The notes beneath the pieces were generated by a model. The model did not search any database, was not told the DNA's origin, and saw nothing but the letters and a program-made list of their open reading frames with translations. This document shows positions 1-64,000 of a stretch of 64,000 nt of DNA, one piece after another; positions within the stretch are counted from its first letter, which is position 1, and the number at the start of each line of letters is the position of its first letter. This stretch comes from Actinomycetota bacterium. Its GTDB lineage: Bacteria; Actinomycetota; Acidimicrobiia; Acidimicrobiales; MedAcidi-G1. Made by a program: the position numbers and the translations under genes. The stretch is from assembly GCA_002721755.1 (NCBI GenBank), contig PBLL01000030.1:1-64000 (forward strand), given 5' to 3'.

Positions 1-1
1 G

Positions 2-2194
2 ACTGGTCCTCTTCTTGTAGTAGCAGGAGCTGGTTCGGGAAAAACACGAGTATTGACAAGTAGAATCGCGTACTTAATTAATGAAAAAGGTATTTCACCT
101 TTTGAAATTCTGGCTATTACTTTCACAAATAAAGCTGCAGAAGAAATGAGACATAGAGTAGTGGAGCTCGTTGGGACTGTAGCTCACAAGATGTGGGTGT
201 CAACTTTCCATTCTGCATGCGTCCGAATTTTACGACAATCAGCTGATGAAATCGGATTTTCGTCGAATTTCACAATCTACGATCAAGGAGATGCTGCCCG
301 TTTAATGGGGCATGTAATTAAAGATCTTAATCTTGATTCAAAAAGATTTCCCCCCCGAGCTCTACTATCAAAAATCTCGGGCTTAAAAAATGAAGGAACT
401 AATCCTAATGATTTTTTAGACAGCACAGAGAACCCTTATGACCAGAAGGTCAGTGAAATTTTCGTTGAATATCAATTAAGACTTAAGAGAGCAAGTGCAA
501 TGGATTTTGATGACTTGTTACTCAACACGGTGACTCTTTTTAGAAAAAATGAGTCAATCTTGGCACAGTGGCAAAATCGTTTTAAACACGTACTTGTAGA
601 TGAGTATCAAGATACAAATTTGATTCAGAATGAACTTGTTTCTCTTTTGGCAGCTGAGCATCGAAATATTTGTGTAGTAGGTGATAGCGATCAATCGATA
701 TACCAGTTCAGAGGAGCAGATGTAAGAAATATTCTTAATTTTGAAAAAGCTTTTCCTGATGCCACAGTCATCGTTTTAGATCAGAACTATAGATCAACTC
801 AAACAATACTTGATGCAGCAAATGAAGTTATAAGCAGAAATTCTGGTCGTCAACCAAAAGAACTGTGGACAGAAGAAGGTGATGGTGAATCGATTGTTTT
901 ATATCAAGCTAGCAACGAGGATGATGAGGCTAACTGGGTAGCGGAAAAGATTATTTCTTATAAAAGAACGGGATATGCAGGACTATCAGATGTAGCGATT
1001 TTTTATCGGACAAATGCTCAAAGTCGAGCTGTTGAAGAGCAACTAAACCGCCTTGGACTTCCGTATCGCGTAGTTGGAGGCACACGATTTTACGACCGGC
1101 GTGAAGTCCGAGACGCCCTTGCTTATTTACGCTTAGCAGTAAACCCTCTAGATGAAGTTGCACTTAGACGCGTGGTTAATGTGCCTAAACGTGGAGTCGG
1201 TAATACTTCCTTAGCAAAAATAGAGGCTTGGGCAGATAAAAACCAAATTGATTTATTTCTCGCACTTTTCGATGCTTCTAAAGCTGGAGTATCAGGTAAA
1301 GCACTGAAAGGAATTGAATCTTTTTTAAATTTACTTGAAGAATCACAATCCCGTTTAGATCTTGGACCAGCAGACATCATTGAATTTTCTTTAGAAAAGT
1401 CAGGGTATATAAGTGAACTAGAAGAGGAAAGAACAATCGAAGCTGAAGGTCGTTTAGAAAATTTGTCTGAATTGGTCGGTGCTGCCTCTGACTTTTCGGA
1501 CATCTCTGAATTCTTAGAACGAGTTGGATTGGTGGCAGACACTGATGATCTACCAAATGAGATATCTGATTTGGAAAATGGTGAAGTCTTATTGATGACA
1601 CTTCATGCTGCTAAAGGACTGGAATTTCCAGTTGTTTTCTTACTGGGAATGGAAGAAGGAATTTTCCCTCATGTTCGGGCTTTAGGAGATCCAGATCAAA
1701 TGGAGGAAGAGCGAAGATTAGCTTATGTAGGAATCACAAGAGCTAGGCGGGCCCTTCATCTATGCAACGCTTGGAGTCGGATGTTGCATGGTCAGACTCA
1801 ATATAATCCGCCAAGTCGATTTTTGGATGATATTCCTGAGGCATTAATTAAGCAGGAAGGTTCTCAAAAGATTAGTAAAACTTCAAGAAGTTTCGATGCG
1901 AATACTTCCGATATGGATGATTGGGGCTTTCTTTCCGCTGATCAGTCTTCTTCGGAAGAACCTGCAGGAAAAATTTTCGGCAAGGGAACAAACACGTCCG
2001 AGAAAGAATCAAATTTACCAGGAGCTCATTTGTTAGCCCTATCACCAGGTGATGACGTGAAACATAAAGCTTGGGGTGCAGGTGTAGTCGTGAGTGTTAG
2101 TGGTACAGGCGACAGAGCTGAAGCTGTAATTTCCTTCTCTTCAGTAGGAGAAAAACGCCTTTTATTGGCATGGGCTCCTTTAGAAAAGGCTTAG
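2..2194 (+). CDS. pcrA: UvrD/PcrA-type ATP-dependent DNA helicase, 5' truncated by window edge
   Basis: Frame 2 is open from base 2 (TGPLLVVAGAGSGKTRVLTSRIAYL = Walker A), continuing into the listed ORF; DEYQDTN, GDSDQSIYQFRGA, TLHAAKGLEFPVVF and EERRLAYVGITRA motifs. Confidence 0.95.
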   Translation, partial: TGPLLVVAGAGSGKTRVLTSRIAYLINEKGISPFEILAITFTNKAAEEMRHRVVELVGTVAHKMWVSTFHSACVRILRQSADEIGFSSNFTIYDQGDAARLMGHVIKDLNLDSKRFPPRALLSKISGLKNEGTNPNDFLDSTENPYDQKVSEIFVEYQLRLKRASAMDFDDLLLNTVTLFRKNESILAQWQNRFKHVLVDEYQDTNLIQNELVSLLAAEHRNICVVGDSDQSIYQFRGADVRNILNFEKAFPDATVIVLDQNYRSTQTILDAANEVISRNSGRQPKELWTEEGDGESIVLYQASNEDDEANWVAEKIISYKRTGYAGLSDVAIFYRTNAQSRAVEEQLNRLGLPYRVVGGTRFYDRREVRDALAYLRLAVNPLDEVALRRVVNVPKRGVGNTSLAKIEAWADKNQIDLFLALFDASKAGVSGKALKGIESFLNLLEESQSRLDLGPADIIEFSLEKSGYISELEEERTIEAEGRLENLSELVGAASDFSDISEFLERVGLVADTDDLPNEISDLENGEVLLMTLHAAKGLEFPVVFLLGMEEGIFPHVRALGDPDQMEEERRLAYVGITRARRALHLCNAWSRMLHGQTQYNPPSRFLDDIPEALIKQEGSQKISKTSRSFDANTSDMDDWGFLSADQSSSEEPAGKIFGKGTNTSEKESNLPGAHLLALSPGDDVKHKAWGAGVVVSVSGTGDRAEAVISFSSVGEKRLLLAWAPLEKA

Positions 2195-2244
2195 AGGCAG
2201 TTTTTTGTCTAATGTCGAAATGCCGATACTAATATTGCATTTGC

Positions 2245-2317
2245 GCCCGTGTAGCTCAGTTGGCAGAGCGGTTCATTCGTAATGAACAGGTCCGGGGTTC
2301 AATTCCCCGCGCGGGCT
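2245..2317 (+). tRNA. tRNA-Thr (anticodon CGT)
   Basis: 7-bp acceptor stem GCCCGTG/CGCGGGC, D-arm GCTCAGTTGGCAGAGC, anticodon arm GTTCA-TTCGTAA-TGAAC, T-arm GGGGTTCAATTCCCC; CCA not encoded. Confidence 0.93.
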
Positions 2318-2361
2318 CCGAAAAGTGTCATCTTTATCGTTAATCGACGTAAGATCTTTTT

Positions 2362-2496
2362 ATGAATATTTTTGGTGGAGTAATTTGGCACTATTGGCTT
2401 GCAGTTCCATTAGTAGTTGTCGGAGTAGTTTCCTTGATCGCTGCTTTGATTGGCTATTTGGGAAAAGTCTCCTCCACGCGTTACCCCAAACGATAG
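2362..2496 (+). CDS. Small (44 aa) single-pass membrane protein, below ORF-track cutoff
   Basis: ATG...TAG: MNIFGGVIWHYWLAVPLVVVGVVSLIAALIGYLGKVSSTRYPKR; one hydrophobic helix and basic tail; sits between tRNA-Thr and the DUF2342 gene. Confidence 0.65.
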   Translation: MNIFGGVIWHYWLAVPLVVVGVVSLIAALIGYLGKVSSTRYPKR

Positions 2497-2544
2497 CTTT
2501 TAAGGAACTCTGTGGAGCGTAGTGAAATTGGCTCTATAGAAACT

Positions 2545-3597
2545 ATGAGAGTTGATTGGGGATTTGTTGAAAAGTTTGCAAACCGAATAGCCAATAGAGC
2601 ACCCTTTAACGACGTTAGTTATCTAAAAGGTTTAACTGAGTCTTTCAACGGCTTCACTTCCCATGCAGAAGAGTTAGTAGAAATCTCAACAGGACTAAAA
2701 TCTTCTTCAGGTAAAGCAAAAGCGAAAGTTGTCGATAGAAGTGGTTGGATTCGAGCCAACGTAGCTTCCCTAAAACGTTTATTAAAACCAATTTTGGCAG
2801 AAGAACCCGAGAGCAAAAAATTTTCAATTCCTTCACGTATAGCTTCTATGGAAATAGGTGGAGTCCTGGGTTGGATGTCGACACGAGTTTTAGGACAATA
2901 CGATTTATTGGTTTTAGACAGTGAAAATTACAATGAACAAGATTTGGTTTATTACGTAGGACCAAATATTAGAGCAATAGAGCGTCGTTACGCTTTTGAC
3001 CCGGATGGTTTTCGCTTATGGTTAGCGATTCATGAATTGACCCATCGAGCACAATTTACCGGTGTCCCATGGATGAGAGAACACTACTTGTCGCTGGTAA
3101 ATGACCTTTTGAAAGAAGCCCAAAAAGGTTCTACAGCAAAAATAAAAAAAGATAGTTTCAAGAATCAAAATTCGGAAGATTCACATTCCGTTGATTCGTC
3201 TGCATTCAAAATTTCGAATTTATTTGCATCCGTCGAAAAGAATAATTCAATTAATGAGATATCAGCTCTGATGACCCTTCTTGAAGGCCATGGAGATGTA
3301 ATTATGAGTCGTGCGGGAAAAGGATATGTAAAGAATCAAGAAAGATTCGAAAAAGTAGTTAGCCAGAGGAGGAAATCTGGTACAGGCGTTACAAAGATTT
3401 TTCAAAAAGTCATCGGGATAGAAGCAAAATTGGCACAATACGAACAAGGAGAAGATTTCATTTTCTCTGTCGAAGAAACTGAAGGTATTGAATTTTTGAA
3501 TATGGTTTGGGAAAACCCCGAAAATTTACCCAGATTAGAAGAGATCAAGGATCCAAGTCTTTGGGTATCGAGAATTAAGCAGTTGAAAAATGAGTAG
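2545..3597 (+). CDS. Zinc-dependent metalloprotease, DUF2342 / 'coenzyme F420 biosynthesis associated' family
   Basis: HEXXH in LWLAIHELTHRAQFTGVPWMREHY; start placed at internal ATG (MRVDWGFVEKFANR). Confidence 0.85.
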   Translation: MRVDWGFVEKFANRIANRAPFNDVSYLKGLTESFNGFTSHAEELVEISTGLKSSSGKAKAKVVDRSGWIRANVASLKRLLKPILAEEPESKKFSIPSRIASMEIGGVLGWMSTRVLGQYDLLVLDSENYNEQDLVYYVGPNIRAIERRYAFDPDGFRLWLAIHELTHRAQFTGVPWMREHYLSLVNDLLKEAQKGSTAKIKKDSFKNQNSEDSHSVDSSAFKISNLFASVEKNNSINEISALMTLLEGHGDVIMSRAGKGYVKNQERFEKVVSQRRKSGTGVTKIFQKVIGIEAKLAQYEQGEDFIFSVEETEGIEFLNMVWENPENLPRLEEIKDPSLWVSRIKQLKNE

Positions 3598-4486
3598 TAA
3601 TTTACTGTCTGAACTTCAAGATCGGTGTATTTTCCCACCACCTGAAACCGAAGTTGATTGTGCTGTTTCCGGTGGTGCAGATTCATTGGCTTTACTAATG
3701 TTGGCCGTGAATGCGGGTCTAAAAGTAACTGTATGGCATGTGGATCATGGTCTTAGACCTAACTCCAGTCATGAAGGGGAAATGGTTTCTAAAGTGGCTA
3801 GTAGTTTGGGGGTCAAATCTCATTGTCTCAAAGCTCTTGTAGAAGACGGTCCTAATCTTGAGGCCAGAGCCCGTGATGTGCGAAGAGATGTTTTACCTTC
3901 TCAAGTTCTTACAGGTCATACAGCAGATGACCAAGCAGAAACCGTGCTTTTGAATCTCCTTAGAGGTTCGGGCGTGCAAGGGGCTTCTGGTATTGGCGAG
4001 CCTCATAGGAGACCATTATTGAATTTGCGTCGCACTGAAACCAAGGAGCTTTGCGATTCAGAGAATTTGGAGCCTGTAAATGATCCAATGAATCTAGATC
4101 CTAGGTTTACCCGCAACAGGATCCGTAACGAGGTTATTCCATTACTTGCTGAGGTTGCCGGTCGTGATCCAGTCCCATTGTTAGCCAGGCATGCAAATTT
4201 GGCTCGTGAGGCAATGGGTCTTTTAGGTAACTTAGTTGAAGACTTAGACATAACCGATGTTCGATCAGTGAAAAAAGTTCCTGATCCACTAATCAGATTA
4301 GCTGTTCAAGATTGGCTAACAGGTAATCTGGGTTTCCCAGCAGATTCCTCATCAGTTGACAGAGTATTTCAAATTGTCCGAGGAGAGATAAAGGGAACAG
4401 AAATTCCTGGCGGCTTTAGAGTGGATAGGTCGGAAGGAAAAGTTAGATTTTCAGTGAACACAAAAATTTCTCAAGATTCAAAGTAG
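3590..4486 (+). CDS. tilS: tRNA(Ile)-lysidine synthase
   Basis: PP-loop AVSGGADSLALLML, VWHVDHGLRPNSSHEGE, GHTADDQAETVLLNLLRGSG. Confidence 0.93.
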   Translation: MSSNLLSELQDRCIFPPPETEVDCAVSGGADSLALLMLAVNAGLKVTVWHVDHGLRPNSSHEGEMVSKVASSLGVKSHCLKALVEDGPNLEARARDVRRDVLPSQVLTGHTADDQAETVLLNLLRGSGVQGASGIGEPHRRPLLNLRRTETKELCDSENLEPVNDPMNLDPRFTRNRIRNEVIPLLAEVAGRDPVPLLARHANLAREAMGLLGNLVEDLDITDVRSVKKVPDPLIRLAVQDWLTGNLGFPADSSSVDRVFQIVRGEIKGTEIPGGFRVDRSEGKVRFSVNTKISQDSK

Positions 4487-4522
4487 TTTTTTATCAAATA
4501 ACTCTAAAGAAAGGTCCTATAT

Positions 4523-5074
4523 ATGAGTGAAGAGAGTAAAGATAATATTCCAACTCCTCAGCATGTTCTTTTAACAGCAGATCAAGTTGCGGTGAAGGTT
4601 GCTGAATTGGGGAAACAAATTACTCAAGATTATTCAGAAGAAGCACCTCTCTTAGTAGGAGTTTTGAAAGGGGCTTTTGTTTTCATGAGTGACTTATCAC
4701 GAGCCATTGATCTTCCGATCGAGTTTGATTTTATGGCTGTTTCTTCATACGGTCATTCGACTACTTCCTCTGGTGTAGTGAGAATAGTGAAAGACTTAGA
4801 TCTTGATCTAGCAGATAGACATGTTCTTTTAGTAGAAGACATTGTTGACAGCGGATTAACCCTTAATTTTTTACGAAAGAACCTTCTTGCTAGAAATCCA
4901 GCCAGTTTGGAGATTTGCGCACTTCTTGTGCGGGAAGATTTCCAATTTGAAGAAGATACGATTCGATACACAGGTTTTCAAGTTCCAGCAGACTGGTTAG
5001 TTGGTTATGGATTAGATGTGGCTGAGCGTTATAGGAATCTGCCAGATATCTGGGTAGTTAATTCTGATAGTTAA
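4523..5074 (+). CDS. hpt: Hypoxanthine phosphoribosyltransferase
   Basis: PRPP loop HVLLVEDIVDSGLTLNFL; LVGVLKGAFVFMSDL; LVGYGLDVAERYRNLPDI. Confidence 0.93.
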   Translation: MSEESKDNIPTPQHVLLTADQVAVKVAELGKQITQDYSEEAPLLVGVLKGAFVFMSDLSRAIDLPIEFDFMAVSSYGHSTTSSGVVRIVKDLDLDLADRHVLLVEDIVDSGLTLNFLRKNLLARNPASLEICALLVREDFQFEEDTIRYTGFQVPADWLVGYGLDVAERYRNLPDIWVVNSDS

Positions 5075-5091
5075 AATGTTTAGGAGTGTTG

Positions 5092-5601
5092 ATGAGAGGT
5101 AAGTGGGCTCAGGGTATAGAGCCAAGGAAATTTTTTTGGGTTATTAAAGATTCGCTTGCAATTTGTGAAAGACCTGGTGGATTTGGCGAAAGTCACAGAA
5201 GTGTCAGGCGCCAAGAAGAAGTTATTTGGATCCGGCAAAGCAACTTCGATGTAGTGGTATCACTCCTTGCAAATGACGACAATATAAAAGCTTATGAAAG
5301 TCAAGGAGTCCGTTGGGTCCAGATGCCATTTGGAGGGGCTGAGGAAGGCATTGAAAGATTAACGGCTTTGTTCACTAGGTTAAGTTCTTTATTAGAAGAC
5401 AATCCAAGAGTTTTGTTACACCGAGAGGAGTTAGGGGATCAAATTTGTGGTCTCATTGCTGCCTACCTTTTATGGCGTGAGTTGGTACCGAGTGGACCAC
5501 GAGCGATCGAAGTTGTAGAGCAACTTCTTGAAAGACAAATTGGAAGTGATGGACGTGAAATTGTTGAACTCATAGAGAATGAAAGCAAGAGTAATAAATA
5601 G
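5092..5601 (+). CDS. Uncharacterised protein resembling a dual-specificity phosphatase fold but lacking the catalytic Cys
   Basis: P-loop-like segment VLLHREELGDQICGLIAAYLLW after a VVSLL...VRWVQMPF segment; position normally HCxxGxxR reads HREELGDQ. Confidence 0.5.
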   Translation: MRGKWAQGIEPRKFFWVIKDSLAICERPGGFGESHRSVRRQEEVIWIRQSNFDVVVSLLANDDNIKAYESQGVRWVQMPFGGAEEGIERLTALFTRLSSLLEDNPRVLLHREELGDQICGLIAAYLLWRELVPSGPRAIEVVEQLLERQIGSDGREIVELIENESKSNK

Positions 5602-5606
5602 TTTCC

Positions 5607-6464
5607 ATGGAAATAGTTACATCCATTACAGATTTCCAAAATTTCTTAAATCAAAAGAGAACCTCAGGCGAGAAAATTGGTTTTATACCAACCATGGGAG
5701 CTCTTCATGATGGTCACACTTCTTTGATTGACGCTTCGGTTAAACAACAAAAAACTACTGCAGTATCAATTTTTGTAAATCCACTCCAATTTTCTCCTGA
5801 CGAAGATTTTGAAACGTATCCGAACAATCTTGAAGAAGATGTGGATATTTGCAGAAAGCATGCAGTTGATATTCTATTTTTTCCAACGCAGGAAGAAATT
5901 TTTCCTGAAGGTCTTCCAGAACCTGAAGAAATTGGGGGGATTGGAAAAATTTTTGAAGGTAAAAGTAGACCTTTTCATTTTCAGGGAGTTGCTACTGTTG
6001 TTTCTCGGTTATTTGAAATTGTCGGTGAAACTTGTGCCTATTTTGGGGAGAAAGATTTTCAACAGGTCGTGGTTGTTAATGACCTTGTCAAAAGGCATCG
6101 TTTTCCAGTAAAAGTAATTCAATGTCCAACTATTCGCGATGATGATGGACTGGCTCTTTCAAGTCGAAATGTTTATTTGTCAAAAGATCAACGCTCAGAT
6201 GCTTCAGTGCTTTATCGGGCTTTACTTGAGGGAGCAAATCTCATCAGTAATGGAGAAAAAGACTCCGAAAATATAACAAAATTTATAAGTGGCTTAGTTA
6301 AAGATGAATCAGAAGGAGATTTGGATTACGTAGGAATAGTTGATTTTGAAACTTTTACTCCGCTTGATTGTTTGAATACTTCTGGGAAACAGGTGCAAAT
6401 ATTAATCGCATGCCAGTTCGGAAATGCCCGTTTAATTGACAATATTGGTGTAGTTATACCTTGA
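5607..6464 (+). CDS. panC: Pantothenate synthetase
   Basis: GFIPTMGALHDGHTSLI, SIFVNPLQFSPDEDFETYP, YFGEKDFQQVVVV, LSSRNVYLS. Confidence 0.95.
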   Translation: MEIVTSITDFQNFLNQKRTSGEKIGFIPTMGALHDGHTSLIDASVKQQKTTAVSIFVNPLQFSPDEDFETYPNNLEEDVDICRKHAVDILFFPTQEEIFPEGLPEPEEIGGIGKIFEGKSRPFHFQGVATVVSRLFEIVGETCAYFGEKDFQQVVVVNDLVKRHRFPVKVIQCPTIRDDDGLALSSRNVYLSKDQRSDASVLYRALLEGANLISNGEKDSENITKFISGLVKDESEGDLDYVGIVDFETFTPLDCLNTSGKQVQILIACQFGNARLIDNIGVVIP

Positions 6465-6631
6465 AATTTAAAAGATGCTGTGAGAACCATTTTGCGCACT
6501 ACCCTTAAGTTATCTAGTTCTTTCACTCCACTTGGGATTAAAGTTTTCTGAAGCATGTCAGTTAATTTGTTTGCCTTAACTTTGTGTAGGACTAAATTTC
6601 AAATTAGGGAATCAGATTATGAGAGGAAAAG

Positions 6632-7426
6632 ATGCTCTTAGCCATTGATGTAGGAAATACACAGACGGTTATAGGGCTGTATGAGAGTTCCACGTCTGCA
6701 ACTCAAGCTGATTCAGGGCTTTTGGATTATTGGCGGATTGCTACCGATGATGATCGGACTTCTGATGAACATGCTGTCATTATTAGAGATTTAGTTAGAT
6801 CATCCGGGCATGATGATGAATATGAAGGAATTGCAATTTGTTCAGGAGTGCCACGTGTACTAGCAAGTCTACGAGAAATGGTTAGCAGATACATGGAGTT
6901 AGAACCAGTAGTTATTGAACCTGGTGTTCGAACCGGCATGCCAATTCTTTATGATAACCCTCGTGAAGTCGGAGCAGATCGTATCGCAAATGCGGTTGCA
7001 GCTTTTGATTTATATGGAGGCCCATCTGTAGTTGTAGATTTTGGAACTGGAAATAATTTTGACGTGATTTCCTCTGAGGGAGAATTTCTCGGCGGAGCTA
7101 TAGCTCCAGGAATTGAAATAAGCCTAGATGCACTTTTCGAAAGAGCTGCCGCCTTAAGAGCTATTGAATTGACTGAACCGCGAAGTGTTATTGGTAAAAG
7201 TACAGTTGAATCACTTCAGTCAGGCGCTGTTTATGGTTTTGCGTCGCAAGTAGATGGAATGGTTGAGAGGTTCAAAAACGAGTTAAATGATTGCACAGTC
7301 ATAGCTACGGGTGGTTTAGCGCATTTAATAGCACCAGTATCGAGATCGATAGATCATGTCGAACCATTTTTAACTTTGCACGGACTAAGACTCGTATACG
7401 ATCTGAATAGAGAGAATGATGGATAG
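6632..7426 (+). CDS. coaX: Type III pantothenate kinase
   Basis: MLLAIDVGNTQTVIGLY, GADRIANAVAA, VVVDFGTGNNFDVIS, GGAIAPGIEIS. Confidence 0.94.
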   Translation: MLLAIDVGNTQTVIGLYESSTSATQADSGLLDYWRIATDDDRTSDEHAVIIRDLVRSSGHDDEYEGIAICSGVPRVLASLREMVSRYMELEPVVIEPGVRTGMPILYDNPREVGADRIANAVAAFDLYGGPSVVVDFGTGNNFDVISSEGEFLGGAIAPGIEISLDALFERAAALRAIELTEPRSVIGKSTVESLQSGAVYGFASQVDGMVERFKNELNDCTVIATGGLAHLIAPVSRSIDHVEPFLTLHGLRLVYDLNRENDG

Positions 7427-8828
7427 AGAGACCCCTTTTCGTTTTGAGGTAACCAATTCGGCTTCTGAACTACTATCTGAACACTCTGATCTGTCTGAAG
7501 GGGAAAGCAGCGGAGTAACGGTTTCCGTAGCAGGAAGATTGATGTTGCGTCGTGACCAAGGGAAAATAGTATTTGGTGTTCTACAAGACTCAACCGCACG
7601 CATACAGTTATTTGCCTCGGAAAAAAATACTCCTGATTACGAATTTTTTTCTAATTTGCACCTGGGTGATTGGTTGGGAATAACTGGAGAGGTAATCAAA
7701 ACAAAAAGAGGTGAAATCTCTGTTCGTGTTGATTCATGGGTTCGTTTGGCTGAAGCAAAAAGATCTTTTCCTGACAAATGGCATGGCATTTCTGACACCG
7801 ATATTCGTTACAGACAACGATATGTGGATCTTTGGGTTACCGAAGAGTCCCGTGAGGCTTTTATAACTAGAAGCAAGATTGTGTCCTTAATCCGAAGCTG
7901 GCTTGAAGATCGCGGTTTCATAGAAGTGGAAACGCCTGTTTTTCACCCAATACCAGGAGGTGCTGCAGCCCGTCCTTTTGAGACTCACCATAATGCTCTT
8001 GATCTTGATTTATATTTACGAATTGCACCGGAGCTTTACCTAAAGAGACTGGTTGTAGGCGGATTCGAAAAAGTTTTCGAAATGGCACGTGTATTCAGAA
8101 ATGAAGGTATTTCTACTCGCCACAATCCAGAGTTTACAATGCTTGAACTTTATGAGGCTTATGCAGATTATGAAGACATTATGAGATTGGTCGAAGAAAT
8201 GGTTTCTGAACTTGCTCTGGAAGTGTGCGGTTCAACAAAAATTGAGTATGACGGTCGCGAATTAGATCTTTCAACGCCTTGGGAAAGATCAAGCATGTTG
8301 GAGCTTTTAAACCAAAAAATCGAAAAGGAGGTTAGTTTACAAACCCCTATCGAAGAGTTAAGAAAACTTTGTGAAGATCATTCAGTTCCTTTTGAGGATC
8401 ACTATGGACCCGGGAAACTAATCTTAGAGCTATATGAAAAAACAACTGAACCAGAATTATGGGGCCCTATTTATGTAACAGACTACCCACAAGAAGTTTC
8501 ACCTCTTTCAAGATCCCATAGAAGCATTCCAGGCATGGTTGAGAGGTTTGAAGCGATTGTCGCAGGTAGAGAATTGTGTAACGCTTTTTCTGAGGTGATT
8601 GACCCTGATGATCAGAGAATGCGCTTCAATGCTCAAGAGGAAAATCGTGATGCAGGAGACGAAGAGGCGATGGTAGTTGATGAAGACTATTTAAGAGCTT
8701 TGGAATATGGGCTGCCACCAACTGGTGGACTAGGCATAGGAATTGATCGTTTAATAATGCTTCTTACAGACACGCAGGCAATTCGCGATGTGATTCTTTT
8801 TCCTACACTAAGACCTGAACAGGATTGA
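7416..8828 (+). CDS. lysS: Lysyl-tRNA synthetase (class II)
   Basis: RYRQRYVDLWV, RSKIVSLIRSWLEDRGFIEVETPVF, FRNEGISTRHNPEFTMLELYEAYADY, GLGIGIDRLIMLLTD. Confidence 0.96.
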   Translation: MMDRETPFRFEVTNSASELLSEHSDLSEGESSGVTVSVAGRLMLRRDQGKIVFGVLQDSTARIQLFASEKNTPDYEFFSNLHLGDWLGITGEVIKTKRGEISVRVDSWVRLAEAKRSFPDKWHGISDTDIRYRQRYVDLWVTEESREAFITRSKIVSLIRSWLEDRGFIEVETPVFHPIPGGAAARPFETHHNALDLDLYLRIAPELYLKRLVVGGFEKVFEMARVFRNEGISTRHNPEFTMLELYEAYADYEDIMRLVEEMVSELALEVCGSTKIEYDGRELDLSTPWERSSMLELLNQKIEKEVSLQTPIEELRKLCEDHSVPFEDHYGPGKLILELYEKTTEPELWGPIYVTDYPQEVSPLSRSHRSIPGMVERFEAIVAGRELCNAFSEVIDPDDQRMRFNAQEENRDAGDEEAMVVDEDYLRALEYGLPPTGGLGIGIDRLIMLLTDTQAIRDVILFPTLRPEQD

Positions 8829-9839
8829 TTATTTCTTAAATCGGTTCACCTGATTTGCAAGAATACTGCAAGTAGATTTAAGAATTTCCGCTGTTGGATT
8901 ATTGGGAAGACTGATTAAGGATTGTTGAGCATTTTTCGTAAACTCCAGAGCTGTCTCTATTGTTGATTCAATTGCTTCGTCCGCCCTAATTAGTTCCAAA
9001 GCAATGTCCCTCTTATCATTATCAATCGGATTAGTTAGCAAGTCATTTAACGCTTCAGAATTCGGACCTTTAAGTGCTCGAATAACTGGCAGAGTGTAAA
9101 CACCTTCAAGTAAGTCGTTTCCTGAAGGTTTACCAAGTTCTTTTTCGCTTGCCATTACGTCTAATAAATCGTCAACAATTTGAAAGGCAACTCCGTAGAG
9201 ATTTCCAAACTGTGTAACTGCGTTGACTACTTCAGTTGGGTAACCAGAAACGATTGCCCCTACTTTTGCTGAAGCAGACAGAAGAGCACCAGTTTTTCCT
9301 GAAATTGAGGACATGTACGCTTCTTCACTTCTTGTGACGTCATATGCTGAGTTGACTTCACGAATTTGACCTTCACAGAGGGCAGCAATAGTAGAAGCAA
9401 GCAGCCCTGCTACTTCTGCCCCAAGTCCAGCAGCTATTTCAGATGCTCTCGCTAACAGATAGTCGCCGCCGAGAATAGCTTCACGATTTCCCCATTCTTC
9501 GTTAACACTTGTAACGTTCCGACGAGTTTTAGCTCCATCCATAACATCATCATGGTAAAGAGACCCTTGATGCACGAGCTCGACAGCCACTCCTCCTAAA
9601 ATCACTTCTTTACTAGGGGCGGTTGGTTGATCTTCGAGTATTTGCGAGGACGCGATAGCAAGACTTGGTCTTATCCTTTTACCTCCTGCGTCTATTAGAT
9701 GGCGTGAAAGTTCTGTGAGAAGGGGTTCTTCAGCCTTGACAGCTATTCTTAGTTCGTCTTCCACCCTTTCCAAAGCACTTTTAATGCCCGGTAAACTGAG
9801 AAGTGTGTACTGGTCCTCCACGTGCTGAGGATACGACAT
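8829..9839 (-). CDS. Polyprenyl diphosphate synthase
   Basis: LVHQGSLYHDDVMDGAKTRR (first Asp-rich motif), GGKRIRP, FQIVDDLLDVMAS. Confidence 0.92.
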   Translation of the reverse strand: MSYPQHVEDQYTLLSLPGIKSALERVEDELRIAVKAEEPLLTELSRHLIDAGGKRIRPSLAIASSQILEDQPTAPSKEVILGGVAVELVHQGSLYHDDVMDGAKTRRNVTSVNEEWGNREAILGGDYLLARASEIAAGLGAEVAGLLASTIAALCEGQIREVNSAYDVTRSEEAYMSSISGKTGALLSASAKVGAIVSGYPTEVVNAVTQFGNLYGVAFQIVDDLLDVMASEKELGKPSGNDLLEGVYTLPVIRALKGPNSEALNDLLTNPIDNDKRDIALELIRADEAIESTIETALEFTKNAQQSLISLPNNPTAEILKSTCSILANQVNRFKK

Positions 9840-9961
9840 TTTTGCCCTATCTCGAAACTGTTATACAAAGGTTATTCAAAATAGCTGTTTTACTTAATAG
9901 TGGTACATTACAAAGTAGATACAATTGATTATCAGTTACTTTAAATTCGGGAGAAAACCAG

Positions 9962-12508
9962 TTGTTTGAGAGGTTTACAGATAGAGCTCGTCGTGTGGTT
10001 GTATTAGCTCAAGAAGAAGCGCGTCTACTTAACCATAATTACATAGGAACTGAGCATATTTTACTTGGACTCATCCATGAAGGAGAGGGAGTGGCCGCTA
10101 AGGCACTCGAGTCTTTAGGCATCTCGCTTGAAGGAGTTCGTGGTCAAGTAGAAGAGCTAATAGGTCAAGGCGGAAGTTCCCCAAGCGGTCATATACCTTT
10201 TACACCTCGTGCAAAAAAAGTCTTGGAGTTGTCCTTAAGAGAAGCGCTTCAATTAGGTCACAATTACATAGGAACAGAACATATACTTCTGGGGCTAATC
10301 CGTGAAGGAGAAGGGGTTGCAGCCCAAGTATTAGTTAAGTTAGGTGCGGATTTATCAAGAGTCCGTCAGCAAGTTATCCAACTTCTTTCTGGTTATGCAG
10401 GATCAGGTGGTCCGATGGGGGCGGCTTCTGAGAAAGCTGGTGCAACCACTGGGAGTAGAGGATCAGAATCACAGTCTGGTTCTCTTGTACTTGACCAATT
10501 TGGAAGAAATCTTACACAAGCAGCTACAGAGAAAAAGTTAGATCCTGTAATTGGTAGAAAGCGTGAATTGGAAAGAGTGATGCAGGTTCTGTCACGTAGA
10601 ACGAAGAATAATCCCGTCTTGGTTGGAGAACCCGGTGTTGGTAAAACAGCGATTGTTGAAGGTCTTGCTCAAATGGTTGCTGGTGGTGACATCCCTGAGA
10701 CAATTCAGGGTAAACAAATTTATACATTGGATCTGGGTGCCTTGGTCGCGGGAAGTCGCTATCGAGGTGATTTTGAAGAACGTCTCAAGAAAGTTTTAAA
10801 AGAAATTAAAACAAGAGGTGACATTGTTTTGTTTATTGATGAAATTCACACCTTAGTTGGGGCAGGTGCTGCAGAAGGAGCAATAGATGCAGCTTCCATT
10901 TTAAAACCTATGTTGGCTAGAGGTGAATTGCAGACAATTGGTGCTACGACTCTAGAAGAATATAGAAAACATATAGAAAAAGATGCCGCCTTAGAAAGAC
11001 GCTTCCAACCAATAACTGTTGATGAGCCTGATGTTGCTCATACCATTGAAATACTTAAAGGTTTAAGAGAGCGATATGAAACTCATCACCGAGTAACAAT
11101 TACAGATCAGGCTCTCATAGCTGCAGCTAATTTAGCTGATCGTTATATTTCCGACCGTCATCTTCCAGATAAAGCAATTGATCTAATTGACGAGGCAGGT
11201 TCGCGGCTTCGATTAAGACGTATGAATACGCCGGACGATTTAAGAGAACTTGAAGTTGAATTGGCTGAAGTAGTTCAACGTAAGAAAGCGGCTGTTGAGT
11301 CTCAAGATTTTGAAGAAGCTGGAAATTTGCGTGATCGTGAGAAAGAATTAATTTCAAGGAAGACCGAAAGAGAAGAAGAAATTAAATCTTCAGGAGTTGA
11401 TCTTTTCGATGAAGTTGACGAAGAGTGTATAGCTGAAGTTCTTTCTGTTTGGACAGGTATACCTGTTTACAAACTAACTGAGGAAGAAACTCAAAAACTT
11501 CTCCATATGGAAGATGATCTACATAAGCGAGTAATAGGCCAAGAGGATGCAATTCATGCAGTTAGTCAAGCTATTAGACGGACTAGGGCAGGGTTAAAAG
11601 ATCCTAAAAGACCATCAGGTTCATTTGTTTTCCTGGGGCCTTCAGGAGTAGGCAAAACAGAACTAGCTAAAACACTGGCAGAGTTTCTTTTCGGTGATGA
11701 ACAGGCTTTGATTTCACTCGACATGTCAGAATATATGGAAAAGCATACTGTAAGCAGGCTTCTTGGTTCACCGCCAGGTTACGTGGGATATGACGAAGGC
11801 GGTCAATTAACTGAAGCTGTAAGAAGGAAACCTTTTTCAGTGGTTCTTTTTGATGAAGTAGAGAAAGCCCATCCTGATGTTTTCAACACATTATTGCAGA
11901 TACTTGAAGAAGGCAGATTGACTGACTCTCAGGGAAGGTCAGTGGATTTCAGGAACACAGTACTCATCATGACATCCAATTTGGGAACGGCAGATTTGCG
12001 CAAAGCCAATTTAGGTTTTACTAAAGCAGACGAGGCTGTTAGTTACGAGAGGATGAAAGAAAAAGTTCAAGATGCTTTGAAACTACACTTCCGACCAGAG
12101 TTTCTGAATCGAATAGATGAAACGATAGTTTTCCATGAGTTGACCATGGAAGAGGTAACAAGAATTGTTGATCTGATGATAGGTCGTTTATCAACTCAAT
12201 TAGCTGGACAAGGAATGGGATTGGAATTAACTGACGCGGTTAAGCATCATTTAGCTGAACATGGTTACGATCCGACATTGGGCGCTAGACCTTTAAGAAG
12301 AGCTATTCAAAGGCTTATAGAAGACCCACTGTCAGAACGTTTGTTACACAAAGAATTTAAAGCGGGCGAAATAGTGATAGTAGATGTTGAAGAAGTTCCA
12401 GAAGAAGAGACAGATGATTCTACTTATGAAGGTAAAAAAGTCGTTTTCCGTTCAGTTGCAGGATTTGAGATACCGACCATGGAGATGGCAACTGAGATAG
12501 TTGAATAG
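9962..12508 (+). CDS. clpC: ATP-dependent Clp protease ATP-binding subunit ClpC (TTG start)
   Basis: Duplicated Clp_N repeats, two Walker A/B sites ([19 protein letters not shown]), UVR motif region, [21 protein letters not shown]-terminus. Confidence 0.96.
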
Positions 12509-12593
12509 CAGATTTTGGTTTTTAATCTCATCAACCGAATCTGTTCAGTTGGTTTGTTAATGTTTAATTTTAATAAATCGTTTTGAATTCGAC

Positions 12594-14048
12594 ATGAAAA
12601 TTTTTTTACTCTTTCTATCATTTGCTTTTCTTGCTACCGCGTGTCGAGTTGAAAGTATGGTGGCAGTAAATGTTCAAGACGATGGTTCTGGAAGTGTGGA
12701 AGTTCTAGTCGAACTTGATGATGAAGCCAGTCGACAAATAGGGAATATAGAGAAGCAACTAAGGACAGATGATTTAGTTTCTGCAGGCTGGGAGGTTTCT
12801 TTACCTAAGGATCCAGAAGAAGCGAAAACAATTGTTTTGGCTACAAAAAGTTTCGTAGGGAAAGATTCTTTAGTAAGAGTTTTGGAAGAAGTTGCAGGTC
12901 CGTCAGTTTTTTCTGAAGTAAACCTAGTGAGTGAAAAATCATTCGCGAAGAAAATATGGACTATTGAAGGAAAGATTGACCTCACGGATGGACTTTCTCT
13001 ATTTTCAGATCCTTCCTTAGATGAAGCATTAGGAGGCAACCTTTTCGGGAGAAGTTTGGAAGATCTTTCTTTTTTATCAGGGTGTGATGAAATTTGTGAT
13101 CCTGCAAAGTCTTTCCTTTTCAATTTTTCTGTCTCATTGCCCGGAGCAAGCGAAAGTGATTTAAGTGAGAAAGTTTGGACGGTTCCTTTGGGTGATCAGA
13201 CCCCGACACCGTTTATAGTTTCTTCTACAGTCGATTACTCGAAACCAAAAGCATGGAGGACAGTAGCGTATGTTTTTCTTGGGGCTGCTTTATTGCTGCT
13301 TTTGATTAGAGGAATCAGGAATTTAACTTTGGTTCGCCAAACCACCAGTTCTTCGGAAAATCCAAAAAAAATTAAGAAAACCTCAGAGATTATTGAAAAT
13401 ATCCCAACAAAAGAAAAAGAGGAAGTTGATAGAAGCATCGAGCTTGTTGTAGTTGGTGGGAAGGGGGTTATATGGGATGGAGGTGCTGATCCTGAAGGAT
13501 TATTAGTTCCCTTTGTAAGAGAAAATGGTGGACTGGTAGACGCAGAAGAAATAGCTGACCGTTATAAGTCTGCAAGTTTAGGTCAGTTGAATTCTGAGGA
13601 ATTTTGGGAAAGTGTTGGAGTTCAAGGTGATCCGAATCTAATTGACGCTCGATATTTAAGTCTTGTGCGTCTTAGACCTGACGCTCTTCCGTTTTTAAAT
13701 GAAATGAAGCGACGAGGAATACCAGTTGCTTGTATTACCAATTCAGTTTTGTCGTGGTCACAACAGCTGCGTGAAAGATTGGGTGTAGACGAACAGATTG
13801 AATACTGGGTTGTTAGTGGTGAATATGGGGTAAGAAAACCTAGCAATTCTATTTTTGAAGCTATTAGACGTTTAACTGGTATTTCTTTCTCCAACATGCT
13901 GTTAGTAGATTCTGAGATTGCTACTTTGGAGGCAGCGAGGGGTATCGGAATGTCCACAGTATTAATGCAAAGTCAGATTCCAATTCCTAGCAGTTTCTCA
14001 CATCCGAAAATTAAAGGTTTTGCTGAACTATTTGGAAACCGAAACTAG
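12594..14048 (+). CDS. LppM-like lipoprotein ectodomain, TM helix and cytoplasmic HAD-like domain fusion
   Basis: Lipobox FLATAC; VAVNVQDDGSGSVEVLVELDDEAS LppM-type domain; TM AYVFLGAALLLLLI; C-terminal HAD-like GVIWDGGAD / CITNS / GVRKPSNSIFEAIRR / LLVDSEIATLEAARGIGM. Confidence 0.7.
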   Translation: MKIFLLFLSFAFLATACRVESMVAVNVQDDGSGSVEVLVELDDEASRQIGNIEKQLRTDDLVSAGWEVSLPKDPEEAKTIVLATKSFVGKDSLVRVLEEVAGPSVFSEVNLVSEKSFAKKIWTIEGKIDLTDGLSLFSDPSLDEALGGNLFGRSLEDLSFLSGCDEICDPAKSFLFNFSVSLPGASESDLSEKVWTVPLGDQTPTPFIVSSTVDYSKPKAWRTVAYVFLGAALLLLLIRGIRNLTLVRQTTSSSENPKKIKKTSEIIENIPTKEKEEVDRSIELVVVGGKGVIWDGGADPEGLLVPFVRENGGLVDAEEIADRYKSASLGQLNSEEFWESVGVQGDPNLIDARYLSLVRLRPDALPFLNEMKRRGIPVACITNSVLSWSQQLRERLGVDEQIEYWVVSGEYGVRKPSNSIFEAIRRLTGISFSNMLLVDSEIATLEAARGIGMSTVLMQSQIPIPSSFSHPKIKGFAELFGNRN

Positions 14049-14073
14049 ACATTATTGTTATCAAAGGTTAGTT

Positions 14074-14736
14074 ATGCATACATCACTTCCATCAGGAACT
14101 AAAGCAGTAATTGAAAAACCCAGTTCAACAGAATCAGAAATGGGACTTGTTGTCATTCCAGATGTTATGGGTTTACGCCCTTTGTTTGACGAGATGGTTA
14201 AGCGTTTGGCTGGTGAGTGGGGGATGCCTGTTTGTTCTTTTGAGCTTTACCCTGAATTAGAAGATTTAAATGTAGAAGAGCGACTTGCCTCAGCCTCTGA
14301 GCTTGATGACTCTCGAATTATAGGAGATGCATTAGCAGCTGCTGAACTAGTTCAGACTAACCAGGTTGCCATTTTGGGGTTCTGCATGGGAGGCATGTAT
14401 ACCTACAAAACAGTCGCTTCTCAACGATTTTCAAAACATGTTTCTTTCTACGGGATGATTCGAGTACCAGAGGCGTGGAAATCGGAAAGTCAGTCAGAGC
14501 CTGTTTCTTCCTTAAAGGAAGGAGACGCCTCTTCTGTTTTGGCGATTGTCGGCAGTAACGACAGTTGGACTCCGCAAGAAGATGTGGATCTTTTAATATC
14601 AACTGGAGTCTCAGTGGTCACTTACAGAGATGCTGAGCATGGTTTTGTGCATGATCCCTCTAGACCCGCACATAGACCATTAGATGCTCAAGATGCTTGG
14701 ATGAAAGCAAGAGAATGGATATTAAATAGAACTTAG
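14074..14736 (+). CDS. Dienelactone hydrolase family protein
   Basis: Nucleophile elbow ILGFCMGGMYTY (GxCxGG), AIVGSNDSWTP, YRDAEHGFVHD. Confidence 0.85.
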   Translation: MHTSLPSGTKAVIEKPSSTESEMGLVVIPDVMGLRPLFDEMVKRLAGEWGMPVCSFELYPELEDLNVEERLASASELDDSRIIGDALAAAELVQTNQVAILGFCMGGMYTYKTVASQRFSKHVSFYGMIRVPEAWKSESQSEPVSSLKEGDASSVLAIVGSNDSWTPQEDVDLLISTGVSVVTYRDAEHGFVHDPSRPAHRPLDAQDAWMKAREWILNRT

Positions 14737-15404
14737 CGCGAGCGTATTGTCATTTGTTCGCGATCGAGAATCCTGTATGTGCGATCGAACTGTTCAATCC
14801 ATCCGAGTTTTATGAAAGAAGCTATAGCTTTGTTGACTCTTTCTCTTGAAGCTCCAACCATTCCAGCTAGTTCTTCCTGAGTGACCGGTAATGAAAATTC
14901 ATCTTCGTTATCTGAAATTTCAAGAAGTCTTTTCGCGGTTCGTCCAGTGACATCTAGAAAGACAGAGTCTGCTAAAACTTCATCCATATTTCTTAAACGG
15001 TTTACAAGCATAGTTACCACTTCCCACAGTTGTGAGGGGTCCTTTTCGTAGAGTTTTTTAATAGGTTCAAAAGGCACTTCAATCACACAAGATTCTTCCA
15101 ACGCTCGCGCTTCCGCTGATCTTCCCCTTTCGTCAAATAATCCCATTTCGCCAAACAGGTCACCATTTTCCATAAGAGCTATGACGGACTCTTTGCCAAT
15201 AAAAGATTTATTAACTATTGCTATTCGTCCTGATTCCACGAGAAAAAGAGAATCTGGCTTATCATTTTCTCGAAACAAAACATCACCTCTTAATAGTTGT
15301 TTCTTTATGGATTTTTCGACAATCGATTCAAGTTCTTTTTCATCTAACTTGCCAAAAAGTATTGATTGCATAAAAAGGGTGTGATCTATCATTTCACAGG
15401 TCAT
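14733..15404 (-). CDS. Crp/Fnr family transcriptional regulator
   Basis: cNMP-binding region (GDLFGEMGLFDERGRSAEARALEE) and C-terminal HTH (VTQEELAGMVGASRERVNKAIASF). Confidence 0.9.
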   Translation of the reverse strand: MTCEMIDHTLFMQSILFGKLDEKELESIVEKSIKKQLLRGDVLFRENDKPDSLFLVESGRIAIVNKSFIGKESVIALMENGDLFGEMGLFDERGRSAEARALEESCVIEVPFEPIKKLYEKDPSQLWEVVTMLVNRLRNMDEVLADSVFLDVTGRTAKRLLEISDNEDEFSLPVTQEELAGMVGASRERVNKAIASFIKLGWIEQFDRTYRILDREQMTIRSR

Positions 15405-15476
15405 GCTAATACGTAGAAACTATTTAGGCGAAGCAAGCACACTTCTTTAAATCTTTTACTTACAAAGGATTAACAT

Positions 15477-16127
15477 ATGAAAATTTGGACGATTTTAGTG
15501 GCCGCTGGAGAAGGGCTCCGTTTTGGGAGCAAAAAACAATTTGCTGAACTTTCAGGATCATCAGTGTTGTTTCACTCTGCGATTGCTGCTTCTTCAGTAT
15601 CAGATGGGATAGTCGTTGTAACCTCGGGTGAAGATATTGAATATGTAAAGAATTGTCTTCATGAGGTAAAAAAAGTTAAGGAAGTAGTTGAGGGAGGGTC
15701 AACCAGAACTAAATCTGTTAGGCATGGTCTTGAACTGGTTCCTCAAGATTCCGAAATTTTGATTGTTCATGACGGTGTGAGACCTCTTGCGTCGGAAAAA
15801 CTGTTTAAATCAGTTGTTAATAAAGTTCAAGAAGGGTCCGAAGCAGTGGTTCCCGTGATACCAGTATCAGATTCATTACGTTCGATTAATGGATCACACA
15901 TCGATCGGAGTGAAGTGGTAGCGGTCCAGACGCCGCAGGCGTTTAATGCAACTTTATTACGTAAAGCCTACTCCATTTGCGAAAATACTTCTGATGATTC
16001 CTCTCTGGTCGAATTAGCAGGTGGAACAATTGATTTTGTTGAAGGCGATGCGAGAAATTTGAAGATTACAGTTAATTCTGACCTTCTAATTGCTGAACAA
16101 TTTTTAAACTCCAAAGTCATAGATTAG
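15477..16127 (+). CDS. ispD: 2-C-methyl-D-erythritol 4-phosphate cytidylyltransferase
   Basis: VAAGEGLRFGSKKQFAEL, VHDGVRPL, QTPQAFNATLLRKAY. Confidence 0.93.
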   Translation: MKIWTILVAAGEGLRFGSKKQFAELSGSSVLFHSAIAASSVSDGIVVVTSGEDIEYVKNCLHEVKKVKEVVEGGSTRTKSVRHGLELVPQDSEILIVHDGVRPLASEKLFKSVVNKVQEGSEAVVPVIPVSDSLRSINGSHIDRSEVVAVQTPQAFNATLLRKAYSICENTSDDSSLVELAGGTIDFVEGDARNLKITVNSDLLIAEQFLNSKVID

Positions 16128-16137
16128 AGAGGTTTGC

Positions 16138-16617
16138 ATGTCTGTTTTTAGAATAGGTCAAGGGTTTGATATTCACCCATTCTCACAGGACCCAGAACGA
16201 CCTTTAGTAATTGGAGGAGAGATCCTGCCAGGTCCAGGTTTAGATGGGCATAGTGATGCGGATCTTTTAGCTCATGCAATAGCAGATGCACTACTAGGAG
16301 CTGCTGGCTTGGAAGATATAGGTCATTATTTTCCTGACACAGAGCCTTCTACTCTGAATGCAAACAGTTTGGAGATACTTGAAAAGGTTGTTGAGTTTAT
16401 AAAGAAAGACGGTTGGGAAATATGCAATGTAGATTGCAGTGTGATACTTGAAAAACCCAAATTGCAACCTTACAAAAAAGGCATTCAAGAACGAATGTCG
16501 AATATTTTAAACGCTCCTGTGACCGTTAAAGGTCGAAGGGCTGAAGGTCTGGGATTTGTAGGAAAGGGAGAAGGTGCTGCTTGTTTAGTAGTTGCTTTAA
16601 TTTCCAAATATGAATAA
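16138..16617 (+). CDS. ispF: 2-C-methyl-D-erythritol 2,4-cyclodiphosphate synthase
   Basis: RIGQGFDIHPF, LDGHSDADLLAHAIADALLGAAGLEDIGHYFPDT, KGRRAEGLGFVGKGEG. Confidence 0.95.
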   Translation: MSVFRIGQGFDIHPFSQDPERPLVIGGEILPGPGLDGHSDADLLAHAIADALLGAAGLEDIGHYFPDTEPSTLNANSLEILEKVVEFIKKDGWEICNVDCSVILEKPKLQPYKKGIQERMSNILNAPVTVKGRRAEGLGFVGKGEGAACLVVALISKYE

Positions 16618-17443
16618 AAGACGTAACCAGAAGAGCAATTTAAGAGGTGGTAAAGGACAGAGAGGAACAACACCTCTCCGACACAACAAGCCTCAAAAAA
16701 ATGTTTTATTAGGAGATCAAGTTGAAGGTCGGCATGCTGTGCGTGAGTTACTGTTAGCAGGAACGCGCAAAACCCGTGAGGTTTTTTTAGCGGGAGATCT
16801 TGAGGATGCTCCGATACTGGATGACATTATTGACTTAGCTGACGAAGCAAAAGCAACGATCAAAGAAATTCCTCGATCACGTTTCGAATCTATTGCTAAA
16901 ACAGAATCCTCTCAAGGAGTTGTAGCCTTAGCTGCCCCTTTACCGAATTATGAAATTGAAGAGTTAACACAACCTGAAGATGATGAGTCCAAACCTTTCT
17001 TGCTTGTTATAGACGGAGTGACCGACCCTGGAAACTTAGGAGCGATGTTGCGTTCAGCTGAATGTGCAGGAATAACTGGAGTCATACTTCCACGGCACCG
17101 CTCGGCGAAAATCACTCCTGCAGTAACGAAAACCGCCGCAGGAGCAATTGAGCATCTTCGAATAGCTACGGTCAGTGGCATACCTGCAGCACTTGGCCGT
17201 CTAAGAGAAGCAGGAATCTGGTTAGTTGGTTTAGATGCTGGAGGAGCGACTTCTCTTTATGATCTCGCAATCGCAGATCAGCCAATTGCACTGGTTTTAG
17301 GCTCAGAAGGGCGTGGTTTGTCAAGATTAGCCAGAGAGCGTTGTGATGAATTGGTTCATATTCCTCTTCAAGGAGTTTTACCTTCACTGAACGTGTCGAC
17401 AGCAGCAGCGATCACTGTTTTTGAAATAGCTAGACATCGTTAA
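16610..17443 (+). CDS. rlmB: 23S rRNA (guanosine-2'-O-)-methyltransferase RlmB (SpoU family)
   Basis: VEGRHAVRELL, VIDGVTDPGNLGAMLRSAECAG, LVLGSEGRGLSRLARERCD, LNVSTAAAI. Confidence 0.93.
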   Translation: MNKRRNQKSNLRGGKGQRGTTPLRHNKPQKNVLLGDQVEGRHAVRELLLAGTRKTREVFLAGDLEDAPILDDIIDLADEAKATIKEIPRSRFESIAKTESSQGVVALAAPLPNYEIEELTQPEDDESKPFLLVIDGVTDPGNLGAMLRSAECAGITGVILPRHRSAKITPAVTKTAAGAIEHLRIATVSGIPAALGRLREAGIWLVGLDAGGATSLYDLAIADQPIALVLGSEGRGLSRLARERCDELVHIPLQGVLPSLNVSTAAAITVFEIARHR

Positions 17444-17448
17444 GTTTG

Positions 17449-17522
17449 AGCCCGAGGTCGGATTCGAACCGACGACCTGCCGCTTACAAGGCGGCTGCTC
17501 TGACCAACTGAGCTACTCGGGC
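17449..17522 (-). tRNA. tRNA-Thr (anticodon TGT)
   Basis: Reverse strand GCCCGAG TA GCTCAGTTGGTCAGAGC ... GCCGC-CTTGTAA-GCGGC ... CGGTTCGAATCCG ... CTCGGGC; cloverleaf with 7-bp acceptor stem. Confidence 0.95.
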
Positions 17523-17567
17523 ATTTTCTTTAAGCCAAGATAGCAAACTATCAGGGGGTACTTGATT

Positions 17568-17693
17568 ATGATCACTTCTCGGAGGATGATTTGGTATAGG
17601 TTTAGTTTCAAGAGAGAAGGTAATGCTGATTTTAAATGGTCACGACCAACAGAAATTTCAATTGAAGCAATTGAGATTGAAGGCATAGCATGA
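17568..17693 (+). CDS. Putative 41-aa protein translationally coupled to the downstream LytR_C gene
   Basis: SD-like AGGGGG ~9 nt before ATG; MITSRRMIWYRFSFKREGNADFKWSRPTEISIEAIEIEGIA; stop overlaps the next start as ATGA. Confidence 0.5.
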   Translation: MITSRRMIWYRFSFKREGNADFKWSRPTEISIEAIEIEGIA

Positions 17694-18310
17694 GTATGCA
17701 GTCGCCTTTGAGTGGAAAAGGTATAGCTCCGAGTAATGCATCTGCTGCCCCAAGAGCATTTCTCCTTATTTTTGTAGCAGTTGTTATTGGTGTTGTGGTT
17801 TTATGGAAGGGTTTAGATGATGATTTACAAACTGCTAGTTCAGATATATCAGATTCTTCCGATCAGGTCACAAATATCGTAGATGAAGAACCTGCTGATT
17901 TACCACCATTAGAAATTCCTGAAATTTCAACAACAACTGTCGCAGTCGTCGAAACAACTACTACTAGTCCTCCACCTCTGCCAACTAAACCACCAAGCAC
18001 AGTAAAAGTTCTAGTATTGAATGGTTCAGGAGTAGGCGGTGCGGCAGGCGCAGTTACTAACCTCCTTAAACCCCATGGGTATACAACTTTGTCGCCTGCT
18101 AACGGGAACAAAGATGAAAAGTCTTGGGTTTACTACAAGCCTGAATTTTCACCAGATGCAAAAGGGGTTACAGATATTTTGGACATAATGCCCGACCTGC
18201 TCACATCTTTTCCTACCAATGGACTTTCTGTACCTGAAGGAAGTGTCGATAGGGTTTCCACAGCAGATGTCATTGTATTTTTGGGGTCCGATAAAGAGAT
18301 TTACGGTTAG
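17690..18310 (+). CDS. LytR C-terminal domain protein with N-terminal TM anchor
   Basis: TM FLLIFVAVVIGVVVLW; Thr/Pro linker; TVKVLVLNGSGVGGAAGAVTNLLKPHGYTTLSPANG typical of LytR_C. Confidence 0.8.
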   Translation: MSMQSPLSGKGIAPSNASAAPRAFLLIFVAVVIGVVVLWKGLDDDLQTASSDISDSSDQVTNIVDEEPADLPPLEIPEISTTTVAVVETTTTSPPPLPTKPPSTVKVLVLNGSGVGGAAGAVTNLLKPHGYTTLSPANGNKDEKSWVYYKPEFSPDAKGVTDILDIMPDLLTSFPTNGLSVPEGSVDRVSTADVIVFLGSDKEIYG

Positions 18311-18318
18311 GTTCAAAG

Positions 18319-19311
18319 GTGCGGGTTCTAGCCGCCCCAGATAAGTTTCGCGGTTCTTTAACCGCATTAGAAGTTGCTAATGCCATCGAAACGGCAGTAA
18401 ATAGGTGCGGAGGAACTTGTGTCTGTGTTCCGATGGCAGACGGTGGTGAAGGAACTTTAGATGTTCTTGGTGGTCCTAATCGTGAAACAACTGTTACAGG
18501 TCCTCTAGGAGACCCTGTAACAGCAGAATGGCGTTTAGCCAAAAAAACTGCAGTAATTGAAATGGCTCGGGCTTCAGGGCTTTCATTGACAGGAGGTCCT
18601 GAAACAAATAAACCCTTAGAAGCCACTACAAAAGGAACCGGAGAATTAATTCGTTGCGCTATGGAACAAGGTGCGAAACGAATAATCATCGGTCTTGGTG
18701 GCTCCGCTACCACTGATGGGGGACTAGGAGCTTTAAGAGCGATGGGACCGCTTGCTCGTTACAAAGGAATTGAACTCATAGCAGTATGTGATGTTCAAAC
18801 AAGTTTTCTTTCAGCAGCTGATTCTTTTGGTATTCAGAAGGGAGCCACACCTAGCGAGTTGAAGTTTTTGAATCAACGTTTACAACGAATAACACAGGTT
18901 TATGAGGATGAATTTGGAGTTTCAGTTGGAAAGATGTCGAAAACTGGAGCAGCTGGAGGGCTTGCAGGAGCATTGTTCGCTGCCGGAGCTGAATTAGTTG
19001 AAGGGTTTGAGTTCATTGCTCAAGAAATTTGTTTAGATGAAATGATGATCGAGTCTGATTTGGTTATAACGGGTGAAGGCTTTCTAGATAGCACATCTTT
19101 TGATGGGAAAGTTGTTTCAGGTATTTGCCGTTATGCAGATACATTCTCTGTTCCAGTTTTTGTAATTGCAGGAGGCGTTAGTCCAGAAATAGCCGGAAAA
19201 GTTGATTGCGTTTCTTTAGTTGAAACCTTTGGTGAAAAGCTTTCTTTCTCAGAAACAGAGCTCTGCATTGAGAGAGTTGCAACTCAACGTTTAAATTCAT
19301 TATTTCGATAA
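18319..19311 (+). CDS. Glycerate kinase
   Basis: VLAAPDKFRGSLTALEVANAIE, PMADGGEGT, GLGGSATTDGG, LVITGEGFLDSTSFDGKV. Confidence 0.92.
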   Translation: MRVLAAPDKFRGSLTALEVANAIETAVNRCGGTCVCVPMADGGEGTLDVLGGPNRETTVTGPLGDPVTAEWRLAKKTAVIEMARASGLSLTGGPETNKPLEATTKGTGELIRCAMEQGAKRIIIGLGGSATTDGGLGALRAMGPLARYKGIELIAVCDVQTSFLSAADSFGIQKGATPSELKFLNQRLQRITQVYEDEFGVSVGKMSKTGAAGGLAGALFAAGAELVEGFEFIAQEICLDEMMIESDLVITGEGFLDSTSFDGKVVSGICRYADTFSVPVFVIAGGVSPEIAGKVDCVSLVETFGEKLSFSETELCIERVATQRLNSLFR

Positions 19312-19400
19312 CAGTTTTATTTCAAAAACGTTTTAAAAACTTAGTTTTCTAACTGTTTTGAATCAGAAAAGGTTGGTTTTTCACTCGTCTCGTGGTTGGA

Positions 19401-19427
19401 TTAGCAGTCTAAGCAGACGAGTGCCAG
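19401..19427 (+). promoter_or_regulatory. CIRCE-like HrcA operator upstream of groL
   Basis: TTAGCAGTC-N9-GAGTGCCAG versus consensus TTAGCACTC-N9-GAGTGCTAA: 15/18 arm positions match with the exact 9-nt spacer, 52 bp before the groL ATG. Confidence 0.7.
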
Positions 19428-19466
19428 AGCATTCTCAACACTAAATCTGCTTCAATTCTTTGATGA

Positions 19467-21098
<1,632 letters not shown>

Positions 21099-21107
21099 AA
21101 ATTCCCT

Positions 21108-21500
21108 ATGACAAAAGATGAACGTTATGTCAGTTTGTCGACATGGACAAAAGAAGGAAAACGTAAAAGAACACCGATTTGGATTGCTTCAATCGACGGT
21201 GATCGAGTTGGTTTTACCACAGGAAAAAAAACCTGGAAAGTAAGGCGTATCCAAAGAAACCCAAACGTTGAGATCCAATCTTGCAGCTACAAAGGCGAAC
21301 TTCATAAGGATTCCGAAGAATTTTCAGGTGTGGCAAGGGTAGTTGATCACGGTGAAAAAGAATACGCATTGATTGATAAAGCTATTCGAGATAAATACGG
21401 AATTCAGTACCTATTAATTAATTTTTTGGGTCAATTTTCAAAAAAACATGGCGAGGATTGTGCAATTATTATTTCTTTAGAGAAAGAGAAGCTCGCTTAG
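21108..21500 (+). CDS. PPOX-class (F420-dependent type) flavin/deazaflavin protein
   Basis: YVSLSTWTKEGKRKRTPIWIASIDGDRVGFTTGKKTWKVRRIQRNPNVEIQ pattern of small split-barrel PPOX proteins. Confidence 0.7.
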   Translation: MTKDERYVSLSTWTKEGKRKRTPIWIASIDGDRVGFTTGKKTWKVRRIQRNPNVEIQSCSYKGELHKDSEEFSGVARVVDHGEKEYALIDKAIRDKYGIQYLLINFLGQFSKKHGEDCAIIISLEKEKLA

Positions 21501-22366
21501 TTTTTCGGATGGGCATGTTGCCACCCAAAACGACCCTTAATGCAAAGGTGACCATCCGTAACTGAGTGGTCAGAAGGTGAAGTGACTTTGACAATTTTCT
21601 CATCTTGTGTGTGTAGTTCCAGATTGCAACCAACCCCGCAGAAACCACAAATAGTTTGAGTAACTTGTTGATTATCAGGATCCCAAGAATTGTCTTCTCG
21701 CATATCATGTTCAGTTTTAAAAACCAATGCCCCTGTAGGGCAAACACCTATACAGTTTCCACAGTAAACACAAGCTGATTCCGGCAAATCAACGTCAAAT
21801 TCGGTTGAAATGTGCGAGTCAAAACCTCGTCCTGCAGTAGCGATTGCAAAAGTATGTTGAGCGTCATCTCCGCATGCTTCAACACATTTGTAACAGAGTA
21901 TGCATCGTTCGTAGTCACGAACGTAAAGATCGTCTTGAATTTTGACGGGTTGGCTGGATGTCTTAATTTCGTTTGTAGCCCCCATACGTTCAGGTTTTGA
22001 ACCGTAGCTACCCATCCACTCGAGTATTTCTTCATCTGCTCTGTCCATTTCAACTGAAGAAGCGAGTAGTTCCAAAACCATTCGTCGACTCGTATTCACT
22101 CGGTCAGATTTAGTTGAAACTACCATACCCTCCTCGATTGGACGGGAACATGATGGAACCAGTGTTCTTGAACCTTCTACTTCCACCACGCAAACCCTGC
22201 ATACATTGACTGGAGTTAAGTTTTCTGCCCAACAAAGTGTTGGAGTATCTATGTTGGCTTGCTTGCAAGCATCTAAAATTGTCGATCCTTCATTAACTGC
22301 AATTTTTTCGTCATCGATTGTAATTTCTACAAGTGTTTCAGGTTTATTTTCTTCAGGTTTACTCAT
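21497..22366 (-). CDS. Formate dehydrogenase electron-transfer subunit: NuoG-like [2Fe-2S]/[4Fe-4S] domains plus C-terminal Molybdop_Fe4S4 domain
   Basis: 2Fe-2S CWAENLTPVNVCRVCVVEVEG, ferredoxin CILCYKCVEAC / CVYCGNCIGVCPTGAL, then QTICGFCGVGCNLELHTQDEKIVKVTSP...GHLCIKGRFGWQHAHPKN-stop, which normally forms the N-terminus of the FDH catalytic chain. Confidence 0.85.
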   Translation of the reverse strand: MSKPEENKPETLVEITIDDEKIAVNEGSTILDACKQANIDTPTLCWAENLTPVNVCRVCVVEVEGSRTLVPSCSRPIEEGMVVSTKSDRVNTSRRMVLELLASSVEMDRADEEILEWMGSYGSKPERMGATNEIKTSSQPVKIQDDLYVRDYERCILCYKCVEACGDDAQHTFAIATAGRGFDSHISTEFDVDLPESACVYCGNCIGVCPTGALVFKTEHDMREDNSWDPDNQQVTQTICGFCGVGCNLELHTQDEKIVKVTSPSDHSVTDGHLCIKGRFGWQHAHPKN

Positions 22367-24153
22367 GATTTGTTTTCCAATAGTCCTAAGTCCAATGCAG
22401 ATCTAACCGCAGATGATGCGGTATGACCTAAACCACAAATTGAAGCATCAGACATGACAGCGGCTAGATCATCGAACAAGTTGCGTTCAGCTTCAACGGA
22501 ATTATTATCAGAAATTCTGAGTAACAGTTCTTCTTGCCTGACAGTTCCAATTCTGCAAGGCACACATTGACCACACGACTCATCGCGAAAAAATTCAGCT
22601 ATACGATGAACAGTCTTAGTAATTTCGTCTTTATCGCTAAATACCATTATCACTCCGGAACCCAACGCGACTCCAGCTTCATGTGTGTCTTCAAATGTGA
22701 GAGGAAGATTGATAGATTCTGGTGTTACGAAATTGCCTGCTGCTCCACCAAGAAGAATTGCTTTCATATTTCCAGATCCTGAAAAGCCACCAGCAGCATC
22801 CAAAATTTCGCCAATGGTTGCACCAAATTCAAACTCGTATAGACCAGGTGAAGTCACTCTTCCACTTAAGCAGAAAAGTCGAGTTCCTGAAGATTGATCG
22901 GTTCCTTCATTGGCGAAAGCTTTGCCACCGTTTGAAACAATTCGAGGGATGTTAGCCAGAGTTTCAACGTTGTTAACTACTGTCGGTTCATCAAACAGAC
23001 CGTTTGTAGTGGGGAAGGGTGGCTTATTTCGTGGTTCGCCCCGAAAACCCTCTATCGAGTTGAACAACGCTGTTTCTTCACCGCATATGTAGGCACCTGC
23101 GCCACTTCTTATTTCAATATCAAAATTTCTTCCAGAATCTAAGATATTGTCTCCCAGCAAACCATAATCTTTAGCTTTGTCAATAGCTTTTGCTAGTCGT
23201 CGTCTAGCGGTTGGGTATTCGCCGCGTATATAAAACCACCCTTTTTCTGCGCCTATGGCAATACCAGCTATAGTCATAGATTCGACCAAAGCAAAGGGAT
23301 CATTTTCCATTAGAACCCTATCTTTGAAAGTGCCTGGTTCTGATTCGTCAGCATTACAAACAAGATGGTGTGGCACTCCCTCCTGTTCAGCGACAGCTTT
23401 CCATTTGACTCCAGTAGGAAAAGCGGCTCCACCTCTGCCTCTTAAACCAGAAGTTGAAACCTCTTCGATTATTTGCTCAGCACCCATTTCAAGGGCTTTT
23501 TCAAGTGCCTCATAACCTCCTTGTGATTTATAATCCTCCAGACTTTCCGGATCAACAATCCCAATTCGAGTTAGAAGCCGCAACTGAGGTGAACCAGCTT
23601 GTGGCAGTTCTATTGAGATTTTCTCTGAATTTTCATTTTGCAACTCTGAGATTTTAGGTAGATCTGCGTTAAACAAAACAGTGTCCTCTGAAGCGATTTT
23701 TTGAATAAATACAGCAGGTCCTCGCTCACATTGACCCAAACAGGGACTCGGTCTAGTTTCATGTCCTTCTTTTATTAGCGACGTTAATAATTCATCAGCG
23801 CCATTAAGACTGCAGGCTATGTCATTACATACGTGTAGTACCTGATCACTGCTTGGCGGTTGCGATGCGAAGAGGTGGTAGAAAGTAGCTACTCCATAAG
23901 CTTCGGCTGGAGGAACTTCAAGAACACGACAGACATAGTTTAGTCCGCCTGGACTAATCCAACCCGAAGCATGTTGTAGTGCATGAAGGGCAGGAAGTAG
24001 GAGATGTCGACGTTCCTGTGTTCTTTGTTGACCAGCATAAACAAGACGTTCTGTTACTTCTATGGTTACTGGGCCGTGCGATGCAATTGCTGTATCAACA
24101 GCTTCTTTTTCAGTATCAGTAGGTAGGGATTTACCAAATTTTATGTCAGGCAT
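22363..24153 (-). CDS. NuoE-NuoF fusion, NAD-binding diaphorase subunit of formate dehydrogenase
   Basis: NuoE-like VCNDIACSLNGADELL...PCLGQCERGPAV, then NuoF-like GLRGRGGAAFPTGVKW, CNADESEPGTFKDR, YIRGEYP, CGEETALFNSIEG, ESCGQCVPCRIGT. Confidence 0.9.
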   Translation of the reverse strand: MPDIKFGKSLPTDTEKEAVDTAIASHGPVTIEVTERLVYAGQQRTQERRHLLLPALHALQHASGWISPGGLNYVCRVLEVPPAEAYGVATFYHLFASQPPSSDQVLHVCNDIACSLNGADELLTSLIKEGHETRPSPCLGQCERGPAVFIQKIASEDTVLFNADLPKISELQNENSEKISIELPQAGSPQLRLLTRIGIVDPESLEDYKSQGGYEALEKALEMGAEQIIEEVSTSGLRGRGGAAFPTGVKWKAVAEQEGVPHHLVCNADESEPGTFKDRVLMENDPFALVESMTIAGIAIGAEKGWFYIRGEYPTARRRLAKAIDKAKDYGLLGDNILDSGRNFDIEIRSGAGAYICGEETALFNSIEGFRGEPRNKPPFPTTNGLFDEPTVVNNVETLANIPRIVSNGGKAFANEGTDQSSGTRLFCLSGRVTSPGLYEFEFGATIGEILDAAGGFSGSGNMKAILLGGAAGNFVTPESINLPLTFEDTHEAGVALGSGVIMVFSDKDEITKTVHRIAEFFRDESCGQCVPCRIGTVRQEELLLRISDNNSVEAERNLFDDLAAVMSDASICGLGHTASSAVRSALDLGLLENKS

Positions 24154-26038
24154 CGACCAATTTTTCTACTCGGATTGCAGCAGCTTTGAACTCAGCAGTG
24201 CCAGATTTAGGATCGTAAGCACTATTGGTTAACTGATTCACATCTGCTAATTCAGGGAAATGAAAGGTCGTAAATGCAAGACCTATTGGTAGATCGGGGT
24301 CAATTTTCACTGTCATTTCAATACTCCCACGACGAGATGAAACCAGAACTCTTTCTCCAGTTAATACCCCAAGTTTTTTAGCGTCGTTAGTGGAAATCTC
24401 AAGAGCTTCACCACTCCTAATAGGAGAGCTGTATTCATCTGTTTGAACTCCTGTATTATATGAATCCAGTGCTCTGCCAGTTGTTAAACGTAAGGGGTAG
24501 TCATCATCTAATGTTTCAACTGGGGGTTGGTCTTTAACGCACGAGAATGGGGCGAGTTTCCCTTCTGCTGGTTGTTTCCAAAGCCGTTCATGTAGGAAAG
24601 GGCTTCCAGGGTGGTTTTCGTCCGGACAAGGCCATTGGATGCCGCCTTCGTTTTCAATTCTTTCCCAAGACATTCCAGCATGCATGGGTGAGACAGTTCG
24701 TAACTCTTCCCAAAGATCTCTAGCTGTAGGTTGTCCCCAAGTATCATCACCTAGATGTTTAGCTAAGTCTGAAATTATTTCGATTTCTTGTCTTGCTTCG
24801 CCCGGTGGGTTCATTGCCGCTCGGGTACGTTGAACTCGACGTTCACTGTTTGTCACAGTTCCATCAGATTCCGCCCACCCTAATGCTGCAGGTAAAACAA
24901 CATCAGCCATTTCAGCGGTACGAGTCATGAGTACATCCTGAACTACAAGAATGTCAAGTCCTTCTAAAGCTTTACGAGCATGGTTAACATCGGCATCTGA
25001 ATCTGCTGGGTTTTCACCAATAACGTAGAGGGCTCTAAGTTCATTTCGGCTCATTGCATTAAACATGTCGGTAAGGTGCCACCCTGGATCAGGTGGTATT
25101 TTCGCACCCCAAACAGCTTCAAATTTTGTTCTAACATTCTCATTAACTACATCTTGAAATCCAGCTAACTTGTTGGGTAAAGCCCCCATATCTCCGCCGC
25201 CTTGGACGTTGTTTTGACCTCTAAGTGGCACTAACCCTGAACCCCAACGACCTACATGACCAGTTAAAAGAGCGAGATTACAAAGAGCAAGGACATTGTC
25301 AACTGCTGTGTGATGCTCAGTTATACCTAAAGTCCATGCAATTTGAGCTTTGTTAGCCGCTGAGTATCCATGAGCCAAGTCACGTATTGCTTCGATAGGA
25401 ACTCCGGTTACTTCGGAAGTCTTCTTCAATGTCCAGGGTTCAATGTGAGCTACGAAGTCATCAAAACCTGTTGTTGCGTTTTCAATGAAATTATTATTCT
25501 CTAAACCAGCATCAACTATTTCACGAGCTATTCCATTGGCGAGTGCAATATCACTGCCGACGTTAATTCCTAGCCATACATCCGCAAATTTTGCTGAGTC
25601 TGTTCTTCTGGGATCCACAGTCCACATTCGTGCACCATTCGAGAGACCTCTCAAAAGGTGATGGAAAAATATTGGGTGGGCCGTGCGCGCGTTTGATCCC
25701 CAAAGAATGATCGCATCTGCCTCCTCAATCTCTCGATATGAGGAAGTTCCTCCTCCTACTCCAAATACTGTCGCCAGACCGACGACACTAGGCGCATGTC
25801 AAGTTCGATTACAACTGTCGATGTTGTTCGACCCAATCACCTTTCGAGCGAATTTTTGTGCAGCATAATTGACTTCGTTTGTTGTTTTAGAACAACTGAA
25901 CATCCCGAAGGCTGTGGGTCCATGTGTGTCAACAACAGACTTGAATCCTTCAGCTGCTTTGTTTAGTGCTTCTTCCCAAGTGGCTTCACGTAGCTTTCCA
26001 TTTTCTTTAAGCATCGGCACTGTAAGACGTTCGGTCAT
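24146..26038 (-). CDS. Formate dehydrogenase catalytic (Mo/W-bis-PGD) subunit, selenoprotein; in-frame UGA at 25799-25801 read as Sec
   Basis: ORF-track pieces 25799..26038 and 24146..25654 share one frame, with 48 open codons between them; read-through NNIDSCNRT-U-HAPSVVGLATVFGVGGGTSSYREIEEADAIILWGSNARTAHPIFFHHLLRGLSNGARMWTVDPRRTD is canonical FDH. Confidence 0.93.
25769..25801 (-). promoter_or_regulatory. Bacterial-type SECIS element (UGA plus downstream hairpin)
   Basis: UGA CAUGCGCCUAG UGUCGUC-GGUCU-GGCGACA: 7-bp stem (one U-G pair) with GGUCU apical loop beginning 18 nt after the UGA. Confidence 0.85.
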
Positions 26039-26077
26039 AGTTTCCCAATCTCAATTAATTTTAGTTATTCTTAAGTA

Positions 26078-27265
26078 TTACTCATTCGAAGAAGAATTGA
26101 TTATTTTTTGCCTATTTCTACGATCGAGCATTCGAATTGCTGACCAAAGTTCATCACGCTCTATGTAGCAACCACAAAAATGTCTTTCGCCTGTCGAGGA
26201 ATCAAAAGAGTTTCTGGCGTGTAGCACTCTTCGGTTGTCAAAAATTAGGCATTCGCCTTCCTCTAAGCGGAAGTTTAATTTAAATCGATCTTCCTGATTG
26301 AGAGTCTCAAATAATTTATATGCCTTATACATCGGTTCTACTAGTTCAAAATCAACTTGAAGAGGGACACGAAGAAAATTACCAACTCGAACTTCTTCAA
26401 TTTTTCCTTCAATTCCCAAAGTAATCATTGGTGCTTTCCAACGATAGTCAGTAACAGTGCTTCGGTTACCAAAGTCCCATGGGACAGTAGTTAGCAAATT
26501 GAAGGTTTCAGGTTCTTTTGAGCGAATCTCTTCTGCTACACGAAAGCCATCAACTAAAATTGATTCCCCTCCTTTTACAGAATTTTTCAAACAATGAAGT
26601 AGCTGAAGTCCAGGCTGGTATTCACGTGTAGGCAAGTCCGTGTGTGGAGGGAGTTCAATTTCGGTATAGGCAGCTGTGTCTGGTCCAGTTTTTGCTTCTA
26701 CATTAAAAAAAAGACCAAAATTAGTCTCTCTTACTACACCGATACGTTTAGTGATTTGGATTAAACCATCTTTTGAAGGTTCGACATTTTTCGTAATGCA
26801 GCACCCATCCTCAACAAGTGAAAAAAGCCATTCTCTTTCTGTTTCTGGATTAGAAATAATTTCATCCCAGTTGAAGGAATTAGGCTTTTTTTTCGTATTT
26901 GAGTCCCAAGTAACCGCTTCGGGAATCGATTTATTAGAGATATCTAAAAAACAGTTAGTTCGAAGCCAACCGGGGTGAAAGCAACTTACATGTGATTCTT
27001 TCGACCATATCACTTCGAGAAAACCTTCCTCAGTGATAGATGTTGAATCAATTAGCTGATCTTCGTCAATTGAAGCCACATTAAATAAAGGTTCTCTTGT
27101 CTCGGGGTGAATACAACATGGGCAGTTGTCTCTTAACCAGAGAAAATGAAATTTACTTTGGTGGCCATCACTCCATTCGATTTCGACTTTCTTACCATCA
27201 GTCGAAGAACAAGAAATAGAGTGTTCAACTGGATAAAAATCGAAATCTCCTGTTTCATTCACCAT
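26078..27265 (-). CDS. Gamma-butyrobetaine hydroxylase-like 2-oxoglutarate/Fe(II) dioxygenase (DUF971 + TauD/TfdA)
   Basis: N-terminal VEIEWSDGHQSKFHFLWLRDNCPCCIHPETREPLF; catalytic LPPHTDLPTREYQPGLQLLHCL (HxD) and ECLIFDNRRVLHARNSF. Confidence 0.83.
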   Translation of the reverse strand: MVNETGDFDFYPVEHSISCSSTDGKKVEIEWSDGHQSKFHFLWLRDNCPCCIHPETREPLFNVASIDEDQLIDSTSITEEGFLEVIWSKESHVSCFHPGWLRTNCFLDISNKSIPEAVTWDSNTKKKPNSFNWDEIISNPETEREWLFSLVEDGCCITKNVEPSKDGLIQITKRIGVVRETNFGLFFNVEAKTGPDTAAYTEIELPPHTDLPTREYQPGLQLLHCLKNSVKGGESILVDGFRVAEEIRSKEPETFNLLTTVPWDFGNRSTVTDYRWKAPMITLGIEGKIEEVRVGNFLRVPLQVDFELVEPMYKAYKLFETLNQEDRFKLNFRLEEGECLIFDNRRVLHARNSFDSSTGERHFCGCYIERDELWSAIRMLDRRNRQKIINSSSNE

Positions 27266-28214
27266 TTTGCTCTTCTTCAGAACTAGCGCTATCTAGATCC
27301 TTAAGTGTCTGGATGATGGCTGTAAGACCTTTGTCGCGTTCGAGGACCAGATCAGCTACAGACCTACCAGCGGCTTCCTCGAGGCATCCACTAACCACAG
27401 CATTTCGAAGAGATTCAGTTAGTTCTGGAGCTTCTAACCGGGTCCAGGGTGATTTTAAAGAAGGTCCAAAATGGTCAAGCATGTGTGCCATACCACCTTC
27501 GCCTCCTGCAAGATGAAATGTTAGCATAGGTCCCATGAGGGCCCATCGCAGTCCAGGTCCCGCAGTTATAGAAAGATCCAATTGTTCTACAGTTGCTTCT
27601 CCATTGGCAACCATGTGAAGAGCCTCACGCCACATCGCTTCTTGAAGTCGATCTGCTATGAATCCATCAACTTCTTTCTCAAGACGTAACACCACTTTTC
27701 CCGAGTCTTTGTAGAAACTTTCAGCGGCATCCATCGCTGAAATTGATGTTTTAGGTCCAGCTACGAGTTCGACTAGTGGTAGAAGATAAACAGGGTTGAA
27801 TGGATGTCCGACAACTATGCGTTCAGGTGCGATTTCACAATTTAAAATTAGGTCACTGACTAAGTAGCCTGAGGTTGACGACGCAATTACAGATTCACTG
27901 TTGGAGACTTTGTCTATCGTCGAAAGAAGGTTTTGTTTCAACTCGAGGCGTTCCGGAGAACTTTCTTGAATCAGTGAACAACTTTCAACGGCTTCTTCAA
28001 TTTCTTTATGAAAAAACACAAGATTAGGAGAAGCATTTTCACTTAAACCCAACTTTTCCATTGACGGCCAAGCCTGCTGGATTGTTTTTTTAAACAAATC
28101 TTCTGACTTTGGATCAGGGTCCCATGCGTGAACCTCAATGCCTTGTCCAGCAAAATGTGAAGCCCAACCACAACCGATTACGCCCATACCAATGCATGCG
28201 ACTGATTTACTCAT
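27255..28214 (-). CDS. lcdH: L-carnitine dehydrogenase (3-hydroxyacyl-CoA dehydrogenase family)
   Basis: Rossmann VACIGMGVIGCGWASHFAGQG; VGHPFNPVYLLPLVELV; GPGLRWALMGPMLTFHLAGGEGGMAHMLDHFGPSL, typical of carnitine dehydrogenases. Confidence 0.85.
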   Translation of the reverse strand: MSKSVACIGMGVIGCGWASHFAGQGIEVHAWDPDPKSEDLFKKTIQQAWPSMEKLGLSENASPNLVFFHKEIEEAVESCSLIQESSPERLELKQNLLSTIDKVSNSESVIASSTSGYLVSDLILNCEIAPERIVVGHPFNPVYLLPLVELVAGPKTSISAMDAAESFYKDSGKVVLRLEKEVDGFIADRLQEAMWREALHMVANGEATVEQLDLSITAGPGLRWALMGPMLTFHLAGGEGGMAHMLDHFGPSLKSPWTRLEAPELTESLRNAVVSGCLEEAAGRSVADLVLERDKGLTAIIQTLKDLDSASSEEEQNGE

Positions 28215-28241
28215 CTGACTTTCCTGTAAAATTCATTATTC

Positions 28242-29123
28242 TTATTTGAGGTTTAATGTTTTCCTAGCTTCACCGGGTGACTGAACTGACGCCCCCATAA
28301 GTTCGATTATCTTTACGGCTTTATCGACTAAATCTGCGTTTGATGCTAAAACACCTTTCTCTAAATACAAATTGTCTTCAAGCCCAACTCTGACATGACC
28401 TCCAAGCATTACAGACTGAGCGACCATAGGCATCTGCATAGCTCCCAAACCAAAAGAAGTAAATTCTGTTTCTGCGGGCAATCTATTCACCATTGCATAA
28501 AGAATTCCAATATCCAAAGGTGTCCCATAAGGAATTGAAAGGCACAACTGGATCCAGAAAGGCGGGTCAATCAGACCTTCTGAGATCATTGTTTCAGCGA
28601 ACCAGAGGTTTCCAGTGTCAAAAATTTCGAGTTCGGGTCGAACACCCAGACTTCTAACTTTTTGAGTCATTTCTCTCAACATTTCTGGAGTTGAGACATA
28701 CACCTCATTTGAATTACCGAAATTAAGTGAGCCACAGTCTAAAGAACAAATATCAGGTCGTATTTTCTCTACGTGTTCAAGTCTTGCCTTGGCTCCCACA
28801 AGGTCGGTACCTTCTCCAAAGTTCATTGGATTTTCCCCAGGTCCAATAACCAAATCTCCACCCATGCCAGCGGTTAGATTTATGATCACCTGACTGTCTT
28901 TTTGTCTTATTCTGTCGACTACTTCTTCGTAATAGTCCGGATTCCGTGAACCCTTACCAGTGTCTGGATCTCTGACATGACAATGAACTATCGCAGCACC
29001 GGCATTTGCCGCTTCTAAAGCTGATTCAGCAATTTGTTTAGGTGTAACTGGCACGTGTTCACTCTTATCAGCTGTTTCTCCTGCTCCAGTAACGGCACAT
29101 GTGATTATCACATTCCTATTCAT
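28242..29123 (-). CDS. DUF849 / beta-keto acid cleavage enzyme (BKACE), probable 3-dehydrocarnitine cleavage enzyme
   Basis: IITCAVTGAGETADKSEHVPVTPKQIAESALEAANAGAAIVHCHVRDPDTGKGSRNPDYY; adjacent to carnitine dehydrogenase. Confidence 0.85.
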   Translation of the reverse strand: MNRNVIITCAVTGAGETADKSEHVPVTPKQIAESALEAANAGAAIVHCHVRDPDTGKGSRNPDYYEEVVDRIRQKDSQVIINLTAGMGGDLVIGPGENPMNFGEGTDLVGAKARLEHVEKIRPDICSLDCGSLNFGNSNEVYVSTPEMLREMTQKVRSLGVRPELEIFDTGNLWFAETMISEGLIDPPFWIQLCLSIPYGTPLDIGILYAMVNRLPAETEFTSFGLGAMQMPMVAQSVMLGGHVRVGLEDNLYLEKGVLASNADLVDKAVKIIELMGASVQSPGEARKTLNLK

Positions 29124-29282
29124 TTCACCCCCTATTTATTCTTCAAAATCAAATATGAGCAATTTGCTAGAGATTAGCTTGTGAACATGATCTTTTGTTT
29201 ATCAAAGCAATGTAAAAAAGTAATTTTATGAGTGTTTTGACAATAGTGTTGTTTAAGGATTGCCATGTATCTGGAGGAGAAT

Positions 29283-30068
29283 ATGACCACTCGTGGTCGA
29301 ACAACGAAGGTTTTTACCGAAAAGATAGAAGCTGGGAAAAGCCACCGGGTTCCAGACGAAGTAATTGTGGAGGAACCAATTTCTATCCGTCTGGACGGAG
29401 AACTGGTAGGCACTACGATGAGGACTCCGGGAAATGATTTCGATCTTGCAGTTGGCTTCTGTTTCACAGAGGGACTTCTTCAGGAAGCAAAAGTTAAGTC
29501 AATTCGGTATTGCGGACAGTCGAATGCTTCAGAGGCAGAATTTAATGATGTAACAGTGGATACAGACGGGCTTGGAATTAAGCCAGTAGCAAGACTGGGA
29601 CCGGCATCTTCATCGTGTGGCATTTGTGGGGTTGAGGCTATAGAAAATCTTTTGGAGTTTCTAAAACCTTTGGATATAGAACCATTTGATATAGAGACGC
29701 TTACTTCTGTAGCGGAGGATATCCAGAAAGAACAAGATCTTTTCTCTGCAACCGGTGCTGTTCACGCAGCGATGGCTTTTGATAGGTCTGGTAGAAGTGT
29801 CGTCATCCGTGAAGATATAGGTAGACACAATGCCGTTGACAAGATTGTGGGACACCTATGTTTAGAAGAAAGTTTGCCAGCAAATGAAATGGGTCTTTGG
29901 GTGAGCGGCAGGGCATCTTTTGAGATGGTTCAGAAAGCCTGGGCTGCAGGTTTTGCTTGTTTAGTTGCTGTAAGTGGACCATCTGGACTTGCTGTTGACA
30001 CGGCTAAAGCAGCCGGAATGCAACTAGGTGGATTCGCTCGTGGGAATCGGATCAATCTTTATTATTAG
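29283..30068 (+). CDS. fdhD: Formate dehydrogenase accessory sulfurtransferase FdhD
   Basis: EEPISIRLDGELVGTTMRTPGNDFDLAVGFCFTEGLL, SSSCGICGVEAI, GAVHAAMAFDRSG, VIREDIGRHNAVDKIVG; SD GGAGGA before ATG 29283. Confidence 0.95.
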   Translation: MTTRGRTTKVFTEKIEAGKSHRVPDEVIVEEPISIRLDGELVGTTMRTPGNDFDLAVGFCFTEGLLQEAKVKSIRYCGQSNASEAEFNDVTVDTDGLGIKPVARLGPASSSCGICGVEAIENLLEFLKPLDIEPFDIETLTSVAEDIQKEQDLFSATGAVHAAMAFDRSGRSVVIREDIGRHNAVDKIVGHLCLEESLPANEMGLWVSGRASFEMVQKAWAAGFACLVAVSGPSGLAVDTAKAAGMQLGGFARGNRINLYY

Positions 30069-30102
30069 AGTTAGAACCTTAAGCTTTCCGTAGACTTTAA
30101 AA

Positions 30103-30783
30103 ATGAACTTGCCAGTAAAGCCATCAGAAGGATTAGGTGTACTGCATCTTTTTTGTAAGTATCAAAGTGAAGTAGATTCCGTCAAAGTTAAAAAAACGGT
30201 TACTGATTTTCTTGATAAAGGTTTGCAGGTTGTTGTTGTAGTCATACTGGGTCATAAAGCTGATTTGGCTATCATGGTTTTAGGAGAAGATCTTTGGGAT
30301 TTACGTGATTTCCAGAGTTCTATAGATTCTGCCGGTTTAAAAGTAGTAGATAGCTATTTGTCACTGACCGAAGTTTCTGAATATGCATCAGGCGTTCCGG
30401 AAGAAATGAAACAGGCACGTCTTTACCCAGAACTTCCACCTGAAAATAAGATAGCTTGGTGTTTTTACCCAATGTCAAAGCGTCGTGATCCTGAAGCTAA
30501 TTGGTACACGCTTCCTTATGATGAACGATCGGCCCAGATGCATGAACATGGACGTTCTGGAAGAAATTTTGCTGGTCGTGTTTTGCAGGTAGTCACTGGA
30601 TCGACGGGTGTCGATGATTATGAGTGGGGGGTGACGTTATTTGCAGAACGTCCTGATGACCTAAAGGAAGTTGTCTACACGATGAGATTTGACGAAGCTT
30701 CCGCAATCTACGCTGAATTTGGCCCTTTTTATACGGGGATGGTTTCTAACATAGATACTGCTTTAGAGCATTTAGAAAATTAG
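30103..30783 (+). CDS. hemQ: Coproheme decarboxylase / chlorite dismutase family (HemQ)
   Basis: WCFYPMSKRRDPEANWYTLPYDERSAQMHEHGRSGRNFAGRVLQVVTGSTGVDDYEWGVTLFAE. Confidence 0.92.
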   Translation: MNLPVKPSEGLGVLHLFCKYQSEVDSVKVKKTVTDFLDKGLQVVVVVILGHKADLAIMVLGEDLWDLRDFQSSIDSAGLKVVDSYLSLTEVSEYASGVPEEMKQARLYPELPPENKIAWCFYPMSKRRDPEANWYTLPYDERSAQMHEHGRSGRNFAGRVLQVVTGSTGVDDYEWGVTLFAERPDDLKEVVYTMRFDEASAIYAEFGPFYTGMVSNIDTALEHLEN

Positions 30784-30828
30784 TGAAATCATAAACCTGA
30801 TTATGAAATTGATTATTGGTATCAAAGC

Positions 30829-31170
30829 ATGGAGAAAATAGAAAACAAGAACTCAGTCTCAGTTGTTGCCTTTGTGCCGGACTTGATGGATCAGTCAAAA
30901 TTACGTTTGGAAATACCAGACGTATGCTTTGTCAAAGAAATAACTGAGCTTATTGACGTAGACGTTGATCTTGTTGTGGTCGATCTATCAAAACCAGAAG
31001 TACTAGATGTATTGCCTGAGATAAAATCCTTAACTATAGGTTTCGCTTCTCACATCGATCAAGAAACTATTGCTAAAGCTGAAAAAACTGGTTGTGTAAA
31101 AGTGTCACCTAGATCAAAGTTTTTCCGAGACTTCGAATCTATTGTTAACAGTGTATTAAAACTCAACTAA
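30829..31170 (+). CDS. Uncharacterised small protein with receiver-like alternating beta/alpha pattern
   Basis: VSVVAFVPDLMDQ ... DLVVVDLSKPEVLDVLPEI ... LTIGFASHID ... KVSPRSKFFRDFESIV; no diagnostic motif. Confidence 0.5.
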   Translation: MEKIENKNSVSVVAFVPDLMDQSKLRLEIPDVCFVKEITELIDVDVDLVVVDLSKPEVLDVLPEIKSLTIGFASHIDQETIAKAEKTGCVKVSPRSKFFRDFESIVNSVLKLN

Positions 31171-31257
31171 CTGTGTATTAAACCACGTTGCTTGATCTTT
31201 CTGTCCGAGAAACTAGAAGTATTCTTTTCTCAGATTTTGTTTTGAAAGAGAGGTCAA

Positions 31258-32472
31258 ATGGATTCCGGAGATTACGCATGGATGTTGATATCAACTGCTT
31301 TGGTTGTTTTCATGATTCCTGGATTAGCACTCTTCTACGGAGGCATGACAAGAAGTAAAAATGTTTTGAACATGTTTATGATGAACATGTACTGCGTAGG
31401 CATAGTTCCCATCGTTTGGGTTCTTATTGGATATTCAATAGGTAACAGCCCTGACGGAAGTGGTTTCTTCGGAGGAGAGTGGATAGGAAATTTTGATTTC
31501 ATTGGTCTAAAAGATCTAAATGTTGATTCAGAAAGTCTTATTTTCGTAGCTTTTTTAATGACATTTGCTGCAATAACTCCAGCTTTGATTTCTGGAGCAG
31601 TAGCTGATCGTTTGAAGTTTTCAGCTTGGGTTATCTTCGTGCCAATTTGGTTGTTGCTTGTTTATTGTCCTGCAACTTATTGGGTTTACAGTGGTTGGCA
31701 CGACGGCAATGGAGCACTTGATTTTGCTGGAGGCACGGCCATACATCTAAATTCTGGTGTAGCAGCTTTAGCTTTCGTTTTGGTTTTAGGGAAAAGACGA
31801 GGTTGGCCTGAAGAAGCTTCCCCACCGCATAACATGCCTATGGTCCTAATAGGAACAGCTATGCTCTGGTTCGGCTGGTTTGGATTTAATGCTGGTTCAG
31901 CAGGAGCTGCGAATGGTCAGGCAGTCCAAGCTCTTCTAAACACATTTGTCGCAGCTTCAGCGGGAATGATCGGCTGGCTGGTTGTTGAGAAGTTAAAAGG
32001 GGGACACGCCACTTCCCTAGGCATGGCATCTGGAATTGTTGCTGCACTCGTAGCTATTACGCCTGCTGCGGGATTCGTAGGAGGATTAGCAAGCGTAGTT
32101 TTTGGACTTGTTGCAGGCGCAGTATGTTACTTCGCTATCTCGTTAAAAACCCGATTCGGTTATGACGACAGTCTTGATGTAGTTGGCATACACGGAGTAG
32201 GTGGGCTAACGGGAGGTCTTCTACTTGGATTTTTTGCCGACTCAAGCGCAATTCCTGGTGGAAATTTTGATGATGGTCTTTTCTTTGGTGGTGGTATAGA
32301 ACTCCTACTTGATCAGATAGTTGCGATGTTCTCAGTTATAGTTTTGTCTTTTGTTGGTACTTTTGTGATAGTAAAAATCATTGACGCAACAATTGGGCTT
32401 AGAGTTGAAAATGAAGTTGAACAAACTGGTTTGGATCGAGTTTTACATGCAGAATCGGCATACAACGACTAG
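31258..32472 (+). CDS. amt: Ammonium transporter
   Basis: Multi-pass; MIPGLALFYGGMTRSKNVLNMFMM, FAGGTAIHLNSGVAALA, WFGWFGFNAGSAGAANG, VVGIHGVGGLTGGLLLGFF. Confidence 0.96.
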   Translation: MDSGDYAWMLISTALVVFMIPGLALFYGGMTRSKNVLNMFMMNMYCVGIVPIVWVLIGYSIGNSPDGSGFFGGEWIGNFDFIGLKDLNVDSESLIFVAFLMTFAAITPALISGAVADRLKFSAWVIFVPIWLLLVYCPATYWVYSGWHDGNGALDFAGGTAIHLNSGVAALAFVLVLGKRRGWPEEASPPHNMPMVLIGTAMLWFGWFGFNAGSAGAANGQAVQALLNTFVAASAGMIGWLVVEKLKGGHATSLGMASGIVAALVAITPAAGFVGGLASVVFGLVAGAVCYFAISLKTRFGYDDSLDVVGIHGVGGLTGGLLLGFFADSSAIPGGNFDDGLFFGGGIELLLDQIVAMFSVIVLSFVGTFVIVKIIDATIGLRVENEVEQTGLDRVLHAESAYND

Positions 32473-32484
32473 AACATTAAAGAA

Positions 32485-34782
32485 ATGAGTGGTCTTTTTA
32501 TCGAAGACTTGCTTTTAGAAACTTCTACAACTGGTTCAATTTTCTGCGCACAGCTTACTAAACGCGTAGATCAATTTATAGAAGAGATTTTTCAATTAGC
32601 AGGCTCTCCAGAGGAGGTATCAGTTTGCGCTATTGGAGGTTACGGAAGAGAAGAACTTTGTCCAGGTAGCGACATCGATGTACTACTAATACATGATGCA
32701 TCGTTTGATATTTCAGAAGTAGCTGAAAAAATCTGGTATCCGTTATGGGATGCTGGTTTTAAATTAGGTCATCAGGTTGGTACACAAAAAGAGATTCTTA
32801 ATCTTGCAGAATCAAACCTTGAAACAGCTACAAGCTTGCTATCTGCACGTATCGTTGCTGGAAATGACAAAATTTTTGATGGATTAGCGAGTGAAGCGCA
32901 AGACCAATGGATCGGAAGATTTCACAAATACTTAAAAGAGCTGGGAAATACTGTTCAAGATAGGTATGAGAAATTCGGTGAAGTTGCTTTTCGTCTCGAA
33001 CCGGAATTGAAACAAGGTAGAGGAGGTTTAAGAGATGCTCATATTTTGCAATGGATGGAGATTGCAGAACCAATTTTAATTACCTCTGAATCTAAAGGTT
33101 TAATGGATGCGGTAGAAACGCTCCTATCTGTTCGCGTGGAATTACATAGAGTGACAGGGAAACGTTCAGATCGGCTTTTATTGGAACTTCAGGATGAAGT
33201 TGCTGAAAAACTAAAATACGAAAATGCCGACCAATTGATGAGTTCCGTTGCAAATGCAGCGAGGGTAATTACATGGACTGGAGATGGTGCAGCAAGACGT
33301 ATAGAAAGAATCAGACAGTCTACATCTGTTAGGAAGTCTCTAAATAAGCTTCGCAACACAGAAATTTCTCCACATTTTGAATTAGATCGTGGACGCTTAG
33401 GTTTGACTCAAGAAGCTGATAAAACAGATCCATTTCTGCCTTTAAGGGCAGCTGTCCTAGCAAGCAGATTTGGTGCGTATTTGGAAAGAATATCTCTGGA
33501 GAAATTAGAAGACAGTAAAACAGAAATACCTCAGATCTGGCCGGAAGAGGCGAGATTGTTACTTATAGAACTCTTAATGTCTGGCTCCAAGGCAGTTTCG
33601 ATTATTGAGGACTTAGACCAGTACGGTTTATTCTCACACTTGATTCCAGAGTGGGAAGCTTGCCGTTCGAAGCCTCAAAGAAATGCCTATCACATGTTCA
33701 CAGTTGATCGTCATCTACTGGAAACAGTTTCAGTGGCTGCGAGTCTAACAACTTCGGTAGAACGACCTGATTTACTGGTTCTCGGTGCCCTACTCCATGA
33801 CATCGGCAAGGGATACCCAGGTGATCATACAGAAGTAGGAATGGATTTAGTAAAGGCCATTGCTCAAAGAATGGGCTATAAGAATAATGATGTTGAATTG
33901 TTGGTAGGTATGGTTGAACATCATCTTTTGCTCCCAGATGTAGCTACACGACGTGACCTAGACGATGATGGGACAATAAAATCCGTAGCGACTTCAGTAA
34001 AAACTCTGTCGCTTCTTTCCCTTCTGGATGCGCTAACTGAAGCTGACTCGATTGCAACAGGGCCGTCAGCGTGGAGCAGTTGGAAGGCTGGTCTTGTCAG
34101 GGACCTAGTAGCCCGTGTTCAACATGTTTTATCGGGTGGAGATGTAGAAGAAATTATTGAAACAATATTTCCAAGTGAAAAACAAATTGACAAAATGCAA
34201 TCCGATGAGGAAATTTTTTCAGGAGATGGGTTTAAATTTACCGTTATCACTAAAGATCGAACTGGTGTATTTTCAAAAGTTGCAGGCGTACTAGCACTCA
34301 ATGGACTTGATGTAATAGGAGCAGATGCATTTTCGGAAGCTGGAAGAGCTTTATCAGTCTTTTCAGTAGATGAAAAATCTACTGATGCGCCTAATTGGCA
34401 AGAAATTTCACAGCAAGTTCGATTAGCACTAGATGGCCGGTTAGCTCTTGCCGCAAGACTTGGTGAACGTTCGCGTGTTTACAGTTCGGTTTCAACCAGT
34501 GCAAGACCTTTTGATCCGAAAGTAGAAGTCGACAATTCAATTTCTGACTCTGCGACAGTTTTAGAAATAAGTTGTCCAGATGGAATTGGAGTTCTGTACC
34601 GGATTACAAGAGCTTTCACTGAACTCGATTTGAATATAGTCAGAGCTCGAGTTCAGACCTTAGGTTCAGATGTAGTTGATGCATTTTATGTTCTTGATGC
34701 AAATGGTGAAAAAATTGAAGATCCAGATCATCTGAGTGAAATTGAATTATCAGTTTTACGTTGGCTAACGACTGATTTGTAG
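32485..34782 (+). CDS. glnD: [Protein-PII] uridylyltransferase / uridylyl-removing enzyme
   Basis: CAIGGYGREELCPGSDIDVLLIHD, HD domain LGALLHDIGKGYPGDHTEVG, two C-terminal ACT domains. Confidence 0.92.
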   Translation: MSGLFIEDLLLETSTTGSIFCAQLTKRVDQFIEEIFQLAGSPEEVSVCAIGGYGREELCPGSDIDVLLIHDASFDISEVAEKIWYPLWDAGFKLGHQVGTQKEILNLAESNLETATSLLSARIVAGNDKIFDGLASEAQDQWIGRFHKYLKELGNTVQDRYEKFGEVAFRLEPELKQGRGGLRDAHILQWMEIAEPILITSESKGLMDAVETLLSVRVELHRVTGKRSDRLLLELQDEVAEKLKYENADQLMSSVANAARVITWTGDGAARRIERIRQSTSVRKSLNKLRNTEISPHFELDRGRLGLTQEADKTDPFLPLRAAVLASRFGAYLERISLEKLEDSKTEIPQIWPEEARLLLIELLMSGSKAVSIIEDLDQYGLFSHLIPEWEACRSKPQRNAYHMFTVDRHLLETVSVAASLTTSVERPDLLVLGALLHDIGKGYPGDHTEVGMDLVKAIAQRMGYKNNDVELLVGMVEHHLLLPDVATRRDLDDDGTIKSVATSVKTLSLLSLLDALTEADSIATGPSAWSSWKAGLVRDLVARVQHVLSGGDVEEIIETIFPSEKQIDKMQSDEEIFSGDGFKFTVITKDRTGVFSKVAGVLALNGLDVIGADAFSEAGRALSVFSVDEKSTDAPNWQEISQQVRLALDGRLALAARLGERSRVYSSVSTSARPFDPKVEVDNSISDSATVLEISCPDGIGVLYRITRAFTELDLNIVRARVQTLGSDVVDAFYVLDANGEKIEDPDHLSEIELSVLRWLTTDL

Positions 34783-34789
34783 ATTCTGT

Positions 34790-34876
34790 GTGATGAATTG
34801 CTCTAGTTGCTCTACCTTGGTTATATGTTTGAAATGTCTTCAGAAGCAACGACCAAACAAGATCTACTGAGATGGG
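34790..34876 (+). repeat. 87-bp imperfect direct repeat, copy 1 (remnant of Nudix gene 5' end)
   Basis: Aligns without gaps to 35284-35370 with 11 hand-counted mismatches, all transitions; encodes MFEMSSEATTKQDLLRW versus MSETPSEAVTKQDLLRW. Confidence 0.9.
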
Positions 34877-34897
34877 TTATTCATAAGGGAAATTCCA

Positions 34898-35269
34898 ATG
34901 AGTGAAGAAGAGAACCGTTTCGAAGAAGCAGCGATAGAGGCAGAATTTGAGACCGGATACCGCGAAGAAACTCGGCAGGAAGCTCGCCGTGGAGTCGCCA
35001 CCCGTCTCTTCCGCGTTACTGCGGGATCGTTTATAACAGTTCTTGGCGTCATTTTGATACCGCTACCTGGGCCCGGTCTGTTGGTTGTCGCTATCGGTCT
35101 CGGCGTTCTCAGCAGAGATGTTGCCTGGGCCGATCGCCTTCTTCAAATAGTGCGGCGCCGGCTACCAAGCGATAGTGAGGGCCGGTTGCCGAGGTCCACA
35201 ATCGCCACCATAGTTGTTCTGGCATTAGCGGGCGTCGCGTTTTCAGTTTGGGTGGTATTCCTGGACTGA
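34898..35269 (+). CDS. TIGR02611/PGPGW family membrane protein
   Basis: VLGVILIPLPGPGLLVVAIGLGVLSRDVAWADRLLQIVRRRLP; visibly GC-richer than its neighbours. Confidence 0.8.
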   Translation: MSEEENRFEEAAIEAEFETGYREETRQEARRGVATRLFRVTAGSFITVLGVILIPLPGPGLLVVAIGLGVLSRDVAWADRLLQIVRRRLPSDSEGRLPRSTIATIVVLALAGVAFSVWVVFLD

Positions 35270-35283
35270 TTTACAAATTTTTA

Positions 35284-35370
35284 GTGACGAATCGCTCTGG
35301 TTGCTCTACCTTGGTTATATGTCTGAAACACCTTCAGAAGCAGTGACTAAACAAGATCTATTGAGATGGG
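35284..35370 (+). repeat. 87-bp imperfect direct repeat, copy 2 (intact Nudix 5' end)
   Basis: See copy 1 at 34790-34876. Confidence 0.9.
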
Positions 35371-36047
35371 CGGAAACCATTGCAGGTGTCGCTCGAACAG
35401 GACTCGCATTCACCGAAGTTTTATATGAACGTGAGCGCTATGAAGAGATTCTAAAAGTAGCCGCAGATATTAAACAGTATGCTAAAGGCAGCAGCTCAAA
35501 TCCAGATGAGTTATATGAAGGTTGGCGTGATTCAGTAATTGAAGGAACACCAGGCTACGCGACTCCAAAAGTAACTGTTGGTGCTGTTGTAGGAAATGAC
35601 GATGGGGAAATTTTGCTTGTCCAACGAGCGGATTCAGGAAGATGGCTTTATCCAACTGGTTGGGCAGATATAGGTTATTCAGCCTCGGAGGTAGTAGTAA
35701 AAGAAGTCGTGGAAGAGACAGGTATCGAATGTGAAGTAGTTAAACCTATTGCCATTCTCGACGGAATGAGGTTGGGCTTTACTGGAATACCCCTCTATTC
35801 GCTTGTTTTTCATTGCCAAATGACAGGTGGAACTTTGAAACCGCACCCTTTAGAGTGCAGCGATGTCGGATTTTTCAGCGAAAACTCATTACCAAAAGAA
35901 ACTGTTTCGCCACAAAGATGGGCATCACACGCATTTGCAGCTATTAGAGGTGAAGACGTAGAAGTAATGTTTGACCGACCTCGTGAGCCTGTTTGGTTAG
36001 ACGAAAACGATAAAGAAAACATTTCAGAAGTCTTTCCCGACCTCTAA
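35319..36047 (+). CDS. Nudix hydrolase with N-terminal NUDIX_N_2-like domain
   Basis: RWAETIAGVARTGLAFTEVLYERERYEEILKVAADI; Nudix box GWADIGYSASEVVVKEVVEETGIE. Confidence 0.87.
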   Translation: MSETPSEAVTKQDLLRWAETIAGVARTGLAFTEVLYERERYEEILKVAADIKQYAKGSSSNPDELYEGWRDSVIEGTPGYATPKVTVGAVVGNDDGEILLVQRADSGRWLYPTGWADIGYSASEVVVKEVVEETGIECEVVKPIAILDGMRLGFTGIPLYSLVFHCQMTGGTLKPHPLECSDVGFFSENSLPKETVSPQRWASHAFAAIRGEDVEVMFDRPREPVWLDENDKENISEVFPDL

Positions 36048-36052
36048 TAGTT

Positions 36053-36928
36053 TTATGTTTGCCCAGTCTGATTTCTAAGAAACGCCTCTACCTCACTGAC
36101 TAGTAGCTCAGGGTTACTGCTTTGTTCATCGACTTCTGAACTTTTATCGAAATCCTCTTCAAGTTGATTTACGTATTCGGCGGTATCCAAGTCTTCTGCA
36201 ACTAATTCATTTATTTGTCTTTCGTAAGCGGCAGAAGCTATCTCTAAATCCGTGCAGGCAATCCCTATTTGAAGCACTTCTGCCAATCTTTCAACCAAAG
36301 CAAGAGCTGCTTTAGGAGAGTTGGCACCAGAAACATAGGAAGGAACACCAGCCCATAATGACAGACTCGGTATTCCTTTTTCACGCATAACGTTATTTAC
36401 TACCCCTACTATTCCCGTCGGTCCTTCATAAGTTGAAGGATTCAGATTCAGTTTCTTAGCTAAAGCAGAATCATCCGAGGAACCAAAAACTTTTACTGGT
36501 CTACTATGTGGTATATCAGTTAGAAGCGAACCAAGAGTTATCACCATATGACTGTCAATTATTGAAGCGATTTCAACTATTTGATCGGTGAATGTCCGCC
36601 AACGTAGTTGTGGTTCATGCCCAACAACAATTACTAGGTCATGTTTAGAGTCAAACATCTTAGTTGCATATATTTCTGTCGCTGGCCATAATATCTCGCG
36701 CTTGTCATCAGGAATTTGAATCACAGGCCGAGAAATCGTGAAATCGAAGAATTCTTCTGATTCAATACTTCCGATTTTTTCAGCGCTAAATCGTTCCTGG
36801 AAATACCTCAAAGCACTTGAAGCAGCTTCACCAGCATCATTCCATCCTTCAAAAGCAGCAATTACAACAGGACTATTAAGATCATCTAGAAGTTCTTGAT
36901 CGGTCCAATGGATAAAATTTGAAGTCAT
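36053..36928 (-). CDS. PAC2 family protein
   Basis: PVVIAAFEGWNDAGEAASSALRYF, GEPQLRW-like region GHEPQLRWRTFTDQIV, WAGVPSYVSGANSPKAALALVERL. Confidence 0.87.
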   Translation of the reverse strand: MTSNFIHWTDQELLDDLNSPVVIAAFEGWNDAGEAASSALRYFQERFSAEKIGSIESEEFFDFTISRPVIQIPDDKREILWPATEIYATKMFDSKHDLVIVVGHEPQLRWRTFTDQIVEIASIIDSHMVITLGSLLTDIPHSRPVKVFGSSDDSALAKKLNLNPSTYEGPTGIVGVVNNVMREKGIPSLSLWAGVPSYVSGANSPKAALALVERLAEVLQIGIACTDLEIASAAYERQINELVAEDLDTAEYVNQLEEDFDKSSEVDEQSSNPELLVSEVEAFLRNQTGQT

Positions 36929-37002
36929 TCAAACGGAGGCTATCGGCTGTGAGCTCATACGCGGTCCAACATTTGTAATCAATTAATCTAAGCTTGTAAT
37001 AC

Positions 37003-37443
37003 ATGACAGAACAAGATATTGAAATCGAAGAAGTCGTAAAAGTTGATGACAAACTTGTCGCGGCTATGGACCGTTTAATTCCTCAGTTGTCAAGCTCTAA
37101 TAAACCCCCAGATCGTTCTAGCTTGGAAGAGATAGTTGCTTCCGGTTCGTCAGTACTGCTGGCAGCTCTCATCGATGGAGAAATAGTTGGTTCATTAACT
37201 TTAGTTACATTTAATATTCCAACCGGTAAAAGAGCTTGGATCGAAGATGTTGTGGTTGATGAAAAATGCCGAAATAAAGGCATTGGAGAAGCTTTGAATC
37301 AACACGCAATAAATATCGCTAAAAAAGTTGGGGCGAAGACTGTGGATTTGACTTCCCGTCCATCACGCGAAGCTGCAAATCGTCTGTATGACCGTTTAGG
37401 TTTTACCAAAAGAGACACAAATATTTACAGATTTGAAATATAG
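37003..37443 (+). CDS. GNAT family N-acetyltransferase
   Basis: AWIEDVVVDEKCRNKGIGEALNQHAINIAKKVGAKTVDLTSRPSREAANRLYDRLGF. Confidence 0.88.
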   Translation: MTEQDIEIEEVVKVDDKLVAAMDRLIPQLSSSNKPPDRSSLEEIVASGSSVLLAALIDGEIVGSLTLVTFNIPTGKRAWIEDVVVDEKCRNKGIGEALNQHAINIAKKVGAKTVDLTSRPSREAANRLYDRLGFTKRDTNIYRFEI

Positions 37444-37585
37444 AAATACCAAACTTACCAGTCAGACTTTTTGTTCTCTAAGTACTAACCGGATGACAAC
37501 CTGTTTACAAAATTACTATTAAGCGGATTTGGGAAGCTGCTTGTAAGCAGGTGTAGCTTCTTGGAAAGGCTTATTTAGGGGTTAA

Positions 37586-38671
37586 GTGATGGTACACAAA
37601 GTAAAAGGAGTTGTTGCTAAAAGTAAAGGTGATCCAGTTTCAATCGAAATGATTGAAGTTCCAAGCCCTGGTCCCGGCGAGGTTTTGATTGACGTAAAGG
37701 CATGCGGGGTTTGTCATACTGACTTGCATTACAGAGAGGGTGCTATAAATGATGATTTCCCATTTCTCTTAGGACATGAAGCTGCCGGTCTCGTTGAAGA
37801 AGTCGGTGATGGGGTTGATGATTTAACCCCAGGAGATTTTGTAATTCTCAATTGGCGAGCAGTTTGCGGGAATTGCAGATCTTGCAGAAGAGGAAGACCA
37901 TGGAATTGTTTTTCGACTCATAACGCAACACAGAAGATGATGCTGGACAACAAAGAGCTTTCCCCGGCTTTAGGGATCGGAGCATTTGCCGAGAAAACTC
38001 TTGTGGCAGCTGGACAAGCGACAAAAGTAAACCCTGCAGCTAAGCCGGAGGTAGCAGGTCTCATAGGTTGTGGAGTAATGGCTGGTTTGGGTGCGGCTAT
38101 GAATACAGGTCAAGTCAGTCGTGGAGATTCAGTTGCAGTTTTTGGTTGCGGAGGTGTTGGTGATGCGGCAATTGAAGGTTCACGATTAGCAGGTGCCCAT
38201 ACCATCATTGCGGTAGATATTGACCCGAAAAAATTGGAATGGGCCAAAGAATTTGGAGCAACTCATGTTATTGACTCAACAAAAGTCGATCCGATCGAAT
38301 CGATTAGGGAGATAACAGATGGTAATGGGGTAGATGTCGCAATTGAAGCCATAGGTCTTCCTATTACTTATGAGCAAGCTTTTTACTCTCGTGACCTTGC
38401 AGGAACAGTTGTACTAGTTGGTGTTCCAAATCCTGAGATGAAAATTGAGCTTCCAATGATCGAGATTTTCGGTAGAGGTGGAACCCTGAAATCTTCCTGG
38501 TATGGAGACTGCTTGCCGTCACGTGATTTCCCGATGCTTATAGATCTCTATTTGCAGGGACGTCTCGAGCTTGATCGTTTTGTTTCAGAGACAATAAGTT
38601 TAGATGAAGTTGAAGAAGCTTTTCACAAAATGGAACGCGGTGAAGTTCTTCGTTCTGTCGTCATACTTTAG
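37586..38671 (+). CDS. Zn-dependent alcohol dehydrogenase, S-(hydroxymethyl)mycothiol dehydrogenase-like
   Basis: [76 protein letters not shown]. Confidence 0.82.
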
Positions 38672-38683
38672 TTACCCAGTTAA

Positions 38684-39664
38684 ATGCGCTGGTTAATTGT
38701 TGGTCATGGGAAGATCACTTCTAATTTTATTGATGCTGCACGGGGAATAGGTCACCAAGTTGTTGCTGTAGCTGGACGCAATTCTGAAAGAGCTTCGAAT
38801 TTTGCGATCAAAAACGAAATAGAGAAATCAGGAGAAGATTTACTTCTCCTTTCAGAAGGAGTAGATGCCGCCTACATAGCAACACCTCACAGTAAACATT
38901 GCAATGCGGCTATAACGCTTTTAGAAAATGGGGTGCCCGTATTATGTGAAAAACCTCTAGCTGTAAATCAAAGAGAAGTTGAAAGGATGATAAACGCAGC
39001 AGAAGAGAGCAAAATATTTCTTATGGAAGCAATGTGGACCAGACATTTGCCAATTTACGAAAAAGTTGCAGACCATATAAAAAAAGGTCGCATAGGCGAA
39101 CCAAAACTTGTTGAAGCCTCTCTGGGTTTCAACTCACCCTATGATCCGAAATCACGTTTGTGGGATCCTAAACTCGCAGGAGGAAGTCTTCTGGATGTTG
39201 GAATTTATCCCTTAACACTTGCAGATCTGATATATGAAACCAGTCCAGAAAAAATTCTTTCATTAGCTGAATTGTCGCCTGATGGTGTCGACGCCCATCT
39301 GTCCCTATTGATTCAATACCCCAATTCATCATTAGCTAAACTTGGTTCAGCTATCAATCTCTCGCTACCAAATGGGGGTCTCATTGTAGGAGAGTCAGGT
39401 TCTATAGAAATACCTTATTTCTGGTGTGCGCAGAAAGCTTTCTTCACGCAAGTGTCTAACAAAGAGGAAATTAGCGAACCTCATCAAATCAACGGATTTG
39501 AATACCAGATCCAAGAGGTAAACAGATGCTTATCGGAAGGTTTGACACAAAGCCCAAAAGTTTCTTGGGAGTGTTCTCGTTCAATGACTCAGCTGATGGA
39601 TCAGATCCGACATCAAATTGGTGTTAGATATCCGGCAGATAGTGAGGATCAAGATGGAATATAG
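38684..39664 (+). CDS. Gfo/Idh/MocA family oxidoreductase
   Basis: MRWLIVGHGKITSNFIDAA, DAAYIATPHSKHCNAAITLLENGVPVLCEKPLAVN, AMWTRHLP. Confidence 0.9.
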   Translation: MRWLIVGHGKITSNFIDAARGIGHQVVAVAGRNSERASNFAIKNEIEKSGEDLLLLSEGVDAAYIATPHSKHCNAAITLLENGVPVLCEKPLAVNQREVERMINAAEESKIFLMEAMWTRHLPIYEKVADHIKKGRIGEPKLVEASLGFNSPYDPKSRLWDPKLAGGSLLDVGIYPLTLADLIYETSPEKILSLAELSPDGVDAHLSLLIQYPNSSLAKLGSAINLSLPNGGLIVGESGSIEIPYFWCAQKAFFTQVSNKEEISEPHQINGFEYQIQEVNRCLSEGLTQSPKVSWECSRSMTQLMDQIRHQIGVRYPADSEDQDGI

Positions 39665-40640
39665 ATATATCGCAGGTATTAATATTCCTCTACCTCAAGT
39701 TATTCAAGGAGCAACAACTCTATTTGGTGATGAATCTGTTTCTCATTGGGAAGAATTACTTGACGATGTAATGGATTCGGGAATCAATGCGTTTGACACA
39801 GGTCTTGTATACGCAGATCAAGATGGTACTTGCGATGAACGACTCGGGAGGTGGATCAAGGCTAGAAATATTCGTGACAAAGTCATTGTTATTGGTAAAG
39901 GTTGTCATCCTGGGCCACCCAATTGGGAAGAATCACGTGTCTTGCCAGAATGTGTTGGATTGGATGTGGAGAAAACATTGGACCGTATGGGAACTGATCG
40001 TTTAGATCTTTGGCTGTTCCATCGCGATAATGAAGCAGTGCCGATCGATGAACTAGTCGATGCGGTAGATAAACAGGTTTCAGCCGGTCTGGTGAATTCA
40101 TGGGGTGTATCGAACTGGAGTATCAATCGACTAGAAAGTGCTTTGGAGTCTTCAAAAAGAAATTCATGGGTTCTTCCAGCAGTTTTGAGTCCTCACATGT
40201 CCCTAGTTTCCCAAGAACAGCCTCCGTGGGATTCTGTAACAAGCATTTCAGGAGATACAGCACACGACGACAGAGAGTGGCTGAAAGAGAAGCAGTTCCC
40301 AGTGTTGGCATGGTCGACTTTAGCTGGAGGCTACCTAACCTCTTCAATCGACTTTGAATCAATGTTGGCACCGCATTCTCGTACATTGTCCGAAACAGCT
40401 CGCTGTTACCATTCGGAAAGGAACTGGTCGAGGCGTGAACGCGCTATTGAATTAGCAACAAAGAAAGATTGCACGCTTGAACAGATAGCGGTTTCATGGG
40501 TTTTACGCGCTGATTTTCCAACACATGCATTGTGCGCTTCACGGAGCAAAATCGAAGCTTCGCATAACGTAGCTTCCTCTGAAATACATCTTTCCGAGAG
40601 TGAAAGAATCTGGTTGGAAAGTGGTGAGATTATTGAATGA
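39654..40640 (+). CDS. Aldo/keto reductase
   Basis: GINAFDTGLVYADQDGTCDERLGRWIK, RLDLWLFHRDN, VNSWGVSNWSINRLESAL, LEQIAVSWVLRAD. Confidence 0.85.
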   Translation: MEYRYIAGINIPLPQVIQGATTLFGDESVSHWEELLDDVMDSGINAFDTGLVYADQDGTCDERLGRWIKARNIRDKVIVIGKGCHPGPPNWEESRVLPECVGLDVEKTLDRMGTDRLDLWLFHRDNEAVPIDELVDAVDKQVSAGLVNSWGVSNWSINRLESALESSKRNSWVLPAVLSPHMSLVSQEQPPWDSVTSISGDTAHDDREWLKEKQFPVLAWSTLAGGYLTSSIDFESMLAPHSRTLSETARCYHSERNWSRRERAIELATKKDCTLEQIAVSWVLRADFPTHALCASRSKIEASHNVASSEIHLSESERIWLESGEIIE

Positions 40641-41061
40641 AAAAAAAGTTCGTAACCGCAATATAGAGGTTTTGAAGACCGCAATTTCTTCAATTGGGAG
40701 AGGTGATAGTGACATTTTTTCGAGTCTCTACACTGAGGACTGGGTTCTCGAACTTCCTTACAGCGAACCCCCAAAAGTTCTAAAAGGTGTGAACGAAATT
40801 ATTTCTTACCTGAAACCACAAATGGGAAAACTTGAATTCACACTAACACTTACCAACATTTTCGAATGTTTAGACCCTGACTTACTGATTGCGGAATACG
40901 TCAGTGAAGGAAGGTCTACAATTACCAATAAGCCATACCAAAATAGTTATATAGGATTGTGGCGATTTCGTGACGGCAAAATTTGCGGTGTCAAAGAATA
41001 TTTGAATCCGATGATTGCCAATGAAGCTAATAGACCGCCGGTAGTTGAAAATGAAAAATGA
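40633..41061 (+). CDS. NTF2/SnoaL-like protein
   Basis: LKTAISSIGRGDSDIFSSLYTEDWVLELPYSEPPKVLKGVNEIISYLK ... LWRFRDGKICGVKEYLNP; probable TTG start. Confidence 0.75.
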   Translation: MNEKKVRNRNIEVLKTAISSIGRGDSDIFSSLYTEDWVLELPYSEPPKVLKGVNEIISYLKPQMGKLEFTLTLTNIFECLDPDLLIAEYVSEGRSTITNKPYQNSYIGLWRFRDGKICGVKEYLNPMIANEANRPPVVENEK

Positions 41062-42250
41062 AATAGATCGACTAAGATCCGGGGATATTTTTGAGGACTT
41101 AATTAACGCTTGGAAAAGGTTAGGTCGACTTGTTTATAACGATGATGCAACAGATCCTCGATCATTGGAAAGAGCCACAGGCCTGTTGTACATGACTCGT
41201 TATTTAACAGCGGGCGCAACGTTAGCGATGGAATTGAATGATCCTGAATATCCATATTTCGACCGTTGGGCCGATCGTTCATATTCGTGGGGTATTGATT
41301 CTCCCGATGGATTGTATTCGTTTGCCTGTATCAGCGGTGATTCGACCTACCGTATCTTTGGAAATCGTGGCACTGCTCATCAATTTGATATTGAGATCCA
41401 TTCTCCACATTTTGCAAATGCTCCTAACTATCAAAGGACTGGGAATTTAGGATTTTCCGATATAAAGACTGGTCGAGATGGGAGTGTTGAGATAATTCTC
41501 AGTCCAGATCCGCCAGAAGGCGACGAGCGGAGTAATTGGATACAACTCACCCCAGATGCAGGATCGGTTTGCATAAGACAGTTTTTTTACGACTGGGAAA
41601 ATGAACAGAAAGCAGAGTTATCGATTGAAAAAGTCGGTGTTAAATACCCTCCGCCACCTGAAAGACCTGAAGCTATAGTCGACAAAGCTGAACTCTTAAT
41701 CAAATGGCTTGATGAGGCTGGAACATTTTGGGATCAAGTGATTCGGATGTTTATGGACAAACCAAATACTGTTACTTTCTTAAATCCTAAAGAAAGCGAC
41801 TGGGGCGGTCATGGTGGTCTTTCATATGGGATGGGTTCGATAGAGATCAATCAAGATGAAGTAGCACTCCTAGAAGTGACACCTCCCGAATGCCATTTTT
41901 GGGGATTTCAGCTAGGAAGTATTTATTGGGAATCACTGGATTGGTGGCGCAGACAATCTTCATTGAACGGTTTCCAAGCAAAAATTGATTCAGATGGTGT
42001 TTTTCGTTGCCTCATCTCAGCTAGAGATCCAGGGGTTTACAATTGGCTTGATACAGCGGGCTATTCACAGCTAACTATTATGGGTCGTTGGCTTCATGCC
42101 AGAGATTTTCCCCAGCCGACTATCAAAGTTTTCCCTTATGAAGAAATTGACAGATTTATTCCTGAAAATACAAGCAAGGTCAGTTTGGAAGAGAGAAGTG
42201 AGATTATTAGAAATCGAAACATAGCAGCTCACAAGATTTTAGGGCTTTAA
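41045..42250 (+). CDS. DUF1214-like protein of unknown function
   Basis: DSTYRIFGNRGTAHQFDIEIHSPHFANAPNYQRTGNLGF, QLTPDAGSVCIRQFFYDWENEQKAELSIEKVG; family assignment tentative. Confidence 0.6.
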   Translation: MKMKNEIDRLRSGDIFEDLINAWKRLGRLVYNDDATDPRSLERATGLLYMTRYLTAGATLAMELNDPEYPYFDRWADRSYSWGIDSPDGLYSFACISGDSTYRIFGNRGTAHQFDIEIHSPHFANAPNYQRTGNLGFSDIKTGRDGSVEIILSPDPPEGDERSNWIQLTPDAGSVCIRQFFYDWENEQKAELSIEKVGVKYPPPPERPEAIVDKAELLIKWLDEAGTFWDQVIRMFMDKPNTVTFLNPKESDWGGHGGLSYGMGSIEINQDEVALLEVTPPECHFWGFQLGSIYWESLDWWRRQSSLNGFQAKIDSDGVFRCLISARDPGVYNWLDTAGYSQLTIMGRWLHARDFPQPTIKVFPYEEIDRFIPENTSKVSLEERSEIIRNRNIAAHKILGL

Positions 42251-42307
42251 GTCCGCTTTGTGAGACGTACATACAGTCGAGCTAAGGTTTTACCCAAGGG
42301 GGTTGCT

Positions 42308-43786
42308 GTGAAAAGGTTATTATTTGCTACTAACTGTTGTTTGATAGTTCTTCTTGTTGCCTGCGGAGGAGAAGAAGAAATCGAGTCAAACACACCGGCT
42401 CCTACCACGACGGCAGCTCCGACCACGACTGCAGCTCCTGCTACGACTGCAGCTCCGACTACGACGACTGCAGCTCCGACCACTACTGCAGCTCCGACCA
42501 CGACTGCAGCTCCTGCTACGACTGCAGCTCCTGCTACGACTGCAGCTCCGACCACGACTGCAGCTCCGACCACGACAGCAGCTCCAATTGTTCTGACAGA
42601 CTCTTTCAGAGGTGTTACAGCTGAAACGATAAAAGTTGGCTTTACATCAATCGACTTCGAACTATTTAATGAACAATTCCCCGGTCTCAATCTGACATAT
42701 GCGAATTACCCACCGATGGTAGATGTGCTTGTAGAAGACCTAAACGCAAGAGGTGGCATTCTAGGTCGGAAAGTAGAGATCATTCATCGTTTGTTTTTAC
42801 CCGTTGGACCTTTAACCGCCGAAGTTGCATGTGTTGAATTAACAGAAGATGAAGAAGTTTTTGCAGTGCTAAATGGTTTTGCTGGACCCGGAGCAGAAGG
42901 AGTTAATGAGTGTTTTACCGACACTTACGAAACTATTCTCGTAGGAGCTAAACCAACTATCGAACAATTAGATAGAGCGCGTGCATCTTGGATAACCACG
43001 GACATAAATCTCAGTAGGCGCGGACAAGCATTTGTAAGTCTTCTGAGACAAACTGAGAGCCTCGAAGATCTAGGAAAAGTAATGATTTGGGGTGCGGATC
43101 CTGAATCCGAACCTGTCATGGACGAAGTCAAAGCTCTACTTGAAGCAGAGGGTGTCTCAGTCCCAGTTGTAACATCAAATGAAAACACAGGTGATGAGAC
43201 AGCCACGATTGCGTTTTTAGAGGTAGTTCTTGAAAAAGCTAGAAGTGAAGGAGTTTCGACAATCTGGTTCGTGGGGGAAGCAATTTACGCAATGGAGTAC
43301 CTTTTCGGATTAGGAGATGAATTTAACCTTTTACTTCACAATGGCGATTCTTTGAATATGTGGTCCCAAGAACCACCTCCAGAAATTGAAAACTCCGGGT
43401 TGATTCTTACTAACAAGGCGTTTGATAGCCGTGAAGATCCATCTTTCGCTCATTGCATGGACCTTGTAGAGGACTCACTCGGAATTGAGGTGCGACCCCC
43501 GGACAAGCTTGAACCTGAAGAGACAAATTATTGGCCGGGCACAGCAGGACCTTGTCAATTCTTAGCTCTATTCGAAGCAGTAGCGACTGCCGCAGGACCT
43601 GATTTAACAAATGAATCTTTTGCACAAGCTGCAGCTGAAATTGGGAATTTTTCTCTACCCGGTTACAAATATGTTTCACTTGGACCTGACAAGTTTGATG
43701 CAAGAGATTCTCTTATATTGGGACGTTGGAACAAAGACAAGGGTGAATGGGAAGCAATTTCAGAAGAAATTAATACCTCAAAATGA
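42308..43786 (+). CDS. Branched-chain amino acid ABC-type substrate-binding lipoprotein with Ala/Pro/Thr repeat linker
   Basis: GTG start after AAGGGGG; lipobox LLVAC; repeat linker; then GVTAETIKVGFTSID...MVDVLVEDLNARGGILGRKVEIIHRLF as in Periplasmic_BP_6 proteins. Confidence 0.82.
   Translation: MKRLLFATNCCLIVLLVACGGEEEIESNTPAPTTTAAPTTTAAPATTAAPTTTTAAPTTTAAPTTTAAPATTAAPATTAAPTTTAAPTTTAAPIVLTDSFRGVTAETIKVGFTSIDFELFNEQFPGLNLTYANYPPMVDVLVEDLNARGGILGRKVEIIHRLFLPVGPLTAEVACVELTEDEEVFAVLNGFAGPGAEGVNECFTDTYETILVGAKPTIEQLDRARASWITTDINLSRRGQAFVSLLRQTESLEDLGKVMIWGADPESEPVMDEVKALLEAEGVSVPVVTSNENTGDETATIAFLEVVLEKARSEGVSTIWFVGEAIYAMEYLFGLGDEFNLLLHNGDSLNMWSQEPPPEIENSGLILTNKAFDSREDPSFAHCMDLVEDSLGIEVRPPDKLEPEETNYWPGTAGPCQFLALFEAVATAAGPDLTNESFAQAAAEIGNFSLPGYKYVSLGPDKFDARDSLILGRWNKDKGEWEAISEEINTSK
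42405..42590 (+). repeat. In-frame 18-bp tandem repeat encoding APTTTA/APATTA
   Basis: About 10 tandem units of GCTCC(G/T)(A/G)CCACGACTGCA, one expanded to 21 bp. Confidence 0.92.
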
Positions 43787-43885
43787 GTTTTAATTTAGAA
43801 ATTACTGGCTTTATTTCACAACTAGGTTAAGCCGTCTTTGACTTTTGTTATCGTGGAAATCCACTATGCATCCAATCAGTAGGAG

Positions 43886-45475
43886 TTGACATATATGGAT
43901 GAGGAAAAAGAATTCCGGACTATGTCAGGAGTTCCAGTTGGATCTGTGTACGGCAGTGATCCACTGCCTGGTGAGTTTCCATATACCCGCGGAATACATG
44001 CCGGTATGTACAGGGATCGACTGTGGACGATGAGAATGTTCGCAGGTTTTGGAACAGCAGAAGATACCAATGCCCGTTTCAAAGAGTTGTTGCGAGCTGG
44101 CGGTACCGGACTTTCTACAGCTTTCGATATGCCAACACTCATGGGTCGCGATTCTGACAATGAATGGTCTATAGGAGAAGTAGGACGTGCAGGAGTTGCG
44201 GTTGACACGCTTGACGACATGATCGATCTTTTTGCTGACATTAATTTAGGTCAAGTGTCTACTTCAATGACGATAAATGGTCCTGCAGCGATTCTTCTCG
44301 CAATGTACGTAGCAGTAGCTGAACAAGGTGGAGTGGAAAGGGCAGAACTCAACGGAACACTTCAGAACGACATCTTGAAGGAATATCAGGCGCAAAAGGA
44401 GTACATTTTCCCACCAAGACCATCTGTGCGGTTGGTAAGCGACGTAGTTGCTTTCACGACGAATGAGATGCCACGTTGGAATCCGATTTCAATCTCCGGT
44501 TACCACATTAGAGAAGCGGGCTCCACGGCCGCGCAAGAACTCGCATTCACTTTGGCTAATGGATTTGCCTATGTAGAAGCAGCACAGGCAGCTGGTCTCA
44601 AGGTTGACGATTTTGCACCTAGGCTTAGTTTCTTCTTCAACAGTCACTCAGATTTTTTTGAGGAGATAGGAAAATTTCGCGCAGCAAGAAGAATTTGGGC
44701 GTCATGGCTTCGTGACCGTTACGGAGCGGAAGATGAGAGAAGTCAAAAACTGCGTTTCCACACACAAACTGCTGGAGTTTCACTAACAGCCCAACAACCT
44801 GAGATAAATATTGCACGTGTTGCGATCCAGGCTCTTGCAGGTGTCATTGGAGGAACCCAGAGCCTGCATACAGATAGTTACGATGAAGCTTTAGCTCTTC
44901 CAACTGAAGATGCTGCAAGAATAGCTTTGCGCACGCAACAGATTGTCGCCCATGAAACAGGTGTAATTAATGTCGCTGACCCTTTGGGAGGCTCAGATTA
45001 CGTTGAGTGGATGACAGATGAGATGGAAAGGCAAGCTGAAGACATATTCAAGCATTTGGACGAACTTGGCAACGGGTCGATTCTCGAGGGTGTGTACGCA
45101 GGAATAGAAAACGGATGGTTTGTAGGAGAAATCGCAGATGCTGCATATCGCTTTGAAAGAGAAGTGAATAGCGGAGATCGTCTCATAGTGGGAGTCAATT
45201 CTTTCACTGAAGGAGGGGGTGAAAATGTTGATTTACTTAGCATCGATCCCGGCACTGAAGAAATTCAGTTGAAAAGATTAGCTGAAATAAAGCAGTCAAG
45301 AGACAGTGATTTGGTGCAACAGGCATTGAACAGGCTGTCCTCAGAAGCTGCTGATCCTGAAATAAATCTCATGCCTGCGATAATCGAAGCAGTTAAAGTA
45401 AGGGCAACAGAAGGCGAGATTGTCAATGCGCTTGAATCAGTCTTTGGAACTTATGTAGAAAAGGCTTTTGTATGA
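43886..45475 (+). CDS. Acyl-CoA mutase large subunit (methylmalonyl/isobutyryl-CoA mutase family)
   Basis: YTRGIHAGMYRDRLWTMRMFAGFGTAEDTNARFKELL, STAFDMPTLMGRDSDN, GTLQNDILKEYQAQKEYIFPP, VADPLGGSDYVEWMTDEME. Confidence 0.9.
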   Translation: MTYMDEEKEFRTMSGVPVGSVYGSDPLPGEFPYTRGIHAGMYRDRLWTMRMFAGFGTAEDTNARFKELLRAGGTGLSTAFDMPTLMGRDSDNEWSIGEVGRAGVAVDTLDDMIDLFADINLGQVSTSMTINGPAAILLAMYVAVAEQGGVERAELNGTLQNDILKEYQAQKEYIFPPRPSVRLVSDVVAFTTNEMPRWNPISISGYHIREAGSTAAQELAFTLANGFAYVEAAQAAGLKVDDFAPRLSFFFNSHSDFFEEIGKFRAARRIWASWLRDRYGAEDERSQKLRFHTQTAGVSLTAQQPEINIARVAIQALAGVIGGTQSLHTDSYDEALALPTEDAARIALRTQQIVAHETGVINVADPLGGSDYVEWMTDEMERQAEDIFKHLDELGNGSILEGVYAGIENGWFVGEIADAAYRFEREVNSGDRLIVGVNSFTEGGGENVDLLSIDPGTEEIQLKRLAEIKQSRDSDLVQQALNRLSSEAADPEINLMPAIIEAVKVRATEGEIVNALESVFGTYVEKAFV

Positions 45476-45879
45476 CTAAAAATGAACCTATACGAATAGT
45501 TCTCGCGAAATTAGGTCTTGATGGTCACGATAGAGGTCTCAAAGTTGTAGCGAGAATGTTAAGAGATGCCGGCATGGAAGTCGTCTACTTGGGGTTGCGA
45601 CAGACTGCTGAAATGATTGTGACAGCGGTAGAACAAGAAGATGCAGACGTGGTAGGCATATCAATGCACAATGCAGGACACTTAACATTGGCACCACTAA
45701 TAGTAAACGCATTGAGAGATGCAGGCCTTGATGTTCCAGTTGTAGTTGGAGGGATAGTGCCTGAAAGTGATTTAGAAGCTATGGCAAAAGCCGGAGTGGC
45801 CGGAGTGCTTGGTCCAGGTGCTTCAGCTGAAGATGTAGCAGCATGCGTGCGTGAGGCAGTGGCCACCCGTGGCAAGTGA
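45472..45879 (+). CDS. Cobalamin-binding subunit of acyl-CoA mutase
   Basis: B12 motif LDGHDRGLKVVARMLRDAGMEVVYLGLRQTAEMIV ... VVVGGIVPESD. Confidence 0.93.
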   Translation: MTKNEPIRIVLAKLGLDGHDRGLKVVARMLRDAGMEVVYLGLRQTAEMIVTAVEQEDADVVGISMHNAGHLTLAPLIVNALRDAGLDVPVVVGGIVPESDLEAMAKAGVAGVLGPGASAEDVAACVREAVATRGK

Positions 45880-46822
45880 AGACTCTACAATAAATTCACT
45901 CGTAGAAAGAGCAAGTGAAGGTGATAGACGTTCAGTCGCTCGGTTGTTGACTCTAGTCGAAAGGGGAGGTGTTTCTGCTGAGATAATTGCTGAAGCAACT
46001 CACCCACTTGCAGGCAAATCACATGTAATAGGTATAACGGGAGCACCAGGAGCCGGAAAGTCAACTCTTACAGCTTCTTTAGCGAGAGATCTGGCAGAAT
46101 CTGATCACACACCTGCAGTGCTGGCAGTTGATCCCTCATCACCTTTAACAGGAGGTGCGATTCTGGGTGACCGAGTGAGAATGGAGGAAGCGACAGAAGC
46201 AGGCGCATTTATACGTTCAATGGCGACTAGAGGACATGCCGGTGGGCTAGCGCTTGCAGTTCCAGGCATGGTACGTGTATTTGATGCTTTCGGATTTAAT
46301 CCTGTAATCATTGAAACGGTCGGCGTAGGTCAAGTTGAAGTTGATGTAGCTTCAGCGGCTGACACAGTAGTGGTAGTGGTTACATCTGGCTGGGGTGATG
46401 CCGTACAGGCAAATAAAGCTGGATTGCTTGAAATTGCGGACCTTTTCGTCGTGAACAAAGCTGATCGACCTGGCGCCAATGATGCCAGAAGAGATCTTGA
46501 ATTGATGATCGACTTGTCGCAAGTTACTGGTCAAGCAGTTAGAAGACCAGAAATAGTCATGACAACAGCAACTGAAGGTAAAGGATTGAATGAGTTGAAG
46601 GAGGCCGTTTCAGAACATCATCAGTTCTTAATCCAAGAAGACCAAATGTCTCTAAGGCGATCCAAGCGTTGGAAGGCCGAAGTCCGTTCGCGATTAGAAT
46701 ACCTACTCTCAGAATTTTCAAAAGAATCTATAGATAATTTAGAGGAAAACCAGGAATCTTCTCCCAGTTCGGTAGCCAATGATTTAGCAAAAAATCTTCT
46801 AAAAAAAGATGAATTAGGTTAA
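45851..46822 (+). CDS. meaB: MeaB/ArgK-family GTPase, mutase chaperone
   Basis: IGITGAPGAGKSTLTASLARDL, AVDPSSPLTGGAILGDRVRME, FIRSMATRGHAGGLA, VNKADRPGA. Confidence 0.93.
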   Translation: MRQWPPVASEDSTINSLVERASEGDRRSVARLLTLVERGGVSAEIIAEATHPLAGKSHVIGITGAPGAGKSTLTASLARDLAESDHTPAVLAVDPSSPLTGGAILGDRVRMEEATEAGAFIRSMATRGHAGGLALAVPGMVRVFDAFGFNPVIIETVGVGQVEVDVASAADTVVVVVTSGWGDAVQANKAGLLEIADLFVVNKADRPGANDARRDLELMIDLSQVTGQAVRRPEIVMTTATEGKGLNELKEAVSEHHQFLIQEDQMSLRRSKRWKAEVRSRLEYLLSEFSKESIDNLEENQESSPSSVANDLAKNLLKKDELG

Positions 46823-46861
46823 ATCAAGTAGAAACAATTCCAGTGAGCTAGGATCTGAACC

Positions 46862-47344
46862 TTGAAATCAAAAATCCGTTCTGTGATTGAACGCCTCTTC
46901 CAAAATTATGCGCAGCGACTCCTTCGTTACATGGGAGTGACTGTTGTCAATACCATTGTTGGTCAGACGGTTCTTTTTGTTTTCCATGCGGTAATTGGAC
47001 TACCTGGAATGATCGCGAATGCATGCGCAGTTGCAATAAGCACTATTCCTGCTTATCTACTTAGTCGTAATTATGTTTGGGAGCAGCCTAAAGGTGATCA
47101 CTCGGTAGGAGGGGAAATCGCACCATTCTGGATGCTGGCATTCGCAGGGTTAGCTCTTTCTACAGCAGTAGTAGGAGTGGTAGATGGAATTTTTGGTGGC
47201 ACCTGGTCAGTGCAAATAGCAAATGCTTCTGCCTATGGGACTTTATGGATAGTTAGATTTCTGGTGATCGAGCACCTTCTTTGGGGCGACTCGGTTGAAG
47301 ATGACCCAAAAGAAACTTCGAATCAAGAAAAATTTACGGGTTGA
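46862..47344 (+). CDS. GtrA-like membrane protein
   Basis: RLLRYMGVTVVNTIVGQTVLFVFHAVIGLPGMIANACAVAISTIPAYLLSRNYVW, four predicted TM helices. Confidence 0.82.
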   Translation: MKSKIRSVIERLFQNYAQRLLRYMGVTVVNTIVGQTVLFVFHAVIGLPGMIANACAVAISTIPAYLLSRNYVWEQPKGDHSVGGEIAPFWMLAFAGLALSTAVVGVVDGIFGGTWSVQIANASAYGTLWIVRFLVIEHLLWGDSVEDDPKETSNQEKFTG

Positions 47345-47985
47345 TCTTGGTAAAAAGCGAAAAGTTACTGTTTGAACTAGCTGAAAAAGTAAAAGGCTTC
47401 ATGCCGTCTGATGAAGGTTTAGCACTAACTAAACATGCAACTTCTGTTGAAACTGATGGTCCTTTTCTTGAAGTCGGCAGTTACTGCGGTAAATCTGCGA
47501 TCTATTTGGGGGTGGCTGCAAAAAAAATAGGAAGAATCCTTTTTTCGGTTGATCACCACAGGGGTTCAGAAGAGAATCAACCAGGGTGGGAATGGCATGA
47601 TCCTGAAATTGTCGACAAAGAAATCGGATTGATAGATACTTTGCCAGAATTTCGAAAAAATATAAAGAAAGCAGATCTTGAAGAAACTGTCGTTGCAGTT
47701 GTTGGTGATTCACCAGTGGTAGCTAAAAACTGGACCACTCCTTTGTCATTACTTTTCATCGATGGGGGACACGGTTCAGAACCAGCACATGCGGATTATG
47801 AAAACTGGGTGCCAAAACTCCTGGTAGGAGGGAAGCTTTTAATACATGATGTATTTGAAGACCCTAAAGAGGGTGGAAGACCACCTTTTGAGATTTTTCA
47901 AAGGGCTTTAAATTCAAATTCTTTTGAAGAGGTTGACGCAGTGGGTTCTCTACGAGTGTTGCAAAGAGTTGGTTCCGATATATAG
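47341..47985 (+). CDS. Class I SAM-dependent methyltransferase
   Basis: FLEVGSYCGKSAIYLGVAAKKIGRILFSVDHH, LLFIDGGHGSEPAHADYENWVPKLLVGGKLLIHDVF. Confidence 0.78.
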   Translation: MILVKSEKLLFELAEKVKGFMPSDEGLALTKHATSVETDGPFLEVGSYCGKSAIYLGVAAKKIGRILFSVDHHRGSEENQPGWEWHDPEIVDKEIGLIDTLPEFRKNIKKADLEETVVAVVGDSPVVAKNWTTPLSLLFIDGGHGSEPAHADYENWVPKLLVGGKLLIHDVFEDPKEGGRPPFEIFQRALNSNSFEEVDAVGSLRVLQRVGSDI

Positions 47986-47997
47986 ACGCGTTAATGG

Positions 47998-49062
47998 CTA
48001 ATCGAGATCAAGGATGTGTTCTTCAGTATTAATTATTTCAGGCAGTCCAGCATGATTAGTGAAAATACCCGAAGCAGGGCTTGATTGGGATATTGCGTCA
48101 GCGGCCAGAATAACGGCAGCCGCCGAATAAGTTGTTTTCTCATCTTCTGGAAAAGATTGTTTCGCTGGGTGCACCAAGCCAGTTAAATAGTGACCATCTG
48201 ACTGTCTCATCTGCTGGCTCCAAAGAAAAAGCAATTCAGCTTTTTGCTGATCTCCTAGCACCAGATAAGCAATTGCGCATTCACACGTCTCAGCTGTTGT
48301 AACCCATGGCTGATCACTCACGCATCGAATTCCCAGATCTTCCATGATAAAAAGGTCTGCTTTCTCTGAAAGTATGGATTTGCCCCGATCCCCGGTAACC
48401 ACTCCTGAAAGTACTGGATAGTACCAGTCCATAGCCCACCTTTCTTTAGGTGCAAAAGCTTTGTCAGGATATTTCCTTACCACATGAGCAAGATTGGCAA
48501 GAGATAATTCCCAATCCGGTCTTTCATGACCCAGTTCTTCAGCAGTCGAAATTGCACACCGCAGACTATGGCAAATACTTGATGAACCGGTTAAAAGTGA
48601 ATATGACCAAGGAGTTCCATCAGGGTGCATAGCCCAAATTATCTCTCCACGTGGCGTTTGCAGATCAAGCACAAAGTCGATTGCCGGTTCAACAACTTTC
48701 CACATTGTTTCAAGAAAACCGCGATCATGAGTCATAAGCCAATGGTGCCAAACACCTGTTGCAACGTAGGCAACTACATTTGAGTCATATTTTGGATCTT
48801 CAATGCCGTTTTCAAGGTAATAGTGGTGCCATGCACCATTTGGTAACTGGTTGTCTTTTAACCACATATAAGCTTTTTCTGCGGCATCTAGATGACCTGT
48901 CACTGCAAGTGCCATTGCTGCTTCTACATGGTTCCATGGATCAGAATGACCACCTGGAAACCATGGGATCATCCCGTCTGGGAGTTGCCAGTCGATAATT
49001 GCTTCAGCGGTTGTTATCAATTCTTCGGTGCTCACCACATTTGGGACATTAGGAAGAGACAT
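47998..49062 (-). CDS. Alpha/alpha-toroid protein ('prenyltransferase'/six-hairpin glycosidase-like)
   Basis: WQLPDGMIPWFPGGHSDPWNHVEAAMALAVTGHLDAAEKAYMWLKDNQLPNGAWHHYYLENG repeated helical-toroid pattern. Confidence 0.65.
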   Translation of the reverse strand: MSLPNVPNVVSTEELITTAEAIIDWQLPDGMIPWFPGGHSDPWNHVEAAMALAVTGHLDAAEKAYMWLKDNQLPNGAWHHYYLENGIEDPKYDSNVVAYVATGVWHHWLMTHDRGFLETMWKVVEPAIDFVLDLQTPRGEIIWAMHPDGTPWSYSLLTGSSSICHSLRCAISTAEELGHERPDWELSLANLAHVVRKYPDKAFAPKERWAMDWYYPVLSGVVTGDRGKSILSEKADLFIMEDLGIRCVSDQPWVTTAETCECAIAYLVLGDQQKAELLFLWSQQMRQSDGHYLTGLVHPAKQSFPEDEKTTYSAAAVILAADAISQSSPASGIFTNHAGLPEIINTEEHILDLD

Positions 49063-49798
49063 TTTTAGCCTCCAGCAATGGTTTAGATGCGTAGATAACC
49101 AAACTCTTACCTAATAAAGGGCTTAGAATTTTTTCCAGAACCCTAGTAACCCAAGGCGATTTTTCAATATCCCAAGCAAGAATCTGATGATAAGTTCTGA
49201 CTAAAAAATTGTCTTGGATCGGTCTATTTGGTCCAATTATGCAGCGAAGCCACCAATAAGGGCTATGGAGTGCATGCACTCGGTGGTGCCCCTTGGGTTC
49301 CAGTCCAGTATCGGAAATCATTTTCATCAGTTCTTTCTTCTTGTAAATACGCACATGACCTCCGACTGCTTTCGGGGCGTAGTAGTCGTCCGATAAAGAC
49401 CAGCATATTTTCTCAGGAAAGCGTGAGGGGATTGTTATAGCTATTGTTCCTCCAGGGCTCAGAACACGGCCAAGTTCATTTAGGGCTGCAGAATCGTTGT
49501 CAATGTGTTCCATGACTTCTGAGCAAATAATCCGATCAAAAGAGTGGTCCGAGAAAGGCAACTTGGTCACATCCCCATTAGTTGTTTCAATAGCAATAGG
49601 GGGACCTATTTCACCTTGTTCGTACATGACACCTGCTACTGCTCTAACTTGTTTAAGCTCATCAAAACCCAAGTCACACGCGACTACTGAGGCTCCTCGT
49701 CTCAAAGCTTCGTAAGCATGACGTCCAAAGCCACAACCCATATCTAGAATTCGTTCTCCGGATTCCACTCCTAGAAGATCATAATCAGCTGTCAACAT
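49049..49798 (-). CDS. Class I SAM-dependent methyltransferase
   Basis: ERILDMGCGFGRHAYEALRRGASVVACDLG, FDRIICSEVMEHI, LSPGGTIAITIPS. Confidence 0.88.
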   Translation of the reverse strand: MLTADYDLLGVESGERILDMGCGFGRHAYEALRRGASVVACDLGFDELKQVRAVAGVMYEQGEIGPPIAIETTNGDVTKLPFSDHSFDRIICSEVMEHIDNDSAALNELGRVLSPGGTIAITIPSRFPEKICWSLSDDYYAPKAVGGHVRIYKKKELMKMISDTGLEPKGHHRVHALHSPYWWLRCIIGPNRPIQDNFLVRTYHQILAWDIEKSPWVTRVLEKILSPLLGKSLVIYASKPLLEAKNVSS

Positions 49799-49803
49799 GA
49801 TAG

Positions 49804-51084
49804 TTATCCTTGACTTTCAGAGAGAAGAGAATGGTATTGATCCACTGTTCTCAAAGCTGTATGGTGCCAACTCCAATTTTCGATAACCCTACGTCTTCCG
49901 TTCTCGCCGACCCTTGATCTACTTTCAGGGCTGTCTAAAACTTTTCCAATCATTGACGCCAGAGCTTCACTGTCACCAGGTGGAACCTGAAAACAAGTTT
50001 CGTCATGAGGTCCGGCGACTTCCGGTAGAGCTCCACCGGTGGTGGTGACTAGTGGAACGCCACAGGACATAGCCTCAATAGCTGGCAAAGAGAAACCCTC
50101 ATACAACGAGGGGACTACAGCGATTTCCGCTTCACTGTAGAGCTCAACAATTCGATCGTCAGAAACTCCATGAATCCAACTAACACAGTCAGTTAACCCC
50201 AAATCATCAATTATGTCTGTGGAAGAGCTACCTTCTGAAGGTTTACCGATTATCACTAGCTCAACATCACGTTCAGTTTTTAGTTTTGCTATTGCTTCAA
50301 GAAGGTATTTGAGTCCTTTCATAGCTACATCAGCACTAGCTGTAGTGACAATCATTCCGGGTTTTCTTTGCACTCCTTGGACAGGAGCGAATAGTTCAGG
50401 GTCAACGCCAACCGGAACGACATGAATGCGTTCCGGATCGACCTTGTGATCTGCAGATATGTCAACTTTTGATGATTCTGAAACAGTCATAACACGGTTC
50501 ATGCGTTTTGCTACCCGAGTTTGCATTTTTGTAAACGCATACCAACGTCTTTTTGAAAATGATTCGAAAAGAGTTCTTGAATGTTGAATTTCAAGGCGTC
50601 TGTCAACTGTTATTGGATGGTGGATCGTAGACAGTAGGGGAAAACCAGCTTTTTGAAGTAGTGATAGTCCCCATCCTAAACACTGATTGTCATGGACAAG
50701 ATCAAATTCGTCCCTCCTGGTTTTTAGGTAGTCCCAAGCTCTCATGCTGAAAGCTAATGGTTCTGAAAAGTTTCCAGTATTGAAACTGGCTACTTCTAGA
50801 AAATCCCATTTAGTTTTCAATTCCCAAATTCTTGGTTTTCTCATAGGGAAGTGGTCGTTGAAGATGTCGAGGCTTGGCAGACGGACAAGTTCTACCCGTT
50901 CGTCTAGTTCTGGATATGGTTGCCCTGAGAGGACCACAACACTATGACCCAAATCTGCAAGAGCTTTAGTTAAATGGCGTGTGTAAATACCCTGACCGCC
51001 ACAGTGTGGCTTACCACGGTAAGAGAGATAAGCAATACGTAGCTTCTGATCGCTATCTGCAGGGGTATTTACGGAATTGGGCAT
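49804..51084 (-). CDS. Glycosyltransferase family 4 (GT-B)
   Basis: GGQGIYTRHLTKALADLGHSVVVLSG; VVPSLYEGFSLPAIEAMSCGVPLVTTTGGALPEVAG. Confidence 0.92.
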   Translation of the reverse strand: MPNSVNTPADSDQKLRIAYLSYRGKPHCGGQGIYTRHLTKALADLGHSVVVLSGQPYPELDERVELVRLPSLDIFNDHFPMRKPRIWELKTKWDFLEVASFNTGNFSEPLAFSMRAWDYLKTRRDEFDLVHDNQCLGWGLSLLQKAGFPLLSTIHHPITVDRRLEIQHSRTLFESFSKRRWYAFTKMQTRVAKRMNRVMTVSESSKVDISADHKVDPERIHVVPVGVDPELFAPVQGVQRKPGMIVTTASADVAMKGLKYLLEAIAKLKTERDVELVIIGKPSEGSSSTDIIDDLGLTDCVSWIHGVSDDRIVELYSEAEIAVVPSLYEGFSLPAIEAMSCGVPLVTTTGGALPEVAGPHDETCFQVPPGDSEALASMIGKVLDSPESRSRVGENGRRRVIENWSWHHTALRTVDQYHSLLSESQG

Positions 51085-51144
51085 TAGAACATTCTCGCTG
51101 GATTTTTAGCCGATTACTCACTGTTAATTAGATACTGTTGAGTT

Positions 51145-51582
51145 ATGCGAGCTTTAGTGCAGCGAGTTAAAAAAGCCACTGTAAGGGTTGAAAATCAGTC
51201 TGTGGGTTCTATAACTCAAGGATTGTGTGTTTTTGTAGGTGTAACCCATGACGATGGTTTTGAGGAGTCTGACCAACTGGTTAAAAAAATTCTTAATTTG
51301 AGAATCATGGATGATGAAGATGGCGTAATGAATAGATCTGTTATTGATACAGATGGAGAGATCCTCATTGTCAGTCAATTCACACTTTATGGTGACACCT
51401 CGAAAGGACGCAGACCAGCATGGTCAGCGGCTGCACCACCTGAAAAAGCTGAACCCTTGATCGACAGGGTAGTTGAAGGCCTAAAAGCATCTGGAGTCAC
51501 AGTGGAGACAGGAAAATTTCGTGAATACATGGAAGTGGATTTGATAAATGATGGTCCAGCAACATTGATGATCGAAGTCTGA
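51145..51582 (+). CDS. dtd: D-aminoacyl-tRNA deacylase
   Basis: MRALVQRVKKATVRVENQSVGSITQGLCVFVGVTHDD; VSQFTLYGDTSKGRRPAWSAAAPPEKAEPL. Confidence 0.95.
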   Translation: MRALVQRVKKATVRVENQSVGSITQGLCVFVGVTHDDGFEESDQLVKKILNLRIMDDEDGVMNRSVIDTDGEILIVSQFTLYGDTSKGRRPAWSAAAPPEKAEPLIDRVVEGLKASGVTVETGKFREYMEVDLINDGPATLMIEV

Positions 51583-51596
51583 ATATTTGGAAATGT

Positions 51597-53084
51597 TTAG
51601 TTTCTCTTGAAAAAGTGGGGTCTACGTCCTACTGCAAAAAGAATCAAAGAAATCAACAACATTGGTAATATGCCGATCTTTGTGTACCAAGTACTTCCAG
51701 AACGGAGTCCCACAGTTGCTTGAACCACAGCTTGTTCACTGATTCCAGTTCTATTTAGAACTTTGCCTGAAGGGTCAATGATCGCGCTAAATCCTGTAGG
51801 AGCAGATTGAAGCACCCACCGACCTGTTTCTATAGCTCTCAGTTGGCTCGATGCAATTTGTTGACTCTGAACTTGAGTCAGCCAGTAACTTGCTCCATTA
51901 GTTGGATTAAGAATTATTTGAGCTTGATGATCTGCTGCTTCACGTGCTCGTTCCTCGAAAAACACCTCCCAGGAGATGACAATCCCAAGCTTTCCAAGTG
52001 AAGTTTCAATCACGGCGGGTTCTGTCCCTGGACGGACATCTCGAGCAGGGAGACTGTCTTTGGCGAAACGTTCAACGAAACTTCTTAAAGGAACAAATTC
52101 CCCAAAAGGCACAGTCCTAACTTTGTTGAATCTTCCGGCAATCTGACCTTCAGGTTCGATTACTTCCACATAGTTTAAATTTGAAGTCACATCTTCTGGA
52201 TCTTGATGGAACCAGCCGGCAGCAATAACCGTGTCAAGGGACTGGGAGATATTTTCAAGGGTCAGACGTGCATCATCTGCATACAGACGACTTGGATTTC
52301 TGTCAGGTTCAGGCAGGTCGGGATCCGGGTTCACAACATTTTCTGGCCATACAACTAAATCCACAGGAGTTTTCACATTCTCGGTGGCAGAAACTTGATT
52401 CGCGAAAACTATTGCTGCACCTGTTGGAGTTGCTCTGGTACGTTGTGGTCCGCCGCCTTGCACCACCGCGACGTTTATATTTTCAACTTCATGGCCATCG
52501 GGTGCGACTACGGTAATCGTCCCGACTCCAACTACTAGTAACACTGTGAGAAATAAAGTTTTCATTGCCTTTTTTGGCGTGCGGATAATGGAACTTATAA
52601 AGCAGCCAACGGCAGTCGTTATTGCAACGATGAGCAGGGGACCAGCGACTTTAGCTACAGGTGCAATAGGACCTGAAGCCTGACCTATTGGAATTGTTGC
52701 AAGAGGGACACCTCCGAAAGGAAATCTCCAACGAGCGAATTCAACCAGTGTCATCACTCCGATAAGCGCTAATTGGCGACCTTTTTTTGGCGGTAGAAGA
52801 GCCATTCCAAGAGCGAGGAAACTCGAATGGATAAGGGCTGCGGCTATCCAACCGGGTGGGGTTAGGTCAATCATCCAGAAAGTTGATGGCAGAAGCCAAG
52901 CTAAACCCGTTAAGAAACCCCGACCAAACCTCTTTTTTGCGCTCTTATTGGCTAAGGAAGAATCTAAAACCGCTATTCCTATAAAAGCACAGGGCCAAAA
53001 TCCCCAGGGTGGAACTGATGCGGCGATTAAGAGACCTGCCACCAAAGGCTTGATCAGTGAATGACTGAATAATATTCTTCTCAA
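51597..53084 (-). CDS. lnt: Apolipoprotein N-acyltransferase
   Basis: N-terminal TM block and nitrilase-like domain (VVWPENVV, FNKVRTVPFGEFVP, SWEVFFEERARE, NPTNGASY). Confidence 0.9.
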   Translation of the reverse strand: MRRILFSHSLIKPLVAGLLIAASVPPWGFWPCAFIGIAVLDSSLANKSAKKRFGRGFLTGLAWLLPSTFWMIDLTPPGWIAAALIHSSFLALGMALLPPKKGRQLALIGVMTLVEFARWRFPFGGVPLATIPIGQASGPIAPVAKVAGPLLIVAITTAVGCFISSIIRTPKKAMKTLFLTVLLVVGVGTITVVAPDGHEVENINVAVVQGGGPQRTRATPTGAAIVFANQVSATENVKTPVDLVVWPENVVNPDPDLPEPDRNPSRLYADDARLTLENISQSLDTVIAAGWFHQDPEDVTSNLNYVEVIEPEGQIAGRFNKVRTVPFGEFVPLRSFVERFAKDSLPARDVRPGTEPAVIETSLGKLGIVISWEVFFEERAREAADHQAQIILNPTNGASYWLTQVQSQQIASSQLRAIETGRWVLQSAPTGFSAIIDPSGKVLNRTGISEQAVVQATVGLRSGSTWYTKIGILPMLLISLILFAVGRRPHFFKRN

Positions 53085-54460
53085 TTTTTTCCAAATTGTT
53101 CTATCACTGCAGCTGCAGCTTCATTTCCTGAGCGGATTGACGCAGGGATTCCAACTCCAAAATGGTAAGAACCTGAAATGAAAATTCCCGGTGTTTCGAC
53201 GGCTAGTTGTGAAATAGTGTCTTCCATTTTTTGCAGGTGGCCAACTTTGAACTGTGCCAAAGCCTTAGGCCAACGATTTATACGAAATTCAAGAGGGTGG
53301 TTGTTTATGCCCAGCGTGGTTTTTAAGTCATCCATTAAACGTCCAACAAGTTCTTCATCATCGAGCATTTCATGCCTCTGATCGTCGATACGACCAGTTG
53401 AAACTCTTATCAACTTTAGACTCGCATCATCGAGATGAGTCCATTTATTTCCTGAAAAAGAACATGCAGTCATTAACAATCCTGAAGATCTAGGGACCAG
53501 AAAACCACTTTCATTTTCTGGAATTGTTATGTCCGAAGCCTTGTAGGCAAAACTAACTAGCGAAACCGAAGCGTGTTCTATTTCAGAAAGTCGAGTACTG
53601 ATGGAAGGCGAAACCGAGAAAAACAGATTTGCAGCATCCTGAGCAGAAGTTGACACGACTACAACATCAGCTAGCTCAGATCCATCAGGGGTTTTAACGA
53701 GCCATTGCTCGTTGAAGCGTTCAATAGAAAGAACACTTTCAGTTTTTCTAATTGATCCATTCACATTTTCAGCAAGTCTTTCAACAATGTGCCCGACTCC
53801 CTTAGGGTGGCTGTAAAAAACAGGTGATTCCGGATCAGATTTTTCATAAGTTTCCCTAAGTGCTGCGACTAAACCATCTTTATGTCTGGCAGATTCCAAG
53901 AGTTGCGGAGCCATGGTCTCACAACTCATAGCGTCCGCATTTCCAGCATTAATACCACCCAACAGAGGGTCTACAAAAAGTTCAAAAACTGAATCACCGA
54001 CACAGTTACGAACCAATGAACCGATCGAAATGTCAGTTTCATTTTGAATAGCGTTTTCGGGTCTGCCTCCCTGTTCTATTTTTTGAACATCTCCAGTGCT
54101 TAACAGTTCAGATGATTTTGAGTCAGGGTAAAGAGGAATACCAAGAATGTTTGGAGATGGAAGAGGTATCAATGATCCGTTTGTCCAAATAGACGCTGAA
54201 CGGGCACGAGGTGACACAAATTCCTTTGAAACACCGATTTCATCAAAAAGTTCCACTGCCCAGGGCGTTCTAGCTAAAAATGCGTCTGCCCCTTCATCTA
54301 GTAAAAAACCAGCAAAATCACTTGTTTTTAGTTTCCCACCGATTTGTTTATCAGTTTCGAAAACGACGATTTCAAATTCCTCTTCGTGTTTAGAAAGACG
54401 ATAGGCAACTGTCAAACCTGTAATACCAGCTCCCACTACAACAACTTTTTTCTTATGCAT
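53081..54460 (-). CDS. hemG: Protoporphyrinogen/coproporphyrinogen oxidase (HemG/HemY type)
   Basis: KKVVVVGAGITGLTVAYRLSK FAD motif, GGKLKTSDFAGFLLDEGADAFLAR, SGSYHFGVGIPASIRSGNEAA. Confidence 0.9.
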   Translation of the reverse strand: MHKKKVVVVGAGITGLTVAYRLSKHEEEFEIVVFETDKQIGGKLKTSDFAGFLLDEGADAFLARTPWAVELFDEIGVSKEFVSPRARSASIWTNGSLIPLPSPNILGIPLYPDSKSSELLSTGDVQKIEQGGRPENAIQNETDISIGSLVRNCVGDSVFELFVDPLLGGINAGNADAMSCETMAPQLLESARHKDGLVAALRETYEKSDPESPVFYSHPKGVGHIVERLAENVNGSIRKTESVLSIERFNEQWLVKTPDGSELADVVVVSTSAQDAANLFFSVSPSISTRLSEIEHASVSLVSFAYKASDITIPENESGFLVPRSSGLLMTACSFSGNKWTHLDDASLKLIRVSTGRIDDQRHEMLDDEELVGRLMDDLKTTLGINNHPLEFRINRWPKALAQFKVGHLQKMEDTISQLAVETPGIFISGSYHFGVGIPASIRSGNEAAAAVIEQFGKN

Positions 54461-55490
54461 TGTTTTTTTCAGGAAGCTCGTGGGAGTGGACCATTTCAAC
54501 TACATGGGCGAGTACTGCCGGATCAGTATCAGGAAGAACTCCATGACCGAGATTAAAAATGTGACCAAAATTGTTGCTATTGAGCATAAGAATTTCAGAA
54601 ACCGCTTTTTCCACTTCTTCAATCGGACCCAGACAAATCTCAGGATTTAAATTGCCTTGAATGGCGATTTCATTTCCCAACTTCTCTCTAGCGACATCTA
54701 TAGGTGTGTTTGAGTCAATACCTACTACATCAGCTCCAGCTTCAGCAATGAGATGAAGAATCGGTTGTGTGCCTAACCCAAAATGGATCTTTGGCACCAG
54801 AGGATCGTCAAAAGATGAAAGAACTTTTTTGCTGTAAGGGAAAACTTTCTCTTCGTATTTTTTCGGGTCGATTAAACCTGCCCAACTGTCAAATAGTTGA
54901 ATAGCTGAAGCGCCTGACTCGATTTGATGTTTGAGAGAGGAGATCGTGATTTCAGAAAGAATATCCATCAAGGAATCCCAGATCTCAGGCTCTTCTTCCA
55001 TCAACGCCTTTGTCTTTTCAAGTGAACGAGAAGGTTTCCCTTCAATCAGGTATGAAGCCACTGTAAAAGGAGCCCCGGCAAAACCTATGACAGGAACTGG
55101 ACACTCCTGAGAGAGTATCTTTATGGTCTCGCCGACGTAAGGTACATCAATTTCAGGCTCTAGGGCTCGTAACCGTTTGAGATCGTTGGAACTCCTGAAA
55201 GGGTTTTCCACAACAGGACCTACGCCTGACTGTATTTCAATTCCAAAATTGATTGAAAAAACAGGAACCATAATGTCCGAGAAAAGTATTGCAGCATCCA
55301 CTCCGTACCTTTCGACGGGTTGGAGTGTTATCTGAGCTGCTCTTTCAGGGTCTGATGCCACTTCCAAAATACTTCCAGATCCTCGAATTTTTCTGTATTC
55401 AGGAAGAGATCTACCGGCTTGACGCATAAACCAGACCGGTACTTGTGAGTGATGTTCACATCTGCATGCGGAAAGAAAAGAGTTCTCCAT
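54453..55490 (-). CDS. hemE: Uroporphyrinogen decarboxylase
   Basis: PVWFMRQAGRSLPEYRKIR, ILFSDIMVPV, GFAGAPFTVASYLIEG, FNLGHGVLPDTDP. Confidence 0.96.
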   Translation of the reverse strand: MENSFLSACRCEHHSQVPVWFMRQAGRSLPEYRKIRGSGSILEVASDPERAAQITLQPVERYGVDAAILFSDIMVPVFSINFGIEIQSGVGPVVENPFRSSNDLKRLRALEPEIDVPYVGETIKILSQECPVPVIGFAGAPFTVASYLIEGKPSRSLEKTKALMEEEPEIWDSLMDILSEITISSLKHQIESGASAIQLFDSWAGLIDPKKYEEKVFPYSKKVLSSFDDPLVPKIHFGLGTQPILHLIAEAGADVVGIDSNTPIDVAREKLGNEIAIQGNLNPEICLGPIEEVEKAVSEILMLNSNNFGHIFNLGHGVLPDTDPAVLAHVVEMVHSHELPEKNNA

Positions 55491-55545
55491 GATGGGATGC
55501 TACACAAGCATTGGGCAGTTATTTTCTTTCAGGTGAACGTTGCAT

Positions 55546-56628
55546 CTAAATTTGGAGAAACGATTTTTCTAAAATGTCACGGGCTTTGCCGGATTGAGCT
55601 TTAGCTAAACGGGCAATTGCTGAAGTTCGCGATCTTTGAAAGATGTCTTCAGCAGCTTTTTTAGAAGACTCCAACCCGTCACGGGCCGAGAAATCAGAAA
55701 TTGTTGGTTCAAATGTTAAAACTTCTGTCCCATTGGACCGAATTTGCTCAATCTCTTTCTGGAGTGTTCTCGAATTCCATGCCACAGAAAGAGAGTTGTT
55801 TTTCTGTGAACTGCTCAAAGTTGAGGAAGAAGAAATAATTACCAGATCAAGCTGTAGAGGCGCTAGAAGGTCGGCATTAGTTACCGAGTGAACCCCACCA
55901 TCTACATAACGTTTTCCATTAATGTCTACAGGACTAAAACGGCCGGGGATGGCAGAAGATGCTTGAACAGCGGGACCGACATCTGTTCTAACGTCATCTC
56001 TACCGAAAACTACACGTTTTCCTGAATCAAGATCTACCGCACATAACCAAGTCGGTTTATCAGGCCATGGCTCTGGATGGATTTGAGATGTTCTTTCCGC
56101 GAAAGAAGAACCATCAACTTCTCCTTCCGGAAGTATTCCTGTGATCGCAACCATAGGTCTTGGGCGTCCTCCCAGAAAAAGCTCTCTCAGAAATAGAGTT
56201 GGTTTCGAAGGAAGTTTACTGCTTCCAGAAAGGCTGGATTCAGGCACCTTAAGAGGAGTGGTAACACGGTCAATTATCTCCTGCCCCTCAGAAGACATCG
56301 GATTTCCCGTGTAGTAACAAGCCAAGTCAGGTGGGGGAATTCCAGCACGCAAAGAAACCGCAATAAGTGATCCTGCTGAAGTTCCAACTATTACGTCCGA
56401 AAGCCTCGAATCCCATCCTGTAACGCTATGAAGAGCGTCGAGGACACCACTATGGTGGGCAGCACCAGAAAATCCACCCGCGCTTAAAACCAGGCCTATG
56501 GTTGTCATTCCACTATATTCGCGCATCTGTTTTTCCTCTGCTGACTCATGCTCAAGTACATATCTATATTTTTTGTTTTTTCGAGTACACGATAGGATTA
56601 GAACCCTGTCATTTTTCGTTAAAGGCAA
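55546..56628 (-). CDS. Patatin-like phospholipase family protein
   Basis: IGLVLSAGGFSGAAHHSGVLDAL, VGTSAGSLIAVSLRAG (GxSxG), YVDGGVHSVTNADL; true start probably internal. Confidence 0.87.
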   Translation of the reverse strand: MPLTKNDRVLILSCTRKNKKYRYVLEHESAEEKQMREYSGMTTIGLVLSAGGFSGAAHHSGVLDALHSVTGWDSRLSDVIVGTSAGSLIAVSLRAGIPPPDLACYYTGNPMSSEGQEIIDRVTTPLKVPESSLSGSSKLPSKPTLFLRELFLGGRPRPMVAITGILPEGEVDGSSFAERTSQIHPEPWPDKPTWLCAVDLDSGKRVVFGRDDVRTDVGPAVQASSAIPGRFSPVDINGKRYVDGGVHSVTNADLLAPLQLDLVIISSSSTLSSSQKNNSLSVAWNSRTLQKEIEQIRSNGTEVLTFEPTISDFSARDGLESSKKAAEDIFQRSRTSAIARLAKAQSGKARDILEKSFLQI

Positions 56629-56660
56629 AAATTTAGCCCAATTATCAATAATAAAGACCT

Positions 56661-58736
56661 TTGGGGGTAGTTATCTCAAACGAGTTAGAAGCTGAACAGG
56701 CTTACGTAGATCGTGCTTACGAGTGTTTAGAGGCTGCAAAAGAGAGGGTATTTGACCTCACTTCGATGGTTGAAGTAGGCAAAGGGGGAACAAATCAAGC
56801 ACGCGTCGAGAGAGATGCGATCTGGGATTCTGTTTCCACACGTTTAGGTCAACTAAATATGGGAGATGCCGCTCTTGTTTTCGGACGTATCGATCAAAAC
56901 ACCGACTCGGAAATTTTTTATATCGGCAGGGTAGGTGTATGGGATGACAACCAGGATCCGATAGTAGTTGACTGGCGTGCGCCTATAGCAGAGTCTTTTT
57001 ACAGAGCTACAGGCTCCGACCCCATGGGGCTTGAAAGACGAAGGCATTTTGTGAGTCGAGGAAGAAGTCTTCTTGCGTTAGAAGATGAAATATTCGGCGA
57101 TATTGAGAAATTTCGTGATGGCGACAACTCTTCTTTGAAAGGTGAAGGAGCTTTGATTGCGGCTCTTGAAACAGCTCGAACTGGTCGACTCCAAGACATC
57201 ATAGGAACCATTCAAGGTGAGCAGGATGAGATAATACGCGCCCCAATTTCAGGAGTCGTAGCAGTGCAAGGAGGTCCTGGTACTGGAAAAACAGTTGTGG
57301 CTCTACACAGGGCTGCTTATTTGTTGTACACGCACAGGTTTCCTCTTCAAGGGCAAGGTGTTCTGGTAGTGGGACCCAATCGTCTTTTTCTGGCCTATAT
57401 AGAGCAGGTTCTTCCGTCTCTAGGCGAAGCAGGAGTTGAAATGGCTGCTCTTGGCGATTTAGTGGGAGCAGTTCGAGTAGAAGATCATCGTGACCCTGAA
57501 GAAGTTTCACGATTGAAAGGTGATCTTCGAATGGTCAAATTTTTGACCCGAGCAACGAAAATCCGCCAGCGTGCCATTCGTGAAGATCTAAGAATCGGAT
57601 ACGGAGTCCAGTGGTTGCATATAACTGTTGAACAGACTGCTCAAATAGTCGCAGAGGCACAGAGACGATTCCGGACTCATAATGCTGCCCGCCGTTATGT
57701 TGAAGAAGAGTTCTATTCCACACTTGCTTTAAACTCAAATGAACCTCTTGATAAGAGAACAATTGAAGAAAGAATCAAAGGTCAAATTGCTGTAAGAGAA
57801 GCACTGGATTGGATGTGGCCTGTGCTGACACCTTCACAGCTATTAAATGACACTTTCGGTTCCCTGGCATTGATAAAAGCTGCTGATCCGAAACTTACTG
57901 ACGAAGAGGCAAATTCCTTATATAAAAAACGAGAAAAATCATCGAAAGAAGTCACTTGGTCAGCTTCCGATGCAGCTCTGCTTGATGAGGCACTTTCAGT
58001 GTTAGGACCACGGCCGGGGAAAAGAGAAGAAGATGCAGTTAGGACTTTCGGTCATATAGTCGTAGACGAAATTCAAGACCTCTCACCAATGGATCTGAGA
58101 ATGCTGTCGAGAAGATCGCTGAACGGCTCCATGACTGTGGTTGGAGATATAGCACAAGCAACGGGGGCGTGGGCTCATCATAATTGGGAGAGTATTCTGC
58201 GTCATTTACCGGACCGTAAAGAAGCCCAGATGCGTGAATTAACAATTGGCTATAGGATCCCAGCGCCACTTATGGAGTTAGCGGCAAATGTTCTTTCTGA
58301 AGCAGCACCTGGACTTAAACCACCAAGTTCCGTAAGGGCAGACGGTGAGCCTCCCATTTTCCTAGAGGACAGTCACTCGTTTGATTCTCTACCAGATGCA
58401 ATAAACGAGGAACTTAAAAAAGATGACGCCGGAAATATTGCTGTGGTAGCAGCAAATTCACAAGTAGAAGAAATTGAAACATTGTTGAATAAAGCAGGGA
58501 TTGTTTTTGGACGTCCGAATCGTCGAGGGCTAGATGAACAGTTGGCAGTGGTTCCTGTAGGGCTTGTTAAAGGACTCGAAGTTGATGTCGTAATCGTTGT
58601 TGAGCCAAAAAGAATTATTGAAGAGCAGATTCAGGGAATGAGAGCCTTATATGTAGCTTTAACTCGTGCCACAAAACGCGTCATTGTTGTCCACTCACAA
58701 GAATTACCCGCAAACATGGAAATCAAATCTGGTTAA
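56661..58736 (+). CDS. helD: HelD-like UvrD-family helicase (RNA polymerase-associated)
   Basis: GRIDQNTDSEIFYIGRVGVWDDNQDPIVVDWRAPIAESFYRAT, VVAVQGGPGTGKTVVALHRAAYLLYTHR, HIVVDEIQDLSPMDLRML. Confidence 0.88.
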   Translation: MGVVISNELEAEQAYVDRAYECLEAAKERVFDLTSMVEVGKGGTNQARVERDAIWDSVSTRLGQLNMGDAALVFGRIDQNTDSEIFYIGRVGVWDDNQDPIVVDWRAPIAESFYRATGSDPMGLERRRHFVSRGRSLLALEDEIFGDIEKFRDGDNSSLKGEGALIAALETARTGRLQDIIGTIQGEQDEIIRAPISGVVAVQGGPGTGKTVVALHRAAYLLYTHRFPLQGQGVLVVGPNRLFLAYIEQVLPSLGEAGVEMAALGDLVGAVRVEDHRDPEEVSRLKGDLRMVKFLTRATKIRQRAIREDLRIGYGVQWLHITVEQTAQIVAEAQRRFRTHNAARRYVEEEFYSTLALNSNEPLDKRTIEERIKGQIAVREALDWMWPVLTPSQLLNDTFGSLALIKAADPKLTDEEANSLYKKREKSSKEVTWSASDAALLDEALSVLGPRPGKREEDAVRTFGHIVVDEIQDLSPMDLRMLSRRSLNGSMTVVGDIAQATGAWAHHNWESILRHLPDRKEAQMRELTIGYRIPAPLMELAANVLSEAAPGLKPPSSVRADGEPPIFLEDSHSFDSLPDAINEELKKDDAGNIAVVAANSQVEEIETLLNKAGIVFGRPNRRGLDEQLAVVPVGLVKGLEVDVVIVVEPKRIIEEQIQGMRALYVALTRATKRVIVVHSQELPANMEIKSG

Positions 58737-58742
58737 GAACGT

Positions 58743-59702
58743 TTATTTTTTAAGTTTCGCCATTTCATTAAAAAGTTCAATAGGTGTTTTAACACTATTG
58801 TCGTCACCTAATTCTCTGAAAATTGCGTGAACATTGACAGCTATACGTTCCCATTCTCCCCATTCTTTGAATACACCCAGATCAATTTCAGAAATCACTT
58901 CGTCAGCAGTTTGACCACCGGCATGACGTTCCCGACATTCTTTATCTACAAAAGTAAGGTAGTCACGCACAGCGGTCACTCCTGAAGAGTCAGTCAAGGG
59001 ACCGTGACCTGGGATAATAACTTCAGCTTCCAAACCCAAAATCCGGTCACAGGCATCAATCCAATTGGCTACAGGCCCATCCCAGATAATCGGAGTTCCG
59101 TTAATGAAAAGAATGTCGCCACAAAAAATCGTTGAAGCATCAGGCAGATGTACCAGTAGGTCTCCAGAGGTGTGAGCAGGTCCGACCTCTATGAGTTCCA
59201 CCGTGCGCCCACCGACGTCAAGTTGCAATTCACCGCTGAAAGTCCGGTCAGGTGCAGGTAATTCAATACCAGTGAAATCAAAAGATCCAAAAGCGTCTTT
59301 AATATAAGCATTAGTTTCTTCGTTTATATCTATGTGCATCAGAGCAGCTAAGGCAGAAGGAGGAATTGCTTCCATTTCGACTGCTGCAGCGTCAGTAGTG
59401 ATTATCTGAGCACCGTTGTCACCTGCTACCAGACTGTTTCCATAGCAATGATCACCGTTGGCATGGGTGTTGACCACGACATTTATGGGATGAGCTGAAG
59501 TCACAGTAGCCATTGAATCGAGCATTTTTTGGGTGAGTTTCAAATCAAAAAGCGTGTCAACCAGAAGTGAGGACCACTCCGAAGCAATTAATCCCGCATT
59601 GCTCCATCCCCACCCTCCATCAGGTTGGAGAAAAGCAAAAACATTGTCGGCTACCTCATGCAGACCTTGCGTGTAGGGAACGTTATTTGAGTTCTTATCC
59701 AC
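58743..59702 (-). CDS. MBL-fold metallohydrolase
   Basis: VVNTHANGDHCYGNSLV, GPAHTSGDLLVHLP, IFCGDILF, VIIPGHGPLTD. Confidence 0.88.
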   Translation of the reverse strand: MDKNSNNVPYTQGLHEVADNVFAFLQPDGGWGWSNAGLIASEWSSLLVDTLFDLKLTQKMLDSMATVTSAHPINVVVNTHANGDHCYGNSLVAGDNGAQIITTDAAAVEMEAIPPSALAALMHIDINEETNAYIKDAFGSFDFTGIELPAPDRTFSGELQLDVGGRTVELIEVGPAHTSGDLLVHLPDASTIFCGDILFINGTPIIWDGPVANWIDACDRILGLEAEVIIPGHGPLTDSSGVTAVRDYLTFVDKECRERHAGGQTADEVISEIDLGVFKEWGEWERIAVNVHAIFRELGDDNSVKTPIELFNEMAKLKK

Positions 59703-59746
59703 CAGATCAACTTTAGGCGAAACGGTAAATTAATTAGTGATGGTGT

Positions 59747-62455
59747 TCAGTTGTGAGAAATAGCATCAAGAACATTAAGACGTGAGGCTCTGAATGCCGG
59801 AAGAACAGAAGCGAGGATTCCAAACAGACCTGATATCAGAAGGTACTGCAATAGAGAACCAAAAGGTATTGACAGAATACTGACGAAATCGTCAGGTATT
59901 GCTGCAGTGGCAGCCAAACCGAAGAACACTCCTATGGTGACACCGAGAAGACCGCCGAACAGAGCAATAATGACAGCTTCCCAGCGAACCATTCTGCGCA
60001 TCTGGCGTCTCGTCATGCCTACTGCTCGCAACAGGCCAAGTTCGCGTGTTTGTTCATAAACAGACAGTGCCAGGGTATTGGTTATACCTAATACGGCAAT
60101 TAATAATGAAAGAGCAAGGAAGGTGGTAATAACACTTAAAACTTGATCTAACTGTTTTTCAACACTCTCACGGTATTCAGCCCTATTTTCGACTGAAAGT
60201 TGAGGGTACTCCTGTGTGTAGTTTTCAACTGAAGCTCTAGCTAATTCCGGATCTGCATCAGGGTTGAACAGAATGCTGAGGAAACTGTCTTGTGACTGGG
60301 GGAAGTAACGATCAAAAGTTGCCATATCTATAACCCAGTTGCCCAACATGGCATCGTTTTTAAAAATTGCTGCTGTAGTGAGAGACACTTCGCTGCTTCC
60401 CGGAAAAGTCACGTATATAGGGTCTCCTACCTCTAGACCTCTTTCTGCAGCAGGGTCTTCGTGGACAAGGATTGTCCCAACATCTCCTTTTGCAGCGATG
60501 CTTTCAGTGGAGCCTCGGCTGATATCTAGGTCAATATGTGCATTGATCAGTGCAAAGTCAGTACTTGCCACATCCTTTAGATCTCCATCCACACCCAGAG
60601 CGTCAAAAGTAAACCTGTATGCGACAACAGAATCGATGAGATCGGGTCGTTCGTTGCTTAGCTCTTTAAGTTCATCTCCTAAGTCGCTCGAAAATCCCTG
60701 AAAATCACCGCCGAATCCATCGACCTGAACGACTAGATCCATGGAAGTGCTGTCTTCTATCAGATCAATGAAAGTAGCTTTCAGTGAGCTGCTCACAACT
60801 GCAGCAAGACTTACGAGCGCCAAGCCTATAGTAAGAGCAGCAGCTGTCGCAGCTGTACGTCTTGGTCGCCGTGCAGCGTTTTCTCTGGCGAGTCGTCCGG
60901 GGATTTTGAATAAACGCTGTATCGGTCTTCCAAAAATATTAGCGACTGGTTTGGTGGCGATAGGGCTGAGCATGTAAACGCCGGCAAAAGTAGAAATGGC
61001 GCCTGTTCCTAACAGCCATAGGATTCCATTTGTTCCTATATCAAAAGTCATCCCTGAAATTAATTCTGCTACACCAATCAAAGTGACAGCACCACCGATT
61101 AAAAGTCTTCTTCTGAGACTTGTAGGAGTAAAACTTACCTCTTCACGCATAGCAGTAACAGGTGCTATTGAACGTGTACGTCTTGCTGGGAGTATTGAAG
61201 AAAGGACCGTTGCTCCGATACTTACAAAAGCTGCCACGATAATTGTTCTTGGTTTCATTGGCAGCACGCCTGGGAGAGCTCCGAAACCGACTGATTCGAG
61301 CAGTTCTCGTAAACCAAGAGCTAGAAGGTAACCGACTCCTAATCCAACTACTGTTGCTGTTACACCAATTACTACTGCTTCCAAAATAACCGATCGGAAA
61401 ACTTGGCGTGTAGTTGCACCGAGAGCACGGAGTAGTGCGAGTTCGCGAACACGTTGCCCCAAAACTATTGAGAAGGTGTTATTGATTATGAACGCACTGA
61501 CAATGACGGCTATTACTGCGAAAGCTAACAAGACACCAGATAAGACACTTAGAAAGGAGTTGAAGTCATCTCGTTGTTCTTCAATAAGGGTTTCTTGGTC
61601 GACAACCTCAAGTTGAACATCACTGAGGAATCCCAGAGCGGCTTGTTGTTCTTCGGGTAGCGCTGACATGGAAGCTTTGAAATTCTGTGTGTAGGAATCC
61701 AACCTGTTCTGGATGCTGGTAGCTACATCCCCATGATTAGCCCCTGGTGTTACAGCAACGTTCAGGTAGTCGTAGGTGCCTACATAATCGAGAAAAGTAT
61801 GAGAAGTTCGTTCTTCAAAAGCAGCGAGAGTTGCTCCGAAGTTCTTGTTTTCTGTAGGGGATCTCCAGTTCGCAATACCAGTAAGAGTGAAAAGACGATT
61901 TCCTATTGGACCGCTGACTTTATATATTTCCCCGACTTCAAAATCAAAATCTTCAGCAGTTTTCTTATCGACAATGAATTCACCTACAACCGAAGAATCG
62001 CCAATGTCACCAGTCCATTCAGGGGGTCTGCCCTCGTAGATGAAAAATTCTTGCAACGGACCGGAATCGGTGAAGTAGTTCATTCCAAATTGGGGAGCAC
62101 CACGCGTTTTAGTAGCTTTAGGGTTACCTTCATCGTCAGTCACAATTGGTATGACGTTCCAAGCCATAATCTGGCCGCTTACAGCTTCTACTCCTGGTAT
62201 GTCGTCTGTGACTACCTGTAACAATTCTTCTGGTACAGGTAGTCGATTAAACCTCTCTCCGTCTTGGATGGAAGCTCGAACATTGAAATCAACATCTCCG
62301 ATGATGTCGACTGAGAGTTCATCAAAAGAACTTCTAAGTTTGTCTGTTAGTACAAATGATGTGGACATGAAGGCCACACCTAGAACAACAGCAAAAGTAG
62401 TCAGTGCATAGCGGAGCTTTCGACCGCGGATGTTTCTGATAGTTAGACCAAACAT
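59747..62455 (-). CDS. ABC transporter permease, FtsX/MacB type with duplicated FtsX domains
   Basis: Large extracytoplasmic domains between TM segments; RVRELALLRALGATTRQVFRSVILEA and TRELGLLRAVGMTRRQMRRMVRWEA. Confidence 0.93.
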   Translation of the reverse strand: MFGLTIRNIRGRKLRYALTTFAVVLGVAFMSTSFVLTDKLRSSFDELSVDIIGDVDFNVRASIQDGERFNRLPVPEELLQVVTDDIPGVEAVSGQIMAWNVIPIVTDDEGNPKATKTRGAPQFGMNYFTDSGPLQEFFIYEGRPPEWTGDIGDSSVVGEFIVDKKTAEDFDFEVGEIYKVSGPIGNRLFTLTGIANWRSPTENKNFGATLAAFEERTSHTFLDYVGTYDYLNVAVTPGANHGDVATSIQNRLDSYTQNFKASMSALPEEQQAALGFLSDVQLEVVDQETLIEEQRDDFNSFLSVLSGVLLAFAVIAVIVSAFIINNTFSIVLGQRVRELALLRALGATTRQVFRSVILEAVVIGVTATVVGLGVGYLLALGLRELLESVGFGALPGVLPMKPRTIIVAAFVSIGATVLSSILPARRTRSIAPVTAMREEVSFTPTSLRRRLLIGGAVTLIGVAELISGMTFDIGTNGILWLLGTGAISTFAGVYMLSPIATKPVANIFGRPIQRLFKIPGRLARENAARRPRRTAATAAALTIGLALVSLAAVVSSSLKATFIDLIEDSTSMDLVVQVDGFGGDFQGFSSDLGDELKELSNERPDLIDSVVAYRFTFDALGVDGDLKDVASTDFALINAHIDLDISRGSTESIAAKGDVGTILVHEDPAAERGLEVGDPIYVTFPGSSEVSLTTAAIFKNDAMLGNWVIDMATFDRYFPQSQDSFLSILFNPDADPELARASVENYTQEYPQLSVENRAEYRESVEKQLDQVLSVITTFLALSLLIAVLGITNTLALSVYEQTRELGLLRAVGMTRRQMRRMVRWEAVIIALFGGLLGVTIGVFFGLAATAAIPDDFVSILSIPFGSLLQYLLISGLFGILASVLPAFRASRLNVLDAISHN

Positions 62456-62458
62456 GGG

Positions 62459-63199
62459 TCAGTTAGAGAAGTTCTTTATATTGTCCAGAATCTTGTCGGC
62501 AGTGGGGTCTACCATCTCATCAACGATTTTTCCATCACCTAAAAAAAGCACTCTGTGGGAACGTGCTGCTGCCTGCGCATCATGGGTGACCATAACCATT
62601 GTTTGGTTGAGTTCTTCAACAGCGTGTCTGAGAAAATCAAGCACTTCGTCACCGGTTTTAGAGTCAAGATTTCCTGTTGGTTCATCAGCAAAAACTATTT
62701 CAGGTTTTGACACCAGAGCTCTTGCTACTGCCACACGCTGCTGCTGTCCGCCGGACAGTTCATCCGGTCGGTGTTTCAAACGGTCCGCAATTCCTACTGC
62801 CTGCATAACCTGATCCATCCATTCACTGTCAGGTTTCGTTCCCGCAAGGTCTAAAGGAAGGGTTGTGTTTTCTTTTGCAGTTAAAGTCGGTAGAAGATTG
62901 AATGCTTGGAAAACAAAACCGACCTTGTTTCTCCTCAGAAGAGTTAGGTCTTTATCGGAAAGGCTTCCAAGTTCTGTCTCTCCAATATGAACAGTTCCAG
63001 AAGTCAGATCGTCAAGACCGGCTGCACAGTGCATGAGAGTTGATTTACCGGACCCTGATGGTCCCATAATCGCAGTGAATTTTCCTTTTTCGAATTCGAC
63101 AGTTACATCGTCGAGCGCGCGCACCTCGGTTTCCCCTGATCCGTAGATTTTGCTGCCATTAGTGACGCGTGCTGCTGCATTTGAATTGTTTATAGTCAC
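62459..63199 (-). CDS. ABC transporter ATP-binding protein (LolD/MacB type)
   Basis: GPSGSGKSTLMHCAAGLD, LSGGQQQRVAVARALVSKPEIVFADEPTGNLDS. Confidence 0.96.
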   Translation of the reverse strand: MTINNSNAAARVTNGSKIYGSGETEVRALDDVTVEFEKGKFTAIMGPSGSGKSTLMHCAAGLDDLTSGTVHIGETELGSLSDKDLTLLRRNKVGFVFQAFNLLPTLTAKENTTLPLDLAGTKPDSEWMDQVMQAVGIADRLKHRPDELSGGQQQRVAVARALVSKPEIVFADEPTGNLDSKTGDEVLDFLRHAVEELNQTMVMVTHDAQAAARSHRVLFLGDGKIVDEMVDPTADKILDNIKNFSN

Positions 63200-63244
63200 A
63201 CTTGCAGGATACGTTCCTATTTAGGAAAAAGCTTAGGAGGCAGT

Positions 63245-63748
63245 GTGTCAATTGACACTTTGAGGGACTTTCATAGAGACGACCTTCAAGAGGTTCTTGC
63301 TCTGAATAATTCAGCTGCGCCGGCAGTAAATGAATTGACATCTTCAGATTTGGAATGGTTCGAGGAAGTTTCTCATCTGTTTTTAGTTTCAGAGAGAAAA
63401 GTGGATGAAAAATCTCTAATCACGGGATTTCTAATCGGTTTAACAGGACCTGGAGTCAACTACGCAAGCGCCAACTACAAATGGTTCACCAGCAGATATG
63501 AAAGTTTCTTGTACGTAGATCGAGTAGTTGTGGATGAATCCTCCTGGGGTCAGGGAAACGGTCGACGTTTCTATGAAGCGCTAGTGAGTTCAGGTACAGA
63601 TCAGCCTTTCATGTGCGCAGAAGTGAATATAAAACCTAGAAATGATAGATCTCTGGGCTTTCATGAAAAATTCGGATTTGTGCCTGTAGGGGAACAAGAC
63701 ACAGAAGGTGGTTCTAAGAGAGTTCAAATGATGGAATACAAGATTTAA
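63245..63748 (+). CDS. GNAT family N-acetyltransferase
   Basis: YVDRVVVDESSWGQGNGRRFYEALVSSG ... EVNIKPRNDRSLGFHEKFGFVPVGEQ. Confidence 0.85.
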   Translation: MSIDTLRDFHRDDLQEVLALNNSAAPAVNELTSSDLEWFEEVSHLFLVSERKVDEKSLITGFLIGLTGPGVNYASANYKWFTSRYESFLYVDRVVVDESSWGQGNGRRFYEALVSSGTDQPFMCAEVNIKPRNDRSLGFHEKFGFVPVGEQDTEGGSKRVQMMEYKI

Positions 63749-63924
63749 CTTTGTTCGTCTTTAACCAAAGTCATTCCCAAAGGCTTTTTACCGGGAGAAC
63801 CGCAGAGCCAACATGGTTCAAGAGGCACACCTCGCCAGGTGACCTCACAGTGATGGCAGACAAGGGTAACCCTGTCTATCCAACTATCCCCACCTTCATC
63901 ACCCTCTATGGGTAACAACGCCAT
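63745..63924 (-). CDS. 59-aa zinc-ribbon-like protein, missed by the ORF track cutoff
   Basis: MALLPIEGDEGGDSWIDRVTLVCHHCEVTWRGVPLEPCWLCGSPGKKPLGMTLVKDEQS; two CxxC pairs. Confidence 0.75.
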   Translation of the reverse strand: MALLPIEGDEGGDSWIDRVTLVCHHCEVTWRGVPLEPCWLCGSPGKKPLGMTLVKDEQS

Positions 63925-64000
63925 ACGCGCAAATTAACCAATTCACGCGCGTAGGGGTGTGATCCTCCCAATAAAGGCTTAACGTCAGGGGTCTAAGACA

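Follow-up and report, generated by a model that had tools for sequence, protein, structure and literature searches.

Microhomology-mediated template switching is a known mechanism, and it is one of several described processes with which the arrival of a new gene can be compared. Insertion with long target duplication in Helicobacter pylori (Nobusato et al. 2000, Gene 259:99) is described in PMC1643837, and "long and variable target duplications" are described in PMC3031569. The known cases of this type are mostly restriction-modification genes of H. pylori (PMC1643837, PMC3031569). When linear DNA was homologous to the Escherichia coli chromosome at one end, the usual outcome was a duplication of the target, through circularisation and a single crossover (PMC3240628). 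Here we examine a locus in a genus of marine Actinomycetota, found in a window (the whole stretch of DNA analysed) of 64,000 nucleotides. A small gene lying there between two others was very probably acquired from a foreign source, inserted a single time with duplication of its target, and later spread between species.

On the forward strand, glnD, encoding [protein-PII] uridylyltransferase (32485..34782; NCBIfam PRK03381, E 2e-228), is followed by a PGPGW gene (PF09656; 34898..35269) for a helical membrane protein of 123 amino acids, and then by a Nudix hydrolase gene (35319..36047; Pfam NUDIX 47.8 bits, Nudix_N 37 bits). The PGPGW protein reaches 59 bits in Pfam, above the gathering cut-off of 23.3 bits for PF09656, and it shares with that family a PLPGPG core and flanking hydrophobic helices. 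Unlike the members of TIGR02611, it falls short of the 70.6-bit cut-off of that model, with a partial match of 47.8 bits. Its predicted structure consists only of helices (pLDDT 70, moderate confidence); dN/dS is about 0.2, and the gene is under purifying selection. The original prediction had the gene differ from its neighbours in GC and codon use, and a foreign composition is borne out by a GC of 0.556 and a GC3 of 0.516, against 0.410 and 0.267 for glnD and 0.443 and 0.298 for Nudix, and by a different codon bias. As also predicted, there is no transposase: within the insert we find no gene besides PGPGW, no recombinase, and no pair of terminal inverted repeats bounding it.

The gene is enclosed by a direct repeat. 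Positions 34790-34876 and 35284-35370 align without gaps over 87 bp with 11 mismatches, every one a transition, and re-alignment gives exactly this predicted result. The homology continues leftward into the last glnD codons, over 107 bp at 84% (BLAST E ~1e-25 within the window), so that the repeat is real but its unit measures about 105-110 bp and not 87. Copy 1 (34770..34876, + strand) begins at GACTGATTT in the last glnD codons, where the duplicated target has its left boundary, and comprises the glnD tail, the spacer, a promoter-like -10 element and the first 17-18 Nudix codons. Copy 2 (35264..35370, + strand) is the functional site, with the spacer, the Nudix promoter and the Nudix start. 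It had been proposed that the insertion struck the 5' end of the Nudix gene; the target is indeed duplicated, but Nudix is intact and copy 1 is a truncated extra copy. A conserved promoter element had been the other possibility for the repeat. A promoter-like element does lie inside it, but because the repeat also spans glnD codons and 18-19 Nudix codons, it is a true duplication, with a unit of about 105-110 bp. This is much longer than the target duplications of transposons.

The same repeat pair is present in three other genomes of the genus, G001, G002 and G007 (81-87%). Over 110 bp the pair in the window has 20 mismatches, 17 of them transitions, and the pairs in other species include 4-5 transversions; the all-transition pattern is true of the window pair over 87 bp, but it is not a signature. 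In the window genome (G000) and in G002, copies 1 and 2 have some lineage-specific bases in common, which would need gene conversion or convergence on top of the best explanation. Misassembly is ruled out, as the insert and its left junction recur in five assemblies. No second comparable spaced repeat pair occurs in 450 kb of the window genome, where the remaining matches are a contig end, internal repeats of ClpC and a low-complexity lipoprotein repeat. A perfect 116-bp direct repeat (L145:18306-18781), the other copy of which lies right where contig C7 of this genome stops, is probably an assembly end effect. At 42398-42585 a tandem low-complexity repeat encodes an Ala-Pro-Thr-rich stretch after a lipoprotein-like signal, and an 84-bp repeat of 75% at 10015-10323 is the internal N-domain repeat of ClpC.

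Our sample of the genus consists of nine genomes, each 68-84% complete. PGPGW occupies the same site with the same junctions in five of them (G000, G001, G002, G006 and G007), the right joint being rewritten in G006. The predicted empty sites exist in the other four (G003, G004, G005 and G008), where glnD is followed by 43-44 bp and then by Nudix, and the repeat segment is single. PGPGW is absent from the sampled family members outside the genus (0/28), and in most of the other genera examined glnD adjoins Nudix, which indicates that the empty state is ancestral. In G006 (L057/L080) the copy-2 spacer and promoter have given way to about 30 bp of unrelated DNA, located between the stop codon of PGPGW and codon 10 of Nudix, and Nudix has a new start (MEKTEQIATKQ); the site has here been rewritten locally a second time. 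The G007 gene (L058) is interrupted by a scaffold gap, seen as a long stretch of N, which may conceal a larger piece or one that is simply unresolved.

The PGPGW proteins of the genus have their nearest counterparts in f121, another family of the order, where they are carried by MedAcidi-G3, MED-G01, SP219, NAT188 and others. These are 58-91% identical to the window protein, the closest being that of the metagenome-assembled genome NAT188 (L100), at 91%. In f121 the locus is syntenic, with an MBL-fold gene on one side and mostly a fumarate hydratase gene on the other; it adjoins neither glnD nor Nudix, and it is unrelated to the locus in the window and free of the repeat. The SP219 assembly carries this locus on two contigs (L086, L087) with equal identity, which is likely redundant assembly. 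In both protein and DNA trees, the five copies of the genus form one clade nested in f121 with NAT188 as sister (99/99); the G007 row of the protein tree is misframed after its N gap, and the DNA tree with the corrected frame agrees. The gene's phylogeny is thus incongruent with that of its host, as the original prediction had it. Judging from these trees, PGPGW was acquired once, from a marine acidimicrobial lineage near NAT188 that belongs to the other family and has 51-55% GC, against 42.5% in the host genus. NAT188 stands in as a proxy for the true donor (dS 0.25-0.43). In its alignment, donor homology starts about 20-25 bp 5' of the start codon (..GACGATCCTTAAGGG) and ends at the stop codon (CTGA). 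The foreign segment (34877..35269, + strand) thus comprises about 20 nt of donor 5' sequence and the PGPGW gene through its stop codon. Only about 395 bp came across and, given these limits, the donor promoter was probably left behind. A transposon, an integron cassette or an integrase-driven island with long att-like repeats would account for direct repeats on either side of a gene that borders a core gene. Such an element is nevertheless scarcely credible for an insert of one gene with neither recombinase nor terminal inverted repeat, whose donor copy sits in an ordinary syntenic context without a repeat.

At the left joint, host AGATGG(GCG) meets donor (C)GACGATCC, and at the right joint donor GGCTGA meets host GACTGATTT. 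Judged against the proxy donor NAT188, the match is 4 bp (CTGA) on the right and 1-4 bp on the left. A 4-bp GGCG match at the left joint was considered and dropped: the donor sequence reads CGACGATCC, which leaves 1-4 bp and perhaps only 1. The left copy enters foreign DNA after Nudix codon 18-19, and the right copy begins again within the tail of glnD, with which the PGPGW stop codon coincides. Very probably, a fragment of about 395 bp, carrying PGPGW only, was inserted once, by an illegitimate event, where glnD meets Nudix in a single member of the genus. The copying strand would have switched from Nudix codon 18-19 onto donor DNA at a 1-4 bp match (G[G/A]CG), and then returned to the glnD tail at CTGA (4 bp), copying about 105 bp again. 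We favour this out-and-back template switch and give it roughly an even chance of being the actual route, since it leaves no unique mark relative to other routes of insertion and duplication. The same final structure would arise from a chimaeric circle, in which a donor fragment joined to a glnD/Nudix piece circularised and integrated by a single crossover, and most insertions of linear DNA with one homologous end in E. coli did duplicate their target (PMC3240628). This alternative concerns the template-switch step only, and it is unlikely: it calls for a prior chimaeric molecule already bearing a host-like piece of 105 bp, a length that offers little room for a crossover, and no vehicle was found, a search for a mobile one having turned up no relative of PGPGW in phages, plasmids or viral contigs. 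The same step could also be replaced by a double-strand break staggered by about 105 nt, filled in and end-joined to a captured donor fragment, which would give a target duplication with short junction homology. However, a very long stagger would be required, and Ku (PF02735), present in 7 of the 8 other members of the order that were sampled, was found in 0/9 genomes of the genus and in 0/4 other family members. Its absence from all nine genomes disfavours end joining, and we consider the staggered break improbable. ComEC (PF03772) is likewise found in none of the nine genomes of the genus (68-84% complete) and is present in sister genera. A joint absence by chance across nine incomplete genomes is unlikely. 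As ComEC was not found, classical transformation is doubtful.

Whatever its route, a duplication of the target could spare the host gene and at the same time hand the newcomer a promoter. In copy 1 a -10-like hexamer (TANNNT), TACCTT, lies at 34813..34818 on the + strand and ends 6 nt before the ATG. Within the genus TACCTT keeps this distance from the ATG at the empty sites and in both copies of the repeat, except that copy 1 of G001 has TAACTT; in the family outgroups a GCCTACGGT box occurs at the same spacing, just 5' of the Nudix start. Among 48 long ORFs of the window, five have a TANNNT ending at -6, which is the commonest placement. It is probable that copy 1 supplies a leaderless promoter and start codon that now serve PGPGW. 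The transferred DNA, only about 395 bp, begins about 20-25 bp ahead of the PGPGW start codon, so transcription of the gene probably relies on the duplicated Nudix promoter. Starting at the copy-1 ATG, a leader ORF of 26 codons (34825..34905, + strand), which is the truncated Nudix start, has a stop overlapping the PGPGW start (ATGAGTGA). In each of the five occupied genomes this frame, of 26-28 codons, is open and runs into the beginning of PGPGW. A conserved leader peptide is ruled out, as substitutions fall mostly at nonsynonymous sites. The duplicated Nudix promoter and start codon would thus express PGPGW by way of a short overlapping leader ORF. The overlap fits translational coupling, though we infer it with reserve: the leader peptide shows no conservation, and a frame of this length could stay open by chance. 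In G006 the copy-2 spacer and promoter are lost and Nudix directly follows PGPGW, which suggests that the copy-1 promoter works.

In a tree built from 7.2 kb outside the tract, G005 and G006, G001 and G003, and G007 and G008 are sister pairs, each with one occupied and one empty member. The pairs G005/G006 and G007/G008 are recovered on a clpC tree as well, from which G001 is missing. Occupancy is patchy on both trees, with at least 3-4 changes on starred branches; GltD is too incomplete across the genus to be used as a second marker. The last 750 bp of glnD are 97-99% identical between G000 and G002, against a background of 80-86%, and identity is also raised through PGPGW into Nudix. G006 departs from its sister G005 by a G001/G007-like tract from -281 to +203, and G001 departs from G003 by a G007-like tract from -298 to +636 (0/5000 permutations in each case). 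The dS between clades across the deep split is 0.35-0.47 for PGPGW (0.23-0.34 with the gapped G007 copy) and 1.2-1.8 for glnD. Pair by pair, copy-1 distance and PGPGW dS are 0.34/0.355, 0.44/0.466, 0.36/0.377, 0.46/0.452 and 0.26/0.278. Because the two agree and both lie far below the glnD values, copy 1 and PGPGW travel as one block, with copy 1 drifting at the neutral rate, and this block is younger than the species that carry it. The acquisition had been thought ancient; these dS values instead place it after the genus radiation. The patchy occupancy would also be expected if the insert were ancestral to the genus and had been lost several times, and the direct repeats would permit precise excision by recombination between them. 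This is nonetheless very improbable: PGPGW and copy 1 (0.35-0.47) are far younger than the genus split (glnD dS 1.2-1.8), and the tracts sit in occupied genomes, with none at the insert site in the two empty genomes tested, G003 and G008. Sharp tracts centred on the insert, together with a PGPGW dS below that of glnD, show that a single founding event was followed by spread of the gene from species to species through homologous recombination. The tracts show that the block moved by such exchange within the adjoining parts of glnD and Nudix, leaving its present patchy distribution.

Although the general type of event is already known, it is rare for a gene's entry into a streamlined genome to be visible in such detail: this one locus reveals the donor family, both joints, the empty site, a probable source of the promoter and the spread across species. 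A gene can be taken across a genus by homologous recombination in the core genes that flank it, without any mobile element. A more general process is conceivable, in which marine acidimicrobia, apparently lacking Ku and ComEC, actively copy in gene-sized foreign fragments without mobile elements, with target duplications of about 100 bp giving a promoter and a start codon, followed by homologous recombination across species; we regard this extension as rather a long shot. The founding event itself fits insertion with long target duplication: the gene is present in one relative and missing in another with no transposase evident, a long direct repeat flanks the insert and is single at the empty site, and the inserted DNA is foreign by the PGPGW tree and by synteny. 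Unlike the H. pylori cases, the insert is a single membrane-protein gene and not a restriction-modification gene, its host is a marine actinomycetote, and the donor family, both junctions and the later spread are resolved. As in homology-facilitated illegitimate recombination (HFIR) or insertion-duplication (PMC3240628), foreign DNA is joined through illegitimate junctions, sometimes with target duplication; HFIR, however, uses long homology at one end, whereas here the proxy donor L100 shares just 1-4 bp at each joint. Microhomology-mediated template switching would leave short matches at both joints, as may be the case here when judged against the proxy donor, and a backward jump would explain the duplicated segment, but the template would be DNA of another family and not a sequence elsewhere in the same genome. 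Our literature search turned up no account of a template switch that duplicates its target during gene transfer. The novelty of this locus lies in its host group and in the kind of gene that was inserted, as well as in a donor that is resolved, a promoter that was probably supplied and a later spread across species.
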